From positions 248,001 to 312,000 of the forward strand of contig NZ_BAPV01000004.1 in NCBI RefSeq assembly GCF_025995175.1: a stretch of DNA of 64,000 nt. Reading direction: 5' to 3'. Both the position numbers and the translations under genes were made by a program. Within the stretch, counting starts at the first letter, position 1; the number at the start of each line of letters is the position of its first letter. Below are positions 1-64,000 of the stretch, one piece after another. The stretch comes from Asaia krungthepensis NRIC 0535 (GTDB lineage: Bacteria > Pseudomonadota > Alphaproteobacteria > Acetobacterales > Acetobacteraceae). Under the pieces are notes generated by a model. It ran no database searches. It saw only the letters and a list, made by a program, of their open reading frames with translations, and was not told the DNA's origin.

Positions 1-3000
1 CATCACGCCCGGCGGCAGCTCGTCACCGCGCTGCAGCTTCTCGACCTTGCTGTCGAAACGGGCCTGGATCTTGCCAACGGCAGCGTCGTATTCGCGGCGC
101 AGCGTTTCCAGCTCGGACATCACGCTGTCATCGCTGACCGTGATGTTGCGCCAGGCGCCACGCGGATGCTCGTCCAGAACCTCGTCGGTGATGACCGTGC
201 CTGCACGGATACCCTTAAAGCCAGCCGCAGCCGTCTGGTTCAGCAGACGCTCACGCAGACGGGCCACGAAGCTGCGCTCCTGAATGGCGCGCTCGTCGTC
301 ACGATCCTTGGTCAGACGCTCGATCTCGGCGCGTTCGATCGCCATGGCGCGCTCGTCCTTATCCACGCCACGGCGTGAGAAGACGCGCACGTCAACGATC
401 GTACCGCTCGTGCCCGGGGGCAGCTTGAGCGAGGTGTCGCGAACGTCAGAAGCCTTTTCACCGAAGATGGCGCGCAGAAGCTTTTCTTCCGGCGTCATCG
501 GGCTTTCGCCCTTCGGTGTGACCTTGCCGATCAGAATGTCGCCCGGATTCACCTCAGCGCCGACATAGACGATACCCGCCTCGTCGAGATTGCGCAGGGC
601 TTCCTCACCGACATTCGGAATGTCGCGGGTGATTTCTTCCTGACCCAGCTTGGTGTCACGCGCCATGACCTCGAATTCCTCGATATGGATCGAGGTGAAC
701 ACGTCATCACGGGCGATACGCTCGGAGATGAGGATCGAGTCTTCGAAGTTGTAACCGTTCCAGGGCATGAACGCGACGAGCACGTTGCGGCCCAGAGCCA
801 GTTCGCCCAGCTCGGTGGACGGACCGTCAGCGATGATGTCACCGGCATGAACCGTGTCACCCACGCGCACCAGCGGACGCTGGTTGATGCAGGTGGACTG
901 ATTCGAACGCATGTACTTGCGCAGACGATAGATATCGACGCCCTGGGTCGACCCGGCTTCGTCGGTGGCCCGCACAACGATACGTGCACCGTCGATCTGG
1001 TCGATCACGCCATTGCGCTTGGCAACGATGGTCGCACCCGAGTCATGGGCCACAGCGGCTTCCATGCCCGTGCCGACCAGCGGCGCATCGGCGCGTACCA
1101 GCGGCACGGCCTGACGCTGCATGTTCGAGCCCATCAATGCGCGGTTGGCGTCATCGTTCTCAAGGAACGGAATGAGCGCGGCGGCGACCGAAACAAGCTG
1201 CTTGGGCGACACGTCGCAGGCCGTGACCTGCTCGGGCGGCACCAGGCGGAAGTCACCCGAACGACGGACCGAAACCAGTTCGTCGGTCAGGCGACCCGTG
1301 CTCTTGTCCTGAGCCGCATCGGCCTGGGCAACGATAAGCTTGTCCTCTTCCATGGCGGAGAGGTACTTCCAGCCGGCCTGCAGCACACCGTCCTGAACAA
1401 GGCGGTAAGGCGTCTCGATGAAGCCGTACTTGTTCACCTTCGCATAGGTCGAGAGCGAGTTGATCAGACCAATGTTCGGTCCTTCAGGCGTCTCAATCGG
1501 GCAGATGCGGCCGTAATGCGTCGGATGAACGTCGCGGACTTCGAAGCCAGCGCGCTCACGGGTCAGACCGCCCGGGCCAAGCGCCGAAAGACGGCGCTTA
1601 TGCGTCACTTCGGAGAGCGGATTGGTCTGGTCCATGAACTGGCTGAGCTGCGACGAGCCGAAGAACTCACGCACAGCAGCAGCGGCAGGCTTGGCGTTGA
1701 TCAGGTCATGCGGCATGACCGTATCGACATCGACCGAACCCATACGCTCGCGAATGGCGCGCTCCATGCGGAGCAGACCGACGCGATACTGGTTTTCCAT
1801 CAGCTCGCCGACGGAGCGGACACGACGGTTACCGAGATTGTCGATATCGTCGATCTGGCCGCGGCCATCCTTGAGCTCGCACATGATCTTGACGGTGCGT
1901 AGGATGTCTTCCTTGCGCAGAACGCGCATGGTGTCCGGCGCATCGACTTCAAGACGCATGTTCATCTTCACGCGACCCACGGCCGAGAGGTCGTAGCGGT
2001 CCGCATCGAAGAACAGGCCCTGGAACATGGCTTCTGCCGTTTCCGGGGTCGGCGGCTCACCGGGACGCATGATGCGATAGATATCGATCAGCGCTTCATC
2101 GCGGCGGTTGTTCTTGTCCACGGCCAGCGTGTTGCGGATCCAGGGGCCATGCGAGGAGTCGACAGCAAGCATCGGCAGCTCGGTCACGCCCGATTCCTCA
2201 AGCGCCTCGAGACGTGCTTCGGTCAGCTCTTCGCCAGCTTCGGCATAGATCTCGCCCGTGTTCTCGTTGACAAGATCCTGCGCAATGAAGCGGCCCAGCA
2301 GATCGGCGCGCCCCACGAGCACGTCCTTGGTCGTCTCCGCAATCTTGCGGCACATGCGCGCGGTCAGCTTGGCGTCGGCCTCGGCCACCACTTCACCGGT
2401 ATCGGCGTCGTACAGCGGCTCAAGCAGCTTCATGCCACGGAAGGCTTCGGGGTCGAACGGACGCGCCCAGCCCTTGGGCATACGCGTGAACGGCACCGTG
2501 CCGTAGAAATAGGCCAGGATTTCATCCTGATCCATGCCACGAATACCGAGAGCCTCTACATCGCCGCCTTCTGCAGCCTTGGCGGCGCGGGCAGCGATGG
2601 AATGCTCGCCTTCCAGGGCATAGAGCAGGGTCGTGACCGGCAGCTTGCGCTTGCGGTCGATACGCACATAGATCAGGTCCTTGGCATCGAACTCGAAATC
2701 GAGCCAGGAACCACGATAGGGGATAACGCGGGCAGCGAAGAGATACTTGCCGGAAGAATGCGTCTTGCCCTTGTCGTGATCGAAGAACACGCCGGGGCTA
2801 CGATGCATCTGGCTGACAATGACGCGCTCTGTGCCATTGATGATGAAGGTGCCGTTATCGGTCATGAGCGGCATGTCGCCCATGTAAACCGGCTGCTCCT
2901 TGATGTCGCGGATCGAGCGTGAGCCCGTATCCTCATCCACATCCCAGACGATAAGACGCAGAATGACCTTCAGCGGCGCGGCAAAGGTCAGCCCGCGCTG

Positions 3001-3279
3001 AATGCATTCCTCGACATCGTATTTCGGCTCTTCGAGTTCATAGGAAACGAACTCAAGACGGCCACGTCCCGCAAAATCGTTGATCGGGAAAACCGACCGG
3101 AACACTTCCTGAAGACCCGTCTGCTGACGGCTGTCAGGCGCCACGTTCATCTGAAGGAACGTCTCATAGCTCGCGCGCTGCACGTCAATCAGGTTGGGCA
3201 TCGGCGCGACTTCGGGGATCCGCCCGAAGCTCTTGCGAATCCGCTTGCGTCCTGTGAACGATTTGGTGATTGCGTTCAT
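1..3279 (-). CDS. rpoB: DNA-directed RNA polymerase subunit beta (3' end outside window)
   Basis: This is the N-terminal 1093 residues of the RNA polymerase beta subunit; roughly the last 300 residues lie beyond the left edge. The start at 3279 gives the protein opening [20 protein letters not shown], typical of alphaproteobacterial RpoB, with a modest AGGGAT ribosome site upstream. The rifampicin-resistance cluster is readable at about residues 543-570 ([17 protein letters not shown], then [13 protein letters not shown]). The residues matching E. coli D516, H526 and S531 are all wild type; the E. coli N518 position is Thr. The reading ends inside the RGDELPPGV block. It is the distal gene of the rplKAJL-rpoB cluster and has its own candidate promoter and a hairpin in the gap after rplL. 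Identification is certain. Confidence 0.98.
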
Positions 3280-3398
3280 CTATCCCTGCCCTCTCGCACC
3301 AGACCTTCGGGTCGTCCACACGCCAGGAAACCTGACATGGCGGGCGACCGGAACGACCGGCACCGTGAATTCGTAAAGTTGTTGCGTGACAACCGGCC

Positions 3399-3426
3399 CT
3401 TATACAGGGTTTGTCCGCAACGGCAA
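3399..3426 (-). promoter_or_regulatory. candidate internal promoter for rpoB
   Basis: On the minus strand a TTGCCG box (3421-3426) and a TATAAG box (3399-3404) are separated by 16 bases, about 120 bases upstream of the rpoB start and just downstream of a strong hairpin. The spacing and sequence fit a housekeeping sigma promoter. Activity is inferred. Confidence 0.4.
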
Positions 3427-3429
3427 ATC

Positions 3430-3457
3430 GGGCGGAAACCCGAAAGGATTTCCGCCC
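3430..3457 (-). terminator. rplL-rpoB intergenic hairpin (attenuator or processing site)
   Basis: A perfect 9-bp stem (GGGCGGAAA / TTTCCGCCC) encloses a 10-base loop in the 238-base rplL-rpoB gap. On the minus strand it is followed by GATTTGCCG rather than a clean U-run, so partial termination or RNase processing is more likely than full termination. In E. coli the corresponding gap holds an attenuator and an RNase III site. Confidence 0.5.
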
Positions 3458-3517
3458 TGACCTGTCTCAATCCACAACCGGCTCCGCCCGGGGGCGAAGC
3501 GCGGTCCGTGGGCTTGA

Positions 3518-3892
<375 letters not shown>

Positions 3893-3970
3893 GATGATGG
3901 TCCTATATGGTAACTGGTTTTCGATTCACAACCCGCGCTCCTGAAGAGGAGCGGTGCTGCGTAAGACAAT

Positions 3971-4495
3971 TCAGGCGGCTTCGCCGGTCTTGGCATAGGC
4001 GCCGAAAACGCGAGCAAGCTGGCCAGCCGGAGCCTGGACAACGCCTGCGATACGCGTAGCGGGGGTAGAAATCATACCCACCAGCTGCGCACGCAGTTCA
4101 TCCAGCGACGGCAGCGCGGCAAGAGCCTTGACACCATCCGCATCAAGCGTCTGGCTACCAAGGGCGCCACCGAGCACCACAAGCTTCTCATTCGTCTTGG
4201 CGAACTCGACGATCGCCTTCGCGACTGCAACCGGATCCTCAGACCACGCAAGCGCGGTCGGGCCCTTCAGCAGCGGAAGAATCCCGTCGAATTGGGTCCC
4301 ATGCAGAGCGAGGCTGGCCAGCCGGTTTTTCGCAACCTTGTACGTCGCACCCGCCGCACGAACGCGTCGACGCAGCTCCGTCACATCAGCTACCGTGAGA
4401 CCTTTGTTTTCGGTCACGACAACCATGGACGTGCTGTTGAACACGTTGGCGAGGAATTCGACGAAGGCCCGTTTTTCCTGACGGTCCAAATCCAT
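3971..4495 (-). CDS. rplJ: 50S ribosomal protein L10
   Basis: This 174-residue protein is the base of the L7/L12 stalk. It opens [20 protein letters not shown] and shows the conserved block [20 protein letters not shown] at residues 41-60. A strong GAGGAG ribosome site lies just upstream of the ATG at 4495. It sits between rplA and rplL in the normal order. The 289-base gap upstream is where autogenous control of rplJL by the L10-L12 complex is expected. Confidence 0.98.
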
Positions 4496-4784
4496 TCTCC
4501 TCGTCAGTCCGGAAACCGTGGCTTCCAGACCGGGTTACCCATGGCACTTCCCCGCAATCGGAAAAGTACCGCTCGCCTGTCCATTCAATCGGAACCCAGC
4601 ATTCCGGCAGGTTGCCCTACCCTTGTCTGCTGGCGCCCCGTCTCCCGCTCGCGGATCTCTCTCAAAATCCCTTAGGCTGTTCCGTAGAACAGCACGCCCG
4701 GTCTCGGACAGGTTCGGAAGCGGAGGAAGATCCCCCGCCCCTGCGCCACTACACGGCCAGGCCGCGCAGTGTCATCTCTCTAAA
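4496..4784 (-). promoter_or_regulatory. long leader of rplJ (rplA-rplJ gap)
   Basis: These 289 non-coding bases separate rplA from rplJ. Read on the minus strand they contain several short self-complementary segments, including CTGTTCTACGGAACAG near 4680. In many bacteria this leader binds the L10(L12)4 complex and represses rplJL translation. I see no long ORF on either strand. Function is inferred from position; I cannot match a specific covariance model by eye. Confidence 0.4.
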
Positions 4785-5477
4785 TCAGGCCGTGAACGAC
4801 GCCACGTCGACGCGCACACCCGGGCCCATCGTGGAAGACAGAGCTGCCTTCTTCAGATAGGTGCCCTTGGCACCGGTCGGGCGAGCCTTCTGGACGGCAT
4901 CGACCAGGGCCTTGATGTTCTCGACCAGCTTGTCTTCACCGAAGGAAGCCTTACCAACGCCGGCATGGATGATACCGGCCTTCTCGGCGCGGTATTCGAC
5001 CTGGCCGGACTTGGCTGCCTGAACGGCACCCTTCACGTCCATGGTCACCGTGCCCAGACGGGGGTTCGGCATCAGGCCGCGCGGGCCGAGGATCTTACCC
5101 AGACGACCGACCAGTGCCATCATGTCCGGAGTCGCAATGCAGCGATCGAACTCGATTTCACCGTTCTGGATCTTCTCGGCCAGATCTTCCGCACCGACAA
5201 CTTCCGCACCGGCAGCCTTGGCTTCCTCAGCCTTGGGGCCACGAGCGAAAACGCCAACGCGCAGGGTCTTGCCCGTGCCGTTCGGCAGCGAGATCAGACC
5301 ACGGACCATCTGGTCAGCATGACGGGGATCGATGCCGAGGTTCAGCGAGATTTCGATGGTCTCGTCGAACTTGGCCTTCGCATTGCCCTTGACCAGAGCA
5401 ACAGCTGCGGACAGGTCGTACTGCTTGTCGGTGTCGACCGTCGCGCGGGCGGCATTCAGCCTCTTGTTCTTGGCCAT
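4785..5477 (-). CDS. rplA: 50S ribosomal protein L1
   Basis: This 230-residue protein forms the L1 stalk and acts at the E site. It opens [15 protein letters not shown] and carries the family signatures [15 protein letters not shown] and [19 protein letters not shown]. Its start lies 4 bases after the rplK stop, so the two are certainly co-transcribed. L1 commonly represses its own operon by binding near rplK. Identification is certain. Confidence 0.98.
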
Positions 5478-5481
5478 AGGA

Positions 5482-5916
5482 TCAGCCCTCCACCACGTTC
5501 AGACCCATCGACTTGGCCGAACCGGCCAGCATGCGCACAGCGCCGTCGATGTCATTGGCGTTCATGTCCTTGAACTTCTCTGCAGCGATCTCGCGCAGCT
5601 GCGCGGTCGTGACAGAGCCAACAGCGGCAGACTTGCCGACCGTCTGGCTGCCCTTGGAGACCTTGGCGGCCTTGAGCAGGAAGTAGGTGTTCGGCGGGGT
5701 CTTGGTGACAAAGCTGAACGTACGATCCGCATAGGCCGTGATAACGACCGGGATCGGCATGCCGGGCTCGAGAGTCTGCGTCTTGGCGTTGAACTCTTTG
5801 CAGAACTGCATGATGTTCAGGCCGCGCTGACCCAGGGCCGGACCGACTGGCGGCGACGGATTCGCCTTGCCTGCCGGGATCTGCAACTTGATGTAGCCAA
5901 CTACTTTTTTGGCCAT
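5482..5916 (-). CDS. rplK: 50S ribosomal protein L11
   Basis: This 144-residue protein contacts the GTPase centre of 23S rRNA. It starts [20 protein letters not shown], with the family motif [15 protein letters not shown], and ends with the RNA-binding C-terminal domain. A GAGGAG-type site precedes the ATG at 5916. It is the first ribosomal gene of the cluster. Its upstream neighbour is an efflux lipoprotein gene in the same direction, not nusG, which is unusual (see findings). Confidence 0.98.
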
Positions 5917-6019
5917 ATCCGGGACTCCTCAATGGTTTGCCCGAACCGCGGTTCCAGTGAGGCGTTTCCGATCCTGCGACCGCTTACGCCTCTCCCGCGT
6001 TCCGAATGGGAGCGGCCCC

Positions 6020-7642
6020 TTACCGCCCCTGAGCCGGGGCTGTCAAGCCTTTCGTGGTCGCTCCCACCGTGTCATTGCCGCTCAGATTCTTGTCTTCGGG
6101 TCCTGTGCGCGTATCCACGTCACCCGCCGGGCGGGGATGATGCAGCCCGTCATATTGCAGCACACCGATCGGATCGATGGACTTGATCGAGGGCAATGCC
6201 GAACGATCCCAGCCACCGCCCAGAGCCTTGATCAGGCGCACGCTGGCCTGGAGCTGGATAGTCTGGGCCTGGACCGCGTCAATGCGCGCTACAAGAGCCG
6301 CCTGCTGCGCCACAACCACGTCGAGATAGTTGGTCAAACCACCCGTATAAAGAGCCATGGTCATGCGCTGTGTGCGCAAGGCCGCATCCACAGCGGCATA
6401 TTGCTGCTTCTGCTGGTCTGCGAAGGCGCTGGTCTGGGAAAGGCCGTCCTCCACATCCTGAAATGCGGAGAGCACGGTCGAGCGATATCGGTCTGCGCTC
6501 TCGCGATACTGGGCCCAGGCGCGCTGCAGCGCGGCGCGGCGCAAGCCGCCCGTGAAGAGCGGCTCGACGGCCTGCACTCCATAGCTCCACATCGAGTTTC
6601 CGAGACTGGCCAGATCGAAGCCATTATTCATGAAGCCACCATTCAGGCTGAAGGTGACATCAGGATAGAAAGCGGCGCGTGCAACACCGATCGCCCGGCT
6701 ATTGGCGGCGAGATTGCGCTCGGCAGAGGCGATATCCGGACGGCGCTCCAGAAGCTGCGAGGGCAGTCCGCTCGGGATACGCAAGATGGAATAGGGGAGC
6801 ACCTGCGCATTGGCCGCTTCGATATGGAAGCTGCCGGGAACAGTGTTCACCATCACCGCTATGGCATGTTCCAGCACCTGACGCTGGGCGCGTACATTGC
6901 TTTGCGATGCCATGGTCGCAAAAAGCTGGTTCTCGGCACGTGAGACATCCAGCCCGGCCGCAATCGCTCCAGCCTGACGCAGCTGGGTGATTTTCACCGC
7001 AGTCTGATAGTAGCGGATCGAATCGGCATAGACCGCATACTGGGCATCGAGCCCGCGCAGACCCAGATAATTGGACGCCAGTTCGGCTTCGAGCATCAGA
7101 CGCAGATTGGCGTAATCCGCCGCACTGGCCTGTGCCATGTTCTTCTGCATGCGCGTGGAATTGCGGATACGGCTGAAGAAATCCGGCTCCCAGGTCGCCG
7201 CACCACTGTAGAAGACACTCGACTCGGTCGTGGGCGACGTTGCGGTATTGCCGCGCCACAGACGGGTAAGCGATGTCTTGTTGTTCGACATCCCCGCAGA
7301 CCCGTTGAGCTGTGGGGCAAGCTGCGCCTCGGTCTCTCGCGCGATATCGCGTGACTGGGTGAAGATTTCCGCCTGAGCCTGAAGGTCAGGGTTCGACGCC
7401 AGCATCTTCTCCTCGAGGGCGTTCAACTGGGCATCGTGAAACACCTCCCACCATTTTCCCTTCGGCACGTCATCGGCCGGTCGGGCATCCACCAGGACGC
7501 CCTTCCCTTTCCAACCATCGGGATAGATGAATTTGGGAGCTTGATAATTCGGCGCAAGGTCGCAACCGGACAGGAGCGAAAGGCTGAACACGGCCCCGGC
7601 GATACTCCCGCGCAGGGCACGTCTCGTCGAAGACCCTCTCAT
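6020..7642 (-). CDS. RND efflux outer-membrane lipoprotein (OprM/NodT family)
   Basis: This 540-residue TolC-type channel forms the outer-membrane exit of a tripartite pump. A lipoprotein signal (residues 1-27) ends in the lipobox LLSGC, and the mature part starts DLAPNYQAPK, typical of the NodT group. Two OEP repeats follow, with GLPSQLLERRPDIASAERNL in the middle and an Ala/Gln-rich coiled-coil half. The start overlaps the stop of the adaptor gene by 4 bases (ATGA). A roughly 60-residue C-terminal tail (ending near QGR) goes beyond the last helix. Substrate is unknown. Confidence 0.93.
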   Translation of the reverse strand: MRGSSTRRALRGSIAGAVFSLSLLSGCDLAPNYQAPKFIYPDGWKGKGVLVDARPADDVPKGKWWEVFHDAQLNALEEKMLASNPDLQAQAEIFTQSRDIARETEAQLAPQLNGSAGMSNNKTSLTRLWRGNTATSPTTESSVFYSGAATWEPDFFSRIRNSTRMQKNMAQASAADYANLRLMLEAELASNYLGLRGLDAQYAVYADSIRYYQTAVKITQLRQAGAIAAGLDVSRAENQLFATMASQSNVRAQRQVLEHAIAVMVNTVPGSFHIEAANAQVLPYSILRIPSGLPSQLLERRPDIASAERNLAANSRAIGVARAAFYPDVTFSLNGGFMNNGFDLASLGNSMWSYGVQAVEPLFTGGLRRAALQRAWAQYRESADRYRSTVLSAFQDVEDGLSQTSAFADQQKQQYAAVDAALRTQRMTMALYTGGLTNYLDVVVAQQAALVARIDAVQAQTIQLQASVRLIKALGGGWDRSALPSIKSIDPIGVLQYDGLHHPRPAGDVDTRTGPEDKNLSGNDTVGATTKGLTAPAQGR

Positions 7643-8922
7643 CGGCGCGCCCCGTTCTCGTTGCTGCCGCCATCATCGTCTTCTGGCGCAGTCTGGCGCG
7701 GCGGAGGCGTAACGTTCTTGCGCGGGGCTGCCGTTGCATCGTTGTAACCGCGCGTCGAGGGAACCACCTTTACCTCATCCCCTTCGAGCATGTCCGCTGT
7801 GGGGTTGGCCACGATCTGATCCTTGGCGGCAATCCCCCCCAGAATCTGGATGGTCATTCCATAATTGATCCCGGTTTTCACGTCGATCAGGTGGATCCGA
7901 TTATCGACCACCGTAGCAAGCTGCGTGCCCTGGGCGCGGAAGATCAACGCATTGACCGGCACAATCAGAACACCCGGCTCGCCCGGTGCCGTGAAATGCG
8001 CGGTTGCATAGGAATCGGGCCAGAGCGAGCCATCCTCATTGCTGAGTTCCAGCTCGGTCGTGACCGTGCGCGTTGCCGCGTTGAAGGCCTGAGCGGTAGC
8101 AAGGAAGCTCGCGTCATAAACACGTCCGGGAAACTGCGGCAGGGTCAGTTTGGCTGCAAGCTTGTCCGAAATCACCGCCGCATAATCCTGCGGGACAGAA
8201 ACGAACACACGCATGCGATGCGTATCCGCCACTGTGAAGAGTTCGGAGGCATTCCCGCGCGAATTCAGATCCCCACCACCTGCATTGACGTAATCGCCCA
8301 CATTGACGAGGCGTGAGGTCACGATGCCATCGAAGGGCGCCACGATACGCTTGAAGTTCTCGAGTGCTTCGAAACGCTCGACTTCATGCTGCGCCTGATC
8401 GACCTGCGCTTTCTGGGCTGCAGCATTGGCGGCCTGCACATCGACTTCCTGACGCGACACGGCCTGTGTATCGCGCAGATCGGCCCAGCGCTTGGCCGTG
8501 ATGACGGCCAGTTTGTAGCGCGCCAGCACGACGTTGTAATTGGCCTTGGCAGCTTCGTACTGCGCGTCGAGGCTCGGCGTGCTGATCTCGGCAAGCAGGT
8601 CGCCCGATTTCACATGCGCGCCGTAATCCTTGTACCACATCTTCACATACCCAGAGACCTGCGCATAGATCGGCGCCTGATACCAGGCGGCAAGGTTGGC
8701 AGGCAGGTCGAGATGACGCTCCGCCGGTCCAGGCTGCGGGTTGATGAGGCTGACGCGCGCGCGGGCATTGTCGTCGGCCTCCTCGCGCAGTGTGCTGTAA
8801 TGCATCGAGCGCCCGATAATGCCCCATGCCGCAATCAGAACAGCGATACCGAGCACGATGAGAATGATGAAGCGGCCCCGCTTGCGGTTCTGCTCGGCAC
8901 CTGTTTTCGGGTGCTGGGTCAT
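7639..8922 (-). CDS. RND efflux periplasmic adaptor (membrane fusion protein)
   Basis: This 427-residue HlyD/AcrA-type adaptor links the inner-membrane pump to the outer-membrane channel. One N-terminal membrane anchor (about residues 16-37) is followed by the biotinyl-like fold (VSGYVKMWYKDYGAHVKSGD), a coiled-coil hairpin (about residues 115-190), the second lipoyl half (RIVAPFDGIVTSRLVNVGDY) and a beta-barrel. The C-terminal tail is Pro/Asp/Asn-rich and low complexity. It overlaps both neighbours by 4 bases, so the three genes are translationally coupled. Confidence 0.93.
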   Translation of the reverse strand: MTQHPKTGAEQNRKRGRFIILIVLGIAVLIAAWGIIGRSMHYSTLREEADDNARARVSLINPQPGPAERHLDLPANLAAWYQAPIYAQVSGYVKMWYKDYGAHVKSGDLLAEISTPSLDAQYEAAKANYNVVLARYKLAVITAKRWADLRDTQAVSRQEVDVQAANAAAQKAQVDQAQHEVERFEALENFKRIVAPFDGIVTSRLVNVGDYVNAGGGDLNSRGNASELFTVADTHRMRVFVSVPQDYAAVISDKLAAKLTLPQFPGRVYDASFLATAQAFNAATRTVTTELELSNEDGSLWPDSYATAHFTAPGEPGVLIVPVNALIFRAQGTQLATVVDNRIHLIDVKTGINYGMTIQILGGIAAKDQIVANPTADMLEGDEVKVVPSTRGYNDATAAPRKNVTPPPRQTAPEDDDGGSNENGARR

Positions 8923-11900
8923 GCGTGGGCTCCCTCATCGCCGCGCTCATGCGGCTTTCTGTAATGGACAATGGCAAAAACGCAGGGGACGAACAGGAGC
9001 GTCGCTGCAGTGGCTACAATCAATCCGCCAATCACGGCCTTGCCGATCGGGGCGTTGTCGGAATTGCTCATGGACATGGGCACCATGCCGATGATCATGG
9101 CGAGTGCCGTCATCAGCACGGGACGGATACGCTCATACCCGGCTTCGAGCGCGGCTTTCAGCGCGTCTCCGTGGATCTCCATACGCTCACGCGCGAAGGA
9201 CACGACCAGAATGGCGTTGGCTGTGGCTGTACCCATGCACATGATGGCCCCCGTCAATGCAGGCACCGAAAGCGAGGTATGGGTCAGGAACAGGCTCCAG
9301 GCGATACCGCCCAGCGCACCCGGCAGCGCCGTGATGATGACGAAGGGATCGAGCCAGGACTGGAAGTTCACGACGATGATCAGATAGACGAGCGTGATCG
9401 ACATCGCGAGACCGACAATCAGCTGCGAATAGGCATCGGTCATCGTCACGGCCTGACCGCGCACCACCAGATGCGAGCCACGCGGCAGCTCGGACTTCAT
9501 CGAATCCGCCACGTCCTGCACCGAGCGTGCCACCGTGCCGAGATCAATATTCTCGTTCGCGGCATATATATCGAACACGGGCATGATGTTGTAATGCGCG
9601 ACTTCCGCCGGGGTACCCGTCTGCTCGATCTCGGAAAGCGCGCCCAAGAGCTGAGGCTGGGCATTGGTCGGGTTGCCGTCGCCACGGTCGATCGGGACCG
9701 TCTTCAGATCATTGAGTGTCTGGAGGTAGTTTGCCGGGGTCTGCACATCGATGAGCTGCGCCACGCCCGAGCTGTTCAGGTAATAGACCTGCCCCACCTG
9801 CGCACTGCCCGAGAGCACGACCAGCGCGTTCTGCGCGATATTCTGCTCTGTGATGCCGGTGCCGAGCGCGAAACTGCGCTTGGCGTTGATGCTGAGCGTC
9901 GGCTGCGTCATGGGCTGCTGGATGGACACATCCGTGATGCCCGGAATAGTGGCCAGCTTGCGACGTAGCTTCTTGGCGAAGGCAAAATTGCCGTAGAGAT
10001 CGCGTCCCACCACCTGCACGTCGAGCGGCGCAGGCAGGCCGAAATTCAGGATCTTCGCGGTCAGATCGGCGGGCTGGAAGGTGATCTGCGTTCCGGGAAA
10101 AGCCTCGATCAGCGCCGCACGAATCTTGCGGCGATACTCGGCCGTCGGGCTCTCGTCATTCTTGAGCGAAACGGTGATATCGCAATCTTCCGTGCCTACG
10201 GTCGGGGTGGGAATGAACGCCTGATTGAGCTGCGAGAAAGGCAGACCGCAGTTGTTGAGCACCGCGTCGATCTGACCGGGCAGAACCTCATGCATCTTCT
10301 TTTCGATCAGCACGGAGATCTTGCCGGATTCCTCCAGACGCGTCCCGATGGGCGCGCGCATATGCAGCTGCAGTGTGCCGGACTTGATCTCGGGGAAGAA
10401 ATCCTCGCCCACGAAGAAATAAAGTCCCGAGGACAGGATCGAGACCGCCATGAAGAACGGAACGAATTTCTTCCTCTCCTCGATCAGCCCACCCAGCACG
10501 ATCTTGTAGCGCTCACGGAAGCGGAAAAACCCGCTTTCGAAGCCACGCTGGAACCGACCGAAGAAGCCAGGCTCCCTGCCGTCATCGCCATGCTCATGGG
10601 CGGCCACCTGCGCGGCCAGCATCCAGTTGGCCATGGTCGGCACGAGGGTTCGTGACAGAATGAAAGAGGCGATCATGGCGAAGATGATGGCTTCGGCCAT
10701 CGGCATGAACAGCCAACCCGCGACGCCAGTCAATTCGAAAAGCGGCAACCAGACGATACAGATACAGGTGGTGGAAACGAAGGTCGGCACGACAATCTGA
10801 TTGGCCGCATCGATGATGGCCATTTCCAGATCCTTGCCCATCTCCAGATGGGCATCGATATTCTCGATCATGACGGTGGCGTCATCGACAAGGATACCGA
10901 CCGCCAGGGCCAGACCGCCCAGTGTCATGACATTGATGGACTGCCCGGCGAGACTCAACCCGATGACCGAGCAGAGAATGGCGAGCGGAATGGACGTCGC
11001 CACAATGAGGGTGGAGCGCCATGATCCAAGGAAAAGCAGCACTGCAAGGGAGGTCAGCAGCGCGGCGATAATCATTTCGCGCACTACGTCCTCGACTGAA
11101 TCCTTCACGAAGCCTGAGGCATCAGTCAGGATCTTGATGCTCGTTCCCTTGGGCAGGGTATCGATCACCTGAGGCAGCAGCTTTTTCACGCCAGCCACCA
11201 CGTCGAGCGTCGAGGCATCGCCGCTCTTCATGATGACCATCATGACGGCCTGACGCCCCTTCACCAGCACCATATTGGCCTGTGGCGGGCCGCCGCGATG
11301 CACATGGGCCACGTCGCGCAGATAGACCACCGCGTTGCCTACCTGCTTGATGGGAAGGTTGTTGAACGTCTCGACTTCGCGCGGCTGTGCGTTGGTCCGC
11401 ACCATGTAATCGAACGGCCCGATACGCTGGTCGCCCGCTGGCAACACGATATTCTGCTTGTTCAGCGCCGTGCTGACATCGACCGCCGAGAGGTTATGCG
11501 CCATCAGCTTGGACGGATCGATATCCACCGTGATGTACGGCGCCAGACCACCATAAGGGTTCGGGATCGACACGCCGGGCACGGAGACGAGCTGTGGCCT
11601 GATCAGGTTGGAGGCCATGTTGTACAGTTCGGAGCCGTTCAGCTTGTCCGAATTGATCTGTAGCGTCAGCACCGGCACGGAAGACGCATTATAGGCCAGA
11701 ATGAGCGGGGGCGTGGCCCCGGTCGGCAACTGCTTGATGACGGTCTGCGATACGGAGGTGATCTGTGTCTGCGCCACAGAGGTATCGGTGCCGGGCTGGA
11801 AATAGACCTTGACGATACCGCGACCGTAATATGAGCCACTCTCGATATGCTCGATATTATTGACCGTCGTGGTCAGGGTACGTTCGTAATAATAGACCAC

Positions 11901-12089
11901 ACGCCCGGACATATCCTCCGGCATGAGGCCCAGATACGACCACACGATCGCGACGACCGGAATATTGATGTTCGGGAATACGTCTGTCGGCGTCTTGATG
12001 ACCGATCTGACGCCGAAAATCACGATGAAGATGGACAGGACAACGAAGGTATAGGGGCGCTTGAGCGCGGTGATAACAACCTGATTCAT
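8919..12089 (-). CDS. RND multidrug efflux permease (AcrB/HAE1-like)
   Basis: This 1056-residue inner-membrane proton/drug antiporter has the 12-helix RND layout, with two large periplasmic loops after TM1 and TM7. The proton-relay aspartate pair is present in TM4 (GILVDDATVMIEN, Asp402-Asp403). It starts MNQVVITALKRPYTFVVLSI, as in the efflux subgroup whose substrates range from drugs to solvents. It is the promoter-proximal gene of the operon; 232 bases containing several palindromes separate it from the histidine kinase gene. Substrate cannot be read from sequence. Confidence 0.95.
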   Translation of the reverse strand: MNQVVITALKRPYTFVVLSIFIVIFGVRSVIKTPTDVFPNINIPVVAIVWSYLGLMPEDMSGRVVYYYERTLTTTVNNIEHIESGSYYGRGIVKVYFQPGTDTSVAQTQITSVSQTVIKQLPTGATPPLILAYNASSVPVLTLQINSDKLNGSELYNMASNLIRPQLVSVPGVSIPNPYGGLAPYITVDIDPSKLMAHNLSAVDVSTALNKQNIVLPAGDQRIGPFDYMVRTNAQPREVETFNNLPIKQVGNAVVYLRDVAHVHRGGPPQANMVLVKGRQAVMMVIMKSGDASTLDVVAGVKKLLPQVIDTLPKGTSIKILTDASGFVKDSVEDVVREMIIAALLTSLAVLLFLGSWRSTLIVATSIPLAILCSVIGLSLAGQSINVMTLGGLALAVGILVDDATVMIENIDAHLEMGKDLEMAIIDAANQIVVPTFVSTTCICIVWLPLFELTGVAGWLFMPMAEAIIFAMIASFILSRTLVPTMANWMLAAQVAAHEHGDDGREPGFFGRFQRGFESGFFRFRERYKIVLGGLIEERKKFVPFFMAVSILSSGLYFFVGEDFFPEIKSGTLQLHMRAPIGTRLEESGKISVLIEKKMHEVLPGQIDAVLNNCGLPFSQLNQAFIPTPTVGTEDCDITVSLKNDESPTAEYRRKIRAALIEAFPGTQITFQPADLTAKILNFGLPAPLDVQVVGRDLYGNFAFAKKLRRKLATIPGITDVSIQQPMTQPTLSINAKRSFALGTGITEQNIAQNALVVLSGSAQVGQVYYLNSSGVAQLIDVQTPANYLQTLNDLKTVPIDRGDGNPTNAQPQLLGALSEIEQTGTPAEVAHYNIMPVFDIYAANENIDLGTVARSVQDVADSMKSELPRGSHLVVRGQAVTMTDAYSQLIVGLAMSITLVYLIIVVNFQSWLDPFVIITALPGALGGIAWSLFLTHTSLSVPALTGAIMCMGTATANAILVVSFARERMEIHGDALKAALEAGYERIRPVLMTALAMIIGMVPMSMSNSDNAPIGKAVIGGLIVATAATLLFVPCVFAIVHYRKPHERGDEGAHA

Positions 12090-12147
12090 GCCATCGACCC
12101 ATCACCCAGTCCGGCTACCACCCTATGCCTGTGCGCGTAACCCGGCA

Positions 12148-12160
12148 TGGAGTGACTCCA
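12148..12160. promoter_or_regulatory. 13-bp palindrome upstream of the RND operon
   Basis: A perfect inverted repeat TGGAGT-G-ACTCCA lies about 60 bases upstream of the permease start. Possible operator; no known regulator assigned. Confidence 0.25.
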
Positions 12161-12234
12161 TCCGTTTCCCGATATCATCAAGCAGGTTCCTTTTTCTGTT
12201 ACAGCCAGACATACAAATCCAGCCGGGGGCGACA

Positions 12235-12267
12235 AGGAAAATTCCTTTTAAGTTCCGTTCTGGAACG
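12235..12267. promoter_or_regulatory. paired palindromes upstream of the RND operon
   Basis: Two adjacent perfect inverted repeats occur here: AAGGAA-AA-TTCCTT (12235-12248) and GTTCC-GTTCT-GGAAC (12253-12267). Their centres are about 18 bases apart, in the gap between the two-component genes and the pump. They may be operators for this operon. The regulator is not identified. Confidence 0.3.
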
Positions 12268-12321
12268 ACCTTTCATCGTGCTGTCACAACCTGCGCTTCC
12301 TGTCTGAGGGGGCAGTGCAGA

Positions 12322-13740
12322 TCAGGCCGGGTCCGGGCTGCCAGAAACCTGAAAGGTCATCTCGAAAGCACAGCCTTTGGCGGCTGTGGTCCCGTCGCCA
12401 TCCGCAATGGCCAGTTCCACACCATGCAGCCGCAGGATCGCCATGACCAGACTGAGCCCGAGCCCGCTCCCCGGCACGTGACGGCTTTTATCCGAACGAT
12501 AGAAACGCCCCAGCACGGCCTCTCGTTCCGCCTCCGGAATACCGATACCGGTATCCGCAACGCGCAGATTGATCACGCTTGGGCCGGGCGTGGCCGATAC
12601 GGTGACATGACCGCCTGGGGGCGTGAATTTCATGGCGTTATCGAGAAGATTGGCCAGAACCTCGACCAGCAGATCGCGATCCCCGAAGGTGACAAGCGTA
12701 TCGCTTGCGGGCTCGGCCACAACCAGACTGGTCAGGACAAGACCATTCGTTTCGGCAATCGGCTCGTACAGATCGACGATATCAGCCACCAGATCGCCGA
12801 GATTCACATAGGCAAATCCTGCGCGACGCCGCCCATTTTCGATTTCGCCAATGCGCAGAAGCGCCGTGATAACCGAGAAACATTGATCCAGATCCTGAGT
12901 CGCCTGCTCGATGACGGAATTCAGATAATCCGCGTCATGCGGGCTCGATGTCGCCCTCTCGAGCCGCGCCCTCACGCGTGAGAGCGGTGTGCGCAGATCA
13001 TGGGCGATGTCATTGCCGACGTCGCGTATCTCATCCATCAGATGCTCGAGGCGGTCCAGCATGCGATTGACCGACCCGGCAAGACGCTCGAGTTCATCGC
13101 GCTCACGCCCGGCGGGCAGACGTTCATGCACATCGCCCTGCATGATGCGGTCTATCGCCTCGTGCATGGTCTTGACGCGGGCCAGAGCGCGGTGGCTGAG
13201 CACGACCCCGGTCAATAACGCGAACATCACCACCGGAAAAACCGACAGCAGCGCGCCACGGCGGATCATGTAATGCAGTTCGGAAAGCAGGTGCAGCGAG
13301 TGCGCCAGCACCAGAATACGCCCGCCTGGCACCTTCACGGCGAGAAACCGCATTTCATAAGGCGCGTCATCGGTGGGGGAGAGTGTCAGACGATGGACCT
13401 TGCCATCCACCGTCAACCCCTCAGGCCATGCCTTCAGATCGCCTGCGATATGATGGTAATGCCCGTCGAACAGTCCAACCCAGTTGATCACCACGCGCAA
13501 TTCGTTGCTGGCGCGTTCACGCACCTGATATTCGAGACGCTCCGGGGTTTCCTGCACCAGCACATCGGCCTCACGATGCAGGATCCCGCTGGAGCGCTCG
13601 GATTCGAAATGCGTCATCTGCACGAACAGCAGAACGAATTGCAGCACCATGCCGCCGATAATGGCGGCCACAAAGGCAAGGGTCAGCCGGAACGTGGCCG
13701 TGCGGAGAACGCCGAAGCGTGACGTATCAGTGAGAGACAC
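12322..13740 (-). CDS. sensor histidine kinase (OmpR-system partner)
   Basis: This 472-residue membrane kinase has TM1 at about residues 18-42, a periplasmic sensor region of about 120 residues, and TM2 at about 165-185. HAMP (about 186-240), the HisKA box DIAHDLRTPLSRVRAR with phospho-accepting His247, and an HATPase domain with the N-box NLLDNAMKF and GSGLGLSL follow. It overlaps the response regulator gene by 14 bases and is followed by the RND pump genes in the same direction, so control of the pump is likely but inferred. The sensor region resembles no ligand domain I recognise. Confidence 0.93.
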   Translation of the reverse strand: MSLTDTSRFGVLRTATFRLTLAFVAAIIGGMVLQFVLLFVQMTHFESERSSGILHREADVLVQETPERLEYQVRERASNELRVVINWVGLFDGHYHHIAGDLKAWPEGLTVDGKVHRLTLSPTDDAPYEMRFLAVKVPGGRILVLAHSLHLLSELHYMIRRGALLSVFPVVMFALLTGVVLSHRALARVKTMHEAIDRIMQGDVHERLPAGRERDELERLAGSVNRMLDRLEHLMDEIRDVGNDIAHDLRTPLSRVRARLERATSSPHDADYLNSVIEQATQDLDQCFSVITALLRIGEIENGRRRAGFAYVNLGDLVADIVDLYEPIAETNGLVLTSLVVAEPASDTLVTFGDRDLLVEVLANLLDNAMKFTPPGGHVTVSATPGPSVINLRVADTGIGIPEAEREAVLGRFYRSDKSRHVPGSGLGLSLVMAILRLHGVELAIADGDGTTAAKGCAFEMTFQVSGSPDPA

Positions 13741-14452
13741 GCAGCATGAACCCCGACCCGCGGATACTGTGGATCAGGGGAGTCTCACCCGTGCCATCGA
13801 CCTTGCGCCGCAGCTTGCCGATATGGACATCGACCAGATTGGTCTGGGGGATGAAGCGGTAATTCCACACATCCTCAAGCAGCATGGTGCGTGTCAGGAC
13901 CTGGTTGGGGCGACGCATCAGATATTCGAGCAGGCGAAATTCGCGTGGTAACAATTCGATATCCCGCCCCTCGCGCGTCACGGTGCGATCGATCAGATCC
14001 ATGTCCAGCGGACCGACGCGTAATGTCGTGGCGCGGGTGTCATTCGGGCGACGAAGCAGCGCCTCGATACGCGCTACCAGCTCGTCCATGGCGAAAGGCT
14101 TCGTGAGATAGTCATCTCCACCGGCCTTGAGACCGGTCACACGATCATCCACAGCGGAAAGCGCGGAAAGGACGAGCACGGGGGACTGGACATTCTGGCC
14201 GCGCAGCTTCTCGATTACGGAGAGCCCGTCGAGCAGCGGCAGCATGCGGTCGAGCACCATGAGGTCATAGGCTTCGCTCGTTGCGGCCTCCAGACCAGCC
14301 TGACCCGTCGAAACGTGGGAAACCGAAAATCCGCGCGCTGCGAGCTCCTCGACCACCTCTTTCGCCAGCGTATCGTCGTCCTCGACAAACAGGATACGCG
14401 CCTTGGAGGGCACCTCGAGCGGGACAATAGAGGGGCTGTGATCCGGTATCAT
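13727..14452 (-). CDS. OmpR/PhoB-family response regulator
   Basis: This 241-residue regulator has a receiver domain (residues 18-130) with the acidic pair Asp25/Asp26, phospho-acceptor Asp68 (LMVLDRMLP) and the conserved Lys in DDYLTKPF. A winged-helix DNA-binding domain follows (REFRLLEYLMRRPNQVLTR). The extra 16-residue N-terminus before KARILFVEDDD suggests the real start might be slightly downstream, but no better site is obvious. It is the first gene of the operon with the kinase and probably controls the downstream efflux operon. Confidence 0.93.
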   Translation of the reverse strand: MIPDHSPSIVPLEVPSKARILFVEDDDTLAKEVVEELAARGFSVSHVSTGQAGLEAATSEAYDLMVLDRMLPLLDGLSVIEKLRGQNVQSPVLVLSALSAVDDRVTGLKAGGDDYLTKPFAMDELVARIEALLRRPNDTRATTLRVGPLDMDLIDRTVTREGRDIELLPREFRLLEYLMRRPNQVLTRTMLLEDVWNYRFIPQTNLVDVHIGKLRRKVDGTGETPLIHSIRGSGFMLRVSH

Positions 14453-14499
14453 GAAGTCCTCTGTGCCGAAACATGGCCCGTTTCGATAGTAAATTCCGC

Positions 14500-15768
14500 T
14501 TAAAGCTCGTCCAGAGTTTCAAGGTCGTCACCCGAAGCCTGCCCGTCAAGACCACGCAGCTTGCGACCCAGAACACGGGTGCGCCGTCTTGCCTCATCGA
14601 TGGTGTTGCTCATGGCGCCTGCGCCGCGCGCGAGCTTTTCGAGCACGCCATCCATGCGCAGCATTTCCTGCCGGGTGAGCCCCAGAAGCCGCGCGATGGC
14701 ATCGGTGCGCTCTTCAAGCGCCAAAGTCACATAACCGAGATGAACGGTGCGCAGCAGGGCGGGGATAAGCGATGGCCCCATGACAATGACCCGATGGATA
14801 CGCCCCACCTCGTCGATCAACCCCGGTATGCGGGCGACCTCCATATAAAGCCCATCGGTCGGCAGATAGAGGACGGCGAACTCGACCGTCAGCGGCGGGT
14901 GGATATATTTCTCGGCGATCTTGCGCGCCTCAAGGCGCACGGCATTATCGAGAGCACGGCGCGCGATGCGTTCGGCCGACGGATCGGCACGGTCCACAGC
15001 ATCGAGCAGACGCTCATAGGCCTCGGTCGGAAACTTGCTGTCGATTGGCAGTCGGGGCGGCACGGCGCTGCGGACTGGCATGCGAAGGGCGAATTCAACC
15101 ACCTCACTCCCCTCGCCGATCCGGAAATTACTGTCATAGGAACCGCTTGGCAGGATATCGTCGAGGATGGCGCGTAATTGTGCCTCGCCCCAGCCGCCGC
15201 GCGTCTTCACGTTGCCGAACAGACGCTTCAGATCGCCAATCTGCGCGGTGACCGCAGAGACCTCTCCTATGGCCTTCTGCATGGCCGCAATCTGCTCGAC
15301 CACGCGCTGGAATGAGGTCTGCATCTGCTTTTCGACCGTCACGTGCAACTGCTCACTGACCGAGGCCCGGATTTGGGTCAGTTGCTCGGCATTCTCGCGC
15401 ATCATCTCCCGCAGCATTTCGCCCTGAGCCAGTCTTGACTCAGACAGATCCTGTCCCAGACGCTGGCTCAGCGTGGCCAGCCTGTCCGCGACGTCGCTGC
15501 GCTGCTGTTCCAGACGTGAAACCAGGACACGCTCGGTTTCCATCAAGGCCGTGCGATGGAACTCACCCTCTGCCCCGCGTTCGGCGGCATCGCGTTCGAG
15601 AAGCACATAGATGCGCGAGAGAAGGTCGCGATCCGTTCCGCGGCGCGAAAGGCGCGACCAGAGAAAAACGGCCACGGCCAGCGTGAGCGCGGCAACAAGC
15701 CAAGGGAAAAAACTGAAGAAATCCTGCGACAATTCGGGCTCCGTATCTGGCTCCCAGCATAGGAACAA
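14500..15768 (-). CDS. rmuC: DNA recombination protein RmuC
   Basis: This 422-residue protein is thought to limit inversions and rearrangements at repeats and has a nuclease-like fold. One N-terminal membrane segment (about residues 18-37) precedes a long coiled coil (about 50-175). The RmuC core follows, including GNVKTRGGWGEAQLRAIL and LPIDSKFPTEAYERLLDA, with VILPTDGLYMEVAR-like strands after it. Length fits the family. The upstream neighbour is a small lipoprotein gene and it is probably transcribed alone. Biochemical role remains poorly defined in general. Confidence 0.9.
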   Translation of the reverse strand: MFLCWEPDTEPELSQDFFSFFPWLVAALTLAVAVFLWSRLSRRGTDRDLLSRIYVLLERDAAERGAEGEFHRTALMETERVLVSRLEQQRSDVADRLATLSQRLGQDLSESRLAQGEMLREMMRENAEQLTQIRASVSEQLHVTVEKQMQTSFQRVVEQIAAMQKAIGEVSAVTAQIGDLKRLFGNVKTRGGWGEAQLRAILDDILPSGSYDSNFRIGEGSEVVEFALRMPVRSAVPPRLPIDSKFPTEAYERLLDAVDRADPSAERIARRALDNAVRLEARKIAEKYIHPPLTVEFAVLYLPTDGLYMEVARIPGLIDEVGRIHRVIVMGPSLIPALLRTVHLGYVTLALEERTDAIARLLGLTRQEMLRMDGVLEKLARGAGAMSNTIDEARRRTRVLGRKLRGLDGQASGDDLETLDEL

Positions 15769-15969
15769 AATAGGATCAACGAAAGCCGTTTCCCTGTCGT
15801 TGGGAAGGTCATCTCCGCAAGGTCGCGCACATGACGAGCCGATTGGAGACGGGAGAGGCGGGTCGCCGCGTTACCGGACTGAAGCGCCCCTTAGGGCAGA
15901 GCCACACCGGGAGCGCCTGCACCTGCCTGAAAAATGCCGCGACAAGATAGCCTGTCCTGTCGCGGATAC

Positions 15970-15988
15970 GATCCCGTCACACGGGATC
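15970..15988. terminator. hairpin downstream of the small lipoprotein gene
   Basis: A perfect 8-bp stem GATCCCGT-CAC-ACGGGATC lies 11 bases past the lipoprotein stop. A second, weaker stem (GCGACA...TGTCGC, near 15935-15960) follows. Neither has a U-run, so factor-dependent or weak termination is likely. Confidence 0.4.
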
Positions 15989-15998
15989 GCTGGCAGGA

Positions 15999-16250
15999 TC
16001 AAGGCTGGTGGATATTGCCGTAGGAGGCTGCGCCGATACCCGGGCAGGAACAAGGGTTACCCAGCGGCACCTGCGTCGGCATCTTGCAGGTGTAGATCCC
16101 GGCCTTGCAGGTATAGCCATAGCCAACCACCTGCATCCCCGGCGGGGTCGGGCCCGGAGCGGCCGTGCCGGAACAGGCGGCGAGCAGCGACAAAGCCGCC
16201 AGCCCTCCCAGGACGCGGGCGGAACGGCGGAGCGGTGCGGGAGCATTCAT
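15999..16250 (-). CDS. small lipoprotein, function unknown
   Basis: An 83-residue product starting at 16250. An AGAGG ribosome site lies 9 bases upstream. The signal peptide ends in the lipobox SLLAAC with Cys at about residue 25, and the mature part is only about 58 residues. It is rich in Gly, Pro and Cys (GYTCKAGIYTCKMP, CSCPGIGAA), with four cysteines besides the lipid-bearing one. A longer in-frame reading up to 16502 overlaps the PfpI gene and lacks support, so I chose the signal-peptide start. It is probably envelope-anchored. I do not recognise the family. Confidence 0.72.
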   Translation of the reverse strand: MNAPAPLRRSARVLGGLAALSLLAACSGTAAPGPTPPGMQVVGYGYTCKAGIYTCKMPTQVPLGNPCSCPGIGAASYGNIHQP

Positions 16251-16374
16251 AGGATCGTTACCTCTTTGTTTGCGGGCCGGTTCCCGATCGAGCCTGCCCT
16301 GCCCGGGCAGAACACGATCAACCATGACACACGGCCTCCTTGCAGCGCAGAACGGCCGAGAATAAGGGCGGTTT

Positions 16375-16911
16375 TCAGGCGGATTTGTCACGATATTGCG
16401 CAACGAGCGCAGCGCAGAATGCTGGCAGGTCGTCCGGATTGCGCGAGGTGAGCAGATTGCCATCCACCACGGTCTCACGGTCCACCCAGTTTGCGCCCGC
16501 ATTGAGAAGATCGGTCTGGAGCGAGGGCCAAGAGGTCAGGGTACGCCCCTTCACCCCACCGGCCTCGATCAGGGTCCAGGCACCATGGCAAATGCTGGCA
16601 ATCGGCTTCTCCTGCGCCACGAAGCCGCGCAGGAACGCAATTGCGGCTTCATCGATACGAAGCGCGTCCGGATTTGTAGTCCCGCCAGGCAACAGGATAC
16701 CGGCGAAATCGAGATCGGCGGCCTCACCGATCGTCGCATTGACCGCGATTTTCGATGCAGGCGTCACGTCGCCTTCCATGGCCTGGATCTCTCCTCTCAC
16801 GGGAGAAACCACCATGGTCCTGAATCCGGCATTTTCGAGCGCCTTGCGGGGCTCGACCAACTCACATTCCTCGACTCCGTTGGTAGCGAGGATGGCAATG
16901 CACTGGCTCAT
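16375..16911 (-). CDS. DJ-1/PfpI family protein (type 1 glutamine-amidotransferase fold)
   Basis: This 178-residue enzyme is of the PfpI/YhbO type. The nucleophile elbow IASICHGAW places Cys108-His109 at the active site, and Glu14/Glu15 near the N-terminus fits the conserved acidic partner. The family includes stress proteins reported to act on glyoxal/methylglyoxal adducts or as proteases; the activity here is inferred. I chose the start at MSQCIAILAT because an AGGAG site sits 9 bases upstream; the open frame continues 45 bases further without support. Neighbours are unrelated housekeeping genes. Confidence 0.88.
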   Translation of the reverse strand: MSQCIAILATNGVEECELVEPRKALENAGFRTMVVSPVRGEIQAMEGDVTPASKIAVNATIGEAADLDFAGILLPGGTTNPDALRIDEAAIAFLRGFVAQEKPIASICHGAWTLIEAGGVKGRTLTSWPSLQTDLLNAGANWVDRETVVDGNLLTSRNPDDLPAFCAALVAQYRDKSA

Positions 16912-17055
16912 GAAACGCACTCCTGATGCCCTTGACCGGGCAGATATGATCGTCATGCCAAGACGCGGTACAGGCGCTGCGGTTCGATCTGCCCTTCAGC
17001 AGTTCAGGTCATGGCCCTGAGCCGGGAGATTCACCTCATCCTTCAGAGCCTGAGC

Positions 17056-18234
17056 TCACCGCCTTGCGGCAATCGCCCTTCCGGCGGCCACGCCACTCGA
17101 CCATGCCCACTGGAAATTATAGCCACCCAGCCACCCTGTCACGTCAACCGCCTCGCCTATGGCGAAAAGGCCTGGCACGTCGCGGGATTCGAGCGTCTTT
17201 GATAAAAGGGCACGCGTATCGATACCGCCCTTCATCACCTCGGCCTTGGCATAGCCCTCTGTACCCGACAGGCGCGGCCGCCACCGTCCGATTTGCTCCG
17301 CCAGAGCGATGATCCGCTTGTCGGGAAGATTGGCGAGTGTGCAATCGAGATCGGCCAGGGTGTTGCTTGCAATATGACGTGCAAGGCGCTGGGGCAGATC
17401 CTGCAGCAGCGATGTGGGCTCGGCACGCGGCCGGGCCTTCTTGATCTCGCCCAGCGCGCTGCGCGCATCGCGCCCGGGCATCATGTCGATGGCAGGGGCG
17501 TCGAGCGGTCCGTCCTGATACGACGAAATCTGCAGGATGGCGGGGCCGGACAGCCCGCGATGGGTAAAGACCATGCCATCCGTGAAGCCCGTCTTGCCGA
17601 TGCTGGCACGTACCGGCAACGAAACACCGGCCAGATCGGGCAGGGGTGTTTCCAAGGTCAGCGGCACCAGCCCGGGGACAGTCTTGACAATCTCCAGGCC
17701 GAATTGCCGTGCAATCCTCAGGGAAAGATCCGATGCGCCGAGCTTGGGGATGGAGAGGCCGCCTGTAGCGAGCACAAGAGATCGCGCCTGCACCTCGCCC
17801 GCATCCGTCTGGACACGGAAGACGTCACCTGCCGTCACACCCCGTATGGGGGTGTTGAAGCGCAACACGCAGCCTTCGGCCTCACGGAGCAGCAGGCTCA
17901 CGATATCCCGTGCAGACTCCGAACAGAAAAGCTGGCCCTCTGCCTTTTCCTGCCAGCCAATCCCGTGTCGCTCGACCAGTGCCAGGAAGTCCCGCGGCGT
18001 ATAACCCGCCAGGGCCGAGCGCATGAAATGCCGATTGGCGGAGAGAAAATTCTCGGCCTTCGCATCCAGATTGGTGAAGTTGCAGCGTCCGCCCCCGGAA
18101 ATCAGGATCTTGCGTCCCGGTTCCGCAGCATGATCGAGCACCACGACAGATGCCCCGCCTTTGCGCGCCGTCGCAGCCGCCATCAGCCCCGCCGCTCCCG
18201 CGCCGAGAATGGCGGCGTCAAAAACCTCGTTCAT
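17056..18234 (-). CDS. HI0933/BaiN-type NAD(P)/FAD-dependent oxidoreductase
   Basis: This 392-residue flavoprotein has the N-terminal dinucleotide fold (AAILGAGAAGLMAAA, residues 8-22), the family signature GRKILISGGGRCNFTN, and the C-terminal FAD-contact stretch GEAVDVTGWLGGYNFQWAW. Members are widespread and mostly uncharacterised; a few act as flavin-dependent reductases. It lies 15 bases upstream of the GST gene's stop in a co-directional pair, so co-transcription is likely. Substrate unknown. Confidence 0.88.
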   Translation of the reverse strand: MNEVFDAAILGAGAAGLMAAATARKGGASVVVLDHAAEPGRKILISGGGRCNFTNLDAKAENFLSANRHFMRSALAGYTPRDFLALVERHGIGWQEKAEGQLFCSESARDIVSLLLREAEGCVLRFNTPIRGVTAGDVFRVQTDAGEVQARSLVLATGGLSIPKLGASDLSLRIARQFGLEIVKTVPGLVPLTLETPLPDLAGVSLPVRASIGKTGFTDGMVFTHRGLSGPAILQISSYQDGPLDAPAIDMMPGRDARSALGEIKKARPRAEPTSLLQDLPQRLARHIASNTLADLDCTLANLPDKRIIALAEQIGRWRPRLSGTEGYAKAEVMKGGIDTRALLSKTLESRDVPGLFAIGEAVDVTGWLGGYNFQWAWSSGVAAGRAIAARR

Positions 18235-18249
18235 CGATATCCTGACTCC

Positions 18250-18918
18250 TCAGAAATCGAGATCGGCATAATGCGCGGGGGGATTGAACCCGTTGACCCG
18301 GTCATTGAGCAAGGAGCGGAAGCTCGGTCGCGATTTCATGCGCGCATACCAGTCCTTGGCCGCCGGGGCCTTGGACCAGTCGATATCGCCAATATAGTCC
18401 AGGCAGGAAAGATGCGCAGCCGCCGCAAAATCCGCCATGGAGAGCATGTTGCCCGCCAGCCAGGCACGCGTCTCGGCCAGCCAGCCGATATAATCGAGAT
18501 GGAAGCGCATATTGGCATAGCCCGCGCGCAAGGCGGTACCGTCGGGATTGCCCCGCCCGGCCAGACGCTTGTCCACCTTCTCGCCCAGCAGATTGCGCGA
18601 GACTTCATGGCCGAACTTGCCCTCGAACCATGCCATGAGACGCCTGACCTCGACACGTTCGGCAAGGGTTCGCCCCATGAGCGGGGTATCGGGATAGGCT
18701 TCCTCGAGATACTCGCAGATCACCCAGGCATTCGGAATCGACAACCCGTTCTCCTCGACCAGCAGGGGAACGTCACCCGCCGGGTTGAGCGCGAGGTAAT
18801 CAGGCCGGTTTTCCCAGACTTTCTCTGTCTTGGGTTCATAAGGTAACCGTTTCTCGGCGAGAACGAGCCTGACCTGACGGCTTTGCGGCGAGAGCGGCAG
18901 ATGATACAAAATGCGCAT
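18250..18918 (-). CDS. glutathione S-transferase family protein
   Basis: This 222-residue protein has an N-terminal thioredoxin-like domain (MRILYHLPLSPQSRQVRLVL, then AGDVPLLVEENG at about residues 47-58) and an all-helical C-terminal domain (about 85-220). Arg/Ser near the first turn fits a beta-class-like GST, although the catalytic residue cannot be fixed by eye. It shares an operon with the flavoprotein downstream and is divergent from minC with a gap of about 100 bases. Confidence 0.85.
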   Translation of the reverse strand: MRILYHLPLSPQSRQVRLVLAEKRLPYEPKTEKVWENRPDYLALNPAGDVPLLVEENGLSIPNAWVICEYLEEAYPDTPLMGRTLAERVEVRRLMAWFEGKFGHEVSRNLLGEKVDKRLAGRGNPDGTALRAGYANMRFHLDYIGWLAETRAWLAGNMLSMADFAAAAHLSCLDYIGDIDWSKAPAAKDWYARMKSRPSFRSLLNDRVNGFNPPAHYADLDF

Positions 18919-19015
18919 GCGGTATTCTTAAGCGTCTGCCCTGTTGCGAAGCAAGAGAGCTGAGCCCTCACCCCGCCCCTATTTCCGTCGACGAGCCCCA
19001 GAGCGTTCCCCCACG

Positions 19016-19765
19016 ATGACAGACCAGACGACCAGCGCCGAAACCGATCCCGCGCCCGCGAGAGCGCCCATGCGCATCAGGGCACGTGGGCGTTCCTTTC
19101 TGGCGCTCGTTCTCTCTCCTGAGGCCCCTCTCTCCGATTGGCTCCTGGGGCTCGACAACCAGATTGCGCGCTCTGTCGGGTTCTTCGCCGGTCGTCCGGT
19201 GATTCTCGATCTCGGTCTCGTCACCCAGGATGCCGAGGGCCTCGAGGGATTGCAGGCAGAGCTGATCGCCCGTGGCATACACATGATCGGTCTCGAAGGG
19301 GCTGACAGAAGCTGGAGCCAGCTCGATCACTGGGACTGGCCCGCATCGCTCGAGGGAGGGCGCGCCAGCGGTACGGTGGAATTTCCGGAGGCCGAGAGCG
19401 ATACCCTTGACCCGGTCCTCCCCCCCACCCAGCGCGCTGAGAGTCTGATCCTCGATCGTGCCATACGGTCGGGGCAGTCGGTCATGCATCTGGACGGCGA
19501 TATCATCGTGCTGGGCTCCGTTGCCTCCGGTGCCGAACTGATCGCCGGCGGCTCGGTGCATGTCTATGGCGCCCTGCGTGGACGGGCGATTGCCGGTGTT
19601 GGAGGCCAGCCCGGCGCCCGTATTTTTGCCAGCAGGATGCAGGCCGAATTGCTCGCCATCGACGGTTTTTACATGATTGCCGAAGAAATCGAGGCGACCC
19701 TGCATGACCAGCCCGCGCAGGCCCGGCTGGAGGAAGACAGGGTGACCGTCACAAAACTCGCCTGA
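19016..19765 (+). CDS. minC: septum site-determining protein MinC
   Basis: This 249-residue inhibitor of FtsZ assembly works with MinD. The N-terminal domain (about residues 15-110) is followed by a short linker and the C-terminal right-handed beta-helix that binds MinD (GDIIVLGSVASGAELIAGGS, then GVGGQPGARIFASRMQAELLAI). I chose MTDQTTSAET as the start; the frame stays open to 18944, but the extra residues are not conserved in character. minD follows after 113 bases. Confidence 0.93.
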   Translation: MTDQTTSAETDPAPARAPMRIRARGRSFLALVLSPEAPLSDWLLGLDNQIARSVGFFAGRPVILDLGLVTQDAEGLEGLQAELIARGIHMIGLEGADRSWSQLDHWDWPASLEGGRASGTVEFPEAESDTLDPVLPPTQRAESLILDRAIRSGQSVMHLDGDIIVLGSVASGAELIAGGSVHVYGALRGRAIAGVGGQPGARIFASRMQAELLAIDGFYMIAEEIEATLHDQPAQARLEEDRVTVTKLA

Positions 19766-19878
19766 ATGGAACTATTTGCGATCTGGCGATTGCGGCGTGA
19801 ACCCATTCCTCATTAGTATTAAATTGGCCGCACCATAGGGATTGCGGTGGTTTCCGTTTGAGTTTTGGTGGAGCGCAC

Positions 19879-20694
19879 ATGGCTAAGGTGCTGGTAGTCA
19901 CATCCGGTAAGGGCGGGGTCGGCAAGACGACCACGACAGCAGCACTGGGTGCCGCTCTCGCCCAGTCGGGTCAGAATGTCGTGGTGATCGATTTCGATGT
20001 CGGTCTGCGCAACCTCGATCTGGTCATGGGCGCCGAGCGCCGCGTCGTGTTCGACTTTATCAATGTGGTCCAGGGCGATGCCAAGCTCTCCCAGGCCCTG
20101 ATCCGCGACAAGCGCGTCGAGACGCTTTCGATCCTGCCTGCCTCGCAGACACGCGACAAGGATGCCCTGACCGCTGAAGGCGTGGCGCAGGTCATTGAAG
20201 AGCTGCGTGACAAGTTCGACTGGATCATCTGCGACAGCCCGGCAGGGATCGAGCGCGGGGCCCAGATGGCCATGTATCATGCCGATATCGCCGTGGTCGT
20301 GACCAATCCGGAAGTCAGCTCGGTGCGCGACAGCGACCGCATTATCGGCATGCTCGACAGCACGACGGAAAAAGCCAAGAACGGCGAGAAGGTTGAAAAG
20401 CACCTTCTCATGACCCGTTACGACCCGTCCCGCGCTGCAAAGGGCGAGATGCTGAATACGGAAGATGTGCTCGAAATCCTGTCCATCCCGCTTCTCGGCA
20501 TCGTCCCAGAAAGCGAGGAAGTGCTGCGCGCTTCCAACGTGGGTGCTCCGGTGACGCTCTCGAACCCCGAATCTGCTCCGGCACGGGCCTATTTCGATGC
20601 GGCGCGCCGCCTTCAGGGTGAGAAGCTGGAAATCCAGATCCCTGTTGAGCGCAAGGGGCTGCTCGACTGGCTGTTCAAGAAGAGGGTCGCATGA
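19879..20694 (+). CDS. minD: septum site-determining ATPase MinD
   Basis: This 271-residue deviant Walker-A ATPase oscillates on the inner membrane and recruits MinC. The P-loop [15 protein letters not shown] is at residues 11-25; switch regions [17 protein letters not shown] and [15 protein letters not shown] follow. The C-terminal amphipathic membrane helix ([10 protein letters not shown]) is intact. I set the start at ATG 19879, preceded by GGTGGAG; an upstream in-frame ATG-like start at 19858 would add seven uncharacteristic residues. The stop overlaps minE by 4 bases. Confidence 0.97.
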
Positions 20695-20963
20695 GCCTGT
20701 TCGGACTTTTCACCAAGCGCAACACCAGCGCTGTCGCGCGCGACCGGCTGCAGATCCTGCTCGCTCACGAGCGCTCGGGAAATGGCAACTCGGAACTGAT
20801 CAGTCAGTTACATCGTGAGATCCTTGAGGTGATCAAGCGCCATGTGGCGGTGGATCAGGACAAGGTTCAGGTCAAGCTCGATGGCGGCCTCGATGGATGC
20901 TCGGTGCTCGAGATCGATATCGAGATGCCGCAGATTGACAAGGAAACGCGGCGTTCGGCCTGA
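20691..20963 (+). CDS. minE: cell division topological specificity factor MinE
   Basis: This 90-residue protein activates the MinD ATPase. The N-terminal membrane-targeting stretch [13 protein letters not shown] precedes the contact helix ([14 protein letters not shown]) and the C-terminal dimerisation beta domain ([11 protein letters not shown]). It is translationally coupled to minD through an ATGA overlap, the normal arrangement. Confidence 0.97.
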
Positions 20964-20997
20964 CATATCAGGCCCGCCCATAATTCGGAGAGCAGGT

Positions 20998-21360
20998 TTG
21001 AGTGGTTTTTTCGGGTCGATGATCAATTCCGCCCTTGGTTCCGTGGGCGACAAGCTCAGGGAAAAGCTGGGCGGGAGCATTGGTGAATATCTCACCAGTG
21101 AGCAGGGCATCCAGACGCTGATGGATCAGGCGAGACGCGCCGGTCTGGAGGACAAGGTCCGTTCCTGGATCGGTTCCGGCGAGAATTTGCCTATCTCCGC
21201 CGATGAGCTGCGCTCGCTTCTGACCGACGAACAGATCCAGATGCTTGTTGCGAAAACCGGCCTTCCGGCAGGGGCGCTTCTCCCCGCGCTGGCGCAGTTC
21301 CTCCCGTCGGTGGTCGATCATCATACCAATGAGCAGGGAACGCCCACGCCGGAGGCATAG
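20998..21360 (+). CDS. YidB-like protein (DUF937)
   Basis: A 120-residue protein with the DUF937/YidB pattern: a Gly-rich N-terminus (SGFFGSMINSALGSVGDKL), a helical middle, and the ending LVAKTGLPAGALLPALAQFLP that is typical of the family. I use a TTG start at 20998, with GGAG about 8 bases upstream; the first in-frame ATG (21019) has no ribosome site and cuts the conserved start. It lies 34 bases after minE, so co-transcription with minCDE is likely. Function is unknown in the family. Confidence 0.8.
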   Translation: MSGFFGSMINSALGSVGDKLREKLGGSIGEYLTSEQGIQTLMDQARRAGLEDKVRSWIGSGENLPISADELRSLLTDEQIQMLVAKTGLPAGALLPALAQFLPSVVDHHTNEQGTPTPEA

Positions 21361-21382
21361 CATCATCAGTCTGCTGACCCGG

Positions 21383-21414
21383 AAGAGCCGGATCGGATAC
21401 CCGATCCGGCTCTT
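21383..21414. terminator. bidirectional terminator between yidB-like and royal-jelly-like genes
   Basis: A perfect 14-bp stem (AAGAGCCGGATCGG / CCGATCCGGCTCTT) with an ATAC loop and short T/A runs at both ends, placed between two convergent genes. Confidence 0.85.
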
Positions 21415-21421
21415 TGACGTT

Positions 21422-22603
21422 TCAGCCCTGCTTTCCAGTCGGGAGGGCATCGAGGGGCTTGAGGGGTTCGACAGGAAAGCGGATCAGGAGATAGGGCGGC
21501 TTACGACGGTTTTCGCCCTTGTTGAATGAAGGCAGCCGGTTCCACTGCCCGAGGGTGCAATAAATCCATTCCGGGGTGGCACAGATCCCGTCAGGGGAAA
21601 GAATACGGGCATCGCGCACGGCCATGGATATCGCACCGTCCGGATCGCGACGCAGAATGCAGTCATGCTCGTAATTGGTGGTGTACAGGCGACCGTGCCG
21701 GTCGAAACACAGCCCGTCCGCTGTTCCCTTTTCCCCTTCATCGCGTATCTGCGCACCCAGTGCATCATCCGACAGACTCTGATCTGCGAGCGTTTTTGTC
21801 GGGATGCTGTACAGGCGACGGCTGGTCAGGGGGGCAAAGTAGACCCGCGACTCATCGGGTAGCAGGGCAATGCCATCGGCCCCGCCCGAGACCATTTCAG
21901 GGTGATGGGGAATGTAACGCCGTGGCTCACCCTCCACGATCGCCATGAAACCCGATACCGCCTGTGTCGAAGGGTGGTGTGCCAGAACGCGCTTTGTACG
22001 CCCCGTGGCGATATCGGCAACGATCATGGCGGGTTCAGTCCCGAAGGAAGAGTCTGTCACAAAGACCGTCCCCTTCGCCCCGACAGACAGCGCGACGCGC
22101 AGATCATTCATATGGCTATCGGGCCGCATGGCGGGGGCCTCAAGCAGGATCTTGTGCACCACCTGATTGCTTACGGGGTCGATACACAGGATCTTGGCGG
22201 CCCCTTGAGGGATATCGTGCCCCGCAAGCTTGCCATCATCGATCACCCAGAGACGCCCGGCCGAATCATGGGTGATTCCATGCACGGACATCAGTCTGTC
22301 GGCGGGGCCTTTGTCCGAGGGCAGGCTGAGTTCGGCAGAAGGGTAAGGCACCACCACACCACCCTTGATTTCGCCCAGCGTCGCGCCGGGGTGATTATCG
22401 GCATGGCGCGGGAAACTCACGAACATGCGTCCATCGGGCAGAACGACCACGCCTGACGGTCCTGGCCCTTCGAAACGCGCTACCACATCGAAATCTCCGG
22501 ACGAACTCGTCCCGTCATCGGCGTTTCCCGCTGCAAGGGCGGGTGTCGCCAGCCCCATCGCGGGGGCGAGGGAGGCGGCTGAAAGAAAGGAGCGGCGCTT
22601 CAT
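21422..22603 (-). CDS. Tat-exported royal-jelly/yellow-like (SMP-30-type) protein
   Basis: A 393-residue protein with a twin-arginine-type signal (MKRRSFLSAAS..., cleavage after about residue 24, TPALA) and a beta-propeller body. Repeated blade signatures (GPSGVVVLPDGRMFVSFPR, HGITHDSAGRLWVIDDG, ADGLCFDRHGRLYTTNYEH) resemble the major royal jelly / yellow family found in bacteria and related to lactonase propellers. It probably folds in the cytoplasm before export to the periplasm. It is divergent from a TonB-dependent receptor across 217 bases. Enzymatic activity unknown; a sugar-lactonase role is a guess. Confidence 0.82.
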   Translation of the reverse strand: MKRRSFLSAASLAPAMGLATPALAAGNADDGTSSSGDFDVVARFEGPGPSGVVVLPDGRMFVSFPRHADNHPGATLGEIKGGVVVPYPSAELSLPSDKGPADRLMSVHGITHDSAGRLWVIDDGKLAGHDIPQGAAKILCIDPVSNQVVHKILLEAPAMRPDSHMNDLRVALSVGAKGTVFVTDSSFGTEPAMIVADIATGRTKRVLAHHPSTQAVSGFMAIVEGEPRRYIPHHPEMVSGGADGIALLPDESRVYFAPLTSRRLYSIPTKTLADQSLSDDALGAQIRDEGEKGTADGLCFDRHGRLYTTNYEHDCILRRDPDGAISMAVRDARILSPDGICATPEWIYCTLGQWNRLPSFNKGENRRKPPYLLIRFPVEPLKPLDALPTGKQG

Positions 22604-22777
22604 GACGGGATGACCTCATTCGCGGGTGCATAGGTTTTCAACGAACGCCGAGCACTGCATCCGGCTTCCTGCCTAAATTGCTTTTCATGGTGGGGGCCTG
22701 TCGCCTATTTGTCACACTCTGCAATAGAGGCGCTCTCGGCCTTTGGTAGCTATTGTTATGTTATATCATACAGAATA

Positions 22778-22803
22778 GGAACGAAGCCGATATATTCCGT
22801 TCC
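22778..22803. promoter_or_regulatory. inverted repeat upstream of the TonB-dependent receptor
   Basis: GGAACG and CGTTCC arms are separated by 14 bases, just downstream of an AT-rich promoter-like stretch (GTTATATCATAC, near 22759-22770) and about 18 bases before the receptor start. It could be an operator or a leader hairpin. I see no clear Fur box. Confidence 0.3.
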
Positions 22804-22820
22804 CAGCCTGTTGGATTGTC

Positions 22821-25169
22821 ATGATGTCACCCCGCTCCCTGTGGTCGGCCAGCCTGCTTCTGTCCTGCTCCGTCGTCGCTCTGACCCTTCCCGCTCACGC
22901 GCAGTCTGTCGCCTCGAATGCCAGCAGCGTGCAGCCGACAAAGCCTTCCGCCGCACCGGCAACTCGCACGACTGCAAAAGGGTCCAAGGTTACGGCTCCG
23001 ACGGTTGCAGCAGAGGCGCCCGATGCCGGGTCACGTACGTCTTTCGACGATCATGGCGCAGTGTCTCCCGCCAGTGGAGAAGCGAGCCATGAGGAACATA
23101 TCATCGTCAACGCCCGTCTCGACGAGATACGCTCCTCGCTACAATCCTCGACCGGTGCCACGACCTATCGCTTTACCCGGCGCGATATCGAGACCAATCC
23201 GGGTGGCGATAACGCCCCGCTCAATACCCTGCTGCTCCAGGCCCCCGGCGTCGCGCAGGACAGCTTCGGCCAGATCCATGTGCGTGGCGATCATAACGAA
23301 GTGCAGTTCCGTCTCGACGGCGTGCAGTTGCCTGAGGGGCTGAGCGTTTTCGGTCAGGCACTCATGACACGCTTCGCCCATTCCGCATCGCTCACCACGG
23401 GCGCGCTTCCCAGCGAATACGGTTTTCTGCAGGCCGGTGTGATCGATATCACCACCAAGAATGGCAGCGCCGATCCGGGCGGGGATGCCTCGATCTATGG
23501 CGGGGCACGCGACTATTTCTTCCCGTCGCTGCAATATGGCGGCCATGCCGGGAAATGGGATTTCTTTGCCACGGGTGACTTCGTGCATAACCGCGTTGGC
23601 GTCGAGAACCCCACATCGAGCTTCAACCCCATCCATGATCTGAGCAACCAGTATCATGCGCTCGGGCATCTGCGGTACACGGCCGATGAGAACACCCGTA
23701 TCAGCCTGACGGGCGGCGTCTCGAACGCGCAGTACCAGCTTCCCAATAATCCGGGCCAGCAGCGGCAATTTGCCAATCCGAGCTTTCTGGACTCCTCCCT
23801 GTCGCAACAGGTCTATGGGAGCGTGGACAGCGCCAGCCTGAACGAGCGCCAGAAGGAAATCACCGATTTCGGTATTCTCTCGCTGCAGAAGGATATGGGC
23901 AAGGTCAGCCTGCAAAGCTCGATCATGACCCGCTATTCCTCACTCGGCTATTCACCCGATCCGCTGGGCGACCTGGTCTATAACGGCATCAGCCAGCATG
24001 CCGCCCGCTCGGTCTTCTCAACCGGGTCGCAGACCGATGTGACATGGCATGCCAACCGTCAGCATACGGTGCGTTTTGGCTATCAGGTCTATGTCGAACG
24101 CAACAGTTCCAAGACGGACTCCATCGTCTATCAGCAGACCGGCGCCGAGGATGACGGCACGCCCATCTATGACGGCACCACCACCAATGTGCATGACGGC
24201 AGCGGGCGCACGGGCTGGATGTATGGGCTCTATGCGCAGGACGAATGGCGTCCCGTGCGCAACCTGACCATCAATTATGGTCTGCGCTTCGATGGCGTGG
24301 ATGAGTACACCCATTCCAAGCAGGTCAGCCCACGCCTGAACATTGTCTGGCGCGCCTGGCGTGGCGGCGTGCTCCATGCGGGCTATTCGCGCTATTTCAC
24401 CCCGCCGCCGTTCGAGCTTGTCTCGAACACCTCGCTTTATAAATTCGTCGGCACCTCGAACGAACCCCAGACGCTGCAGAACAATACGGTCAAGGCAGAG
24501 CGCGACCATTACTTCGACGCGGGCGTCACCCAGTCGCTGCTGCCGGGCTGGCACGCCTCATTCGACGCCTATGTGAAGCTCGCAAAAAACATGATCGATG
24601 AGGGGCAGTTCGGCGCGCCCATCATTCTCTCCGCGTTCAATTACCGTCGCGGTCAGGTCAATGGCTACGAACTCTCGACCAATTACGAGCATGGCCCGCT
24701 GTCGCTCTACGGCAATGCGGCCTGGTCGCGCGCTATCGGCAAGGACATCACCACCGCCCAGTGGACGATGGACCCGGACGACCTCGCCTATACCGCCCAT
24801 CGCTGGATCCATCTCGACCATGATCAGCGTTGGACCGCCTCCGCTGGCGGCAGCTACTCCTTCTTCTATCATACCGGCCATCCCACGCGGGTTTCCGCCT
24901 CCATGGTCTATGGCAGTGGCCTGCGTGCTGACGGCCTCGTCCCGAATGGCCGTTCCGTACCGATCTACGCCACTTTCAATCTTTCCCTTGTCCAGTCCTT
25001 CAAGGATCTGTTCCGCGTGCCGTTCCTCAAGCGCACGGAACTCCGCCTCGATGTGCTGAACCTGTTCGACAAGAGCTACCAGATCCGCGACGGTTCCGGC
25101 ATTGGCGTCGGTGCACCGCAATATGGCCTGCGTCGCACCATCCTGACGGGTATCTCACAGCGCTTCTGA
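22821..25169 (+). CDS. TonB-dependent outer-membrane receptor
   Basis: A 782-residue receptor with a Sec signal peptide (residues 1-28, ending PAHAQS) and a low-complexity Ala/Thr stretch to about residue 80. The plug domain (about 105-220) includes TLLLQAPGVAQDSFGQIHVRG and GVIDITTKNG; a 22-strand barrel follows, ending in the expected C-terminal Phe (GISQRF). I see no N-terminal STN/FecA signalling domain. The substrate is not evident; a convergent peptide-type ABC importer lies downstream, so a peptide or metal-chelate substrate is possible. M1 or M2 could be the start (tandem ATGs). Confidence 0.92.
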   Translation: MMSPRSLWSASLLLSCSVVALTLPAHAQSVASNASSVQPTKPSAAPATRTTAKGSKVTAPTVAAEAPDAGSRTSFDDHGAVSPASGEASHEEHIIVNARLDEIRSSLQSSTGATTYRFTRRDIETNPGGDNAPLNTLLLQAPGVAQDSFGQIHVRGDHNEVQFRLDGVQLPEGLSVFGQALMTRFAHSASLTTGALPSEYGFLQAGVIDITTKNGSADPGGDASIYGGARDYFFPSLQYGGHAGKWDFFATGDFVHNRVGVENPTSSFNPIHDLSNQYHALGHLRYTADENTRISLTGGVSNAQYQLPNNPGQQRQFANPSFLDSSLSQQVYGSVDSASLNERQKEITDFGILSLQKDMGKVSLQSSIMTRYSSLGYSPDPLGDLVYNGISQHAARSVFSTGSQTDVTWHANRQHTVRFGYQVYVERNSSKTDSIVYQQTGAEDDGTPIYDGTTTNVHDGSGRTGWMYGLYAQDEWRPVRNLTINYGLRFDGVDEYTHSKQVSPRLNIVWRAWRGGVLHAGYSRYFTPPPFELVSNTSLYKFVGTSNEPQTLQNNTVKAERDHYFDAGVTQSLLPGWHASFDAYVKLAKNMIDEGQFGAPIILSAFNYRRGQVNGYELSTNYEHGPLSLYGNAAWSRAIGKDITTAQWTMDPDDLAYTAHRWIHLDHDQRWTASAGGSYSFFYHTGHPTRVSASMVYGSGLRADGLVPNGRSVPIYATFNLSLVQSFKDLFRVPFLKRTELRLDVLNLFDKSYQIRDGSGIGVGAPQYGLRRTILTGISQRF

Positions 25170-25177
25170 GACAAGGC

Positions 25178-25214
25178 ATTTTTCCGGGGCACAACTTCAC
25201 CGCCCCGGAAAAAT
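25178..25214. terminator. bidirectional terminator after the TonB-dependent receptor
   Basis: Arms ATTTTTCCGGGGC and GCCCCGGAAAAAT form a 13-bp stem around an 11-base loop. The T/A runs at its ends serve both convergent transcripts. Confidence 0.85.
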
Positions 25215-25251
25215 ACATCCGCCTCCCCAATCCGGTTGGGGCCGCTGCGGC

Positions 25252-26187
25252 CTAGCTTGCCAGCGGATAATGGCAGGCGACTTTTCGACCATCCCCGACG
25301 TGAATCAGAGCCGGCCTCTCAGCCGCGCAACGGGGCTGGGCGATCGGGCAGCGCGTATGAAAACGGCAGCCAGGCGGCGGCGAAAGCGGGCTCGGTACGT
25401 CCCCCTGCAATGGCGCTCCAAGGGGCTTTCCCGGTTGAGGGACGGCATCCACAAGCGCGCGCGTGTAGGGATGGAACGGCACAGCAAGGACGGAGAGCGT
25501 CTCGCCCTCCTCCACAATTCCGCCCAGATACATGACCGCCATCCGATCGGCGATCTGACGCACAACAGCGAGGTCGTGCGAGATGAACAGACAGGCCAGG
25601 TCGAGATCGGCCTGCAGATCGCGCAGCAGATTGATAATCTGCGCCTGCACCGACACATCGAGCGCAGAGACAGGCTCGTCCGCCACGATCAATTGCGGCG
25701 CAAGGGCAATGGCCCGTGCAATGTTCAGCCTCTGGCGCTGCCCCCCCGACAGGGCAGCCGGGTAGCGATCGTAAAAGGCCGGTGAGAGCCCGACACGCTC
25801 GAGCAGCGCCGTCAGGCTCTGGCGGGACCATGGCCGCTTGTGGATGCGAAAGGGTTCGGCCAGGGCCTGCCCGATTGTCCAGCGCGGATTGAAAGCCGAG
25901 CCTGAGTCCTGGAACACCATCTGCAATCTGCCACGCAGAACACGCATGGCCTTTGTAGAAAGCGTCGCCAGATCCTGACCTTCGAAAATGACCTGCCCCC
26001 TGTCGGGACGATCGAACCCCATGAGCAGGCGCCCAAGCGTCGACTTCCCGCACCCTGACTCCCCGACCAGAGCGAGGGCCTCGCCTCGTGCAAGCGCGAG
26101 CGAGACATCGTCCACGGCACGCAGCTTTCCGCCACTCCCGACGGTATAGGTTCGTGCCAATTCATTGGCCTGAAGCAGCATGGTCAT
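25252..26187 (-). CDS. Dpp/Opp-type ABC transporter ATP-binding protein (F subunit)
   Basis: A 311-residue ATPase with Walker [12 protein letters not shown], the Q-loop MVFQDSGSAFNPR, the signature LSGGQRQRLNIAR and Walker B LIVADEPVSALD. The C-terminal oligopeptide-transporter extension carries the CRFHTRCPIAQPRC cysteine block. The start at 26187 overlaps the stop of the other ATPase gene (ATGA); the longer frame to 26250 is therefore unlikely. Last gene of the four-gene importer operon. Confidence 0.92.
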   Translation of the reverse strand: MTMLLQANELARTYTVGSGGKLRAVDDVSLALARGEALALVGESGCGKSTLGRLLMGFDRPDRGQVIFEGQDLATLSTKAMRVLRGRLQMVFQDSGSAFNPRWTIGQALAEPFRIHKRPWSRQSLTALLERVGLSPAFYDRYPAALSGGQRQRLNIARAIALAPQLIVADEPVSALDVSVQAQIINLLRDLQADLDLACLFISHDLAVVRQIADRMAVMYLGGIVEEGETLSVLAVPFHPYTRALVDAVPQPGKPLGAPLQGDVPSPLSPPPGCRFHTRCPIAQPRCAAERPALIHVGDGRKVACHYPLAS

Positions 26188-27131
26188 GCGTATAGCACGC
26201 AGGCGACCTGATGATTCCCCCGGCTTCTGAAGACGGGCCTCATCTGGCATCGCGCCTCAACCGACGCGCAGCGCGGGGCGAACACACAGCCAGAAGGCCG
26301 AGCATTCGGCGCAGGGGGGGCGCCTTCGATAACCGGCAACCGGTCGGGCCTCGGACCTGACAGGGGCGGAATCGCCCGCAGCAATGCCTGGGTGTAAGGG
26401 TGCAGAGGCGTCTTCAGGATTGCCTCGACCGGACCGCTCTCGATCACCACCCCCGCATAGAGCACGGCCACATGCGTGCAGCTTTGCGCAACCACACCCA
26501 TGTCATGGGTGATCAGCATGACACTGGCATCGCGCGCACCGATCTCACGCAGGAGAACCAGTATCTGCGCCTGAACGGTCACGTCGAGCGCGGTTGTCGG
26601 CTCATCGGCAATCAGCAATTCAGGATCGCAGGACAAGGCCATGGCGATCATGGCCCTCTGTCTCAACCCACCCGAGAGTTCATGCGGGTAACGCTCTGCC
26701 GTACGCTCCGGAGAGGGCACACCCATGCGCCCCAGCAGCGAGACGACACGGGCGCGGGCCTCGCGCCGGGAAAGCGGCAAGTGCAGTCTGATCTGCTCTT
26801 CAATCTGGGCACCAATGCGACGAACCGGCAAAAACGCTGACATCGGATCCTGAAAGATCATTGCAGCACGCCTGCCCCGGAAGCCCTGCCATTCACGCGC
26901 TGTGAAATGCGTCAGATCCTGTCCATCGAACATCATCGTGCCGGTCAGTCTTCCCGCAGGATGCAGTCCGAGAACACTAAGGCCTGTCAGGCTCTTGCCA
27001 GAGCCGGATTCACCGACCACACCGAGAATCTGGCCTCTTTCGAGGGTGAGCGAGACACCGTCGAGCAGCACCCCGGCCCTGGGATGTTCGAGACGCAGAT
27101 CGCGCAGGGAGAGCAGCGCCTTACTGCCCAT
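26184..27131 (-). CDS. Dpp/Opp-type ABC transporter ATP-binding protein (D subunit)
   Basis: A 315-residue ATPase with Walker A GESGSGKSLTG, Q-loop MIFQDPMSAF, signature LSGGLRQRAMIAM and Walker B LLIADEPTTALD, plus the C-terminal GCVFAPRC..C block of the peptide/nickel family. Set to start at MGSKALLSLR, which overlaps the upstream permease end by 11 bases; the longer frame starts inside the permease. It pairs with the F subunit as an asymmetric nucleotide-binding dimer. Confidence 0.92.
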   Translation of the reverse strand: MGSKALLSLRDLRLEHPRAGVLLDGVSLTLERGQILGVVGESGSGKSLTGLSVLGLHPAGRLTGTMMFDGQDLTHFTAREWQGFRGRRAAMIFQDPMSAFLPVRRIGAQIEEQIRLHLPLSRREARARVVSLLGRMGVPSPERTAERYPHELSGGLRQRAMIAMALSCDPELLIADEPTTALDVTVQAQILVLLREIGARDASVMLITHDMGVVAQSCTHVAVLYAGVVIESGPVEAILKTPLHPYTQALLRAIPPLSGPRPDRLPVIEGAPPAPNARPSGCVFAPRCASVEARCQMRPVFRSRGNHQVACVLYA

Positions 27132-28101
27132 GCGACCCCCGCCCGATACGGGGGTCGAGCAGGCGATAAAGCCCATCGATCAGGGCATTGGCAATCACCA
27201 CAAAAAAGGCGGCGTAGAGCACTGTCGCCATGATCAGTGGCAGGTCGAGCGTGCTCAGCCCCTGATAGGTAAGATGCCCCACCCCCGGCAGGGCAAAAAC
27301 GACTTCGGTGAGCAATGCCCCTCCCCCCAGAAGCTGTGCGAAATCGAGCCCGAAAAGTGACAGCGCGCTGAGACCGGACAGTCGAAGCGCATGGGCGAAC
27401 CAAAGCCGCCACGGCCCCGCTCCCTTGGCGCGGGCGGTACGCAGGGAGTCATCCTGCATCGCAGTCAGCAGATCGGTGCGCAGGACGCGGCTGTACAGAC
27501 CGATGAACGCCACAGAGAGAGTCATGGCTGGCAGGATCAGCCCCTTTGCCCAGGACACGGGATCGGTTGTGAACGGTACATAGCCCAGCGGCGGCACCCA
27601 TCTGAACAGCCAGGTTTCGTGAAAGCGGCTCTGACTCACAAGATTGACCATTTCACCCAGCCAGAAGACCGGCATGGAAAGCCCCACCAGAGCGAGTATG
27701 GAAATCAGCCGATCGAGCAGGCTGCCTTGCCATGCGGCGCCGAGCAGACCGAAAACCAGCGCTCCTGCCACCCAGAAGATCGCTGCGAAAGCGACCAGCG
27801 AAAGCGTGACGGGCGCGGCGTCAAAAACCTCCTCCACCACATTCTGCCCGTGATTGACGTAGGACGTCAGGTTCCGGGAGATGAACAGATGGTCCATCAT
27901 CGTGAGATACCGGACCGGTAAGGCACGATCGAACCCGTAGGCATGACGCACACGTGCCACCACCTCGGGACTGGCGCCGCGCCCTGCGATACGGGCTGAC
28001 GGGTCCGAGCCCGGTGTTGCAAAGAACACGGCAAAGACCAGCACCGAGATACCGAACAGGACGAGTAGCATCTGGCCCAGACGGGAGAGAAAACCCTTCA
28101 T
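27121..28101 (-). CDS. Dpp/Opp-type ABC transporter permease (B subunit)
   Basis: A 326-residue inner-membrane permease with six predicted helices. The N-terminal MKGFLSRLGQMLLVLFGISV is typical of DppB/OppB, and the EAA-type loop (RTARAKGAGPWRLWFAHALR) contacts the ATPases. It overlaps the C subunit by 4 bases and the D-type ATPase by 11. Substrate is a peptide, nickel chelate or other small molecule; not determinable here. Confidence 0.92.
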   Translation of the reverse strand: MKGFLSRLGQMLLVLFGISVLVFAVFFATPGSDPSARIAGRGASPEVVARVRHAYGFDRALPVRYLTMMDHLFISRNLTSYVNHGQNVVEEVFDAAPVTLSLVAFAAIFWVAGALVFGLLGAAWQGSLLDRLISILALVGLSMPVFWLGEMVNLVSQSRFHETWLFRWVPPLGYVPFTTDPVSWAKGLILPAMTLSVAFIGLYSRVLRTDLLTAMQDDSLRTARAKGAGPWRLWFAHALRLSGLSALSLFGLDFAQLLGGGALLTEVVFALPGVGHLTYQGLSTLDLPLIMATVLYAAFFVVIANALIDGLYRLLDPRIGRGSHGQ

Positions 28102-29084
28102 CTCTGCCCCTTCGCCCTGAGCTCTGCTTGGGCGGCATCCCCCAGCGCATTCAGGCAGAGCACGGTCACGATGATCGCCAGTCCGGGCGCAATCGCCACC
28201 ACAGGGCGGCTATAGATCAGCCCCTCGCCATCATGGATGAGGCTCCCCCACGATGCCGCAGGAGCCTGCACACCGAGACTGAGAAAAGACAGAGCCGATT
28301 CTGCCAGCAAGCACAGGGCCATGATCAGAGGGGCCAGAACCAGTACGGTCTCTGCCAGAAGGGGAAGGATCTCGCGCAGCACGATACGCCATGACGATGC
28401 CCCCAGCCCCCTCGCCGCCAGAACGAAACCGGCATTGGACAGGCTCTTGGTGCGCGCGCGTATGGGGCGCGCCGCGTAGGGCACGTAGATCAGCGCGATG
28501 ATGACGATCGGCAGCAAAAGGGAATCGGCGCTCAGATGAAACGGCCCGAGAGAGAGATCATGACCGATCGTGACCACGCTCAGGCTGATGGCGAAGAGAT
28601 AGACCGGAACGGCCCAAAGGATATCGAGCAGCCGCGAAATCAGGAGATCGACCCATCCGCCGCAATATCCGGCAATCAGCCCGCATGACGTGGCGGCAAT
28701 CAGGGAGAGGCAGGCCGCGCTGATCGCGATCAACAGCGAACTGCGTCCGCCATAGAGCAGTCTTGCGGCAACATCGCGCCCCTGGGAGTCGGCGCCAAGG
28801 GCATAAGCCCCCCAGCGCCATGAGGGACCAATGGGCGACAAACCGAGGTGGAGAGGGTTGTCATTGGCCTGCATGACATCCTGCATCGTGCCATTGCGCA
28901 TGACGGATCCGGCAAGGTTCGATTCCATCGGGTCGACCCCGATGACGTGCGCGTAGAGCGGCGCAGCAAGAGCCGCCATGATCAGGAGGCAAAGGATGCA
29001 GGCAGCACAGAGCGCCGAACGACGCCGCAACAGGAACTCCCACAGGGCTGAGACACTCATCGCGCGGACACGACGCTCAGGCAT
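28098..29084 (-). CDS. Dpp/Opp-type ABC transporter permease (C subunit)
   Basis: A 328-residue permease with an N-terminal helix (about residues 24-45), a periplasmic loop containing GADSQGRDVAARLLYGGR (the family GTDxxGRD signature), and the EAA loop (VLAARGLGASSWRIVLREI). The start at 29084 is used; MSVSALWEF at 29060 is a reasonable alternative. It is the promoter-proximal gene of the importer, 114 bases after holA. No periplasmic binding-protein gene accompanies the operon in this window. Confidence 0.9.
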   Translation of the reverse strand: MPERRVRAMSVSALWEFLLRRRSALCAACILCLLIMAALAAPLYAHVIGVDPMESNLAGSVMRNGTMQDVMQANDNPLHLGLSPIGPSWRWGAYALGADSQGRDVAARLLYGGRSSLLIAISAACLSLIAATSCGLIAGYCGGWVDLLISRLLDILWAVPVYLFAISLSVVTIGHDLSLGPFHLSADSLLLPIVIIALIYVPYAARPIRARTKSLSNAGFVLAARGLGASSWRIVLREILPLLAETVLVLAPLIMALCLLAESALSFLSLGVQAPAASWGSLIHDGEGLIYSRPVVAIAPGLAIIVTVLCLNALGDAAQAELRAKGQR

Positions 29085-29198
29085 GTTCCATAGGGCCCGG
29101 CAGATGGAATATCGGCACAGTCGATTGTCAGCTCTCCCCGGTGTAGCCCACCCACAATGTCAGGACAGATACAGGGGTGGCAGATGCCGGAAATGATT

Positions 29199-30209
29199 TC
29201 AACGCTGGAATGAACGTGGGCCGAGACAAAGCTGGGCAATGAGGCGTCGCGACAGGGCGAGATCGGGAGAGCCAGTCTGTTTGCACGCAAGCTCGAACCC
29301 CTGCACCGCCTCGCAGGCGCGGACGAGACCCGGGCGGTCCCAGCGTTCCAGCGCCTTGGTGAAGCTGTCCACCTTCTTGAAGAAAACCGGTGGCCTCAGC
29401 ATCTTCACAGCTTCCTGTCGCGATTTCCCCTCATCCATCCAGTCGAGAACGCGCAGCAGACGCGTCATGAGAGACAGGCAGGCCCGTGCCAGAGCAATCG
29501 GTGAGAGGCCATCGGCCAAAGCACGCTCGAGAGCGATATCGGCCACGGCACGGTCACCGGCCATCGCTGCCGATGTGGCGTCATCGAGCGTGGCCCCAGC
29601 CGAATCGCCTATACATTCCTGACATTCATCGAGGCTCAGCTTGCCGCTCTCCCCGGCATAGAGGACCAGCTTTTCCACTTCGCTGCGGACGGCAGCCCGG
29701 TCCGCTCCGAGTACCGAGGAGAGCCAGAAAAGCGCGTCGCGATCGACGGCGATTCCGGCCTCGCGGAACAGATCGGCCAGGGATGCGATGAGCGTGCGAC
29801 CCTCTTCCGGGTAACAGCCAATGGCCGCGATCTTCGGATGGGCATCGAGCGCGGCACGAAGTTTGGCCCGAGAGGCAAGGCCGGGCGCCTCGATCACGAG
29901 CAGGGTATCGCTCTCGATTTGCAGAGCCGCCGTCACACGTGCCAGCACAGCATCCTGCGCGTCGCGAACCCAGACGGCACGTCGCCCACCAATGAGCGAC
30001 AACGCGCCGATCTCCTCCTCGATGCGACCATGCTGTTCCTGGTCGAGCACAGCCACACGAAACGGATCATCCAGGGATTCCGCTACCAGCCGCACGCATT
30101 GCGCAGCACGCTCACGAATCAGACCAAGATCATCGCCGTAGAGCAGAACCCCGCGCCACTTGCCGATCTCGGCCAGTGTGCGCGCAGTCGAGCGGGCATC
30201 GATCTTCAT
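29199..30209 (-). CDS. holA: DNA polymerase III subunit delta
   Basis: A 336-residue clamp-loader subunit that opens the beta clamp. It starts MKIDARSTARTLAEIGKWRG, followed by VLLYGDDLGLIRERA, which is characteristic of HolA; the C-terminal helical collar domain is present. Its start is 6 bases after the lptE stop, an arrangement common across proteobacteria (leuS-lptE-holA). Confidence 0.93.
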   Translation of the reverse strand: MKIDARSTARTLAEIGKWRGVLLYGDDLGLIRERAAQCVRLVAESLDDPFRVAVLDQEQHGRIEEEIGALSLIGGRRAVWVRDAQDAVLARVTAALQIESDTLLVIEAPGLASRAKLRAALDAHPKIAAIGCYPEEGRTLIASLADLFREAGIAVDRDALFWLSSVLGADRAAVRSEVEKLVLYAGESGKLSLDECQECIGDSAGATLDDATSAAMAGDRAVADIALERALADGLSPIALARACLSLMTRLLRVLDWMDEGKSRQEAVKMLRPPVFFKKVDSFTKALERWDRPGLVRACEAVQGFELACKQTGSPDLALSRRLIAQLCLGPRSFQR

Positions 30210-30215
30210 CCGCCC

Positions 30216-30866
30216 TCAGTTATCCGTGCTGTTCAGATCGGTACGTCCCGTGGCAGCCGCCGGGAAACCATCCGGTCCGGCCTTTTCATAGGGCTGGCCG
30301 TTCTGTGTCGGCATGGCATTGGGGTCGAAGTAGGAAGGAACATCGGCGGCGTTATTGCGCGATGGCTTGATCTGGGATTTGAACCAGACGGCAATCTGCT
30401 GACGGATCGACCCGGCAAGGGTCTCTGCCAGTCGGGCCCGGACCGTCTCGTCGTTCAGCGTTTGGGCAAGATACTGCTCGAAGGTCGCATTGAAGCCGTC
30501 GAGCTGCGTCACGTCACCCTGCGCCAGAAGCCTGGGCGTCTGCTCGACCGTGTAGAGCGTCCAGTGCGCCGTACCGATCTCGCGGAAACGACCGGCGGTA
30601 TTGTCGCTATGAATATCGATCACCGAGGCGTTCACGCCAAAATTCACATTGAGCGTGTAGCCGTCAGGCGCCTTCGTGCTGCCGCTACCCAGTTGTTCCT
30701 GAAGAGCCAGCCGCAGTTCCTGCCCCTGACGATCGGGGATATTCGCCACCCAGATACGCTGCAACTCATGATTCACGCGCGTCCCGCCTGCGCCGTTACT
30801 TCCATAAAGCGGCTGGAAACCGCAACCGCTCAGGGCCAGACCGGCAAGCAGGACAAGACGACGCAT
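30216..30866 (-). CDS. lptE: LPS-assembly lipoprotein LptE
   Basis: A 216-residue outer-membrane lipoprotein that plugs LptD during lipopolysaccharide insertion. The signal ends in lipobox ALSGC (Cys15), followed by the usual GFQPLYG stretch. The alpha/beta body includes RQGQELRLALQEQLG. The C-terminal tail after about residue 180 is Pro/Asn-rich and disordered. I trimmed the frame to MRRLVLLAG at 30866, since the rest of the open frame (to 31049) lies inside leuS. It is 4 bases downstream of leuS. Confidence 0.92.
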   Translation of the reverse strand: MRRLVLLAGLALSGCGFQPLYGSNGAGGTRVNHELQRIWVANIPDRQGQELRLALQEQLGSGSTKAPDGYTLNVNFGVNASVIDIHSDNTAGRFREIGTAHWTLYTVEQTPRLLAQGDVTQLDGFNATFEQYLAQTLNDETVRARLAETLAGSIRQQIAVWFKSQIKPSRNNAADVPSYFDPNAMPTQNGQPYEKAGPDGFPAAATGRTDLNSTDN

Positions 30867-30870
30867 GGTT

Positions 30871-33468
30871 TCAGCCTGCCACAACGAAATTGACGATACG
30901 ATTGGGCACATGGATGCGCTTGACGATGCGCTTTCCCTCGAGCATCCGCGCCACATTCGGTTCAGCCTCAGCCAGAGGCAAAACCATGTCGGACGGCGCA
31001 TCGGGCGGCACCTCGATCGTGCCACGCAGCTTGCCCATGATCTGAACACCCAGCGTCACGCTGTCACGCGTCAGGAATTCTTCCAGCGCTTCCGGCCAGG
31101 CGCGTTCGACAACCATCGCCCCCTGCGGGTCAAGCAAGGCCACCATCTCTTCCGCCAGATGCGGCATCATGGGCGCCACGAGCAGGGACAGGGCAAGGGC
31201 AGCCTCGCGTCGTGCCGCGCCAATCCCCGCCTCGTTCGACTTCTCGGCCTCTGAAAGGGCCGCGCTCAACTCGTGCAGGCGAGCCACGGCCACGTTGGGC
31301 GTGAAGCCCTCCAGAGCCTCGGTCACGGCGCGAATGGTGCGATGCGTAGCCTGACGCAGGCTACGTCCGCCCTCGCCGAAGGCGGCATCCGACGGTACCT
31401 GTGTCGCAACGGACTGGATCAGACGGTAGAGCCGCTGCCCAAAGCGGGCAGACGCGGACACACCCGCTTCCGTCCATTCCATGTCACGTTCCGGCGGGCT
31501 GTCGGACAGGACGAACCAGCGCGCCGTATCAGCACCGAAGCGCTCAATGATCGCGGTCGGCGATACCGTATTGCGCTTAGACTTGGACATCTTCTCCAGA
31601 CGGCCCTGCTGGACCGGCTGGCCGTTGTCGCGGCGCACATAACCATCGCCCGAACGCACAACGTCTTCCGGCGCAAGCCAGCCATTCTCGTCGCGATAGC
31701 TTTCATGGGTGATCATGCCCTGCGTGAAGAGCCCGGCAAAAGGCTCGTCCACATTCAGGTGACCGGTTTCATGCATGGCCCGGGTGAAGAACCGCGCGTA
31801 GAGCAGATGCAGGATCGCGTGCTCGATGCCGCCAATATACTGGTCGACAGGCAGCCAGCTATTGGCCGCAACCGGATCGGTGGGCGTGGCAGCATGAGGA
31901 GCGGTGAAGCGCGCAAAATACCATGAGCTATCGACAAACGTATCGAACGTATCGGTTTCGCGACGTGCCTTGGCACCGCATTGCGGGCAATCCACATGCT
32001 TCCAGCTCGGGTGATGATCGAGCGGATTGCCGGGACGATCGAATGTCACGTCCTCAGGTAGTTTGAGCGGGAGTTGGTCATCCGGCACCGGAACGGCACC
32101 GCAGCTATCGCAGTGAATGACCGGGATGGGGCAGCCCCAGTAGCGCTGACGAGAGATACCCCAGTCACGCAGACGCCAGTTCACGACGCTCCGCCCGATC
32201 CCCATGCCTTCGAGGCGCTCGATCGCCTTGCGCTTGCCCTCGACAATATCCAGCCCGTCAAGGAAGCCGGAATTGATGAGCGTGCCCTCACCGGTGACGG
32301 CCGTCTTGCCGACCGTGAATCCCGCCTGCTGCTCGCCTGTCGGTAGAATGACAGGGCGCACCGGCAGATCGTATTTGCGTGCGAAATCGAGATCGCGCTG
32401 GTCACCGCAGGGGCAGCCGAACACAGCGCCTGTGCCATATTCCATCAGCACGAAATTGGCGATCCAGACCGGCACGGTCTCGTCGGGCGCGAAGGGATTG
32501 CTGACACGCAGTCCCGTATCGATGCCGCGCTTTTCAGCAGCCTCGATCGCTTCCTCGGACGTGCCAAGACGCTGGCATTCCTCAATGAAGCCACGTACCG
32601 CCTCGTTCTCCCGTCCCACCTTGGCGGCAAGCGGGTGATCGGCCGCAATCGCCACGAAGCTCATACCGAAAAGCGTGTCGGGTCGCGTCGTGAAGACCTC
32701 GACAGAATCCAGATCGACATCGAACCCTTCCGGCGGCGCATGGAGCGCAAAACGCACCCGTGCGCCCTCGGAACGACCGATCCAGCGCTCCTGCATGACG
32801 CGCACGCGCGCTGGCCAGCGATCGAGCTTGTCCAGCCCTTCGAGCAGGGGCGCTGCAAAATCGGTGATCTTGAGGAACCACTGGGACAGACGCTTCTTTT
32901 CGATCAGCGCGCCGGAGCGCCAGCCACGGCCATCGACCACCTGCTCATTGGCCAGAACGGTGTTGTCCACCGGATCCCAGTTGACCGAGGATTCGCGTCG
33001 TTCAACGAGACCCTTGCGCCACATATCGAGGAACAGCTTCTGCTGATGACCGTAATATTCCGGGAGACAGGTCGCAATCTCACGCTCCCAATCCAGCGAA
33101 AAGCCCAGACGCTGCAAGGTGCCACGCATGGCAGCGATGTTGTCGAGTGTCCACTGCCCAGGATGCACGCCGCGCTCGCGCGCCGCGTTTTCGGCGGGGA
33201 GGCCGAACGCATCCCAGCCCATGGGATGCAGTACCGAGAAACCACGCGCGCGCTTGTAGCGCGCCACGACATCACCGAGCGCATAATTGCGCACATGGCC
33301 CATATGGAGCTGACCCGACGGATACGGAAACATCTCGAGCACGTAATATTTCGGCTTGTCGGCGGCAGGGTGGTCGTCTGCGGCGAAAGCGCGCACAGCG
33401 TCCCATTTTGCCTGCCATTCGGGCTCAGCCTTGGCGAAATCGTAGCCGAGTGTTTCTTGTTCCGTCAT
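30871..33468 (-). CDS. leuS: leucyl-tRNA synthetase
   Basis: An 865-residue class I synthetase. The HIGH-type motif is HMGH at residues 55-58 and KMSKS at 626-630. The CP1 editing insert and the Zn-ribbon cysteines ([25 protein letters not shown]) are visible, and the anticodon-binding C-terminus is complete. It heads the leuS-lptE-holA operon and follows the DUF3576 lipoprotein by 47 bases, the order seen in many alphaproteobacteria. Confidence 0.98.
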
Positions 33469-33515
33469 GATCTTCTGTCGTCTGTTCGCGTCACGTGGTC
33501 TTCAGTGCGGGAAAA

Positions 33516-34049
33516 TCAGTCCCGATTGCCGTTATCGGCACGAAGCTGGCGTGCGCGGGCAAGGATGCGCGTTGTGATATCCGAGGTCGTGTTGTTGGCG
33601 ACCGGGGTATCCACCCATTCACCCCCCTGCTTTTCCTGACGGAATACCGAAACGCGCAGCGCGTCCGAACGCAGGCGACGATCAAGGATGTAAGCCGCAA
33701 TCTTGAAACGCTCATTCGTGCTGGCAGGCGGCTGATACCAGTCGGTCAGGATCACGCCACCGCTCGCATCGGCCGAGGCGAAGGGCATGAAGCTGAGCGT
33801 ATCAATAGCACCGCGCCAGAGATAGGCGTTCACGCCGCCCTGAAGCTGGTCATCGCCACCCGTGGCACCGCGATCGACGCCGAGCAGATGGTTGCGGGGC
33901 TGGGTCAGGCTGTCGGGATCGCGCCCACCGCCACAGGCGCTCAGCGCCATCAGGGCGCAGAGCGGCAGAACGGGAAGGAACCGTCCCTTGAGTGACGTCG
34001 CCTTTGCGGGCGCGTTGAGAGGGGCGATCGGCTGCAAACGAGGTGTCAT
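33516..34049 (-). CDS. DUF3576 lipoprotein
   Basis: A 177-residue lipoprotein with a signal at about residues 20-39 and lipobox ALSAC, then the DUF3576 body (VNAYLWRGAIDTLSFMPFAS, GGVILTDWYQPPASTNERFK, SVFRQEKQGGEWVDT). Its place directly upstream of leuS is a well-conserved alphaproteobacterial synteny. The N-terminus before the signal is about 20 residues longer than usual; a start at MALSAC is too short, so the given start is kept. Function unknown, envelope-located. Confidence 0.88.
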   Translation of the reverse strand: MTPRLQPIAPLNAPAKATSLKGRFLPVLPLCALMALSACGGGRDPDSLTQPRNHLLGVDRGATGGDDQLQGGVNAYLWRGAIDTLSFMPFASADASGGVILTDWYQPPASTNERFKIAAYILDRRLRSDALRVSVFRQEKQGGEWVDTPVANNTTSDITTRILARARQLRADNGNRD

Positions 34050-34200
34050 GTTGTCCCTATTAGACTGGCACTGGCCGCGTGTCGAAATCCCCGATCGCGG
34101 TACCCGCGTCCGGCTTCAACCACAGTTCATATCGCGCCCGCCCGATCACGCCAAGCGGGGCGTTGATTTATCCGCTGGGGATTCACCTGCCAGGGATTTA

Positions 34201-34219
34201 CCGGGAGGCCCGCTCCCGG
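34201..34219. terminator. hairpin after the SARP-like regulator
   Basis: A 7-bp stem CCGGGAG / CTCCCGG encloses a 5-base loop, 23 bases past the regulator stop. There is no U-run, so termination strength is doubtful. The rest of the 192-base gap holds only a weak minus-strand promoter-like TTCGAC-N18-TAATAG near the DUF3576 start. Confidence 0.4.
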
Positions 34220-34241
34220 ATCCCTCTGCCCGGCAGGACAT

Positions 34242-36353
34242 CTATCCGTTGGGGATGCTGACCCGCTGAAGCATCTCACGCAGCCAGGCCTGCATCGACT
34301 GGGGCAGAAAAGCGTGACGAGACAGGATTCCTGCAATGGTGACATCCGGGACAAGACGCAGGAGATGGCGCTTCACGCGTTCTGTCTCTTCACCCATGCC
34401 GTGAGAGGCAAGTGCGACCAGATAATACAGAACCCCGGCGGCACTTCTTGGGTAAAGGCTGACGAAGGCTGCCCCAGCCTGTCTGGCCTCTTCGTTGTTT
34501 CCCGAGGCTTCGAGCACGAAAATGCTGAAGGGCTCGGACAGAACCGCGAGAGGCTGCGACGCGCGCAGGGCACGGAATTGCTGGATCTCCTCCTGCGCGA
34601 TCTCTTTTTGTTCAGAGAGCAGCGCCTGGATTGCCTTGAGCGCATGGATGGAAGGCGAGATCGCGATGGCAGGAAAAACGCCCCCTGCGCCCGTATATTC
34701 GGCTGTCAGCGCCTTGGCCTCGTCCAGCTGACCGGGTGTGAATGTGCGGGTCAGCATCGACAACCACACCCCGAGCGGATTGGCGCGAAGCTGGATGGCC
34801 ACGTAACCCGCCGCAGAGGCAATCTCTTCGATATCTTCCTGCGCGGAGGTCACCCAGGATTCCTGGTAGATGAAGAAGCGGATCAGCGAGCGCACATACA
34901 GGACAAAGACAGATTCCTGATCGGACTGATAAGCCCGCTCGGCAAGATCGGCCAGTTCAGTCGACAAGGTGAGGTCGCATCGCAGAAGCAGGGTCAGGGC
35001 CCTGACCGCCATCTGGAATGCCGACAATTCGGCGATCGGGCGCGACATCATGCGCTGCCCTTCCGACACAAAGAGCGACCACTGGAGCGACTTCATCACG
35101 TAGAACAGCAAGGCGCGCTGGGCTCGGGTGTCCTTCGGAAGCTCGAACCTGTCCGCCCAGACGACACTGCCTTCCTGGCGCAGGCTGAGCAGGCGGATGA
35201 TCACATAGCCTTCCGAAGCGTCGTCATGTTCGGCATTGGCACGCACCAGCCCGGAGATCACATAATCCGTTCCCGGATTATGGGTATTCCCCAGCAAGGG
35301 CCCGGTATCGCCCTGCGGCGTCTCGGGGAACGGTACGACAGTGAAGGTCTGAAGCCCGACTAGCTTGACCTCGAGGCGCTCCGTCAGTTCGGCTGCAAGC
35401 GCGTCGGCATGCGCGCCTCCGGTCGCCTTGAGCGGGGCGACAGCGATCGAACCTAGGGTACGGGGCGGCGGGCCAGCCGATAGAAACGACCCCTCCCCTC
35501 CCCCCGAAGCAAAAAGTCCGGATGTCTCGACATGCATGTCGGCATGCACGAGGGCCGGATCGATCTCACCCGCGGCGCCATGGTGGGTCTTGGCATAAGA
35601 GTCGAAAGCGATACGCTCCTGCAGCCCCCGCACCAGCCCCATTGTAGCCGGACCGGGCACGGTGCCGAGCTGATCCTGGAAAAGCTGCACGACCTGATCG
35701 CCAAGAGCCGCTGCCTGGGCATATTCGCCCTTGGTCACCCAGGCCTGGATGCGTGCGCGCCAGGCCGCCTCGTTGAGGCCGTCGCGCAGCAACAGGTGAT
35801 CCGCAGTTTCCAGAATGGCGTCCGGATCCACCTGGGTGCGCAGGGCGCTTTCGAAAAGCTGATAGATGTGGCGATTGAGGCGGGTGCGCTGCCCCTCGAT
35901 CCATTCATTGAATGCTGGGTCGATACCGTTCAGCTCGCCAAGCAGCACCTCGCTCGGAGGGGGCAGTTCCCGCAGGATGGACTTGCCGCCATTGAGAATA
36001 CGCTCGACATCGACCGAGGTGAGCGCCGGCTTGAGCGCAAGGGTGTGGCGCTGCACGTCGATCACATCGACACCAAGCGGACTCAGCGCGTCGAGAAGTC
36101 GGTGGATTTCCTGACGAAGCGATGCCCGCGCGAGGTCATCTGGTCGGCGGCTCCACAATAACTCGGCCAGATGGGAGCGCGCGACAGGTTTGCGGTCCGA
36201 CAGGGCGAGAATAGCAAGTAATCCCTTCGTCTTCCCACCGACCGGGAGTACGCTTTCGCCTGTGAGCGTCGTGGCTTCCATGCGACCAATAAGTCGCAGA
36301 CGCAGCAGGGTGGAATCGGTTTTTGCAACACCACGAAGGGCCAGATCGAACAT
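34242..36353 (-). CDS. SARP/BTAD-like transcriptional regulator with TolB-like domain
   Basis: A 703-residue regulator. An OmpR-like winged helix (about residues 18-105, GGKTKGLLAILALSDRKPVA, then SLRQEIHRLLDAL) is followed by a bacterial transcriptional activation (BTAD) helical repeat (about 108-245). A TolB-N-like beta segment (about 290-400, GSIAVAPLKATGGAHADALA) and a C-terminal TPR-like helical half come next. Such large regulators sense by protein contact; target genes are not evident. It is divergent from the tRNA-Arg gene. A TATAAG box (36380-36385) lies about 27 bases upstream of the start. Confidence 0.8.
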   Translation of the reverse strand: MFDLALRGVAKTDSTLLRLRLIGRMEATTLTGESVLPVGGKTKGLLAILALSDRKPVARSHLAELLWSRRPDDLARASLRQEIHRLLDALSPLGVDVIDVQRHTLALKPALTSVDVERILNGGKSILRELPPPSEVLLGELNGIDPAFNEWIEGQRTRLNRHIYQLFESALRTQVDPDAILETADHLLLRDGLNEAAWRARIQAWVTKGEYAQAAALGDQVVQLFQDQLGTVPGPATMGLVRGLQERIAFDSYAKTHHGAAGEIDPALVHADMHVETSGLFASGGGEGSFLSAGPPPRTLGSIAVAPLKATGGAHADALAAELTERLEVKLVGLQTFTVVPFPETPQGDTGPLLGNTHNPGTDYVISGLVRANAEHDDASEGYVIIRLLSLRQEGSVVWADRFELPKDTRAQRALLFYVMKSLQWSLFVSEGQRMMSRPIAELSAFQMAVRALTLLLRCDLTLSTELADLAERAYQSDQESVFVLYVRSLIRFFIYQESWVTSAQEDIEEIASAAGYVAIQLRANPLGVWLSMLTRTFTPGQLDEAKALTAEYTGAGGVFPAIAISPSIHALKAIQALLSEQKEIAQEEIQQFRALRASQPLAVLSEPFSIFVLEASGNNEEARQAGAAFVSLYPRSAAGVLYYLVALASHGMGEETERVKRHLLRLVPDVTIAGILSRHAFLPQSMQAWLREMLQRVSIPNG

Positions 36354-36655
36354 TACTTCACGCTTTCTTTTCTTGGAGCCTTATATCACATCCCTGTCTC
36401 GGTTTTTTTACGAAACGTATTCTCCACCCCAGCATCGCGCGCAGTTGAAGGAAAAACGATAGTGCCGAGAGTGTGCTTGTCGCGGGTAACCCCTGGGGAA
36501 GAAACTTAAAGTAAATCTTCATTCTTGCCAGCATAAAGGAGGTGAAACTCTCGTTTGCGCGAGGGCAAAATGACTTACTAACAACAACGATCTTAGAATG
36601 ACTTGCGAGTATTGCAACCGATCAGGGGGAACAGAAAAAATTGAAACCTCCCCCC
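36354..36655. other. non-coding gap between the regulator and tRNA-Arg
   Basis: About 300 bases, more AT-rich than the neighbourhood. It holds a minus-strand TATAAG box (36380-36385). There is also a perfect-looking ribosome site AAAGGAGGTGA near 36535-36545, followed only by a three-codon or 19-codon frame. I cannot support a gene here; a regulatory RNA or leader peptide is possible but unproven. Confidence 0.4.
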
Positions 36656-36684
36656 TTGCCGGCGGAAAGCGCCCCCCCTAGACT
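36656..36684 (+). promoter_or_regulatory. promoter of the intron-containing tRNA-Arg gene
   Basis: TTGCCG (36656-36661) and TAGACT (36679-36684) are separated by 17 bases; the mature tRNA 5' end is 11 bases downstream of the -10 box. This is a convincing housekeeping-sigma arrangement. Confidence 0.6.
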
Positions 36685-36694
36685 GGCAATGGTG

Positions 36695-37009
36695 GTCCGC
36701 GTAGCTCAGCAGGATAGAGCACAGGATTCCTAGATTAATTGGGCGCCATGCTTGGAAACTTCATGGTGGATCTGCTCAAATTCGGGGAACGCTCTGGTCA
36801 TCAGACCGTGCCAATCCCGAGCCAAACATAGTCGTGATCGCGGCTATGGAGGTGTAGAGACTGTACGGGCAGCGCCTGTCGTCCGGCTCATCCCGGACCA
36901 GGGCGAAGAGACAGTCCAGACCACGAACGACACGCATTGCGTGTCGGCGGCGAAAGCCGAAGTGGTATGAATCCTGGGGCCGTGGGTTCGAATCCCGCCG
37001 CGGACACCA
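36695..37009 (+). tRNA. tRNA-Arg (anticodon CCT), split by a group I intron
   Basis: The 5' exon (36695-36731) gives the acceptor strand GTCCGCG, the D arm GCTC...GAGC, and the anticodon stem CAGGA with loop TTCCT. The 3' exon (36970-37009) gives AA plus TCCTG, the T arm with GGTTCGAATCC, and acceptor CGCGGAC, discriminator A and an encoded CCA. All stems pair perfectly, and the spliced loop reads TT-CCT-AA, so the anticodon is CCU. The 238-base interruption follows anticodon position 36, the same site used by the known alphaproteobacterial tRNA-Arg(CCU) introns. The tRNA cannot work unless the intron is removed. Confidence 0.95.
36732..36969 (+). ncRNA. group I self-splicing intron (IC3-like) in tRNA-Arg(CCT)
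   Basis: The 238-nt intron starts after exon U36731 and ends in the required omega-G (36969). P1: exon CCU pairs with intron GGG (36741-36743) through a U-G wobble at the splice site, extended by A36732-U36740. P4 pairs UCGGG with CCCGA (36782-36786, 36816-36820). P7 pairs GACTGT (36859-36864) with ACAGTC (36911-36916). The guanosine-site stretch GGTGTAGAGACT and the block AATCCCGAGCC match the Azoarcus-type IC3 core. P9-type hairpins include GACACGC-ATT-GCGTGTC (36929-36945) and a GAAA tetraloop. No homing-endonuclease ORF is present. Confidence 0.93.
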
Positions 37010-37154
37010 CCACCACTCCCGATACCCTCCCGTGTGATGTGCCGATTGACCGGAATCACGCCCCCTGTCGTCAGGGGCTCCCAGCGCGTGTCCACGTCAT
37101 CGCCCGCGTGTGCTGGGAAGAGCCAGCCATACTGTCTTCCCCTCGCAATCCGTC

Positions 37155-37439
37155 TCAGAAAGCCACCGCCGTCATCTCGGGCGCGAACAATGCATGCAGA
37201 AGCAGCGCCAAAAGTACGATGGCAATCAGCACACCGAAAAGTCGACCGAAAAGGCGGAAGCAGACAACCACGAGCAGCAGAAGCAGCAAAGCCAACAAGG
37301 CTGTCTGGACCTGATGCGGCACGCCCAGTGCCTGAAGTCCTCTACGGGCCCATTCTTCAATAACAGCGATCACAGAAACGATCAGCGTGAATAAACCGAT
37401 AATAAGACCAGTAATAACTGCAATAGTACTCTGTATCAC
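37155..37439 (-). CDS. small two-helix membrane protein, unknown
   Basis: A 94-residue hydrophobic protein with TM segments at about residues 5-27 and 46-85 (the second long enough for two helices separated by CFRLFGRLFG), and a charged linker (IEEWARRGLQ). No family recognised. It lies between the tRNA and the symporter gene, on the opposite strand to both. The hydrophobic composition supports a real gene; start and function are uncertain. Confidence 0.5.
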   Translation of the reverse strand: MIQSTIAVITGLIIGLFTLIVSVIAVIEEWARRGLQALGVPHQVQTALLALLLLLLVVVCFRLFGRLFGVLIAIVLLALLLHALFAPEMTAVAF

Positions 37440-37686
37440 GCCCTATCCCCCACTCACGGCCTGGAAGCCCGGCCCCGATCATCTTTTGCCATGGGGTTAT
37501 CTGCCCGGCATCCTGTGTAGAACACCATATGGATTGAGAGCCTCCGCCACAACGCGGGATTCTCGTTTACGGGGGCTCTTCGCATATCGACCGCGCAGCG
37601 GCATGTCCCCTGCCCTGCCGAAATTTGATATCACAATGGCTTATGGCCTAGACCCAAGCCCTGAGCCGGATCCTGGAGCATTGAGA

Positions 37687-38934
37687 ATGAAGCGAATGAG
37701 CATGACCACCCTTATTGTCATCGCGATGCTGGCGGGCATTGCGGTGGGTGGCGCCGCTCACACACTGATTGTCGATACAGTACAGCAACAGCATTTTGCC
37801 CATTACGTCTTGATCGGCTCGACCATCTTCCTGCGCTTGATCAAGATGATCATCGCTCCCCTCGTCTTTTCAACGCTCGTTGTCGGGATCGGCCACATGT
37901 CCGATGCCGCCTCGGTAGGGCGTGTGGGTGCCAAGGCCATGATCTGGTTTGTGGGGGCTTCGCTCTTCTCGCTCACCCTGGGCATGGTTCTGGTCAATCT
38001 GTTCGGACCTGGTGTCGGCATGCATCGCCTGCACGGCCTGACCACCTCGCCCATTCCCACAGATGGCATGTCGCTCGACGGCTTCGTGAACCATATCGTT
38101 CCTGACTCGGTATTCCGGGCCATGACCGATAACGAGATCCTTCAGATCGTCGTGTTCTCCGTGTTTTTCGGCGTGGCCTGCGCCTCGATGCCGGAAAAGG
38201 CGCGCGTGGTCATGGAATGGACCGAGAGCCTCTCCCAGATCATCCTGAAAGTCACAGGCTATGTGATGATGCTGGCGCCAGTCGCCGTTTTCTGCGCCAT
38301 GGCTGCCACTATCACGACGAACGGACTGCGTGTTCTCATTAATTACGGCAAGTTCATGGGAGAGTTCTACCTCGCCATGGCCCTGCTCTGGTGCGCCCTG
38401 ATCGCCGCAGCTTTCGTCATCCTGGGGCGCCCGGCGCGGCGCCTGATCTCCCTCATGCGCGAGCCCTTCCTGCTCGCTTTCTCAACGGCGAGCTCCGAGG
38501 CTGCCTACCCGCTGATGCTGGATCAGCTTTCGCGCTTCCCCATTTCAAGGCGTATTTCCTCATTCGTGCTTCCGCTGGGCTATTCGTTCAATCTGGACGG
38601 GACGATGATGTATTGTACTTTCGCCAGCATCTTCATTGCCCAGGCCTATGATATCAGCCTGCCCTGGAGCACGCAGATCATCATGCTGCTCACGCTCATG
38701 CTCACCAGCAAGGGCGTCGCGGGTATTCCACGCGCATCTCTGGTGGTGATTGCCGCAACCCTCAGCCAGTTCAAGCTGCCGGAGGAAGGTGTGCTTCTGA
38801 TTCTCGGAATCGATACGTTTCTCGACATGGGCCGTTCGGCCACGAATGTCGTAGGCAATTCTCTGGCCACGGCTGTGGTGGCCAAATGGGAAGGCCAGCT
38901 TCCCGAAACCCATGCCCAGCCCGTAAAAGGCTGA
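37687..38934 (+). CDS. dicarboxylate/amino acid:cation symporter (DAACS family)
   Basis: A 415-residue inner-membrane symporter of the GltP/DctA family. Eight helices and two re-entrant hairpins are expected. The Ser-rich hairpin AFSTASSEAAYPLML, the TM7 signature LPLGYSFNLDGTMMY and the second hairpin KGVAGIPRASLVV are all visible. I start at MKRMSMTTLI, with GGAG 7 bases upstream; the longer open frame from 37387 is non-coding in character. Likely C4-dicarboxylate or glutamate/aspartate uptake with H+ or Na+. Confidence 0.92.
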   Translation: MKRMSMTTLIVIAMLAGIAVGGAAHTLIVDTVQQQHFAHYVLIGSTIFLRLIKMIIAPLVFSTLVVGIGHMSDAASVGRVGAKAMIWFVGASLFSLTLGMVLVNLFGPGVGMHRLHGLTTSPIPTDGMSLDGFVNHIVPDSVFRAMTDNEILQIVVFSVFFGVACASMPEKARVVMEWTESLSQIILKVTGYVMMLAPVAVFCAMAATITTNGLRVLINYGKFMGEFYLAMALLWCALIAAAFVILGRPARRLISLMREPFLLAFSTASSEAAYPLMLDQLSRFPISRRISSFVLPLGYSFNLDGTMMYCTFASIFIAQAYDISLPWSTQIIMLLTLMLTSKGVAGIPRASLVVIAATLSQFKLPEEGVLLILGIDTFLDMGRSATNVVGNSLATAVVAKWEGQLPETHAQPVKG

Positions 38935-38952
38935 GCACGGCGCAGCCGTATT

Positions 38953-40362
38953 TCAGGCGTTCCTGCTGCGGCTCAGGGCAATAAGCCCCCAGCCCCCTGC
39001 CAGGATCAGGGCGATAAACGGAATGGCGATGACCGTATAGGTGCCTTCCGGATAATCGAGCGCCATCATGACGACCACAAAACCCAGAAAGCCGAGCGTG
39101 AGCCATGAGGTATAGGGTGCACCAGGCATGCGGAACCCGGCACTTTCGGCTTCACCACGATCGACAAGCTGGCGCAGGCGTATCTGGCAGACGAGAATGA
39201 AGCTCCACGTGCTGATAATACCTAGAGCCGCGACATTGAGTACGATCTCGAACACGCGTGCCGGGATAAGATAATTGAGTCCGACGCCCACGAGATAAAC
39301 CGCAACTGTCGTGAGGATTCCCACATAGGGGACAGACTGACGGTTCATCTTGGCCAGTGCCCTCGGAGCCGAACCGCCCATGGCGAGGGCACGCAAAATG
39401 CGGCCGGTGGAATAAAGGCCTGAGTTAAGGCTCGACAGGGCGGCGGTGAGAACAACGATGTTCATCACCGTATCGACATGGGGAACGCCAAGGGCCTGAA
39501 AGAAGGTCACGAACGGGCTGACGCCCTTATGATAGGCAGTCCAGGGCAGTAGGCAGACCAGCAGGATTACGGAACCGACGTAGAACAGGCCGATACGCCA
39601 GATCACGCTGTTGATCGCACGGGGGATGATTTCACGAGGATTGGCGCATTCACCCGCTGCCGTCCCGACTAGCTCAATGGCGGAATAGGCGAAAACCACG
39701 CCCTGCATCAGAAACAGAGCGGGCATGATGCCGTGAGGGAAGATGCCGCCATTTTCCGAAATCAAATGAAATCCGGGCACTGTACCGCCAACCGGCATCT
39801 TGAGCCCCAGCACAACACAGCCGAAGACAAGGAACAGGGCAAGCGCAATGACCTTGATGAGCGAGAACCAGAATTCGAGCTCGCCGAAATAGCGGACCCC
39901 GATCATGTTCATCGTCCCGACGATGCCGAGAGCCACGAGGGCAAACACCCACTGCGGCACATGGTCGAACGTGCCCCAGAAATGCATGTAGAGTGCGACC
40001 GCAGTGATATCGACGATTCCGGTCATGGCCCAGTTGAGAAAGGACAGCCACCCGGCAGCATAAGCCGCCTTTTCGCCAAGAAACTCACGCGCATAGGAAA
40101 CGAAGCTACCCGCACTCGGGCGATACATCACGAGCTCACCGAGCGCGCGAAGGATGAGAAAGCAGAAAATGCCGCATACGAGGTAATCGATCGCAAGCGA
40201 TGGGCCTGCTTGTTGCAGCCTCGTTCCCGCGCCGAGGAAAAGCCCCGTCCCGATCGCGCCGCCAATGGCGATCATCTGGACCTGACGGCGCCCCAGATCC
40301 TTGTGATATCCCTCATCGACCTGTGGGGGCGGATGATGCGGTGACTTGGATGGAATGTCCAA
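38953..40362 (-). CDS. AnsP-like amino acid permease (APC family)
   Basis: A 12-helix permease very like E. coli L-asparagine permease: DEGYHKDLGRRQVQMIAIG, GAIGTGLFLGAGTRLQ, GELVMYRPSAGSFVSYAREF, LNWAMTGIVDITAVALYMH. Substrate asparagine is plausible, but related amino acids are possible. I use a TTG start at 40362 (469 residues), 10 bases after AGGA. The ATG at 40500 would give 515 residues, but the added N-terminus is non-conserved and contains what looks like the promoter (40404-40432). Start confidence is moderate, family confidence high. Confidence 0.85.
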   Translation of the reverse strand: MDIPSKSPHHPPPQVDEGYHKDLGRRQVQMIAIGGAIGTGLFLGAGTRLQQAGPSLAIDYLVCGIFCFLILRALGELVMYRPSAGSFVSYAREFLGEKAAYAAGWLSFLNWAMTGIVDITAVALYMHFWGTFDHVPQWVFALVALGIVGTMNMIGVRYFGELEFWFSLIKVIALALFLVFGCVVLGLKMPVGGTVPGFHLISENGGIFPHGIMPALFLMQGVVFAYSAIELVGTAAGECANPREIIPRAINSVIWRIGLFYVGSVILLVCLLPWTAYHKGVSPFVTFFQALGVPHVDTVMNIVVLTAALSSLNSGLYSTGRILRALAMGGSAPRALAKMNRQSVPYVGILTTVAVYLVGVGLNYLIPARVFEIVLNVAALGIISTWSFILVCQIRLRQLVDRGEAESAGFRMPGAPYTSWLTLGFLGFVVVMMALDYPEGTYTVIAIPFIALILAGGWGLIALSRSRNA

Positions 40363-40403
40363 AACTCTGTAATCCTGACCTTGTTGACGAGAATTCTTGT
40401 ATA

Positions 40404-40432
40404 ATCGTAACGAAATCCCTGACCGCTGCCAA
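40404..40432 (-). promoter_or_regulatory. candidate promoter of the ansP-like gene
   Basis: On the minus strand TTGGCA (40427-40432) and TACGAT (40404-40409) are spaced by 17 bases. Transcription would start near 40397, leaving a leader of about 35 bases before the TTG start at 40362. This supports the shorter reading frame. Confidence 0.45.
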
Positions 40433-40834
40433 TCGTTTACATGAGCACCTTGCTCGAAAGCGGCCTTCCTGAGAGCACGGCACCCGGCCCTTTGTGTCAA
40501 GCATCAACGCCCTGTCAGGAGAGATGCCTCACAGGTCAGAGCAAGGTCCCGTCACGGCTTCGCGCGCAGGAAATGAGGGCTTTCCTCTCCGCCCGAGCTT
40601 ACCCTGCTCATGGCGGAACCGGCGCAGGTCGGAGGCCGAACGAGCGTGGCAGGGCCGGTATGGTCGCGCGCGCGGGGAAGGACCATAGCGCTCAGCCATT
40701 CGGCTCATCGTCACATCAATGTGTCTTTCATCACATGAAAATGTCATGTCCGTCACGCGTCGGGCTCTCTAGCGTGCTCGCCCTGAGCAAGACCACCGAT
40801 CCCGAGCGGCGGTGAAACGATGCGGAGACAGCCG
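40433..40834. other. non-coding gap upstream of dihydroxyacetone kinase
   Basis: About 400 bases without a supportable gene; short frames on both strands lack ribosome sites and coding character. The right half (40700-40760) carries two phased palindromes, listed separately. Confidence 0.45.
40712..40744. promoter_or_regulatory. two phased palindromic operator candidates for dihydroxyacetone kinase
   Basis: CACAT-CA-ATGTG (40712-40723) and ACAT-GAAA-ATGT (40733-40744) are inverted repeats with similar half-sites. Their centres are 21 bp apart, two helical turns, so a regulator would bind both on the same face. They lie about 90-120 bases before the kinase start. Binding protein unknown. Confidence 0.4.
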
Positions 40835-42457
40835 ATGAAACGTTTCTTCAATCAGCGCGAAACCATTGTCAGCGAGAGCCTTGAGGGATTGCTTCGCTCC
40901 CCTGCCGGCGCGTCGCTGTGCCGTCTGGAGGGTGATGACGATATCCATGTCGTCCTGCGGCGCGACTGGACCAAGGATCAGGTCGCTCTGCTGTCGGGCG
41001 GTGGTTCGGGCCATGAGCCGGCCCATGCAGGATTCGTTGGAAAAGGAATGCTGACGGGCGCCATATGCGGACAGCTTTTCGCATCACCGGGCGTCGACGC
41101 CATTCTTGCTGCCATACGCGCGGTGACGGGCGAGGCAGGCTGCCTCCTGATCGTCAAGAATTACACCGGCGACCGTCTGAATTTCGGGATTGCCGCCGAG
41201 CAGGCCAAGGCGCTGGGGCTCAGGGTCGACCTCGTGATCGTGGGTGACGATATCGCCCTTGGCCGGACGGACCGGGCGCGCGGTATCGCCGGCACCGTTC
41301 TGGTCCACAAGATCGCAGGAGCCGCGGCAGAGGCCGGTCGCACGCTGGACGAAGTGGCTGCTCTTGCCCGCAAGGCCGCGGCTTCGCTCGGCTCCATCGG
41401 TCTCGCCCTCAGCGACTGCAATGTGTTCACCCGCGATCAGAAACCGCGTCTGGGCGACAACGAGGCCGAGCTTGGGCTCGGTATTCACGGTGAAGCCGGT
41501 GTGGAACGCATTCCCATGGCCGGTCTGGACGCGCTGATGGCCGTCACGGCAGACAAGCTTGAGGCTGCAATGCCCGGCAAGGGTTCGCTGGTCGTCCTGC
41601 TCAATATGCTCGGCAGTGTTCCCCCTATCGAAGCCTACGCTTTGCTCGACGGATTCTCACGCACGGGACTGGCTGCCCGCACACGATGGATCATTGGCCC
41701 TGCTCCGGTCATGACCGCGCTCGACATGAACGGGTTCTCCCTCACAGTGCTTCCCGACGATCCTGACTTCATCGAGGCGCTGAGCGCACAGGCCGCGCCT
41801 CATGCATGGCCCGGCATGGCAGCTTTCGGCGCGGTTGCGACCATCCCCTCGCCTGATCTGCCTGCGACATTCATCGAACCCCCTTCGGACGATACCCTGT
41901 TGCGCCGTCTCATCCAGAGCGGAGCAGACGCGCTGATCGGTCACGAGGCTGCCTTGAACGCCCTCGATGCGAAATGCGGTGATGGCGATGCAGGATCGAC
42001 CTTCGCAGAGGCCGCGCGGCAGGTGCTGCGCTCTCTGGATGCTCTACCCCTTGCCGCTCCGCAGGCTCTGCTCGCCACGCTGGGTCGTCTGATGGCGCGC
42101 CACAGTGGCGGGTCGAGCGGCGTTCTGCTCTCTATCCTGATGACGACCGCCGGGCATGAGCCCGACTGGCGCAAGGGATTGCAGGAGGGCGCCTCGCGCA
42201 TGCAGGCTTATGGCGGGGCTAAGCCAGGCGACCGGACCATGCTCGATGCGCTGCTCCCTGCGATTGCCGCTTTGCAGGCCGGTCAGAGCCTGGCGCAGGC
42301 CACCCAGGCAGCGCGTGCGGGCGCCGATGCCACGCGCCATATGAAGGCCCGGGCCGGACGCGCCTCCTATATCCCCGCAGACCAGCTTGCCGACATTCCC
42401 GATCCCGGCGCAGAGGCTATAGCGATCCTCTTCGAGGCACTCAGCGCCTCGGTCTGA
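40835..42457 (+). CDS. dihydroxyacetone kinase (DhaK-DhaL fusion, ATP-dependent)
   Basis: A 540-residue single-chain kinase that phosphorylates dihydroxyacetone to DHAP. The DAK1 domain (about residues 1-325) has LLSGGGSGHEPAHAGFVG and the substrate-binding histidine in LGIHGEAGVE (His218, matching the family's covalent His). The DAK2 nucleotide domain (about 345-535) has AKCGDGDAGSTF with the metal-binding Asp cluster and HSGGSSGVLLS. The start MKRFFNQRET follows GGAGA; an ATG five codons upstream is weaker. Fused ATP-dependent type, not PTS-linked. It follows a gap with phased palindromes and is convergent with the GntR regulator. Confidence 0.93.
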   Translation: MKRFFNQRETIVSESLEGLLRSPAGASLCRLEGDDDIHVVLRRDWTKDQVALLSGGGSGHEPAHAGFVGKGMLTGAICGQLFASPGVDAILAAIRAVTGEAGCLLIVKNYTGDRLNFGIAAEQAKALGLRVDLVIVGDDIALGRTDRARGIAGTVLVHKIAGAAAEAGRTLDEVAALARKAAASLGSIGLALSDCNVFTRDQKPRLGDNEAELGLGIHGEAGVERIPMAGLDALMAVTADKLEAAMPGKGSLVVLLNMLGSVPPIEAYALLDGFSRTGLAARTRWIIGPAPVMTALDMNGFSLTVLPDDPDFIEALSAQAAPHAWPGMAAFGAVATIPSPDLPATFIEPPSDDTLLRRLIQSGADALIGHEAALNALDAKCGDGDAGSTFAEAARQVLRSLDALPLAAPQALLATLGRLMARHSGGSSGVLLSILMTTAGHEPDWRKGLQEGASRMQAYGGAKPGDRTMLDALLPAIAALQAGQSLAQATQAARAGADATRHMKARAGRASYIPADQLADIPDPGAEAIAILFEALSASV

Positions 42458-42581
42458 TCAGATCCCCGCAAAGCCCGGTTTCGATCCTCGTGAAACCGGG
42501 CAAGCGAGGCAACACCTGCGAGAGGCGTGCTTTCGGCCAGCGAGAGCATCGACCCCGGGCGCCATGTCTCCGGTCTCTCGC

Positions 42582-43433
42582 TCAGATCGCACTGACATCG
42601 ACTTCCAGAGGGATCAGATCGCTCCTGACCCACGCCTCATACACATCGAAACGCTTTCCATCGCGCCTCCAGGACACGGAACGCACGCGCAAGAGCGGTG
42701 AGCCGGTCCGGACATCCAGTCTTGAGGCGATGTTACGCGGGGCGGAAACGGCCACGATGGAGCGATGCGCGCCTTGCAGCGCATAACCTGATTCGCCCAG
42801 CAGGGCACTGAGAGAAGAGCGTCCTTGCAAGACAGCATCCCCCTGTTCGAGCACGCCGATGACGTCGGGCGGGCTGTAGTTGATGCTGTAGAGCGCAGGG
42901 ATGCCGCGCAGGGCGCGCACGCGCACCAGTTCGAACCCCTCACTTCCTTCAGGGATCTCGAGCAACCCGCAGATCATCTCGCTCAGTATGGCGCGTCCCG
43001 AGTGCAGCACGCGCGTCGTCACATCGAGATGCCCGTGACCGAGCGCGGTCTCCAGAAACCCTTGACGCCCCTGGATCATCCAGCCCTGGACCATACCCCC
43101 CGGCGCGACGAAGGCCCCTCTGCCGGCGATACGCTGCACCACGCCTCGCGCTTCGAGCGTCTGCAATGTCTGCCGGACCGTGGCACGTGACAGGTCGAAT
43201 CGTGTGCACAACTCGCTCTCGCTGGGCAGGCGTTCTCCCGGCCCGTACAAACCCTCGTGAACACCTGCCTCAAGATGAGCCGCAAGTTGCGCGTAGTAAG
43301 GTTCGGCCGCCATCCGGTCGATCTCGAATGCCGGAAGGGAACGCGGTTGAGCCCGGGCAGGAACAGCCGCCTCCTCGGCAAAGGACCTGGTCTCAGATTT
43401 CTTTCGGGCGGGGTGGCGAGCGGTAGTTTTCAT
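42582..43433 (-). CDS. GntR-family (HutC/UTRA) transcriptional regulator
   Basis: A 283-residue regulator. After a basic, disordered N-terminus (residues 1-42) comes the GntR winged helix (GERLPSESELCTRFDLSRAT, then VRQTLQTLEARGVVQRIAGRG), then a UTRA effector domain (about 125-280). UTRA regulators usually sense a sugar phosphate or other small pathway metabolite. It lies downstream of and co-directional with the zinc dehydrogenase, so it probably controls the divergent dehydrogenase/aldolase promoter region where repeated CCGTACAGT boxes occur. This link is inference. Confidence 0.9.
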   Translation of the reverse strand: MKTTARHPARKKSETRSFAEEAAVPARAQPRSLPAFEIDRMAAEPYYAQLAAHLEAGVHEGLYGPGERLPSESELCTRFDLSRATVRQTLQTLEARGVVQRIAGRGAFVAPGGMVQGWMIQGRQGFLETALGHGHLDVTTRVLHSGRAILSEMICGLLEIPEGSEGFELVRVRALRGIPALYSINYSPPDVIGVLEQGDAVLQGRSSLSALLGESGYALQGAHRSIVAVSAPRNIASRLDVRTGSPLLRVRSVSWRRDGKRFDVYEAWVRSDLIPLEVDVSAI

Positions 43434-43584
43434 GACGGGGCGCAGCGTCCTTCTGTCTCATCGGCATCGTTCGCCCCGGATAGCATGAATGGCAACCCTG
43501 CCTCGAGCCGCTCAGCCCTTGTCCCGTTGCGTCGCGAGGGTCAGCCAGAAAATCCCCATGCACGCGCCGGGGCGGCTCGTTGCC

Positions 43585-44583
43585 TCAGTCCTGCATGCAG
43601 CGAATCATGACCTTGCGCGCCGCCTCAGACCGCGCAAGAGCGAACCCGGTCCTTGCATCCTCGAGATCCACCACATGGCTGACAAGTCTCGTCCCGAGAT
43701 CGCCCATCTCGGCCATGATCCCGATCGCTCGTCCGTAGGATCCTGCGAGAGATTGTGACCCTATCAGGGTCAGCTCACGCTTGAAGAGATCATAGGGCCT
43801 GAGAGCAATACTGGCCTCCGGTGCACAAACCCCCATCTGCACCAGGGTGCCACGCGGGGCGAGGCGCGTCAGGGCGTCGGCCACGGCTGACGGATGCCCA
43901 CTGGCCTCGATCACGACATGCACATCCTCGCATCGCTCGTACGTCCCGGGGGCATAAGCCGAATCGGCGCCCATTTCGATAGCGGCCCGGCGACGCGTCT
44001 CGCTCGGCTCAATGACCTCGATGCACGCAGCCTTTCGGTGCCGCACGAGAGCGATCGCAAGGAGTCCGATACTCCCTGCCCCATAGACAAGCACATGCCT
44101 GGCCTCGAGTGAGGGGGCGCGTTCCAATGCGTGTACCACACAGGCCATTGGCTCGATCAGGGCGCCTGAACGTGCATCGAGACTTTCGGGCAGGGCATGC
44201 ACGATCTTTTCCGGGACCGCGACGTATTCGGCAAACGCGCCATCTATCGTGACGCCGACCGGGATCAGATTGAGGCACAGATTCGGCGCATCATCCCTGC
44301 ACATCGGACAATGCCCGCAGGCAATATTCGGATCCACGCAAACCCTCTCGCCTTTCGCGAAGCGTGTCACCCCTGCGCCGGTCGCCACAACCTTCCCGGA
44401 GAATTCATGCCCCCCAATGCGGGGGAAGCGCCCCAGAGGATATTCACCATCCAGCAAATGAAGATCCGTCCCGCAGATGCCCACCAGTTCCGGGACAATG
44501 AGAACAGTGTCTGCATCCAGCGCGGGGATCGCCCGCTCCTCGAGAGTGATCCCGCCTTTTCCATCGAATATGACTGCGCGCAT
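43585..44583 (-). CDS. zinc-dependent medium-chain dehydrogenase (polyol/threonine DH-like)
   Basis: A 332-residue MDR dehydrogenase. Catalytic zinc ligands appear in VGICGTDLHLL and IGGHEFSG; the structural zinc loop has four Cys (CGHCPMCRDDAPNLC). The Rossmann NAD site is VLVYGAGSIGLLAIAL (about residues 160-175). The start at MRAVIFDGKG has GGAAAG upstream; the 13-codon longer frame is unlikely. Probably oxidises a secondary alcohol of a polyol or sugar acid to a ketone. Divergent from the aldolase gene and followed by the GntR gene. Confidence 0.9.
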   Translation of the reverse strand: MRAVIFDGKGGITLEERAIPALDADTVLIVPELVGICGTDLHLLDGEYPLGRFPRIGGHEFSGKVVATGAGVTRFAKGERVCVDPNIACGHCPMCRDDAPNLCLNLIPVGVTIDGAFAEYVAVPEKIVHALPESLDARSGALIEPMACVVHALERAPSLEARHVLVYGAGSIGLLAIALVRHRKAACIEVIEPSETRRRAAIEMGADSAYAPGTYERCEDVHVVIEASGHPSAVADALTRLAPRGTLVQMGVCAPEASIALRPYDLFKRELTLIGSQSLAGSYGRAIGIMAEMGDLGTRLVSHVVDLEDARTGFALARSEAARKVMIRCMQD

Positions 44584-44881
44584 GACGATTCTTTCCGTGT
44601 AGAAACTCTGCCCGCTTCGCATGAAGCCGGGGCAGGTCTCATAGCAGGATCGTCTCTTCCGCTCATATTGTCCGTACAGTATGGACGATCAGGCTTTTGT
44701 GATTATCTCTGAAACATCTGTTCTTCAGAGACTTAGGAGCGTATCGGCCCTCCCTCTCCACGCTGGAGGCGAACAGAGAGTTGACGACAAGCCTCGAAGC
44801 GCGCCTCGGTGTTGTACGTACAGACCGTACAGTTTTAACAACGGGCATCACGCCACCGCGGTCCTAACGGGAGTTTTTCTC
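44584..44881. promoter_or_regulatory. divergent promoter region with repeated CCGTACAGT boxes
   Basis: 298 bases between the divergent dehydrogenase and aldolase genes. CCGTACAGT occurs twice (44672-44680 and 44825-44833), 153 bases apart. The first lies in the near-palindrome CCGTACAGTATGG. Next to the second is a perfect palindrome TGTACGTACA (44813-44822), and outer arms GTTGT/ACAAC (44811-44815, 44838-44842) enclose it. This fits operators of the neighbouring GntR/UTRA regulator and possible looping; unproven. Confidence 0.5.
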
Positions 44882-45664
44882 ATGTCCATGACCTACCGCC
44901 TGCGTCGCACCTTACCGAGCAACCGTGCCGCCATCATCATGCCTGTCGATCATGGCCTGATTTTCGACCGTATCGAAGGCCTCGAGACGCCTTCCTCGCC
45001 TTTCGCCCGCTGGGCAGGACGCGGGGTGACAGGCTTCATGCTCACCCCAGGTCAGGTCCGACAGACCGAAGGCTTCTTCGCAGCGCATCCCGAACTCACA
45101 CGTGTCCTCACGATCGACACCTATTATGATTATCGGCAGCTCGATGGCGGCGGCTCCCATGACCTGATCACCTCGGTCGAAGACGCTGTGCGAATGGGGG
45201 TAGATGCGGTCAAGATGCTGTTCCCGTGGAACATGTCCAACAAGGAGCGCGTGGCCATCTGCCATCGCGCAGGCAAGGTGATCTCGGCCTGCGATCGCTG
45301 GGATATTCCGCTCGTTCTCGAACCGGTCCTGATCGGCGCTCCACGCACCGAGGAAGTGATCATCGAGGAAGAGAAGATCGCCCGCATCGCCTATGATCTG
45401 GGCGCACATGTCATCAAGATCGCCTTCCCCGGCGAGGCCCGTACGAAGCGCCTCGTCGAGGAGCTCCAGGTTCCACTGGTCATTGCCGGAGGTCCTTTGG
45501 CGGGTGGCCCTGCAGAAACCCTCGATGCAGTTGCCCAGACGATACGGTCGGGCGCACGCGGCGTGATTGTCGGCCGCAATATCTGGCAACGCGACGAGAA
45601 AACGGCCCGCGATCTGCTCAATCAACTTGATGAGCTCTCCTGCTCGGTCCGCTTCCAGGACTGA
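44882..45664 (+). CDS. class I aldolase (DhnA/LacD/LsrF-type TIM barrel)
   Basis: A 260-residue aldolase-family protein. The MPVDHG-type entry (PVDHGLIFDRIEGLETP, residues 21-37) and the candidate Schiff-base lysine Lys179 (GAHVIKIAFPGE) match archaeal-type class I fructose-bisphosphate aldolases and relatives such as LsrF. A phosphate-binding end (IAGGPLAGGP, GVIVGRNIWQR) is present, so the substrate is probably a ketose phosphate. The start at 44882 has GGAG 7 bases upstream. It is followed by an FGGY kinase gene after 149 bases, so kinase then aldolase is the natural pathway order. Confidence 0.87.
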   Translation: MSMTYRLRRTLPSNRAAIIMPVDHGLIFDRIEGLETPSSPFARWAGRGVTGFMLTPGQVRQTEGFFAAHPELTRVLTIDTYYDYRQLDGGGSHDLITSVEDAVRMGVDAVKMLFPWNMSNKERVAICHRAGKVISACDRWDIPLVLEPVLIGAPRTEEVIIEEEKIARIAYDLGAHVIKIAFPGEARTKRLVEELQVPLVIAGGPLAGGPAETLDAVAQTIRSGARGVIVGRNIWQRDEKTARDLLNQLDELSCSVRFQD

Positions 45665-45813
45665 CCGCCGCGCGATAGCCTGTGAAAATCCGGAGTGGGA
45701 ACTGGCACAGGTTCGCTACCTGTCAGGGATCTCGGGCCCGACAGGGAACGCTGACAGGCCCCTCCCACCCGGGTGGGCATCAAAAGACCCGAGTGTCGTG
45801 AATAGGGCTCATC
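45665..45813 (+). promoter_or_regulatory. structured leader before the FGGY kinase
   Basis: 149 bases with nested complementarity: CCTGTG (45679-45684) pairs with CACAGG (45706-45711); CCTGTCAG (45719-45726) pairs with CTGACAGG (45751-45758), enclosing the palindrome TCGGGCCCGA. A third stem CCCACCC/GGGTGGG (45764-45777) ends 36 bases before the ATG. This suggests a cis-acting RNA that controls kinase expression. It does not match a riboswitch I know. Confidence 0.5.
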
Positions 45814-47139
45814 ATGGGTTTCGATCGTGTAGCCGCCGGGCTCGATATCGGCAGCACCAATCTCAAGGCCATCATCATTTCCCCTGAAGGTCGCGTGGTC
45901 GGTCGTGCAGCCGTGCCGACGCCCAGACGGCTGGAAGATCGCATGATCGATGCGACGTTTCTATTGCACGAAGCTTCCAAATTGCTGCGCTCCCTCTGCA
46001 GCGACCGATACCGCATTGCCGCAATCGCCACGGCAGGGATCGGCGAAGACGGCATGCTGGTAGACTCATCCCTGGCCCCCCTGAGCCCTGCCCTTCCCTG
46101 GTTCGATCCGCAACGTCACGCCCTGTACGCCGCTTTCGCGGCAGACCTCCCCACCGGCAACGCCACAGGCATCGTCCCTGATCCGTTCCGCACCCTGGGA
46201 GGCTGGTACTGGTCGGCGCGCCAGTCAGGTCATGAACAGGCGCAAACCTGGCTCGCCATATCTGACTACCCCTCGGCGTTCTGGTCGAGTCAGGCATTCA
46301 TGAGCGACACCCTGGCGTCCCGCACCGCCGCTTACCTGCCACGCACAGGCAATTGGGTTCCAGAATCAGTAGCGGCAACGCTTGGCAACCCGGCGCTTCT
46401 CCCTCAGGTCAGGCGCACCGGCTCGATCATCGGACCGGTCATACAGGCCGGTTCGGGCGAATCGCCTTTTTCTGACGACGCTGTTGCCGTGGTAGGGGGG
46501 CATGATCATCCGATCGGCGGATGGGGGATCAACCAGATCACCCCCGGTGCCATTCTCGACTCCATGGGAACGGCCGAGGTGATCGTGACGCAGGCGCCTG
46601 CCTATCCGGATCCGTTCCCCCAAGATCTCGACATCGCGCCGGGCATCCTTTCCTCAGGGGCGACGCTGATCCGTGTGGAGGAGCTGGCCCGTAATCTCGC
46701 CTGGGCATCATCAGATGAGATCTTGGCTGACGCAATCAGGGCCCTTTTCGCCGGCACGGTACAGCCCGACTCCTTTCTCGACAGTTCGTGTTTCACCCCC
46801 GGATCCCATGGCGGACATGACCCGCGATTTTCCGCGGATGCGCCGTCATCTCCTCTTTCACGCGCCTCGGCGGTCGTTGGCGCCCTGGCACGGATCGGCG
46901 CCGATTCTGTGGACTATCTTGGAGCAATGACCCAAGGCGACAGAGCTCTCTATATCTCCGGTGGCTGGTCCCGTGCGCCGGGCTGGGTTGCCATCAAGCA
47001 GCGTTTCAGCAAGCGGCCATTTCGGGTTGTCAGGGAGCCTGAGCTCACCGCTGCCAGCGCGGCGCTTCTGGCAGCGCGCGCTATTGGCTGGGCTCCTTCG
47101 GCTTCCGATCTTCTGATGCCAAACTCCGATAGCGCCTGA
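45814..47139 (+). CDS. FGGY-family carbohydrate kinase
   Basis: A 441-residue sugar kinase. Entry motif GLDIGSTNLKAI gives Asp11 in the ATP phosphate region, and the catalytic base is Asp231 in VVGGHDHPIGGWGIN. The C-terminal adenosine motif (ALYISGGWSRAPGWVAIKQR) is present. The substrate is likely a ketose or polyol-derived sugar of the cluster; the family splits among xylulose, fuculose, erythritol and others and cannot be resolved by eye. It ends 10 bases before the opposing fructosamine-kinase gene. Confidence 0.88.
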   Translation: MGFDRVAAGLDIGSTNLKAIIISPEGRVVGRAAVPTPRRLEDRMIDATFLLHEASKLLRSLCSDRYRIAAIATAGIGEDGMLVDSSLAPLSPALPWFDPQRHALYAAFAADLPTGNATGIVPDPFRTLGGWYWSARQSGHEQAQTWLAISDYPSAFWSSQAFMSDTLASRTAAYLPRTGNWVPESVAATLGNPALLPQVRRTGSIIGPVIQAGSGESPFSDDAVAVVGGHDHPIGGWGINQITPGAILDSMGTAEVIVTQAPAYPDPFPQDLDIAPGILSSGATLIRVEELARNLAWASSDEILADAIRALFAGTVQPDSFLDSSCFTPGSHGGHDPRFSADAPSSPLSRASAVVGALARIGADSVDYLGAMTQGDRALYISGGWSRAPGWVAIKQRFSKRPFRVVREPELTAASAALLAARAIGWAPSASDLLMPNSDSA

Positions 47140-47149
47140 ATACCGTCCC

Positions 47150-47989
47150 CTATATCTCCAGAGCATCGAGCGTCATTTCGACCATCCCGCGATAGGTTTC
47201 GCCGAAAAGCCGGTAATGCACGAGGGCGGGCCAGAGGCGATAGACGTTGATCGTCGTCTCATAATCCGACGGGAGCGGACCGTAGGCCTGCCAGAATGAC
47301 ACGGGAGGTGTGGAGAAGAGCGTCAGTATTGCAAAATCGGCGCTCGCATCGCCAATCGTGCAGGCAGGGTCGATCAGAACCGCCTGCGTTGCCCCTTCGT
47401 CGGAACGTGTCGCGATGAAATTCCCCGTCCACAGATCACCATGCAGCAGTACAGGCCGGGGCGTCGCCGGCAGGAAGCGCTCGAGACGATGCGCCAGATG
47501 CGCGACACGGGGGGCGAGTTCTCTCGGAAGAAAGTCCAGGCAGGGGAGCAACCGGCTGTCCCGCCAGAAAACACGCCAATCCTCTGCCCAGCCATTGGGG
47601 ATTGGCATGGAGCCGAACGCATAATCCTCATCCCAGCCATATCGTGGGGCTCTGCTTCTGGCGTGAAGCGTCTTCAGGGTTTCACCCAGAGCGATCCATC
47701 CAGCGTCAGGGCTCTGCGCCGTTTGCGCTGAAAGGGGCGGTATGTAGCCCAGCACCAGCATGTCGCCTTTTGCGGCCAGCAACGGAGGCACACTCGCACC
47801 GGTTTGCTGGATGGCTCGCAGCATGGCGGCCTCACTCTCGGCGCGCCCCCCGAGCTTGACCACCACGTCCTGCCCGGACTCGAAACGCAACCGCCACAGG
47901 CTTGAAAGATCACCACCGCCGAGCGCCATTGCCTCGAAGGGCGAAGTTTCGCCGATCAGAAGCGCAGCTTCGTCGAGGCGGGCAGCCAT
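47150..47989 (-). CDS. fructosamine/ketosamine-3-kinase family protein
   Basis: A 279-residue APH-like kinase. Features are Lys45 (VVVKLGG) for ATP, the catalytic loop HGDLWTGN (residues 183-190, Asp185, Asn190) and the metal site Asp207 (LIDPACTIGDASADF). The HGDLW...DPA pattern is specific for the ketosamine kinase family. Bacterial members prefer ribulosamines or erythrulosamines on proteins, whose phosphates then fall off, repairing glycation. Its ATG overlaps the stop of the phosphatase gene (ATGA). Confidence 0.88.
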   Translation of the reverse strand: MAARLDEAALLIGETSPFEAMALGGGDLSSLWRLRFESGQDVVVKLGGRAESEAAMLRAIQQTGASVPPLLAAKGDMLVLGYIPPLSAQTAQSPDAGWIALGETLKTLHARSRAPRYGWDEDYAFGSMPIPNGWAEDWRVFWRDSRLLPCLDFLPRELAPRVAHLAHRLERFLPATPRPVLLHGDLWTGNFIATRSDEGATQAVLIDPACTIGDASADFAILTLFSTPPVSFWQAYGPLPSDYETTINVYRLWPALVHYRLFGETYRGMVEMTLDALEI

Positions 47990-48456
47990 CAGGAATCGAG
48001 CGTGAAGCTGGCCAGATGGGCGCAGCCGAGGGCAATCTCCTGCCACGCCGTCTCGAAATCGATATCCTTGCCGTAAAACGGATCGGATATCTCCTCGCCC
48101 CGGCGTTCCGGCACATAATCGAGGAGGAGGCGTATGCGCTCCTGTTCGGCCTGTGGCGCAAGGCGGCGCAGGGCCCTCATATGCCCCCCATCCAGCGCGA
48201 TAATGTGGTCGAAGCGGCTGAAGTCGTCTTCCTGAACCTGACGCGCCACATAGGTGTCGATATCCAGCCCGTGGCGTTTAGCCACGCGCCGCGCTCTCAC
48301 ATCAGGCGCTTCCCCCACATGCCAGACCCCTGTTGCGGCAGAGTCGATGTCGAGGGTCAGACCGCGCTTGGCGGCCTCGGCGCGCATTGCAGCTTCAGCC
48401 AGAGGGGAGCGGCAGATATTACCCGTGCAGACGAAAAGGAAGGAAGGCAAAGGCAT
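47989..48456 (-). CDS. low-molecular-weight protein-tyrosine phosphatase family
   Basis: A 155-residue phosphatase. The CX5R loop VCTGNICRSPLAEA gives Cys10 and Arg16; the general acid is Asp125 in DPFYG. Set to start MPLPSFLFVC at 48456 because the longer frame adds 15 residues before the usual N-terminus. Translationally coupled to the ketosamine kinase. Related phosphatases paired with these kinases act on ribulosamine-5-phosphate-type adducts, so a deglycation role is as likely as tyrosine dephosphorylation. Confidence 0.88.
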   Translation of the reverse strand: MPLPSFLFVCTGNICRSPLAEAAMRAEAAKRGLTLDIDSAATGVWHVGEAPDVRARRVAKRHGLDIDTYVARQVQEDDFSRFDHIIALDGGHMRALRRLAPQAEQERIRLLLDYVPERRGEEISDPFYGKDIDFETAWQEIALGCAHLASFTLDS

Positions 48457-48664
48457 AGGCTCTATCCCGCGCAGTCTTTGTTTTGTCCAACGCCGGAACA
48501 TACGCCCCGGCTCATGGAAGAAAAACCAGAATAGAGAGCCCCGCGCAGTTGGAAATGCTGTACCCTATCAAGACTTTGCTACTTCTCGCGTCGGGAACTT
48601 TTCACCTTGATGGAGAAACGCATCTGGCAGCTAAGGGCAGACGCGTTGCTCCCTCAGGGAGCTA

Positions 48665-49669
48665 TCAATGAGACCAGACTGAAAGACATTCCTCACGCAC
48701 CGCTTCCGGCACGGGGATGTAATCGAGGCGTTTTGCCTCCTGCACGCCTTCTCTCATCCCTATTTCGAAAAAGCGTTTGACTTCGGGGCGGGTCTTTTCG
48801 GGGATGATGGCGTACGTAGCGCTCATGATAGGCCACGCATTGGCGCCAGCGCTGTCCAGCAGATCAACCACGTGGTTCTCGGCATGTTGCCAGTCTGCCT
48901 GCGCGGCGGTGGCGGCAAAGCTGTTCGGGCTGGCCGCGATATAGGCACCATCATGGCTTTTGAGTTGCGCCATGGGGATGTGATTGTGACTGGCATAGGC
49001 ATATTCGACATAACCGATACCACCGATTGTCTCGTGTACGCTGGCAGCGACGCCATCATTACCCCGTGCGCCTGCTCCCTCGGTCCAGGCTACCGAGGTT
49101 CCCGCACCGATCTTCGCTTTCCATTCCGGCGAGACATGGGACAGATAGGACGTGAACACGAAGCTGGTGCCGGAAGCATCTGCGCGGTGAATGGGCGCCA
49201 CATCGGCATCCGGCAATCTGATCCCGGGGTTCTGGGCCTGAATGCGTGGGTCGTTCCATTCCGTGATACGCCCGTCATAAAGCGCCGCCAGTGTCGGCCC
49301 GTCGAGATGCAACGCCCCCGGCGGCACATCGGGAACGTTGACGATCACCACGATAGCCCCAAGCGCAGTCGGAAACTGGACGAGCTTGTGTTCTGCCAGA
49401 AGCGCCCTAGAAGCGGGTTTGTCGGAAGCTCCGAAATCGACCGTACCCGCCACGACCTGATTGAGCCCGGCTCCTGAGCCGACACTTTGGTAATTGACGC
49501 TGATTCCGGCCTTGTCACGCGCGAGCGTGCCCCAGCTTTCGTAAAGCGGGGCTGCAAAGCTGGAACCGGCTCCCGTTACGCTCTGCGCCTGCGCGCAGGA
49601 GAGGGAGAGCGAGGCAGCGAGACCCAGGAGCAGCACAGGGCGCGGAATCGAAATCATGGCACCGATCAT
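48665..49669 (-). CDS. pstS: periplasmic phosphate-binding protein PstS
   Basis: A 334-residue ABC binding protein with a signal peptide (residues 1-28, CAQAQS). Phosphate-contact blocks are GAGSSFAAPLYESW (31-44), DFGASDKP and HRADASGTSFVFTSYLS. The second ATG (MISIPRP, 49657) is an alternative start. It is physically separate from pstCAB and divergent from a DUF4870 gene; both lie within one pho region. Confidence 0.95.
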   Translation of the reverse strand: MIGAMISIPRPVLLLGLAASLSLSCAQAQSVTGAGSSFAAPLYESWGTLARDKAGISVNYQSVGSGAGLNQVVAGTVDFGASDKPASRALLAEHKLVQFPTALGAIVVIVNVPDVPPGALHLDGPTLAALYDGRITEWNDPRIQAQNPGIRLPDADVAPIHRADASGTSFVFTSYLSHVSPEWKAKIGAGTSVAWTEGAGARGNDGVAASVHETIGGIGYVEYAYASHNHIPMAQLKSHDGAYIAASPNSFAATAAQADWQHAENHVVDLLDSAGANAWPIMSATYAIIPEKTRPEVKRFFEIGMREGVQEAKRLDYIPVPEAVREECLSVWSH

Positions 49670-49764
49670 TTTTCTTTATCGACATGGACCTGCATCGGGA
49701 TATCCTGCCCGACGCGACCCGACCTGAATTCTAGCACAGCACAGTAAAAGGACTGAAATCGCCC

Positions 49765-50136
49765 ATGCAATCCGGTTTCACACAGGCCTGGCCGACCTCT
49801 CCGCGCGCTGAGCGTTCACGGCGCTGGGCATGGATCGTCCATATCCTGTTCATTGCCTCATTCTTCTGCGGCATCACCAGTATTCCCGGTGTGATCGTGG
49901 CCTATATGAAGCGCGGTGAAGCGCAGGGCACGATCTATGAGAGCCATTTCATCTATGCCATCCGCACGTTCTGGCTGGGCCTGCTGGGGGCGATCATCGG
50001 CGGCGTGCTCTGCTTTATAATGATCGGCTATGTGCTACTGGGCCTGCTGTTCATCTGGTGGCTGGTGCGGGTCATACGTCCTATAGTCGCCTTGGTAGAC
50101 GAAGCCCCGATGCGCAATCCCCGTGGCTGGTTCTGA
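49765..50136 (+). CDS. DUF4870-like membrane protein
   Basis: A 123-residue protein with three helices (about residues 24-48, 65-82, 83-103) and the DUF4870-like pattern TSIPGVIVAYMKRGEAQGT, then HFIYAIRTFWLG. Small Tic20-like family, function unknown. It is divergent from pstS and followed by a terminator hairpin. Confidence 0.75.
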   Translation: MQSGFTQAWPTSPRAERSRRWAWIVHILFIASFFCGITSIPGVIVAYMKRGEAQGTIYESHFIYAIRTFWLGLLGAIIGGVLCFIMIGYVLLGLLFIWWLVRVIRPIVALVDEAPMRNPRGWF

Positions 50137-50198
50137 ACGCTTCCTCCTAGTCGAAGAGAGCCCTACCCCGCCCGAGGGTGAGGAACGAAGCGTCTTTT
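50137..50198 (+). terminator. terminator after the DUF4870-like gene
   Basis: ACGCTTCCTC (50137-50146) pairs with GAGG...GAAGCGT (50180-50193, 3-base bulge), followed by CTTTT. A long loop separates the arms, so strength is moderate. Confidence 0.5.
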
Positions 50199-50310
50199 AG
50201 ATGATACTCCGGCGGGAAAATTTTCATCCCCGATCCTGACAATTCAGGACACCGGACATAGCCTGCGGGTGGCGGCGCTTCATGCCTGCCGGCGTGACTA
50301 CAGACGGTCG

Positions 50311-51456
50311 CTAGCTCGCTTTCGGAAGCCAGATCCGACAGGTCATCCCCCTGCCGGGCGCGCTTTCAATACGCAGGCGGCCCCCATGTCGGTCGACAAT
50401 GTGCTTCACGATGGCCAATCCCAGCCCCGTCCCCGACTGGGAAGCCGTCGCGCGCCCTTCCACGCGATAGAACCGCTCTGTCAGGCGGGGCACATGCTGA
50501 CTATCGACACCGCGCCCGTTATCGGACACCGAGATTTCCACACCCTTGCCGTTATCGGCAACGATACCAACCCGTATCTCGATATCCGGACCACCATATT
50601 TCAGGGCATTTTCGACCAGATTGAGCAGGACCTGGACGATCTGATCTTCGTCCGCGGGGAAAAACAGATCCTCATCGGTGGGCATGAGGACAAGACGCGC
50701 TTCGGATGATCGAATGAGGATCTGGCTGTCTTCGAGCAGACGATCCATCAGATCCTGTGCCGCGACCATGTCATGAGGGCGCATATGCTCCAGGCGCTGA
50801 ACCCGTGACAGATAGAGCAGACGCTCGATCAGGCGCTCCATACGCGCAGCCTGCGCCGCCATGATAGCGAGAAACTGCTGCTGGGCCGCAGGATCATCGG
50901 CGGCAGGCCCTTGGAGCGTCTCGATAAACCCAATCAAAGAGGCCAGAGGGGTACGCAGTTCATGACTCGCATAGGCCACGAAATCGGCGCGCATGCGGTC
51001 CACGACCTCGAATTCCGAGCAATCTTCCAGGACGGCCAGAACGCCCTCATGCCACCCGATGGCGCTTGCAAAGCGTTCAGGCCACTGGCGGAACGTCACC
51101 TGAACGATACGCCGCACCGGCACATCCAGCTCCACACGGGTCACGACACCAGTTTCGGGCGTCAGTGTAGAAAGCACCGACTGCACAGCCGGGTGGCGGA
51201 TGACAGCCCCCAGCGCGTCGCCGAATATCGAATGCGCCACACGGTTGGCATGGAAAATACGCCCGCCGCTATCGAGCAGGACCGCCGGTATCGGCAGCAA
51301 CTCGCAAAACGCGGGCGCGGCCGGCGATTCATGCGGTCTCGGCGCGGCGGGCAGAACCGAATGCCGATCGAGGCGCGTCCTGCCAAGCCAGTATCGCCAC
51401 GAGATGAACCACCCGACCAGGGAGAGACAAAGAAGGGTGGCGAGAAAGAAAGTCAG
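50311..51456 (-). CDS. phoR: phosphate regulon sensor kinase PhoR (probable CTG start)
   Basis: A PhoR-type kinase with a PAS domain (about residues 53-150 from the CTG start) and the HisKA box FVAYASHELRTPLASL with His165. The HATPase has NLVENALKYGG, DNGRGV and SGTGLGLAIVKH. The only ATG/GTG/TTG start that keeps most of the protein is TTG 51300, but it begins inside the PAS domain and removes any membrane anchor. The same frame is open upstream to the phoB TGA and encodes a hydrophobic helix (TFFLATLLCLSLVGWFIS); a CTG at 51456 has AGGA 9 bases upstream. I prefer that start. Partner is PhoB, 12 bases upstream. Confidence 0.85.
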   Translation of the reverse strand: MTFFLATLLCLSLVGWFISWRYWLGRTRLDRHSVLPAAPRPHESPAAPAFCELLPIPAVLLDSGGRIFHANRVAHSIFGDALGAVIRHPAVQSVLSTLTPETGVVTRVELDVPVRRIVQVTFRQWPERFASAIGWHEGVLAVLEDCSEFEVVDRMRADFVAYASHELRTPLASLIGFIETLQGPAADDPAAQQQFLAIMAAQAARMERLIERLLYLSRVQRLEHMRPHDMVAAQDLMDRLLEDSQILIRSSEARLVLMPTDEDLFFPADEDQIVQVLLNLVENALKYGGPDIEIRVGIVADNGKGVEISVSDNGRGVDSQHVPRLTERFYRVEGRATASQSGTGLGLAIVKHIVDRHGGRLRIESAPGRGMTCRIWLPKAS

Positions 51457-51468
51457 AGGCGCGTTTCC

Positions 51469-52164
51469 TCAGGCCTGATCGTCAAGCGCATAACCGGCAG
51501 AACGGACAGTCCGCACGTAATCCAGTTCGTCGTCCAGATTGAGTGCCCGACGCAGACGGCGGATATGCACATCGATCGTGCGCAGCTCGACATGGACATT
51601 CGAACCCCAGACCTTCTGAAGCAGATCCTCACGCGAAAAAACACGTCTCGGATGCCGCATCAGAAACTCGAGCAGCCGGAATTCGGTCGGACCGAGTGTC
51701 AGGGCCCGCCCATTGCGCTCGGCGCGGTGGGTTTGCAAATCGAGCTGAAGATCGGCGAAGTTCAGGATGTTCTGCTTGACCGGCTGGGTGCGGCGCAGCA
51801 GGGCGCGCAGCCGGGCATCGAGCGCCTCGATACTGCAGGGCTTGGCGATATAGTCATCGGCCCCGCTATCGAGCCCACGAATGCTGTCCTGCTCATCGGC
51901 GCGCGCCGTCAGCATCAGAACCGGCAGATCATGCAGGGACGACGTTCCCCTGATGCGCCTGCACAGATCGATGCCCGACATGCCCGGAAGCATCCAGTCG
52001 AGCACAATCGCGTCGGGGCGGGCGCGGGAGATGAACTCCCAGGCCTGCTCGGCTTCGGGAAAGGCCGAGACGTCATAACCGAGCTTGTCGAGGTTATAAC
52101 GGATCATCAGCTGCAGGGAGGGATCGTCCTCGACAACGACTATCTTCACCAGCGAACCACTCAT
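51469..52164 (-). CDS. phoB: phosphate regulon response regulator PhoB
   Basis: A 231-residue OmpR-type regulator. Acidic pocket Asp13/Asp14, phospho-acceptor Asp56 (AIVLDWMLPG) and DDYIAKP are present, then the winged helix (EFRLLEFLMRHPRRVFSRED). It controls pst and other Pho genes on phosphate starvation. It overlaps phoU by 4 bases. Its TGA stop is in the same frame as the following phoR. Confidence 0.95.
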   Translation of the reverse strand: MSGSLVKIVVVEDDPSLQLMIRYNLDKLGYDVSAFPEAEQAWEFISRARPDAIVLDWMLPGMSGIDLCRRIRGTSSLHDLPVLMLTARADEQDSIRGLDSGADDYIAKPCSIEALDARLRALLRRTQPVKQNILNFADLQLDLQTHRAERNGRALTLGPTEFRLLEFLMRHPRRVFSREDLLQKVWGSNVHVELRTIDVHIRRLRRALNLDDELDYVRTVRSAGYALDDQA

Positions 52165-52877
52165 CGTGAGACCACATCATCCCCTGCGGCCAGACCGCCG
52201 CGCGGACGCACCGCAGGCAGGTTCTCGCCTGTCACAGCGTAATAGACGCGCTCTGCGATGTTGGTCGTGTGATCGCCGATGCGCTCGAAATTCTTGGCGA
52301 TGAACAGGAGATGGGTGCACGGGCTGATGTTGCGCGGGTCTTCCATCATATAGGTCACGAGCTCACGGAACATGGCCGTGTAATACTCATCGACCTCGCG
52401 ATCGGCCTGCCAGACTTCGGTCGCACGATCGGCATCCTGCTGTGTCACGGCATCGATCACGCGGCGCAGATTTTCCTGCACCAGGCGCCCCATGCTGCGC
52501 AGACCGGAAAGCGAGATCTGACGATCTACCAGGTCAAAACGCTGGCTGCGCCGGGCAATGGACGCCGCATAATCGCCGATACGCTCCAGATCGCCTGTGA
52601 TCTTGAGCGCCGCCACGATTTCGCGCAGATCGCCCGCCATGGGGCTGCGCAAGGCAAGAAGACGGATGGCCAGCGCCTCGACATCGCGTTCCAGCAGATC
52701 GACCTGCGGGTCCTGTGCCGGTGCAGCCTGCGCGGCATCCTCGTCATGTTCGGTCACTGCGGCGACCGCCTGGGCTACCTGACTTTCGACGATCCCGCCC
52801 ATACGCGCCATCATGGCGCGCATACGGTCGAGTTCCTGCTCGTAGCTCTTGACGGTGTGGAGGCTGTCCGCTGGCAT
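52161..52877 (-). CDS. phoU: phosphate signalling protein PhoU
   Basis: A 238-residue helical protein with two three-helix repeats (family motif DLRxIVAALKITGDLERIGDY present at about residues 80-100, second copy FIAKNFERIGDHTTNIAE). It dampens PhoR signalling when phosphate is ample and interacts with PstB. It is 31 bases downstream of pstB. Confidence 0.95.
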   Translation of the reverse strand: MPADSLHTVKSYEQELDRMRAMMARMGGIVESQVAQAVAAVTEHDEDAAQAAPAQDPQVDLLERDVEALAIRLLALRSPMAGDLREIVAALKITGDLERIGDYAASIARRSQRFDLVDRQISLSGLRSMGRLVQENLRRVIDAVTQQDADRATEVWQADREVDEYYTAMFRELVTYMMEDPRNISPCTHLLFIAKNFERIGDHTTNIAERVYYAVTGENLPAVRPRGGLAAGDDVVSR

Positions 52878-52908
52878 GATAACTTGTCCCTACCCGCTTG
52901 GGGAAAAC

Positions 52909-53730
52909 TTAACCGAAACGCCCGGTGATGTAATCCTGAGTCTGCTTCTGACGCGGATTGGTAAACATCCGGTCAGCGCTATCCATTTCGATCAGGGAGC
53001 CGAGATAGAAAAACGCTACCTGATCCGCGCAGCGCGCTGCCTGCTGCATGTTATGCGTCACGATCGCGATGGTGAAATCCTGCTTGAGCTCGTCCAGCAG
53101 TTCCTCGATGCGCGCTGTCGAGATCGGATCGAGAGCCGAGGTTGGCTCATCGAGCAGGAGCACTTCCGGCTTGGTCGCGATGCTGCGCGCAATGCACAGA
53201 CGCTGCTGCTGACCGCCAGACATGCCCGCAGCGGGCTCCTTGAGGCGATCGCGCACTTCCTTCCAGAGTGCCACACGGGTCAGCACGTCCTCGACACGGG
53301 CATCCATCTCGGCGCGCGACAGCTTTTCATGCAGGCGCACACCGAAAGCGATGTTATCGTAGATCGACATGGGGAATGGCGTGGGCTTCTGGAACACCAT
53401 GCCGATGCGCGAGCGCAGCATGTTCAGGTCGAGGGCAGGATCGAGGATATCGGCGCCATCGAACAACACCGACCCCGTCGCCCGTTGACCCGGATAGAGG
53501 TCGTACATGCGGTTGAAAATGCGCAGCAGGGTGGATTTGCCACAGCCCGAGGGGCCGATCATGGCCGTCACGTTCTGCTTGCGGAAATCCATGCTGATGG
53601 ATTTCAGGGCCTGCTTCTCGCCATAATAGAAATCGAGTTCACGCACCGCCAGCGCGGCCTCTGGCGTGGCTGCGTGTACCGCCCCCTGGGCCTGCGATGC
53701 GGTGGAGAAATCCTGCAGGGCTTCGCTCAT
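52909..53730 (-). CDS. pstB: phosphate ABC transporter ATPase PstB
   Basis: A 273-residue ATPase. Walker [13 protein letters not shown]-loop [16 protein letters not shown] (the PstB-specific stretch), signature [13 protein letters not shown] and Walker [14 protein letters not shown] are all present. Start at [10 protein letters not shown]; the longer frame to 53973 runs into pstA and is not real. It is 19 bases after pstA. Confidence 0.96.
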
Positions 53731-53749
53731 GAGCGTGTCGTCCTCTTGC

Positions 53750-54619
53750 TTATGACTGTTTGCTGCGGAAGCCGAACCGCACGATGATATTGATACCGAG
53801 AACGCCCAACGTGACCAGCAAGGCGCCGGTCCAGGCCAGACGCACCCAGTCATCATAGGAGGCGCCTGCATATTGATAGATGGCGATAGGCAGGCTTGCC
53901 ATGGGTTTGTCGAGGCTGAACGACCAGTTCTGGTTCCCGAGCGAGGTGAACAGCAAGGGTGCCGTCTCACCACTCACGCGCGCCAGGGCGAGGAGAATAC
54001 CGGTGAGCACCCCCGGCGCTGCCGAACGCAGGCACAGGAACAACACGACGCGCCAATGGGCTGCCCCGAGTGCCGAACCCGCCTCGCGCATCGCAACAGG
54101 CACCAGACGCAGCATATCCTCAGTGGTCCGCACGATAATGGGGACGGCCAGAATGGCGAGGGCCACCGAACCGGCGAAGCCGGAGAAGTGCCCGAAAGGC
54201 GCCACCAGAACCAGATAGACAAAAAGACCGATCAGAATGGAGGGTGCCGAAAGCAGCACGTCCGAGACGAAACGCACGGCGGTCGCAAATTTCGATCCGG
54301 TCCCGAATTCAGAAAGATAGATACCGCAGCCCAGTCCGACCGGAGTGGCGATCAGAAGGGCGACGGCAGTCTGGATCAGGCTGCCCAGAATGGCGTTGGC
54401 CAGACCACCATTGCTGCCAGGCGGCCCCATGGGGTGCAGCAACGCAGCGAGCGACAGCCCTGCAAGCCCGTTCCAGAGCAATGTCCAGAGAATTGAGGCG
54501 AGCGCGAGGACCAGGATAGCCGTAGCCGTCAGGCTCATCCCGGTCGCAAGGCGGTCCATCAAGAGGCGCTGCGTGGCGCGCGGGTCCTTGCGCCACCCCT
54601 GTCCCATCGACTTGCTCAT
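53750..54619 (-). CDS. pstA: phosphate ABC transporter permease PstA
   Basis: A 289-residue permease with six helices and the EAA-type segment ([20 protein letters not shown]). The family stretch [20 protein letters not shown] is clear. It overlaps pstC by 4 bases (ATGA) and is 19 bases upstream of pstB. Confidence 0.95.
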
Positions 54620-55590
54620 GCGCGTTTCTCCCTCAGCAGCCAGCGCGCAATGGCAAGGGTCGTAAAGGATAGCAGCATGAGTATGAAGCCCAGAGCCAGC
54701 AGGGAGGACAGCTTGAGGCTGCCAGCGGCACTCTCGGGGAATTCCAGCGCCACAAGCGAGGCCACCGTGTTGCGCGGCGCAAAAAGCGACCAGCCGATGG
54801 TATTGGCATTACCGATCACGAAGGTGACCGCCATGGTCTCGCCCAGGGCACGGCCCATGCCCAGCACCACACCGCCAATCATACCAGCGCGCGACCAGGG
54901 CACGATTACGCGACGCATGACCTCCCAGCGCGTCGCACCCAGCCCATAGGCACTTTCCTTGAGCATGGGCGGCATGACGGCAAACACGTCACGCATGACG
55001 GCTGTGACGAAGGGCGTGATCATGACGGCCAGGACGAGACCGCCCGTGAGCAGGCCGTATCCGAAGGGTGCGCCGTGAACGAGCCAGCGTATGCCGGGCA
55101 CATGGCCGAAATGATGCCGGAAAAAGGGCTGAACATGCTGCGCCATGAACGGCACAACCACGAAAAAGCCCCACATACCGAAAATGATGGAAGGCACGGC
55201 GGCCAGAAGCTGCACAGCTGTCCCCACCACTCCGGCCACCATGGGCGGTGCGATATTGGTCAGCCAGAAAGCTGCCCCGAAGGCGAGCGGCACACCAATG
55301 GCGATGGCAATCAGCGTCGAGCCGATCGTGCCGAACACAGGTGCCAGAGCGCCATATTCGTTTGTGACTGGGTTCCAGACATTGCTGAACACGAAACCCG
55401 GGCCGAACGCACCGAAGGCCTTGCTGCCCCCGAACGCCATGGTCAGAACCAGACCGCCCAGCGATACCAGGACGAGTAGCGCACACGCGCCCACGAGCAG
55501 ACGGAACAGCCGGTCTCCCTTCCAGAAGGGGGTTTTGCGGGCTTCCTGGATCGGTGCAGGCTGGGTCCGCGAAGCGGCAGCGCTAGTCAT
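54616..55590 (-). CDS. pstC: phosphate ABC transporter permease PstC
   Basis: A 324-residue permease with N-terminal cytoplasmic segment and six helices; PstC motifs SIIFGMWGFFVVVPFM and ESAYGLGATRWEVMRRVIVP are present. I use the ATG at 55590 (MTSAAASRTQ); a GTG 17 codons upstream is possible. First gene of pstCAB-phoU-phoB-phoR. Confidence 0.93.
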   Translation of the reverse strand: MTSAAASRTQPAPIQEARKTPFWKGDRLFRLLVGACALLVLVSLGGLVLTMAFGGSKAFGAFGPGFVFSNVWNPVTNEYGALAPVFGTIGSTLIAIAIGVPLAFGAAFWLTNIAPPMVAGVVGTAVQLLAAVPSIIFGMWGFFVVVPFMAQHVQPFFRHHFGHVPGIRWLVHGAPFGYGLLTGGLVLAVMITPFVTAVMRDVFAVMPPMLKESAYGLGATRWEVMRRVIVPWSRAGMIGGVVLGMGRALGETMAVTFVIGNANTIGWSLFAPRNTVASLVALEFPESAAGSLKLSSLLALGFILMLLSFTTLAIARWLLREKRA

Positions 55591-55707
55591 ACGGTCGTTG
55601 CGTCCTGGCTCAAACAAGGAGGGGTCAGGGTGGAAAGGCACTCTGTGCCAGCTTGTCGTGTAGCTTTCCGGAACGAACGAGACAACAAGCCTTGCCGTCG
55701 GGAAGCT

Positions 55708-55725
55708 GTGAATATTTCATGACAT
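55708..55725 (-). promoter_or_regulatory. candidate Pho box upstream of pstC
   Basis: On the minus strand, ATGTCAT-GAAA-TATTCAC resembles the 7-4-7 direct-repeat Pho box (CTGTCAT-N4-CTGTCAC); the first half matches 6 of 7, the second 4 of 7. It overlaps the 3' end of the glycosyltransferase gene and lies about 118 bases before pstC. PhoB control is expected from known regulon biology. Confidence 0.4.
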
Positions 55726-55727
55726 CC

Positions 55728-56714
55728 TCAGAATACCCGGCCCTCGCTCCAGCCGTGAAGCAGATAATGCATGAGCGGCCCGGGTGGCCAGTTTTTCACG
55801 TCGTGATGCGCGGCCTCATAAGATCTGGCCGACCAGTCACGCATACCGCGGTGATCCTGAAGCAGAACCTTGCCGTGCTCGACATCTCCCGGGAGCGCCG
55901 AGGGTGTTGCGGCCCACGGCACATGTAACCGAAGCAGCGCATCATAACGCGAGAGATAATGGGCTTCATCTTCCAGCAGAAGATCGACAAGATGCCGCCC
56001 CGGCAGATTGGGGATGGACGCATAGCGCAGCAGGGCCGCCCGATCGGTTGGGTCCAGCAGGGAGTTGTCCAGCTTTCGGCGGGCCCTCTCCCTCATTTCC
56101 GTGAAATCGTGATTGTGCCAGTGCAGATAGGCGAAGCGCGTCAGAGCGTGACCGGGGGCCAGTCTTGAGCACGGATTATGCTGGCCATTATCGATCACGG
56201 CCACGCTATTTGCCGGCAGGCAGCCTTTGACAAATTCGGGATCGACGGCAAACCATCCGGGCCGCGAGGGCATGTTGAACAGGGAAACACCAATACGAAG
56301 GGCTCGTTTCTCGTCCCGATGGGCTGCAAATTCCTGCATGATGCGCGCCCGGTGCGTCGATAGTCCCTCATCATCGACAACCACCAGAAATTCGTCGCAA
56401 TCCACCGGAAGGGCGAAATCATAGTCGCCATCCTTGTCCCAGGCCCGGATCTGCTCGGCAAAATGCAGCCCCTTCGCATGGAAATCGCCCGGATCGTTAC
56501 GGTCATAGCGCACGGTCGCGCCGCAGCGTCGCGCATGCGCAAGGAGGTGAAGGGTCAGGGGATCGCGCGAGCCATTATCGAAAACGGTCAGGTTCGGAAA
56601 ACCGAACAGCCTGCCGTAATAAGAGAGCCACGCCATGAGCATGGCCCCCTCATCGCGCTGCATCATCACAACGCGTATTCTCGGAGCAAATATAATAAAA
56701 TATCTCCTTGCCAT
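55728..56714 (-). CDS. glycosyltransferase, GT2/DUF23-like (Glyco_tranf_2_4 type)
   Basis: A 328-residue protein with the pattern MMQRDEGAMLMAWLSYYGRL at about residues 17-36, a VFDNGSRDPL nucleotide-sugar segment and a DCDEFL acidic motif at about residues 104-109 acting like DXD. No membrane segment. It is divergent from the large glycosyltransferase gene. Substrate unknown; perhaps cell-surface polysaccharide. Confidence 0.8.
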   Translation of the reverse strand: MARRYFIIFAPRIRVVMMQRDEGAMLMAWLSYYGRLFGFPNLTVFDNGSRDPLTLHLLAHARRCGATVRYDRNDPGDFHAKGLHFAEQIRAWDKDGDYDFALPVDCDEFLVVVDDEGLSTHRARIMQEFAAHRDEKRALRIGVSLFNMPSRPGWFAVDPEFVKGCLPANSVAVIDNGQHNPCSRLAPGHALTRFAYLHWHNHDFTEMRERARRKLDNSLLDPTDRAALLRYASIPNLPGRHLVDLLLEDEAHYLSRYDALLRLHVPWAATPSALPGDVEHGKVLLQDHRGMRDWSARSYEAAHHDVKNWPPGPLMHYLLHGWSEGRVF

Positions 56715-56816
56715 GCAGATACAGGCATTCGCCTAGCCATCCACGCAGAACTGCGGCATTGCTGACAGTAACGATCCACGCACGATTTCAGATGTGACCG
56801 GCAAGAGATACAGATC

Positions 56817-59321
56817 ATGAAAACCGCCCGTACCAACAGCCCTTTTCTTGCTCATTGCGACGGGCTCAAGAAGGATGTCCTGACCGGGTGGGCCGTAAAC
56901 AGACTGGATCCTGCAACCCCTGTCAGACTTCATCTCCTGATAGACGGGCAGGAAATCGCCCAGATACTGGCCGACACGCCGAGACAGGATGTGCAGAACG
57001 CCCTCAAGACCCCTCATGACCGACTGGGCTTCCAGTTTCCCGTTCCTGTCCGGTTCATGGATGGGAAGCCGCATGAACTGTCGATCCGTCTCCCTGACAG
57101 ATCGACATTACCCATACAGAACGATTCTGTACCAGTTAAATCATCTCAGTCTCTTGTTTTTACCATAGAACTACGCCCCGAATACACGAGCTGCGTCGAC
57201 GGCATCAAGCAAGGCGCTCTCAAGGGCTGGATCCTTCAGAGGCTTCCGGGGGAAACCGAGTGGCGCGGCGACTGTGTCGTGTCCGTATCGGCCAATAATG
57301 TCCTGATCGCCCAGACGCGCGCCGACCGTTATCGCGGTGACGTGGCCGCAGCTGTCGGATGCAATCCGAACTGCGGATTTGAGGTCCCGATACCCCAAAG
57401 GTTTCGTGGCTCATCACCGCGCAGCTTTTCGGTCAGGGTCATGCCCGAGGGTGAGGAACTCATGGGTAGCCCCTTCACGAGTTCGATTGCGGATGATGCA
57501 CTCGAGACGCGTCTGCTCGATATTGCCGAGACCATCGACCGGCTCCACCGGGAACTGACGACACTGCGCACAGAGATCCGCAGCGCCATCCCGCAGGCGG
57601 GCTATAATCTGGGCAATTACGACCGCTGGGCCGCACTCTACTACCCTGCCCTGCGCGAACGGACTGCCCTGCAGCGTGTCACGGCGCCGCTCACCGATGA
57701 GCCGCTGATCAGCATTCTCTGCCCCACCTACAAGCCATTGAGAGCGGATTACGTCACCGCCATTGAATCCGTCCTGAAGCAGAGTTATCGCAACTGGGAG
57801 CTGATCCTGATCGATGACGGTATGGTCAGCGCGGAAACGACGGCCCTCATGGCCGAGTATGCCGCACGTGACCCGCGTATCGTCATTCTGCCCCTCGAGA
57901 AAAATCTGGGTATTTCCGGCGCGACCAATGCCGGAATGGATGCTGCCCGAGGCGCCTATACGGTCTTCTTCGACCATGATGACATGATGGTCGACGTGGC
58001 GCTGGAGATCATGCTGCGCAAGGCGCAGGAAAGCGGTGCGCTTCTGATCTATTCCGACGAGGACAAGATAGACCTTGCCAATAACTGGCAAGCGCCCAAC
58101 TTCAAGCCGGATTTCAATTATCGCTATCTGCTGGGCTGCAATTACGTCTGCCACCTCACAATGGTCGAAACCGCGACAATGCGGGCTATCGGGCCGCTCC
58201 GTGCGGAATATGATGGGGCACAGGACCATGATTTCATTCTGCGCGCCTGCGAGATCATGCCCCATGACAGGATCGCCCATGTACAGGAATTGCTCTATCA
58301 TTGGCGCATGACGCCCAACTCTACCGCAGTGACGGTAGGCAACAAGAATTATGCCATCGCGGCAGGCGTCAGGGCGGTCAATGATCATCTCGTGCGTCGG
58401 GGGTTCAAGCCCGACGTCTCGTCCATCAATGGCCTCACGCTCTATCGCGTCGACTGGCGTCTGACACAGAGCCCGAGTGTCACGATCATCATTCCGTTCA
58501 AGGATCAGAGCGACATCACGCGCCGATGCCTCGAGACCCTGCTCGAGCGCACCGACTATCCCGATTTCGAGGTCGTTCTGATCGATAACTGGTCGGTGCA
58601 ACCTGCCACTCAGGCTTTCATGACTGAGTTCGGCAAGAAGCCGAATGTGCGCTTCATGACGATCGAAGAGCCCTTCAACTACTCCAGACTCAACAACCTG
58701 GCTGCCCGGACATGCCGTTCGGATTATCTCGTCTTCATGAATAATGACGTCTTTGTCGAAAAATCCGACTGGTTGCGTCTGATGATGAACGAGGCCCTCG
58801 CGGGTGACAGGGTTGCGGCAGTGGGGGCGCGACTCCTCTACCCCAATGAAACGATCCAGCATGCAGGAGTGGTGGTTGGCCCCGCAGGCGTCGGTGCCCA
58901 TGCGCATCGCGGCTGCGGCCCGGAGGATTACGGGTATATCGGGCGCATTCTGCTCAGCCATGAAGTCACGGCCGTCACGGCGGCCTGTATGCTCGTCGAG
59001 CGCGAGGTGTTCGACGCTATCGGCGGCTTCGACGAAACCCATCTCAGGATCGCCTATAACGACGTGGATCTTTGTCTCAAGATCAGGGCGGAGGGCTATC
59101 GCATCGTCTATTGCGCGGAGGCCATGGCATGGCACCATGAAAGCCTCACACGCGGATCGGACGATGTGCCCGAGCACGAAGCGCGCTTCTTCGAAGAGGG
59201 GCAGACCATGCAGAAACGATGGGCTGGGCACCCGCTCTACGAACGCGACCCGGCCTATCCGCGCTTCTTCACCGTAGACTTGCAGCCATTCTTCGATCTG
59301 GTCGACCCGCTGAAAACCTGA
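56817..59321 (+). CDS. two-domain GT2 glycosyltransferase with duplicated N-terminal beta domain
   Basis: An 834-residue protein. Residues 1-230 hold two similar segments, each about 105 residues (first has DGLKKDVLTGWAVNRL, second DGIKQGALKGWILQRL; both end in GF..P.P.RF). A short coiled coil is followed by GT2 domain A (about 294-520; ISILCPTYKPL, acidic motif YSDEDKID at about 412). GT2 domain B is at about 550-790 (SVTIIIPFKDQS, MNNDVF at about 640, and GFDETHLRIAYNDVDLC). Such bifunctional enzymes build rhamnan- or O-antigen-type glycans. No membrane helix is visible. Confidence 0.88.
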   Translation: MKTARTNSPFLAHCDGLKKDVLTGWAVNRLDPATPVRLHLLIDGQEIAQILADTPRQDVQNALKTPHDRLGFQFPVPVRFMDGKPHELSIRLPDRSTLPIQNDSVPVKSSQSLVFTIELRPEYTSCVDGIKQGALKGWILQRLPGETEWRGDCVVSVSANNVLIAQTRADRYRGDVAAAVGCNPNCGFEVPIPQRFRGSSPRSFSVRVMPEGEELMGSPFTSSIADDALETRLLDIAETIDRLHRELTTLRTEIRSAIPQAGYNLGNYDRWAALYYPALRERTALQRVTAPLTDEPLISILCPTYKPLRADYVTAIESVLKQSYRNWELILIDDGMVSAETTALMAEYAARDPRIVILPLEKNLGISGATNAGMDAARGAYTVFFDHDDMMVDVALEIMLRKAQESGALLIYSDEDKIDLANNWQAPNFKPDFNYRYLLGCNYVCHLTMVETATMRAIGPLRAEYDGAQDHDFILRACEIMPHDRIAHVQELLYHWRMTPNSTAVTVGNKNYAIAAGVRAVNDHLVRRGFKPDVSSINGLTLYRVDWRLTQSPSVTIIIPFKDQSDITRRCLETLLERTDYPDFEVVLIDNWSVQPATQAFMTEFGKKPNVRFMTIEEPFNYSRLNNLAARTCRSDYLVFMNNDVFVEKSDWLRLMMNEALAGDRVAAVGARLLYPNETIQHAGVVVGPAGVGAHAHRGCGPEDYGYIGRILLSHEVTAVTAACMLVEREVFDAIGGFDETHLRIAYNDVDLCLKIRAEGYRIVYCAEAMAWHHESLTRGSDDVPEHEARFFEEGQTMQKRWAGHPLYERDPAYPRFFTVDLQPFFDLVDPLKT

Positions 59322-59351
59322 TTTGTCAGCGGGTCTTTTCTGGAATGCAGT

Positions 59352-59377
59352 AAAAAGGGGGCCGAGGCCCCCTTTTT
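59352..59377. terminator. bidirectional terminator between glycosyltransferase and MFS genes
   Basis: A perfect 12-bp stem AAAAAGGGGGCC-GA-GGCCCCCTTTTT between convergent genes; the T/A tracts are part of the stem. Confidence 0.9.
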
Positions 59378-60588
59378 CATACCCTCGGTATGTTGTTCTT
59401 CTTGGTCTTGAACTCGTCAGCGATGCTGAGGACGTAAATGCCGAATCCCCCCAGCGACAAGGCAAGCCCGACCCAGCCGACCGAGGTCCAGCCAAGCCCC
59501 GCCGAAATCGCCAGCCCCCCAAGCCAGGGGCCAACAGCATTGGCAATATTGAAGGCGCTCTGATTGAGGGCGGCAGCCAGTCCTTCCGCCCCTACGGCAA
59601 CAGTGAGCAAACGCGCTTGTACCACCGTTGCAAGTCCGCCGCTGGCCCCGATCATGAACACGTTGATCGCAAGGGGAACGAATTTATGCGCGGCTTCAGG
59701 AAATCCAGCCATGGCGGCCGCACCCATCAGCAGGACACCAGCCAGTGTCGGCATCATCTTGTGGTCCGCCAGCCAGGCACAGACCAGCGTACCGATGGTC
59801 ATGCCCACACCGAACACGGCAAGCATGATCGGCACATAGGATTCAGGCACCTGGGTAACATTGATCATGATCGAGGCAAGATAGGTGTAAACGCAAAAGA
59901 CGCTGCCAAAACCCACCGCACCGATCGCAAGGGTCAGCCACACCTGCTTGATCTTGAGCGCCGTGAACTCGTTGAGAATGCTGGCATCCTTGCGAGGTGT
60001 GTCCTTGGGCGCGAAGATGCTCAGGAGCAGCGCCGTGCACAGGGCGAGGAATGCGATAAGGGCGAACGCCCAGCGCCATCCGACGATCTGGCCAATTCCG
60101 TTGGCCAGCGGCACACCGCCGATGGTGGCGATGGTCAGCCCAAGAATGACTCGTCCCACTGCCTGGGACCGCTTGTTGGGCGGCACAAGGGACGAGGCCA
60201 GAATACCCGCAATCCCGAAATAGGCACCGTGCGGCAAACCGCTGATGAAGCGGCAGGCAAGGAAGAGCAGATAATTCGGGGCAATCGCACTCACGCCATT
60301 CCCCAGCATGTAGAGGAGCATCATGCTGATCAGCATCGTGCGACGGCTCACGCCAGCGCTGAACAGGGCAATGGTCGGCGCGCCCACGCAAACGCCAGCC
60401 GCATAGAGCACGATGGCATGACCGGCTTCCGGATCGCTCACACCGAAGCTGTGTGCAATCATCGGCACCAGACTCATCGCTGCGAATTCAGCCGTGCCGA
60501 TTGCAAAGGCCCCGAGGCCAAGACTAAAAAATATGATGCGTATGTCGCGCATCGATCGCGCCAGATCCCCGGATCCCAAGCCGCTCAT
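59377..60588 (-). CDS. MFS transporter (arabinose/drug exporter-like, 12 TM)
   Basis: A 403-residue major-facilitator protein. TM1 region has FFSLGLGAFAIGTAEFAAM, typical of the AraJ/YdhP-type exporters; RFISGLPHGAYFGIAG and RAFALIAFLAL-like helices follow. The start at 60588 has GGGGGTGG upstream; the frame extends to 60927 over the opposing DUF3225 gene and is not credible there. Substrate unknown; related proteins export sugars or drugs. Confidence 0.88.
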   Translation of the reverse strand: MSGLGSGDLARSMRDIRIIFFSLGLGAFAIGTAEFAAMSLVPMIAHSFGVSDPEAGHAIVLYAAGVCVGAPTIALFSAGVSRRTMLISMMLLYMLGNGVSAIAPNYLLFLACRFISGLPHGAYFGIAGILASSLVPPNKRSQAVGRVILGLTIATIGGVPLANGIGQIVGWRWAFALIAFLALCTALLLSIFAPKDTPRKDASILNEFTALKIKQVWLTLAIGAVGFGSVFCVYTYLASIMINVTQVPESYVPIMLAVFGVGMTIGTLVCAWLADHKMMPTLAGVLLMGAAAMAGFPEAAHKFVPLAINVFMIGASGGLATVVQARLLTVAVGAEGLAAALNQSAFNIANAVGPWLGGLAISAGLGWTSVGWVGLALSLGGFGIYVLSIADEFKTKKNNIPRV

Positions 60589-60637
60589 GCCACCCCCAGC
60601 AAGTCTGTAGAATTTTCTCGTGAATAAGGGCGCGCCC

Positions 60638-61015
60638 ATGACTTTCACCGCATATCCCGAGACGATCTCTGCCCTTACTCTTGCCTCGGACCAATATGAA
60701 GAGGCCCTGGCCCAAAATGATGTGGGCCGCCTCGATTCCCTGTTCAGCAATGACCCGAATGTGATCCGCCTGGGAGCGACGGAGAATTTGTTCGGCCCTG
60801 AAGAGATCGCCGCTTTCCGGCGCGGTCGCACCGGTGGGGCGCCGCCGAGGGAACGCATCAGACGCGACATTGCCGCTCTTGGCCCCGATGCGGGTTGCGT
60901 CACGATTCTCTTTCGTAACCTGCGCACGGGTCAGACCGGTCGGCAGTCCCAAACATGGCGACGCGAGGGCGATCAGTGGAAGGTGCTGATCGCTCATGTG
61001 TCTTTCATTGTCTGA
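60638..61015 (+). CDS. DUF3225 / SnoaL-like protein (HpxZ/AtzH type)
   Basis: A 125-residue small alpha+beta protein with the cone fold expected of this family: DQYEEALAQNDVGRLDSLF, then DPNVIRLGATENLFGPEEIAAFRRGR, and a C-terminal QTWRREGDQWKVLIAHVS. The family is associated with oxalurate/amide hydrolase operons, but no such partner lies here. Start at 60638, AAGGG 8 bases upstream; an upstream GTG is not needed. Confidence 0.8.
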   Translation: MTFTAYPETISALTLASDQYEEALAQNDVGRLDSLFSNDPNVIRLGATENLFGPEEIAAFRRGRTGGAPPRERIRRDIAALGPDAGCVTILFRNLRTGQTGRQSQTWRREGDQWKVLIAHVSFIV

Positions 61016-61099
61016 GGGCGCAACCCCGCCCATATCAAGAGCGTTCTGAAGTCATCGCTTTCTGCGAATGTCCGACAGCAAAAACGCAAGGGTAATATC

Positions 61100-61636
61100 A
61101 TGGCCACGAAAAACGCGATGCACACGACACAGAATGCTCTGAAGTCCAACGCGAAAACAGTGTCGATCGAGACACTGAACGCACGTCTGGCTGACCTGAT
61201 CGATCTCGCTCTCATCACCAAGCAGGCTCACTGGAACCTGAAGGGGCCGCAGTTCATCGGCGTCCATGAGATGCTCGACGGATTCCGCGACAGCGTGGAC
61301 GATCTGGTGGACAAGGTCGCCGAGCGCGCCGTGCAACTGGGCGGCACCGCCTATGGTACCGTTCAGGATGTCTCGAAAAACTCGGCCTGCACGCCCTATC
61401 CAACGGACGTGTACAAGATAGCCGATCACATCTCTGCCCTGATCGATCGCTATGCGACGGTGGCCAATAACGTTCGCGAGTCCATCGACGTCACAGACGA
61501 AGCTGGCGATGCCGATACTGCCGACCTTTTCACCGAAGCGTCGCGCGCACTCGACAAGCATCTTTGGTTCCTCGAGGCCCATACGCAGGAACCCACTGGG
61601 CAGATGCGTGATGGCGACCATACAGGCGCCCGCTGA
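61100..61636 (+). CDS. dps: DNA-binding ferritin-like protein Dps
   Basis: A 178-residue Dps. Ferroxidase residues are His44 (KQAHWN), His56 (GVHEML), Asp71 and Glu75 (VDKVAERA), with the family spacing of 12 and 15. The Lys-rich N-terminal tail (about residues 1-20) is DNA-binding in homologues. It protects DNA from peroxide and stores iron. It has a strong terminator downstream. Confidence 0.95.
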   Translation: MATKNAMHTTQNALKSNAKTVSIETLNARLADLIDLALITKQAHWNLKGPQFIGVHEMLDGFRDSVDDLVDKVAERAVQLGGTAYGTVQDVSKNSACTPYPTDVYKIADHISALIDRYATVANNVRESIDVTDEAGDADTADLFTEASRALDKHLWFLEAHTQEPTGQMRDGDHTGAR

Positions 61637-61661
61637 GCGCTCTTCCTTATAGGGAGAAACT

Positions 61662-61698
61662 ATAAAAGCCCTGTCGCCATGTGCAGCAGGGCTTTTAT
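61662..61698 (+). terminator. terminator of dps
   Basis: A 12-bp stem ATAAAAGCCCTG / CAGGGCTTTTAT with 13-base loop, followed by TTTAT. A clear rho-independent terminator. Confidence 0.9.
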
Positions 61699-61931
61699 TT
61701 TATGTGCTCCATGCGGCATCCGGGGCTCTGTGCATTGATTTATATCGTTATTTCATTTCGAATCCGAACGTATATGTCGTTATATTATCGTTTTATCGGG
61801 ATTAACGATACAATTTGCGAATTTATCGATATGAAACTTAAATTAACGTAACTAGAGTTTTCATGATCCGCTCTTTAACGGCACAACGCTCTTAGCCGCC
61901 CCAGGCTGTGTTGCCGGAGAGTGCCCCGCCC
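61699..61931 (+). promoter_or_regulatory. AT-rich promoter region of the repetitive surface protein
   Basis: About 230 bases with an AT content much higher than the neighbourhood. Four copies of a TATCGTTA-like octamer appear at 61743-61750, 61775-61782, 61786-61793 and (inverted) 61803-61810. A promoter TTGCGA (61815-61820) -N17- TTAAAT (61838-61843) is plausible. Such clusters suggest regulator binding and possible silencing. Motif function is inferred. Confidence 0.45.
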
Positions 61932-63365
61932 ATGAGCATTGTAACGATCGTCGGAACATCCGGTACTGCCATCCATGTCACGGTTGGTGGAGGTCGGGCG
62001 CAGGCGCTTGCCGAGACCTATGCGCAGCAGATGAACGACGCGTACAAGCAGAACCAGCTGACAACCGTTCTGCTTTCCGAGGGGAATGCTGTCGCCAGCG
62101 CCGGAACAGGATCGCTTCTTGAAGGGTTCGTGACGACAGGGGGCAGTTTCGCGCCTGTAGGATCATTCGACTTCATCGGTGCAGGATCCTGGCTCAACTC
62201 CCATGCTGGCAGCCAAAGCGTATTGCTCGATGAGGCCGTGACCATCAACGGTGCAGGGCTGTCCAGCAGCGATACGCTCTCCATTCTCGGCGGGAGCACA
62301 ATTGGACTGACCTATGAAGCGGGTAGCGCCCCGAAGGGCAGCTTCCTGGGCGTGAGCGGCGATAATTTCTTCAACGGTAATAACCAGAGCGCCAGCTGGA
62401 CCATCGTGACCGCCGCGGGAAATGACACGATCATGGCCACCAACGGCACGAATGACATCAATGCCGGAGCAGGCAACAATGTCATCACGCTTGGTCAGGG
62501 CATCAACAGCGTTGTTTCCGAAGGTCAGGATACCATCACTGGCGAAGAGGGCGGCGTTACCGAACTCACGCTCTCCGGTGGCAATTCTCTGGTTTCGCTG
62601 GGCAGCAACAGCCATGTCAGCGATAACGCCACGATTGGTAGCATCATCAGCCTCGGCAATGACAGCACGGTCCAGGCGGGACAGGGATCGACTATTCATT
62701 TCACCGGGGCAAACGGCACCGTGATGAACGCATCGAATGACACCGTCTCCGCTGTTGGTGACCTGACCGTTCTTCACGGAAGCGACCAGACTCTCAGCGT
62801 CGGCGGAGCGCTGAAATTCATCGCAGGGACCGGTAACAGCGTCATTACTGCTGATCAGTCCACCTTGTGGGGCGCTGATGGCCTCAGCGCCCGGTTGTCG
62901 ATCGGTGACAATGCCCTCTGGACCGGAAATCAGACCGGGGCGCAGAGCAACGAGATGATCGACGCCTCTTCCTCCGCGGGATCGCTGGAAGCCTGGACCG
63001 GAGCGGGCGACCAGACAATCATCGGTGGACAGGGGGCGGACCATTTCGTGTTCGGCACCGAGTATTCGGGTAATTCAGGCGCAACCTATGCGACGGTGAC
63101 AGGGGGAAGCGGGGCGGCCAACAGTTTTGGCGTGCTGGCCGGTCATACGGCGGGCGACATCACCATCACGGATTTCTCGGCCGTCAACGGCAACAAGTTT
63201 TTCCTCTATAATTACAAACCGTCCGACGCCGAAGCAGCGATCAAAGACCTGCTGGCAACCGCGACGGTACAGGGCGGCAATACGTCCGTCATGCTGGACA
63301 ACAACATGAAGGTCACATTCACCGGGGTGACCGATCTCAAGGCGAGCAGCTTCGAAATCAGCTAA
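61932..63365 (+). CDS. repetitive beta-strand surface/secreted protein
   Basis: A 477-residue protein with no Sec signal and a composition dominated by Gly, Asn, Asp, Ser and Thr. Repeats such as AGNDTIMATNGTNDINAGAGN and GGNSLVSLGSNSHVSDNA resemble the RTX-like/beta-helix repeats of type I-secreted adhesins. The C-terminal segment (GGQGADHFVFGTEYSG, FSAVNGNKFFLYNY, FTGVTDLKASSFEIS) may be the export region. I start at MSIVTIVGTS (61932); TTG 61908 is possible. Likely secreted adhesin or biofilm matrix protein. Confidence 0.7.
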   Translation: MSIVTIVGTSGTAIHVTVGGGRAQALAETYAQQMNDAYKQNQLTTVLLSEGNAVASAGTGSLLEGFVTTGGSFAPVGSFDFIGAGSWLNSHAGSQSVLLDEAVTINGAGLSSSDTLSILGGSTIGLTYEAGSAPKGSFLGVSGDNFFNGNNQSASWTIVTAAGNDTIMATNGTNDINAGAGNNVITLGQGINSVVSEGQDTITGEEGGVTELTLSGGNSLVSLGSNSHVSDNATIGSIISLGNDSTVQAGQGSTIHFTGANGTVMNASNDTVSAVGDLTVLHGSDQTLSVGGALKFIAGTGNSVITADQSTLWGADGLSARLSIGDNALWTGNQTGAQSNEMIDASSSAGSLEAWTGAGDQTIIGGQGADHFVFGTEYSGNSGATYATVTGGSGAANSFGVLAGHTAGDITITDFSAVNGNKFFLYNYKPSDAEAAIKDLLATATVQGGNTSVMLDNNMKVTFTGVTDLKASSFEIS

Positions 63366-63466
63366 CAGCGCCCCCGGAGAGCGCCGGGGTCAAGAAAGGG
63401 TAGACACCTGAAGGCGGGGCCTCCCTGAACCCTGTTGTCGAACTCCCCCGATGCTGAAGAAAGCCT

Positions 63467-63482
63467 CACCGTGCCCACGGTG
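63467..63482 (-). terminator. weak terminator of the aldo/keto reductase
   Basis: A 6-bp stem CACCGT-GCCC-ACGGTG directly past the reductase stop, followed on the minus strand by a T-rich GAGGCTTTCTTC. A second hairpin (CCCCGG...CCGGGG, 63372-63389) belongs to the convergent gene. Confidence 0.45.
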
Positions 63483-63483
63483 T

Positions 63484-64000
<517 letters not shown>

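Follow-up and report, generated by a model that had tools for sequence, protein, structure and literature searches.

The window analysed here, a stretch of 64,000 nucleotides from Asaia krungthepensis NRIC 0535, carries a split tRNA-Arg(CCU) gene on the forward strand (36695-37009). It is almost certainly a working gene with a small, endonuclease-free and self-splicing group I intron, which lies between tRNA positions 36 and 37 and was kept by descent in Asaia. Three observations lead to this reading: the exon and intron boundaries, a covarying intron core and the finding of no other CCU gene. The significance of the split gene lies mainly in annotation. Default tRNA and Rfam scans overlook the sole CCU gene of the genome, and tRNA counts and codon-use studies in acetic acid bacteria can err by one gene.

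The split gene and the structure of its intron

The coordinates given in the original prediction are correct to the base, as judged by the sequence and by ARAGORN. The 5' exon (36695-36731) ends with the anticodon C34 C35 U36 (36729-36731) and is identical in the ten nearest loci. The 3' exon (36970-37009) contains the discriminator A and an encoded CCA (37007-37009). Joined together, both exons form a tRNA of 77 nt and regular shape: the acceptor stem has seven pairs, the anticodon is CCU and the CCA is encoded. When introns were allowed (option -i), ARAGORN reported a tRNA-Arg(cct) over exactly 36695-37009, in agreement with the two predicted exons, and the exon-plus-intron pattern occurs once against 0 expected occurrences. 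The expectation that routine searches overlook the gene was borne out: ARAGORN without introns listed 0 tRNAs in the whole window, a default Rfam scan of the window listed nothing, and the split CCU gene is not among the 43 matches of the Rfam tRNA model in the source genome. According to a 2021 paper, tRNAscan-SE is not designed for the detection of tRNAs with group I introns (PMC8450103). A promoter scan gave a single weak site (36570-36599), and no terminator was found.

The intron comprises 238 nt (36732-36969), and its last letter is the omega-G (G36969). The group I covariance search proposed with the original prediction matched RF00028 at 36726-36936 with 34.5 bits (E 6.1e-7, permissive settings, 901-base stretch), and the default Rfam scan remained empty because this score lies under the gathering score of 50. 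The match is the only one of RF00028 in the source genome. Although it scores under the curated cut-off, it excludes a missing group I hit, one of the objections named with the original prediction. An ORF of at least 80 aa was not found within the 238 nt, which agrees with the predicted lack of an endonuclease. From the literature and from resemblance, the intron would be placed in an IC3-like subgroup; its small size without large insertions is consistent with IC3.

All structural elements lie on the forward strand and are named after the general group I plan. The internal guide sequence GGG (36741-36743) forms P1 with the CCU of the 5' exon and places G36741 opposite U36731 at the splice site, as read from the sequence. 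It is followed by the P2 hairpin with a GAAA loop (36744-36768), in which 6 of 6 pairs are changed on both sides. The 5' strand of P3 (36772-36777) pairs with 36867-36872; four of its six pairs are changed on both sides and 99.4% of the cells are paired. Within the P4-P5-P6-P6a domain (36782-36853), P4 (36782-36787/36815-36820) and P6 (36821-36823/36851-36853) are invariant and P6a (36827-36832/36843-36848) covaries in 6 of 6 pairs. P7, by analogy the putative guanosine-binding helix, consists of a 5' strand (36859-36863) and a 3' strand (36912-36916), located within the letters GACTGT (36859-36864) and ACAGTC (36911-36916), with five pairs and 100% of the cells paired. P8 (36873-36905) and P9 (36921-36965), the latter with two inner hairpins of which one has a GAAA loop, were delimited by the alignment of relatives.

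This alignment contains 26 related introns, 15 from tRNA-Arg(CCU) and 11 from other tRNAs. Its predicted consensus comprises 51 pairs, of which 30 show changes on both sides; once P7 is added manually, such changes affect 31 of 56 pairs. The variable P7 pair is G-C in 20, A-U in five and U-A in one of the introns. P4, P6 and the four other pairs of P7 are invariant and therefore provide no covariation evidence. Overall, 96.0% of the cells are paired, compared to 82.6% in shuffled and 31-43% in slid versions of the alignment, and 0 of 500 shuffles were as high as observed on any of five measures. The introns thus share a conserved core with the pseudoknot of P3 and P7. The single sequence folds more stably than 100 of 100 dinucleotide shuffles (z -3.4). 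In its minimum-energy fold P3 and P1 are not formed together as drawn, which is expected for a pseudoknotted core and provides no confirmation of it. A chance resemblance to a group I intron is ruled out by the expectation of 0 for the pattern, the covariation and the stability of the fold. Sequence and covariation therefore agree with the predicted group I intron of 238 nt with P7, a U at the 5' splice site and a terminal G.

Copy number, inheritance and decoding of AGG

The source assembly (3.5 Mb, 64 contigs) is rated 99.99% complete. A second, intact tRNA-Arg(CCU) gene, an objection raised together with the original prediction, was looked for in three ways and not found. Of the 43 regions fetched from the source genome, ARAGORN assigned tRNAs in 42, with one UCU and no CCU among them. 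A search of the same genome with the joined anticodon-arm pattern yielded no intact CCU copy and one match with two mismatches, whose letters are not those of tRNA-Arg(CCU). With the joined 77-nt sequence no intact copy was found in any of nine Asaia genomes, where the search returned the separate exons and lower-scoring matches to other tRNAs. In these nine genomes no CCU gene other than the split one was found. As the assembly consists of 64 contigs and some tRNAs (e.g., Ile) are missing from its tRNA list, a small chance of an unassembled second copy remains. A plasmid search returned a leuS match only.

The intron model finds the intron in all nine Asaia genomes. The exons are unchanged in all of them, and intron divergence reaches about one fifth. 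The gene is flanked by a BTAD-domain regulator on one side and by a 94-aa protein and a dicarboxylate symporter on the other, and all three neighbours are also located beside the intron gene in eight other Asaia loci and in Swaminathania. The ORF of the 94-aa protein (37155-37439, reverse strand) adjoins the tRNA, is conserved in the other Asaia loci and Swaminathania and has no Pfam match.

By its tRNA, its insertion position and the lack of a long ORF, the intron belongs to the alphaproteobacterial tRNA-Arg(CCU) family. Some match to the split gene was seen in 53 of 60 relatives from a mixed sample, and within the bacterial family both full-length split genes and intact genes occur. With the intron model R1 (E 0.001 or better), 116 of 249 family, 53 of 385 class and 42 of 398 phylum genomes had a match; these samples overlap, and a few of the matches are weak and partial (two among the family genomes, four with less than 20 bits among the class genomes). 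When named genomes were scanned with a pattern, at least 80 loci were revealed, including Agrobacterium, Bartonella, Azospirillum, Komagataeibacter and Gluconobacter. Among the matches listed, 79 of 80 can be spliced cleanly at this position (after U36), and the introns of these 79 loci share 69.5-87.7% identity with the window intron.

The proposed vertical retention is supported within Asaia, where the intron is kept by descent, but across the family and the class its presence is patchy. This patchiness would fit a recently arrived mobile element that was not inherited, as would the intact CCU gene, confirmed by ARAGORN, in 19 of 20 sampled relatives' loci without an Arg intron match (the remaining locus is a tRNA-Lys) and the HNH-like ORF in one relative intron from another family. 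With the intron located between the same genes in nine of nine Asaia genomes and in Swaminathania, and with only 238 nt, too few for an ORF of its own, a recent arrival is nevertheless very unlikely.

By analogy with the intron family, splicing in this cell would proceed by the two-step chemistry of group I introns. The precursor would fold and the guide GGG would pair with the CCU of the 5' exon. A guanosine bound in P7 may then attack after U36, and the freed U36 would attack after the terminal G, so that the exons are joined. The predicted product is a normal 77-nt tRNA reading AGG. This codon accounts for 79 of 16,630 codons in the 38 mechanical ORFs of at least 200 aa in the window. AGG is thus rare, so any limit on its reading would touch few codons. 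The tRNA-Arg(UCU) may also read AGG by wobble.

The rarity of AGG and the presence of tRNA-Arg(UCU) in the source genome would also be compatible with a dead gene, in which the intron no longer splices and AGG is read by tRNA-Arg(UCU), and decayed copies do occur in the wider family. Such a loss of function is, however, hardly to be expected for a gene whose exons are identical in nine Asaia genomes although the introns differ, and whose core helices are maintained by compensatory changes; we regard it as very improbable. It was also suggested that splicing might limit AGG translation. If a host protein such as a synthetase or an RNA chaperone were needed, splicing could be regulated in this way, but the UCU tRNA may cover AGG. 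According to a study on Bartonella, proteins presumably assist group I introns in vivo, whereas the Bartonella relative self-splices without protein (PMC7717549). Protein-dependent, regulated splicing is unlikely, though the most plausible of these alternatives, and a working, self-splicing tRNA-Arg(CCU) gene is the preferred interpretation.

Related introns at other tRNA sites

For a census of insertion sites, we used 178 model matches, drawn from the family and class scans and including four genus loci. Eleven matches were left out (nine from the class, two from the family, mostly weak or partial) and another partial match of 17 bits was also removed; one intron is split over two of the 178 rows. 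Sites were set by exon words which demand a U before and a G after the intron, so that both letters are no independent evidence. In total, 170 rows were assigned to Arg(CCU) (106), Leu(UAA) (33), Thr(GGU) (11), Lys(UUU) (9), Leu(CAA) (4), Lys(CUU) (3), Arg(UCU) (2) and Thr(CGU) (2), and eight rows have no assignment. The insertion points are 36/37 for Arg(CCU), Thr(GGU) and Thr(CGU), 34/35 for Leu(UAA) and Arg(UCU), 35/36 for Lys(CUU) and 33/34 for Leu(CAA); Lys(UUU) is also a site. Examples of sites other than Arg(CCU) are the loci L153, L226, L227, L230, L231, L233, L235, L238, L240 and L244, among others. A tRNA-His(atg), proposed by the splice-junction script for many loci, was rejected as an artefact of joining four intron-end bases. 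The automatic choice of ARAGORN also varied.

From this census we consider it probable, with considerable reservation, that one ribozyme family has settled at eight or more anticodon-loop sites in Alphaproteobacteria, with an own guide at each, that moves between sites are rare and old, and that several of the sites are apparently unreported. Retargeting could perhaps have occurred by reverse splicing. If this is true, the family would be a natural record of ribozyme retargeting. If the census holds, it offers closely related natural ribozymes with different guides and tRNAs for studying how group I introns change their target.

The guide could be placed in 158 of the 170 assigned introns. It is GGG in each of the 100 Arg(CCU) introns with a placed guide (106 were assigned in total), GAGT in 28 of 30 Leu(UAA) introns, a word beginning with GCC in 10 of 10 Thr(GGU) introns and a GAG-containing word in 11 of 11 Lys introns. 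Each site class has its own guide word. Using a loose pairing score, guides reached a mean of 3.14 with their own exon compared to 2.57 with other exons, and for the Arg(CCU) guides the Thr exons outscored the cognate one. When only the position next to P2 was accepted for the guide (147 of 170 introns examined), the own exon ranks first in four of eight site classes. This cross-pairing test is blurred because the exons share letters.

A quick tree was calculated from 165 cores without guide and P2, with few well-supported branches (19 of 160 starred) and long-branch warnings. Site changes on this tree number 15, compared to a least possible number of 7 and a shuffled mean of 56.6, and 0 of 200 shuffles were as low. 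For 147 of 165 cores, the nearest core by similarity belongs to the same site. Where a genome contains two assigned introns (13 examined), the pair is in every case less alike than each intron is to a same-site intron elsewhere. Therefore, the sites mostly appear to represent separate old lineages and not recent copies within a genome.

Several members of the family are unusual. An intron of about 700 nt in an alphaproteobacterial tRNA-Leu(UAA) (L253:191-895) contains, on its opposite strand, an ORF of 154 aa that weakly matches HNH_3 (20 bits, cut-off 24.8) and may encode a homing endonuclease. In four tRNA-Leu(CAA) loci with an intron at 34/35 (L206, L394, L398 and L406), a C apparently occupies the 5' splice site, so that C-G replaces U-G as judged by eye. 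Two genomes outside the class contain three tRNAs with related introns each, by eye Arg(CCU), Leu(UAA) and Ile(CAU) in G815 (L401, L403, L412) and Leu(UAA), Leu(CAA) and a CAU tRNA in G990 (L402, L406, L408). Second, decayed copies were observed in G044 as an intron in a degraded tRNA-Leu remnant (L251) and in G199 as an Arg(CCU) intron gene of which only the 3' half is present (L232). In one genus (L024, L208), the introns are located in a Leu-like tRNA with an anticodon loop that departs from the usual seven bases, and they are without a site assignment.

Comparison with known tRNA introns

The intron class and the orthologous split gene in Asaia are already known, and the statement in the original prediction that the class has been described agrees with the literature on alphaproteobacterial tRNA-Arg(CCU) introns and on Asaia bogorensis. 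The alphaproteobacterial tRNA-Arg(CCU) intron was reportedly found first in Agrobacterium tumefaciens, in work attributed to Reinhold-Hurek and Shub in 1992 and Paquin et al. in 1999. The A. tumefaciens intron shares the tRNA, the splice position and the core with the window intron (77.1% and 78.0% identity for two records); the differences, in length and in the peripheral loops, are not substantial. The title of the 1999 work is said to concern transposition of the Arg(CCU) intron, so part of the spread over sites may already be known.

In the literature consulted, Leu(UAA), fMet, Ile(CAU) and Arg(CCU) are named as sites of bacterial group I tRNA introns, and several of the eight sites of the census were not found in a search of open-licence PubMed Central papers. 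Cyanobacterial tRNA-Arg, -Gly and -Lys introns of 22-49 nt are reported as group I in one paper (PMC5733544); they seem too short for a group I core. The introns of Azoarcus tRNA-Ile(CAU) and cyanobacterial tRNA-Leu(UAA) show what is probably the same general IC3 design, with insertion in the anticodon loop (PMC3984707, PMC4033280). In contrast to the window intron, they are located in other tRNAs and at other positions. BbgpI of Bartonella bacilliformis is described as a group I intron with demonstrated self-splicing, and the tRNA-Arg(CCU) gene that carries it had no annotation (PMC7717549). It occupies the same tRNA site in a different host, and its splicing is experimental whereas the window intron is known from sequence. 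The split tRNA-Arg of Asaia bogorensis NBRC 16594 (3,198,265-bp genome) appears in a footnote to Table 1 of its publication; the same footnote marks a split tRNA-Arg for Acetobacter, Gluconobacter, Komagataeibacter and Gluconacetobacter (PMC4596401). The A. bogorensis intron is the orthologue of the window intron in a different species, located at the same site and next to the same neighbour genes.
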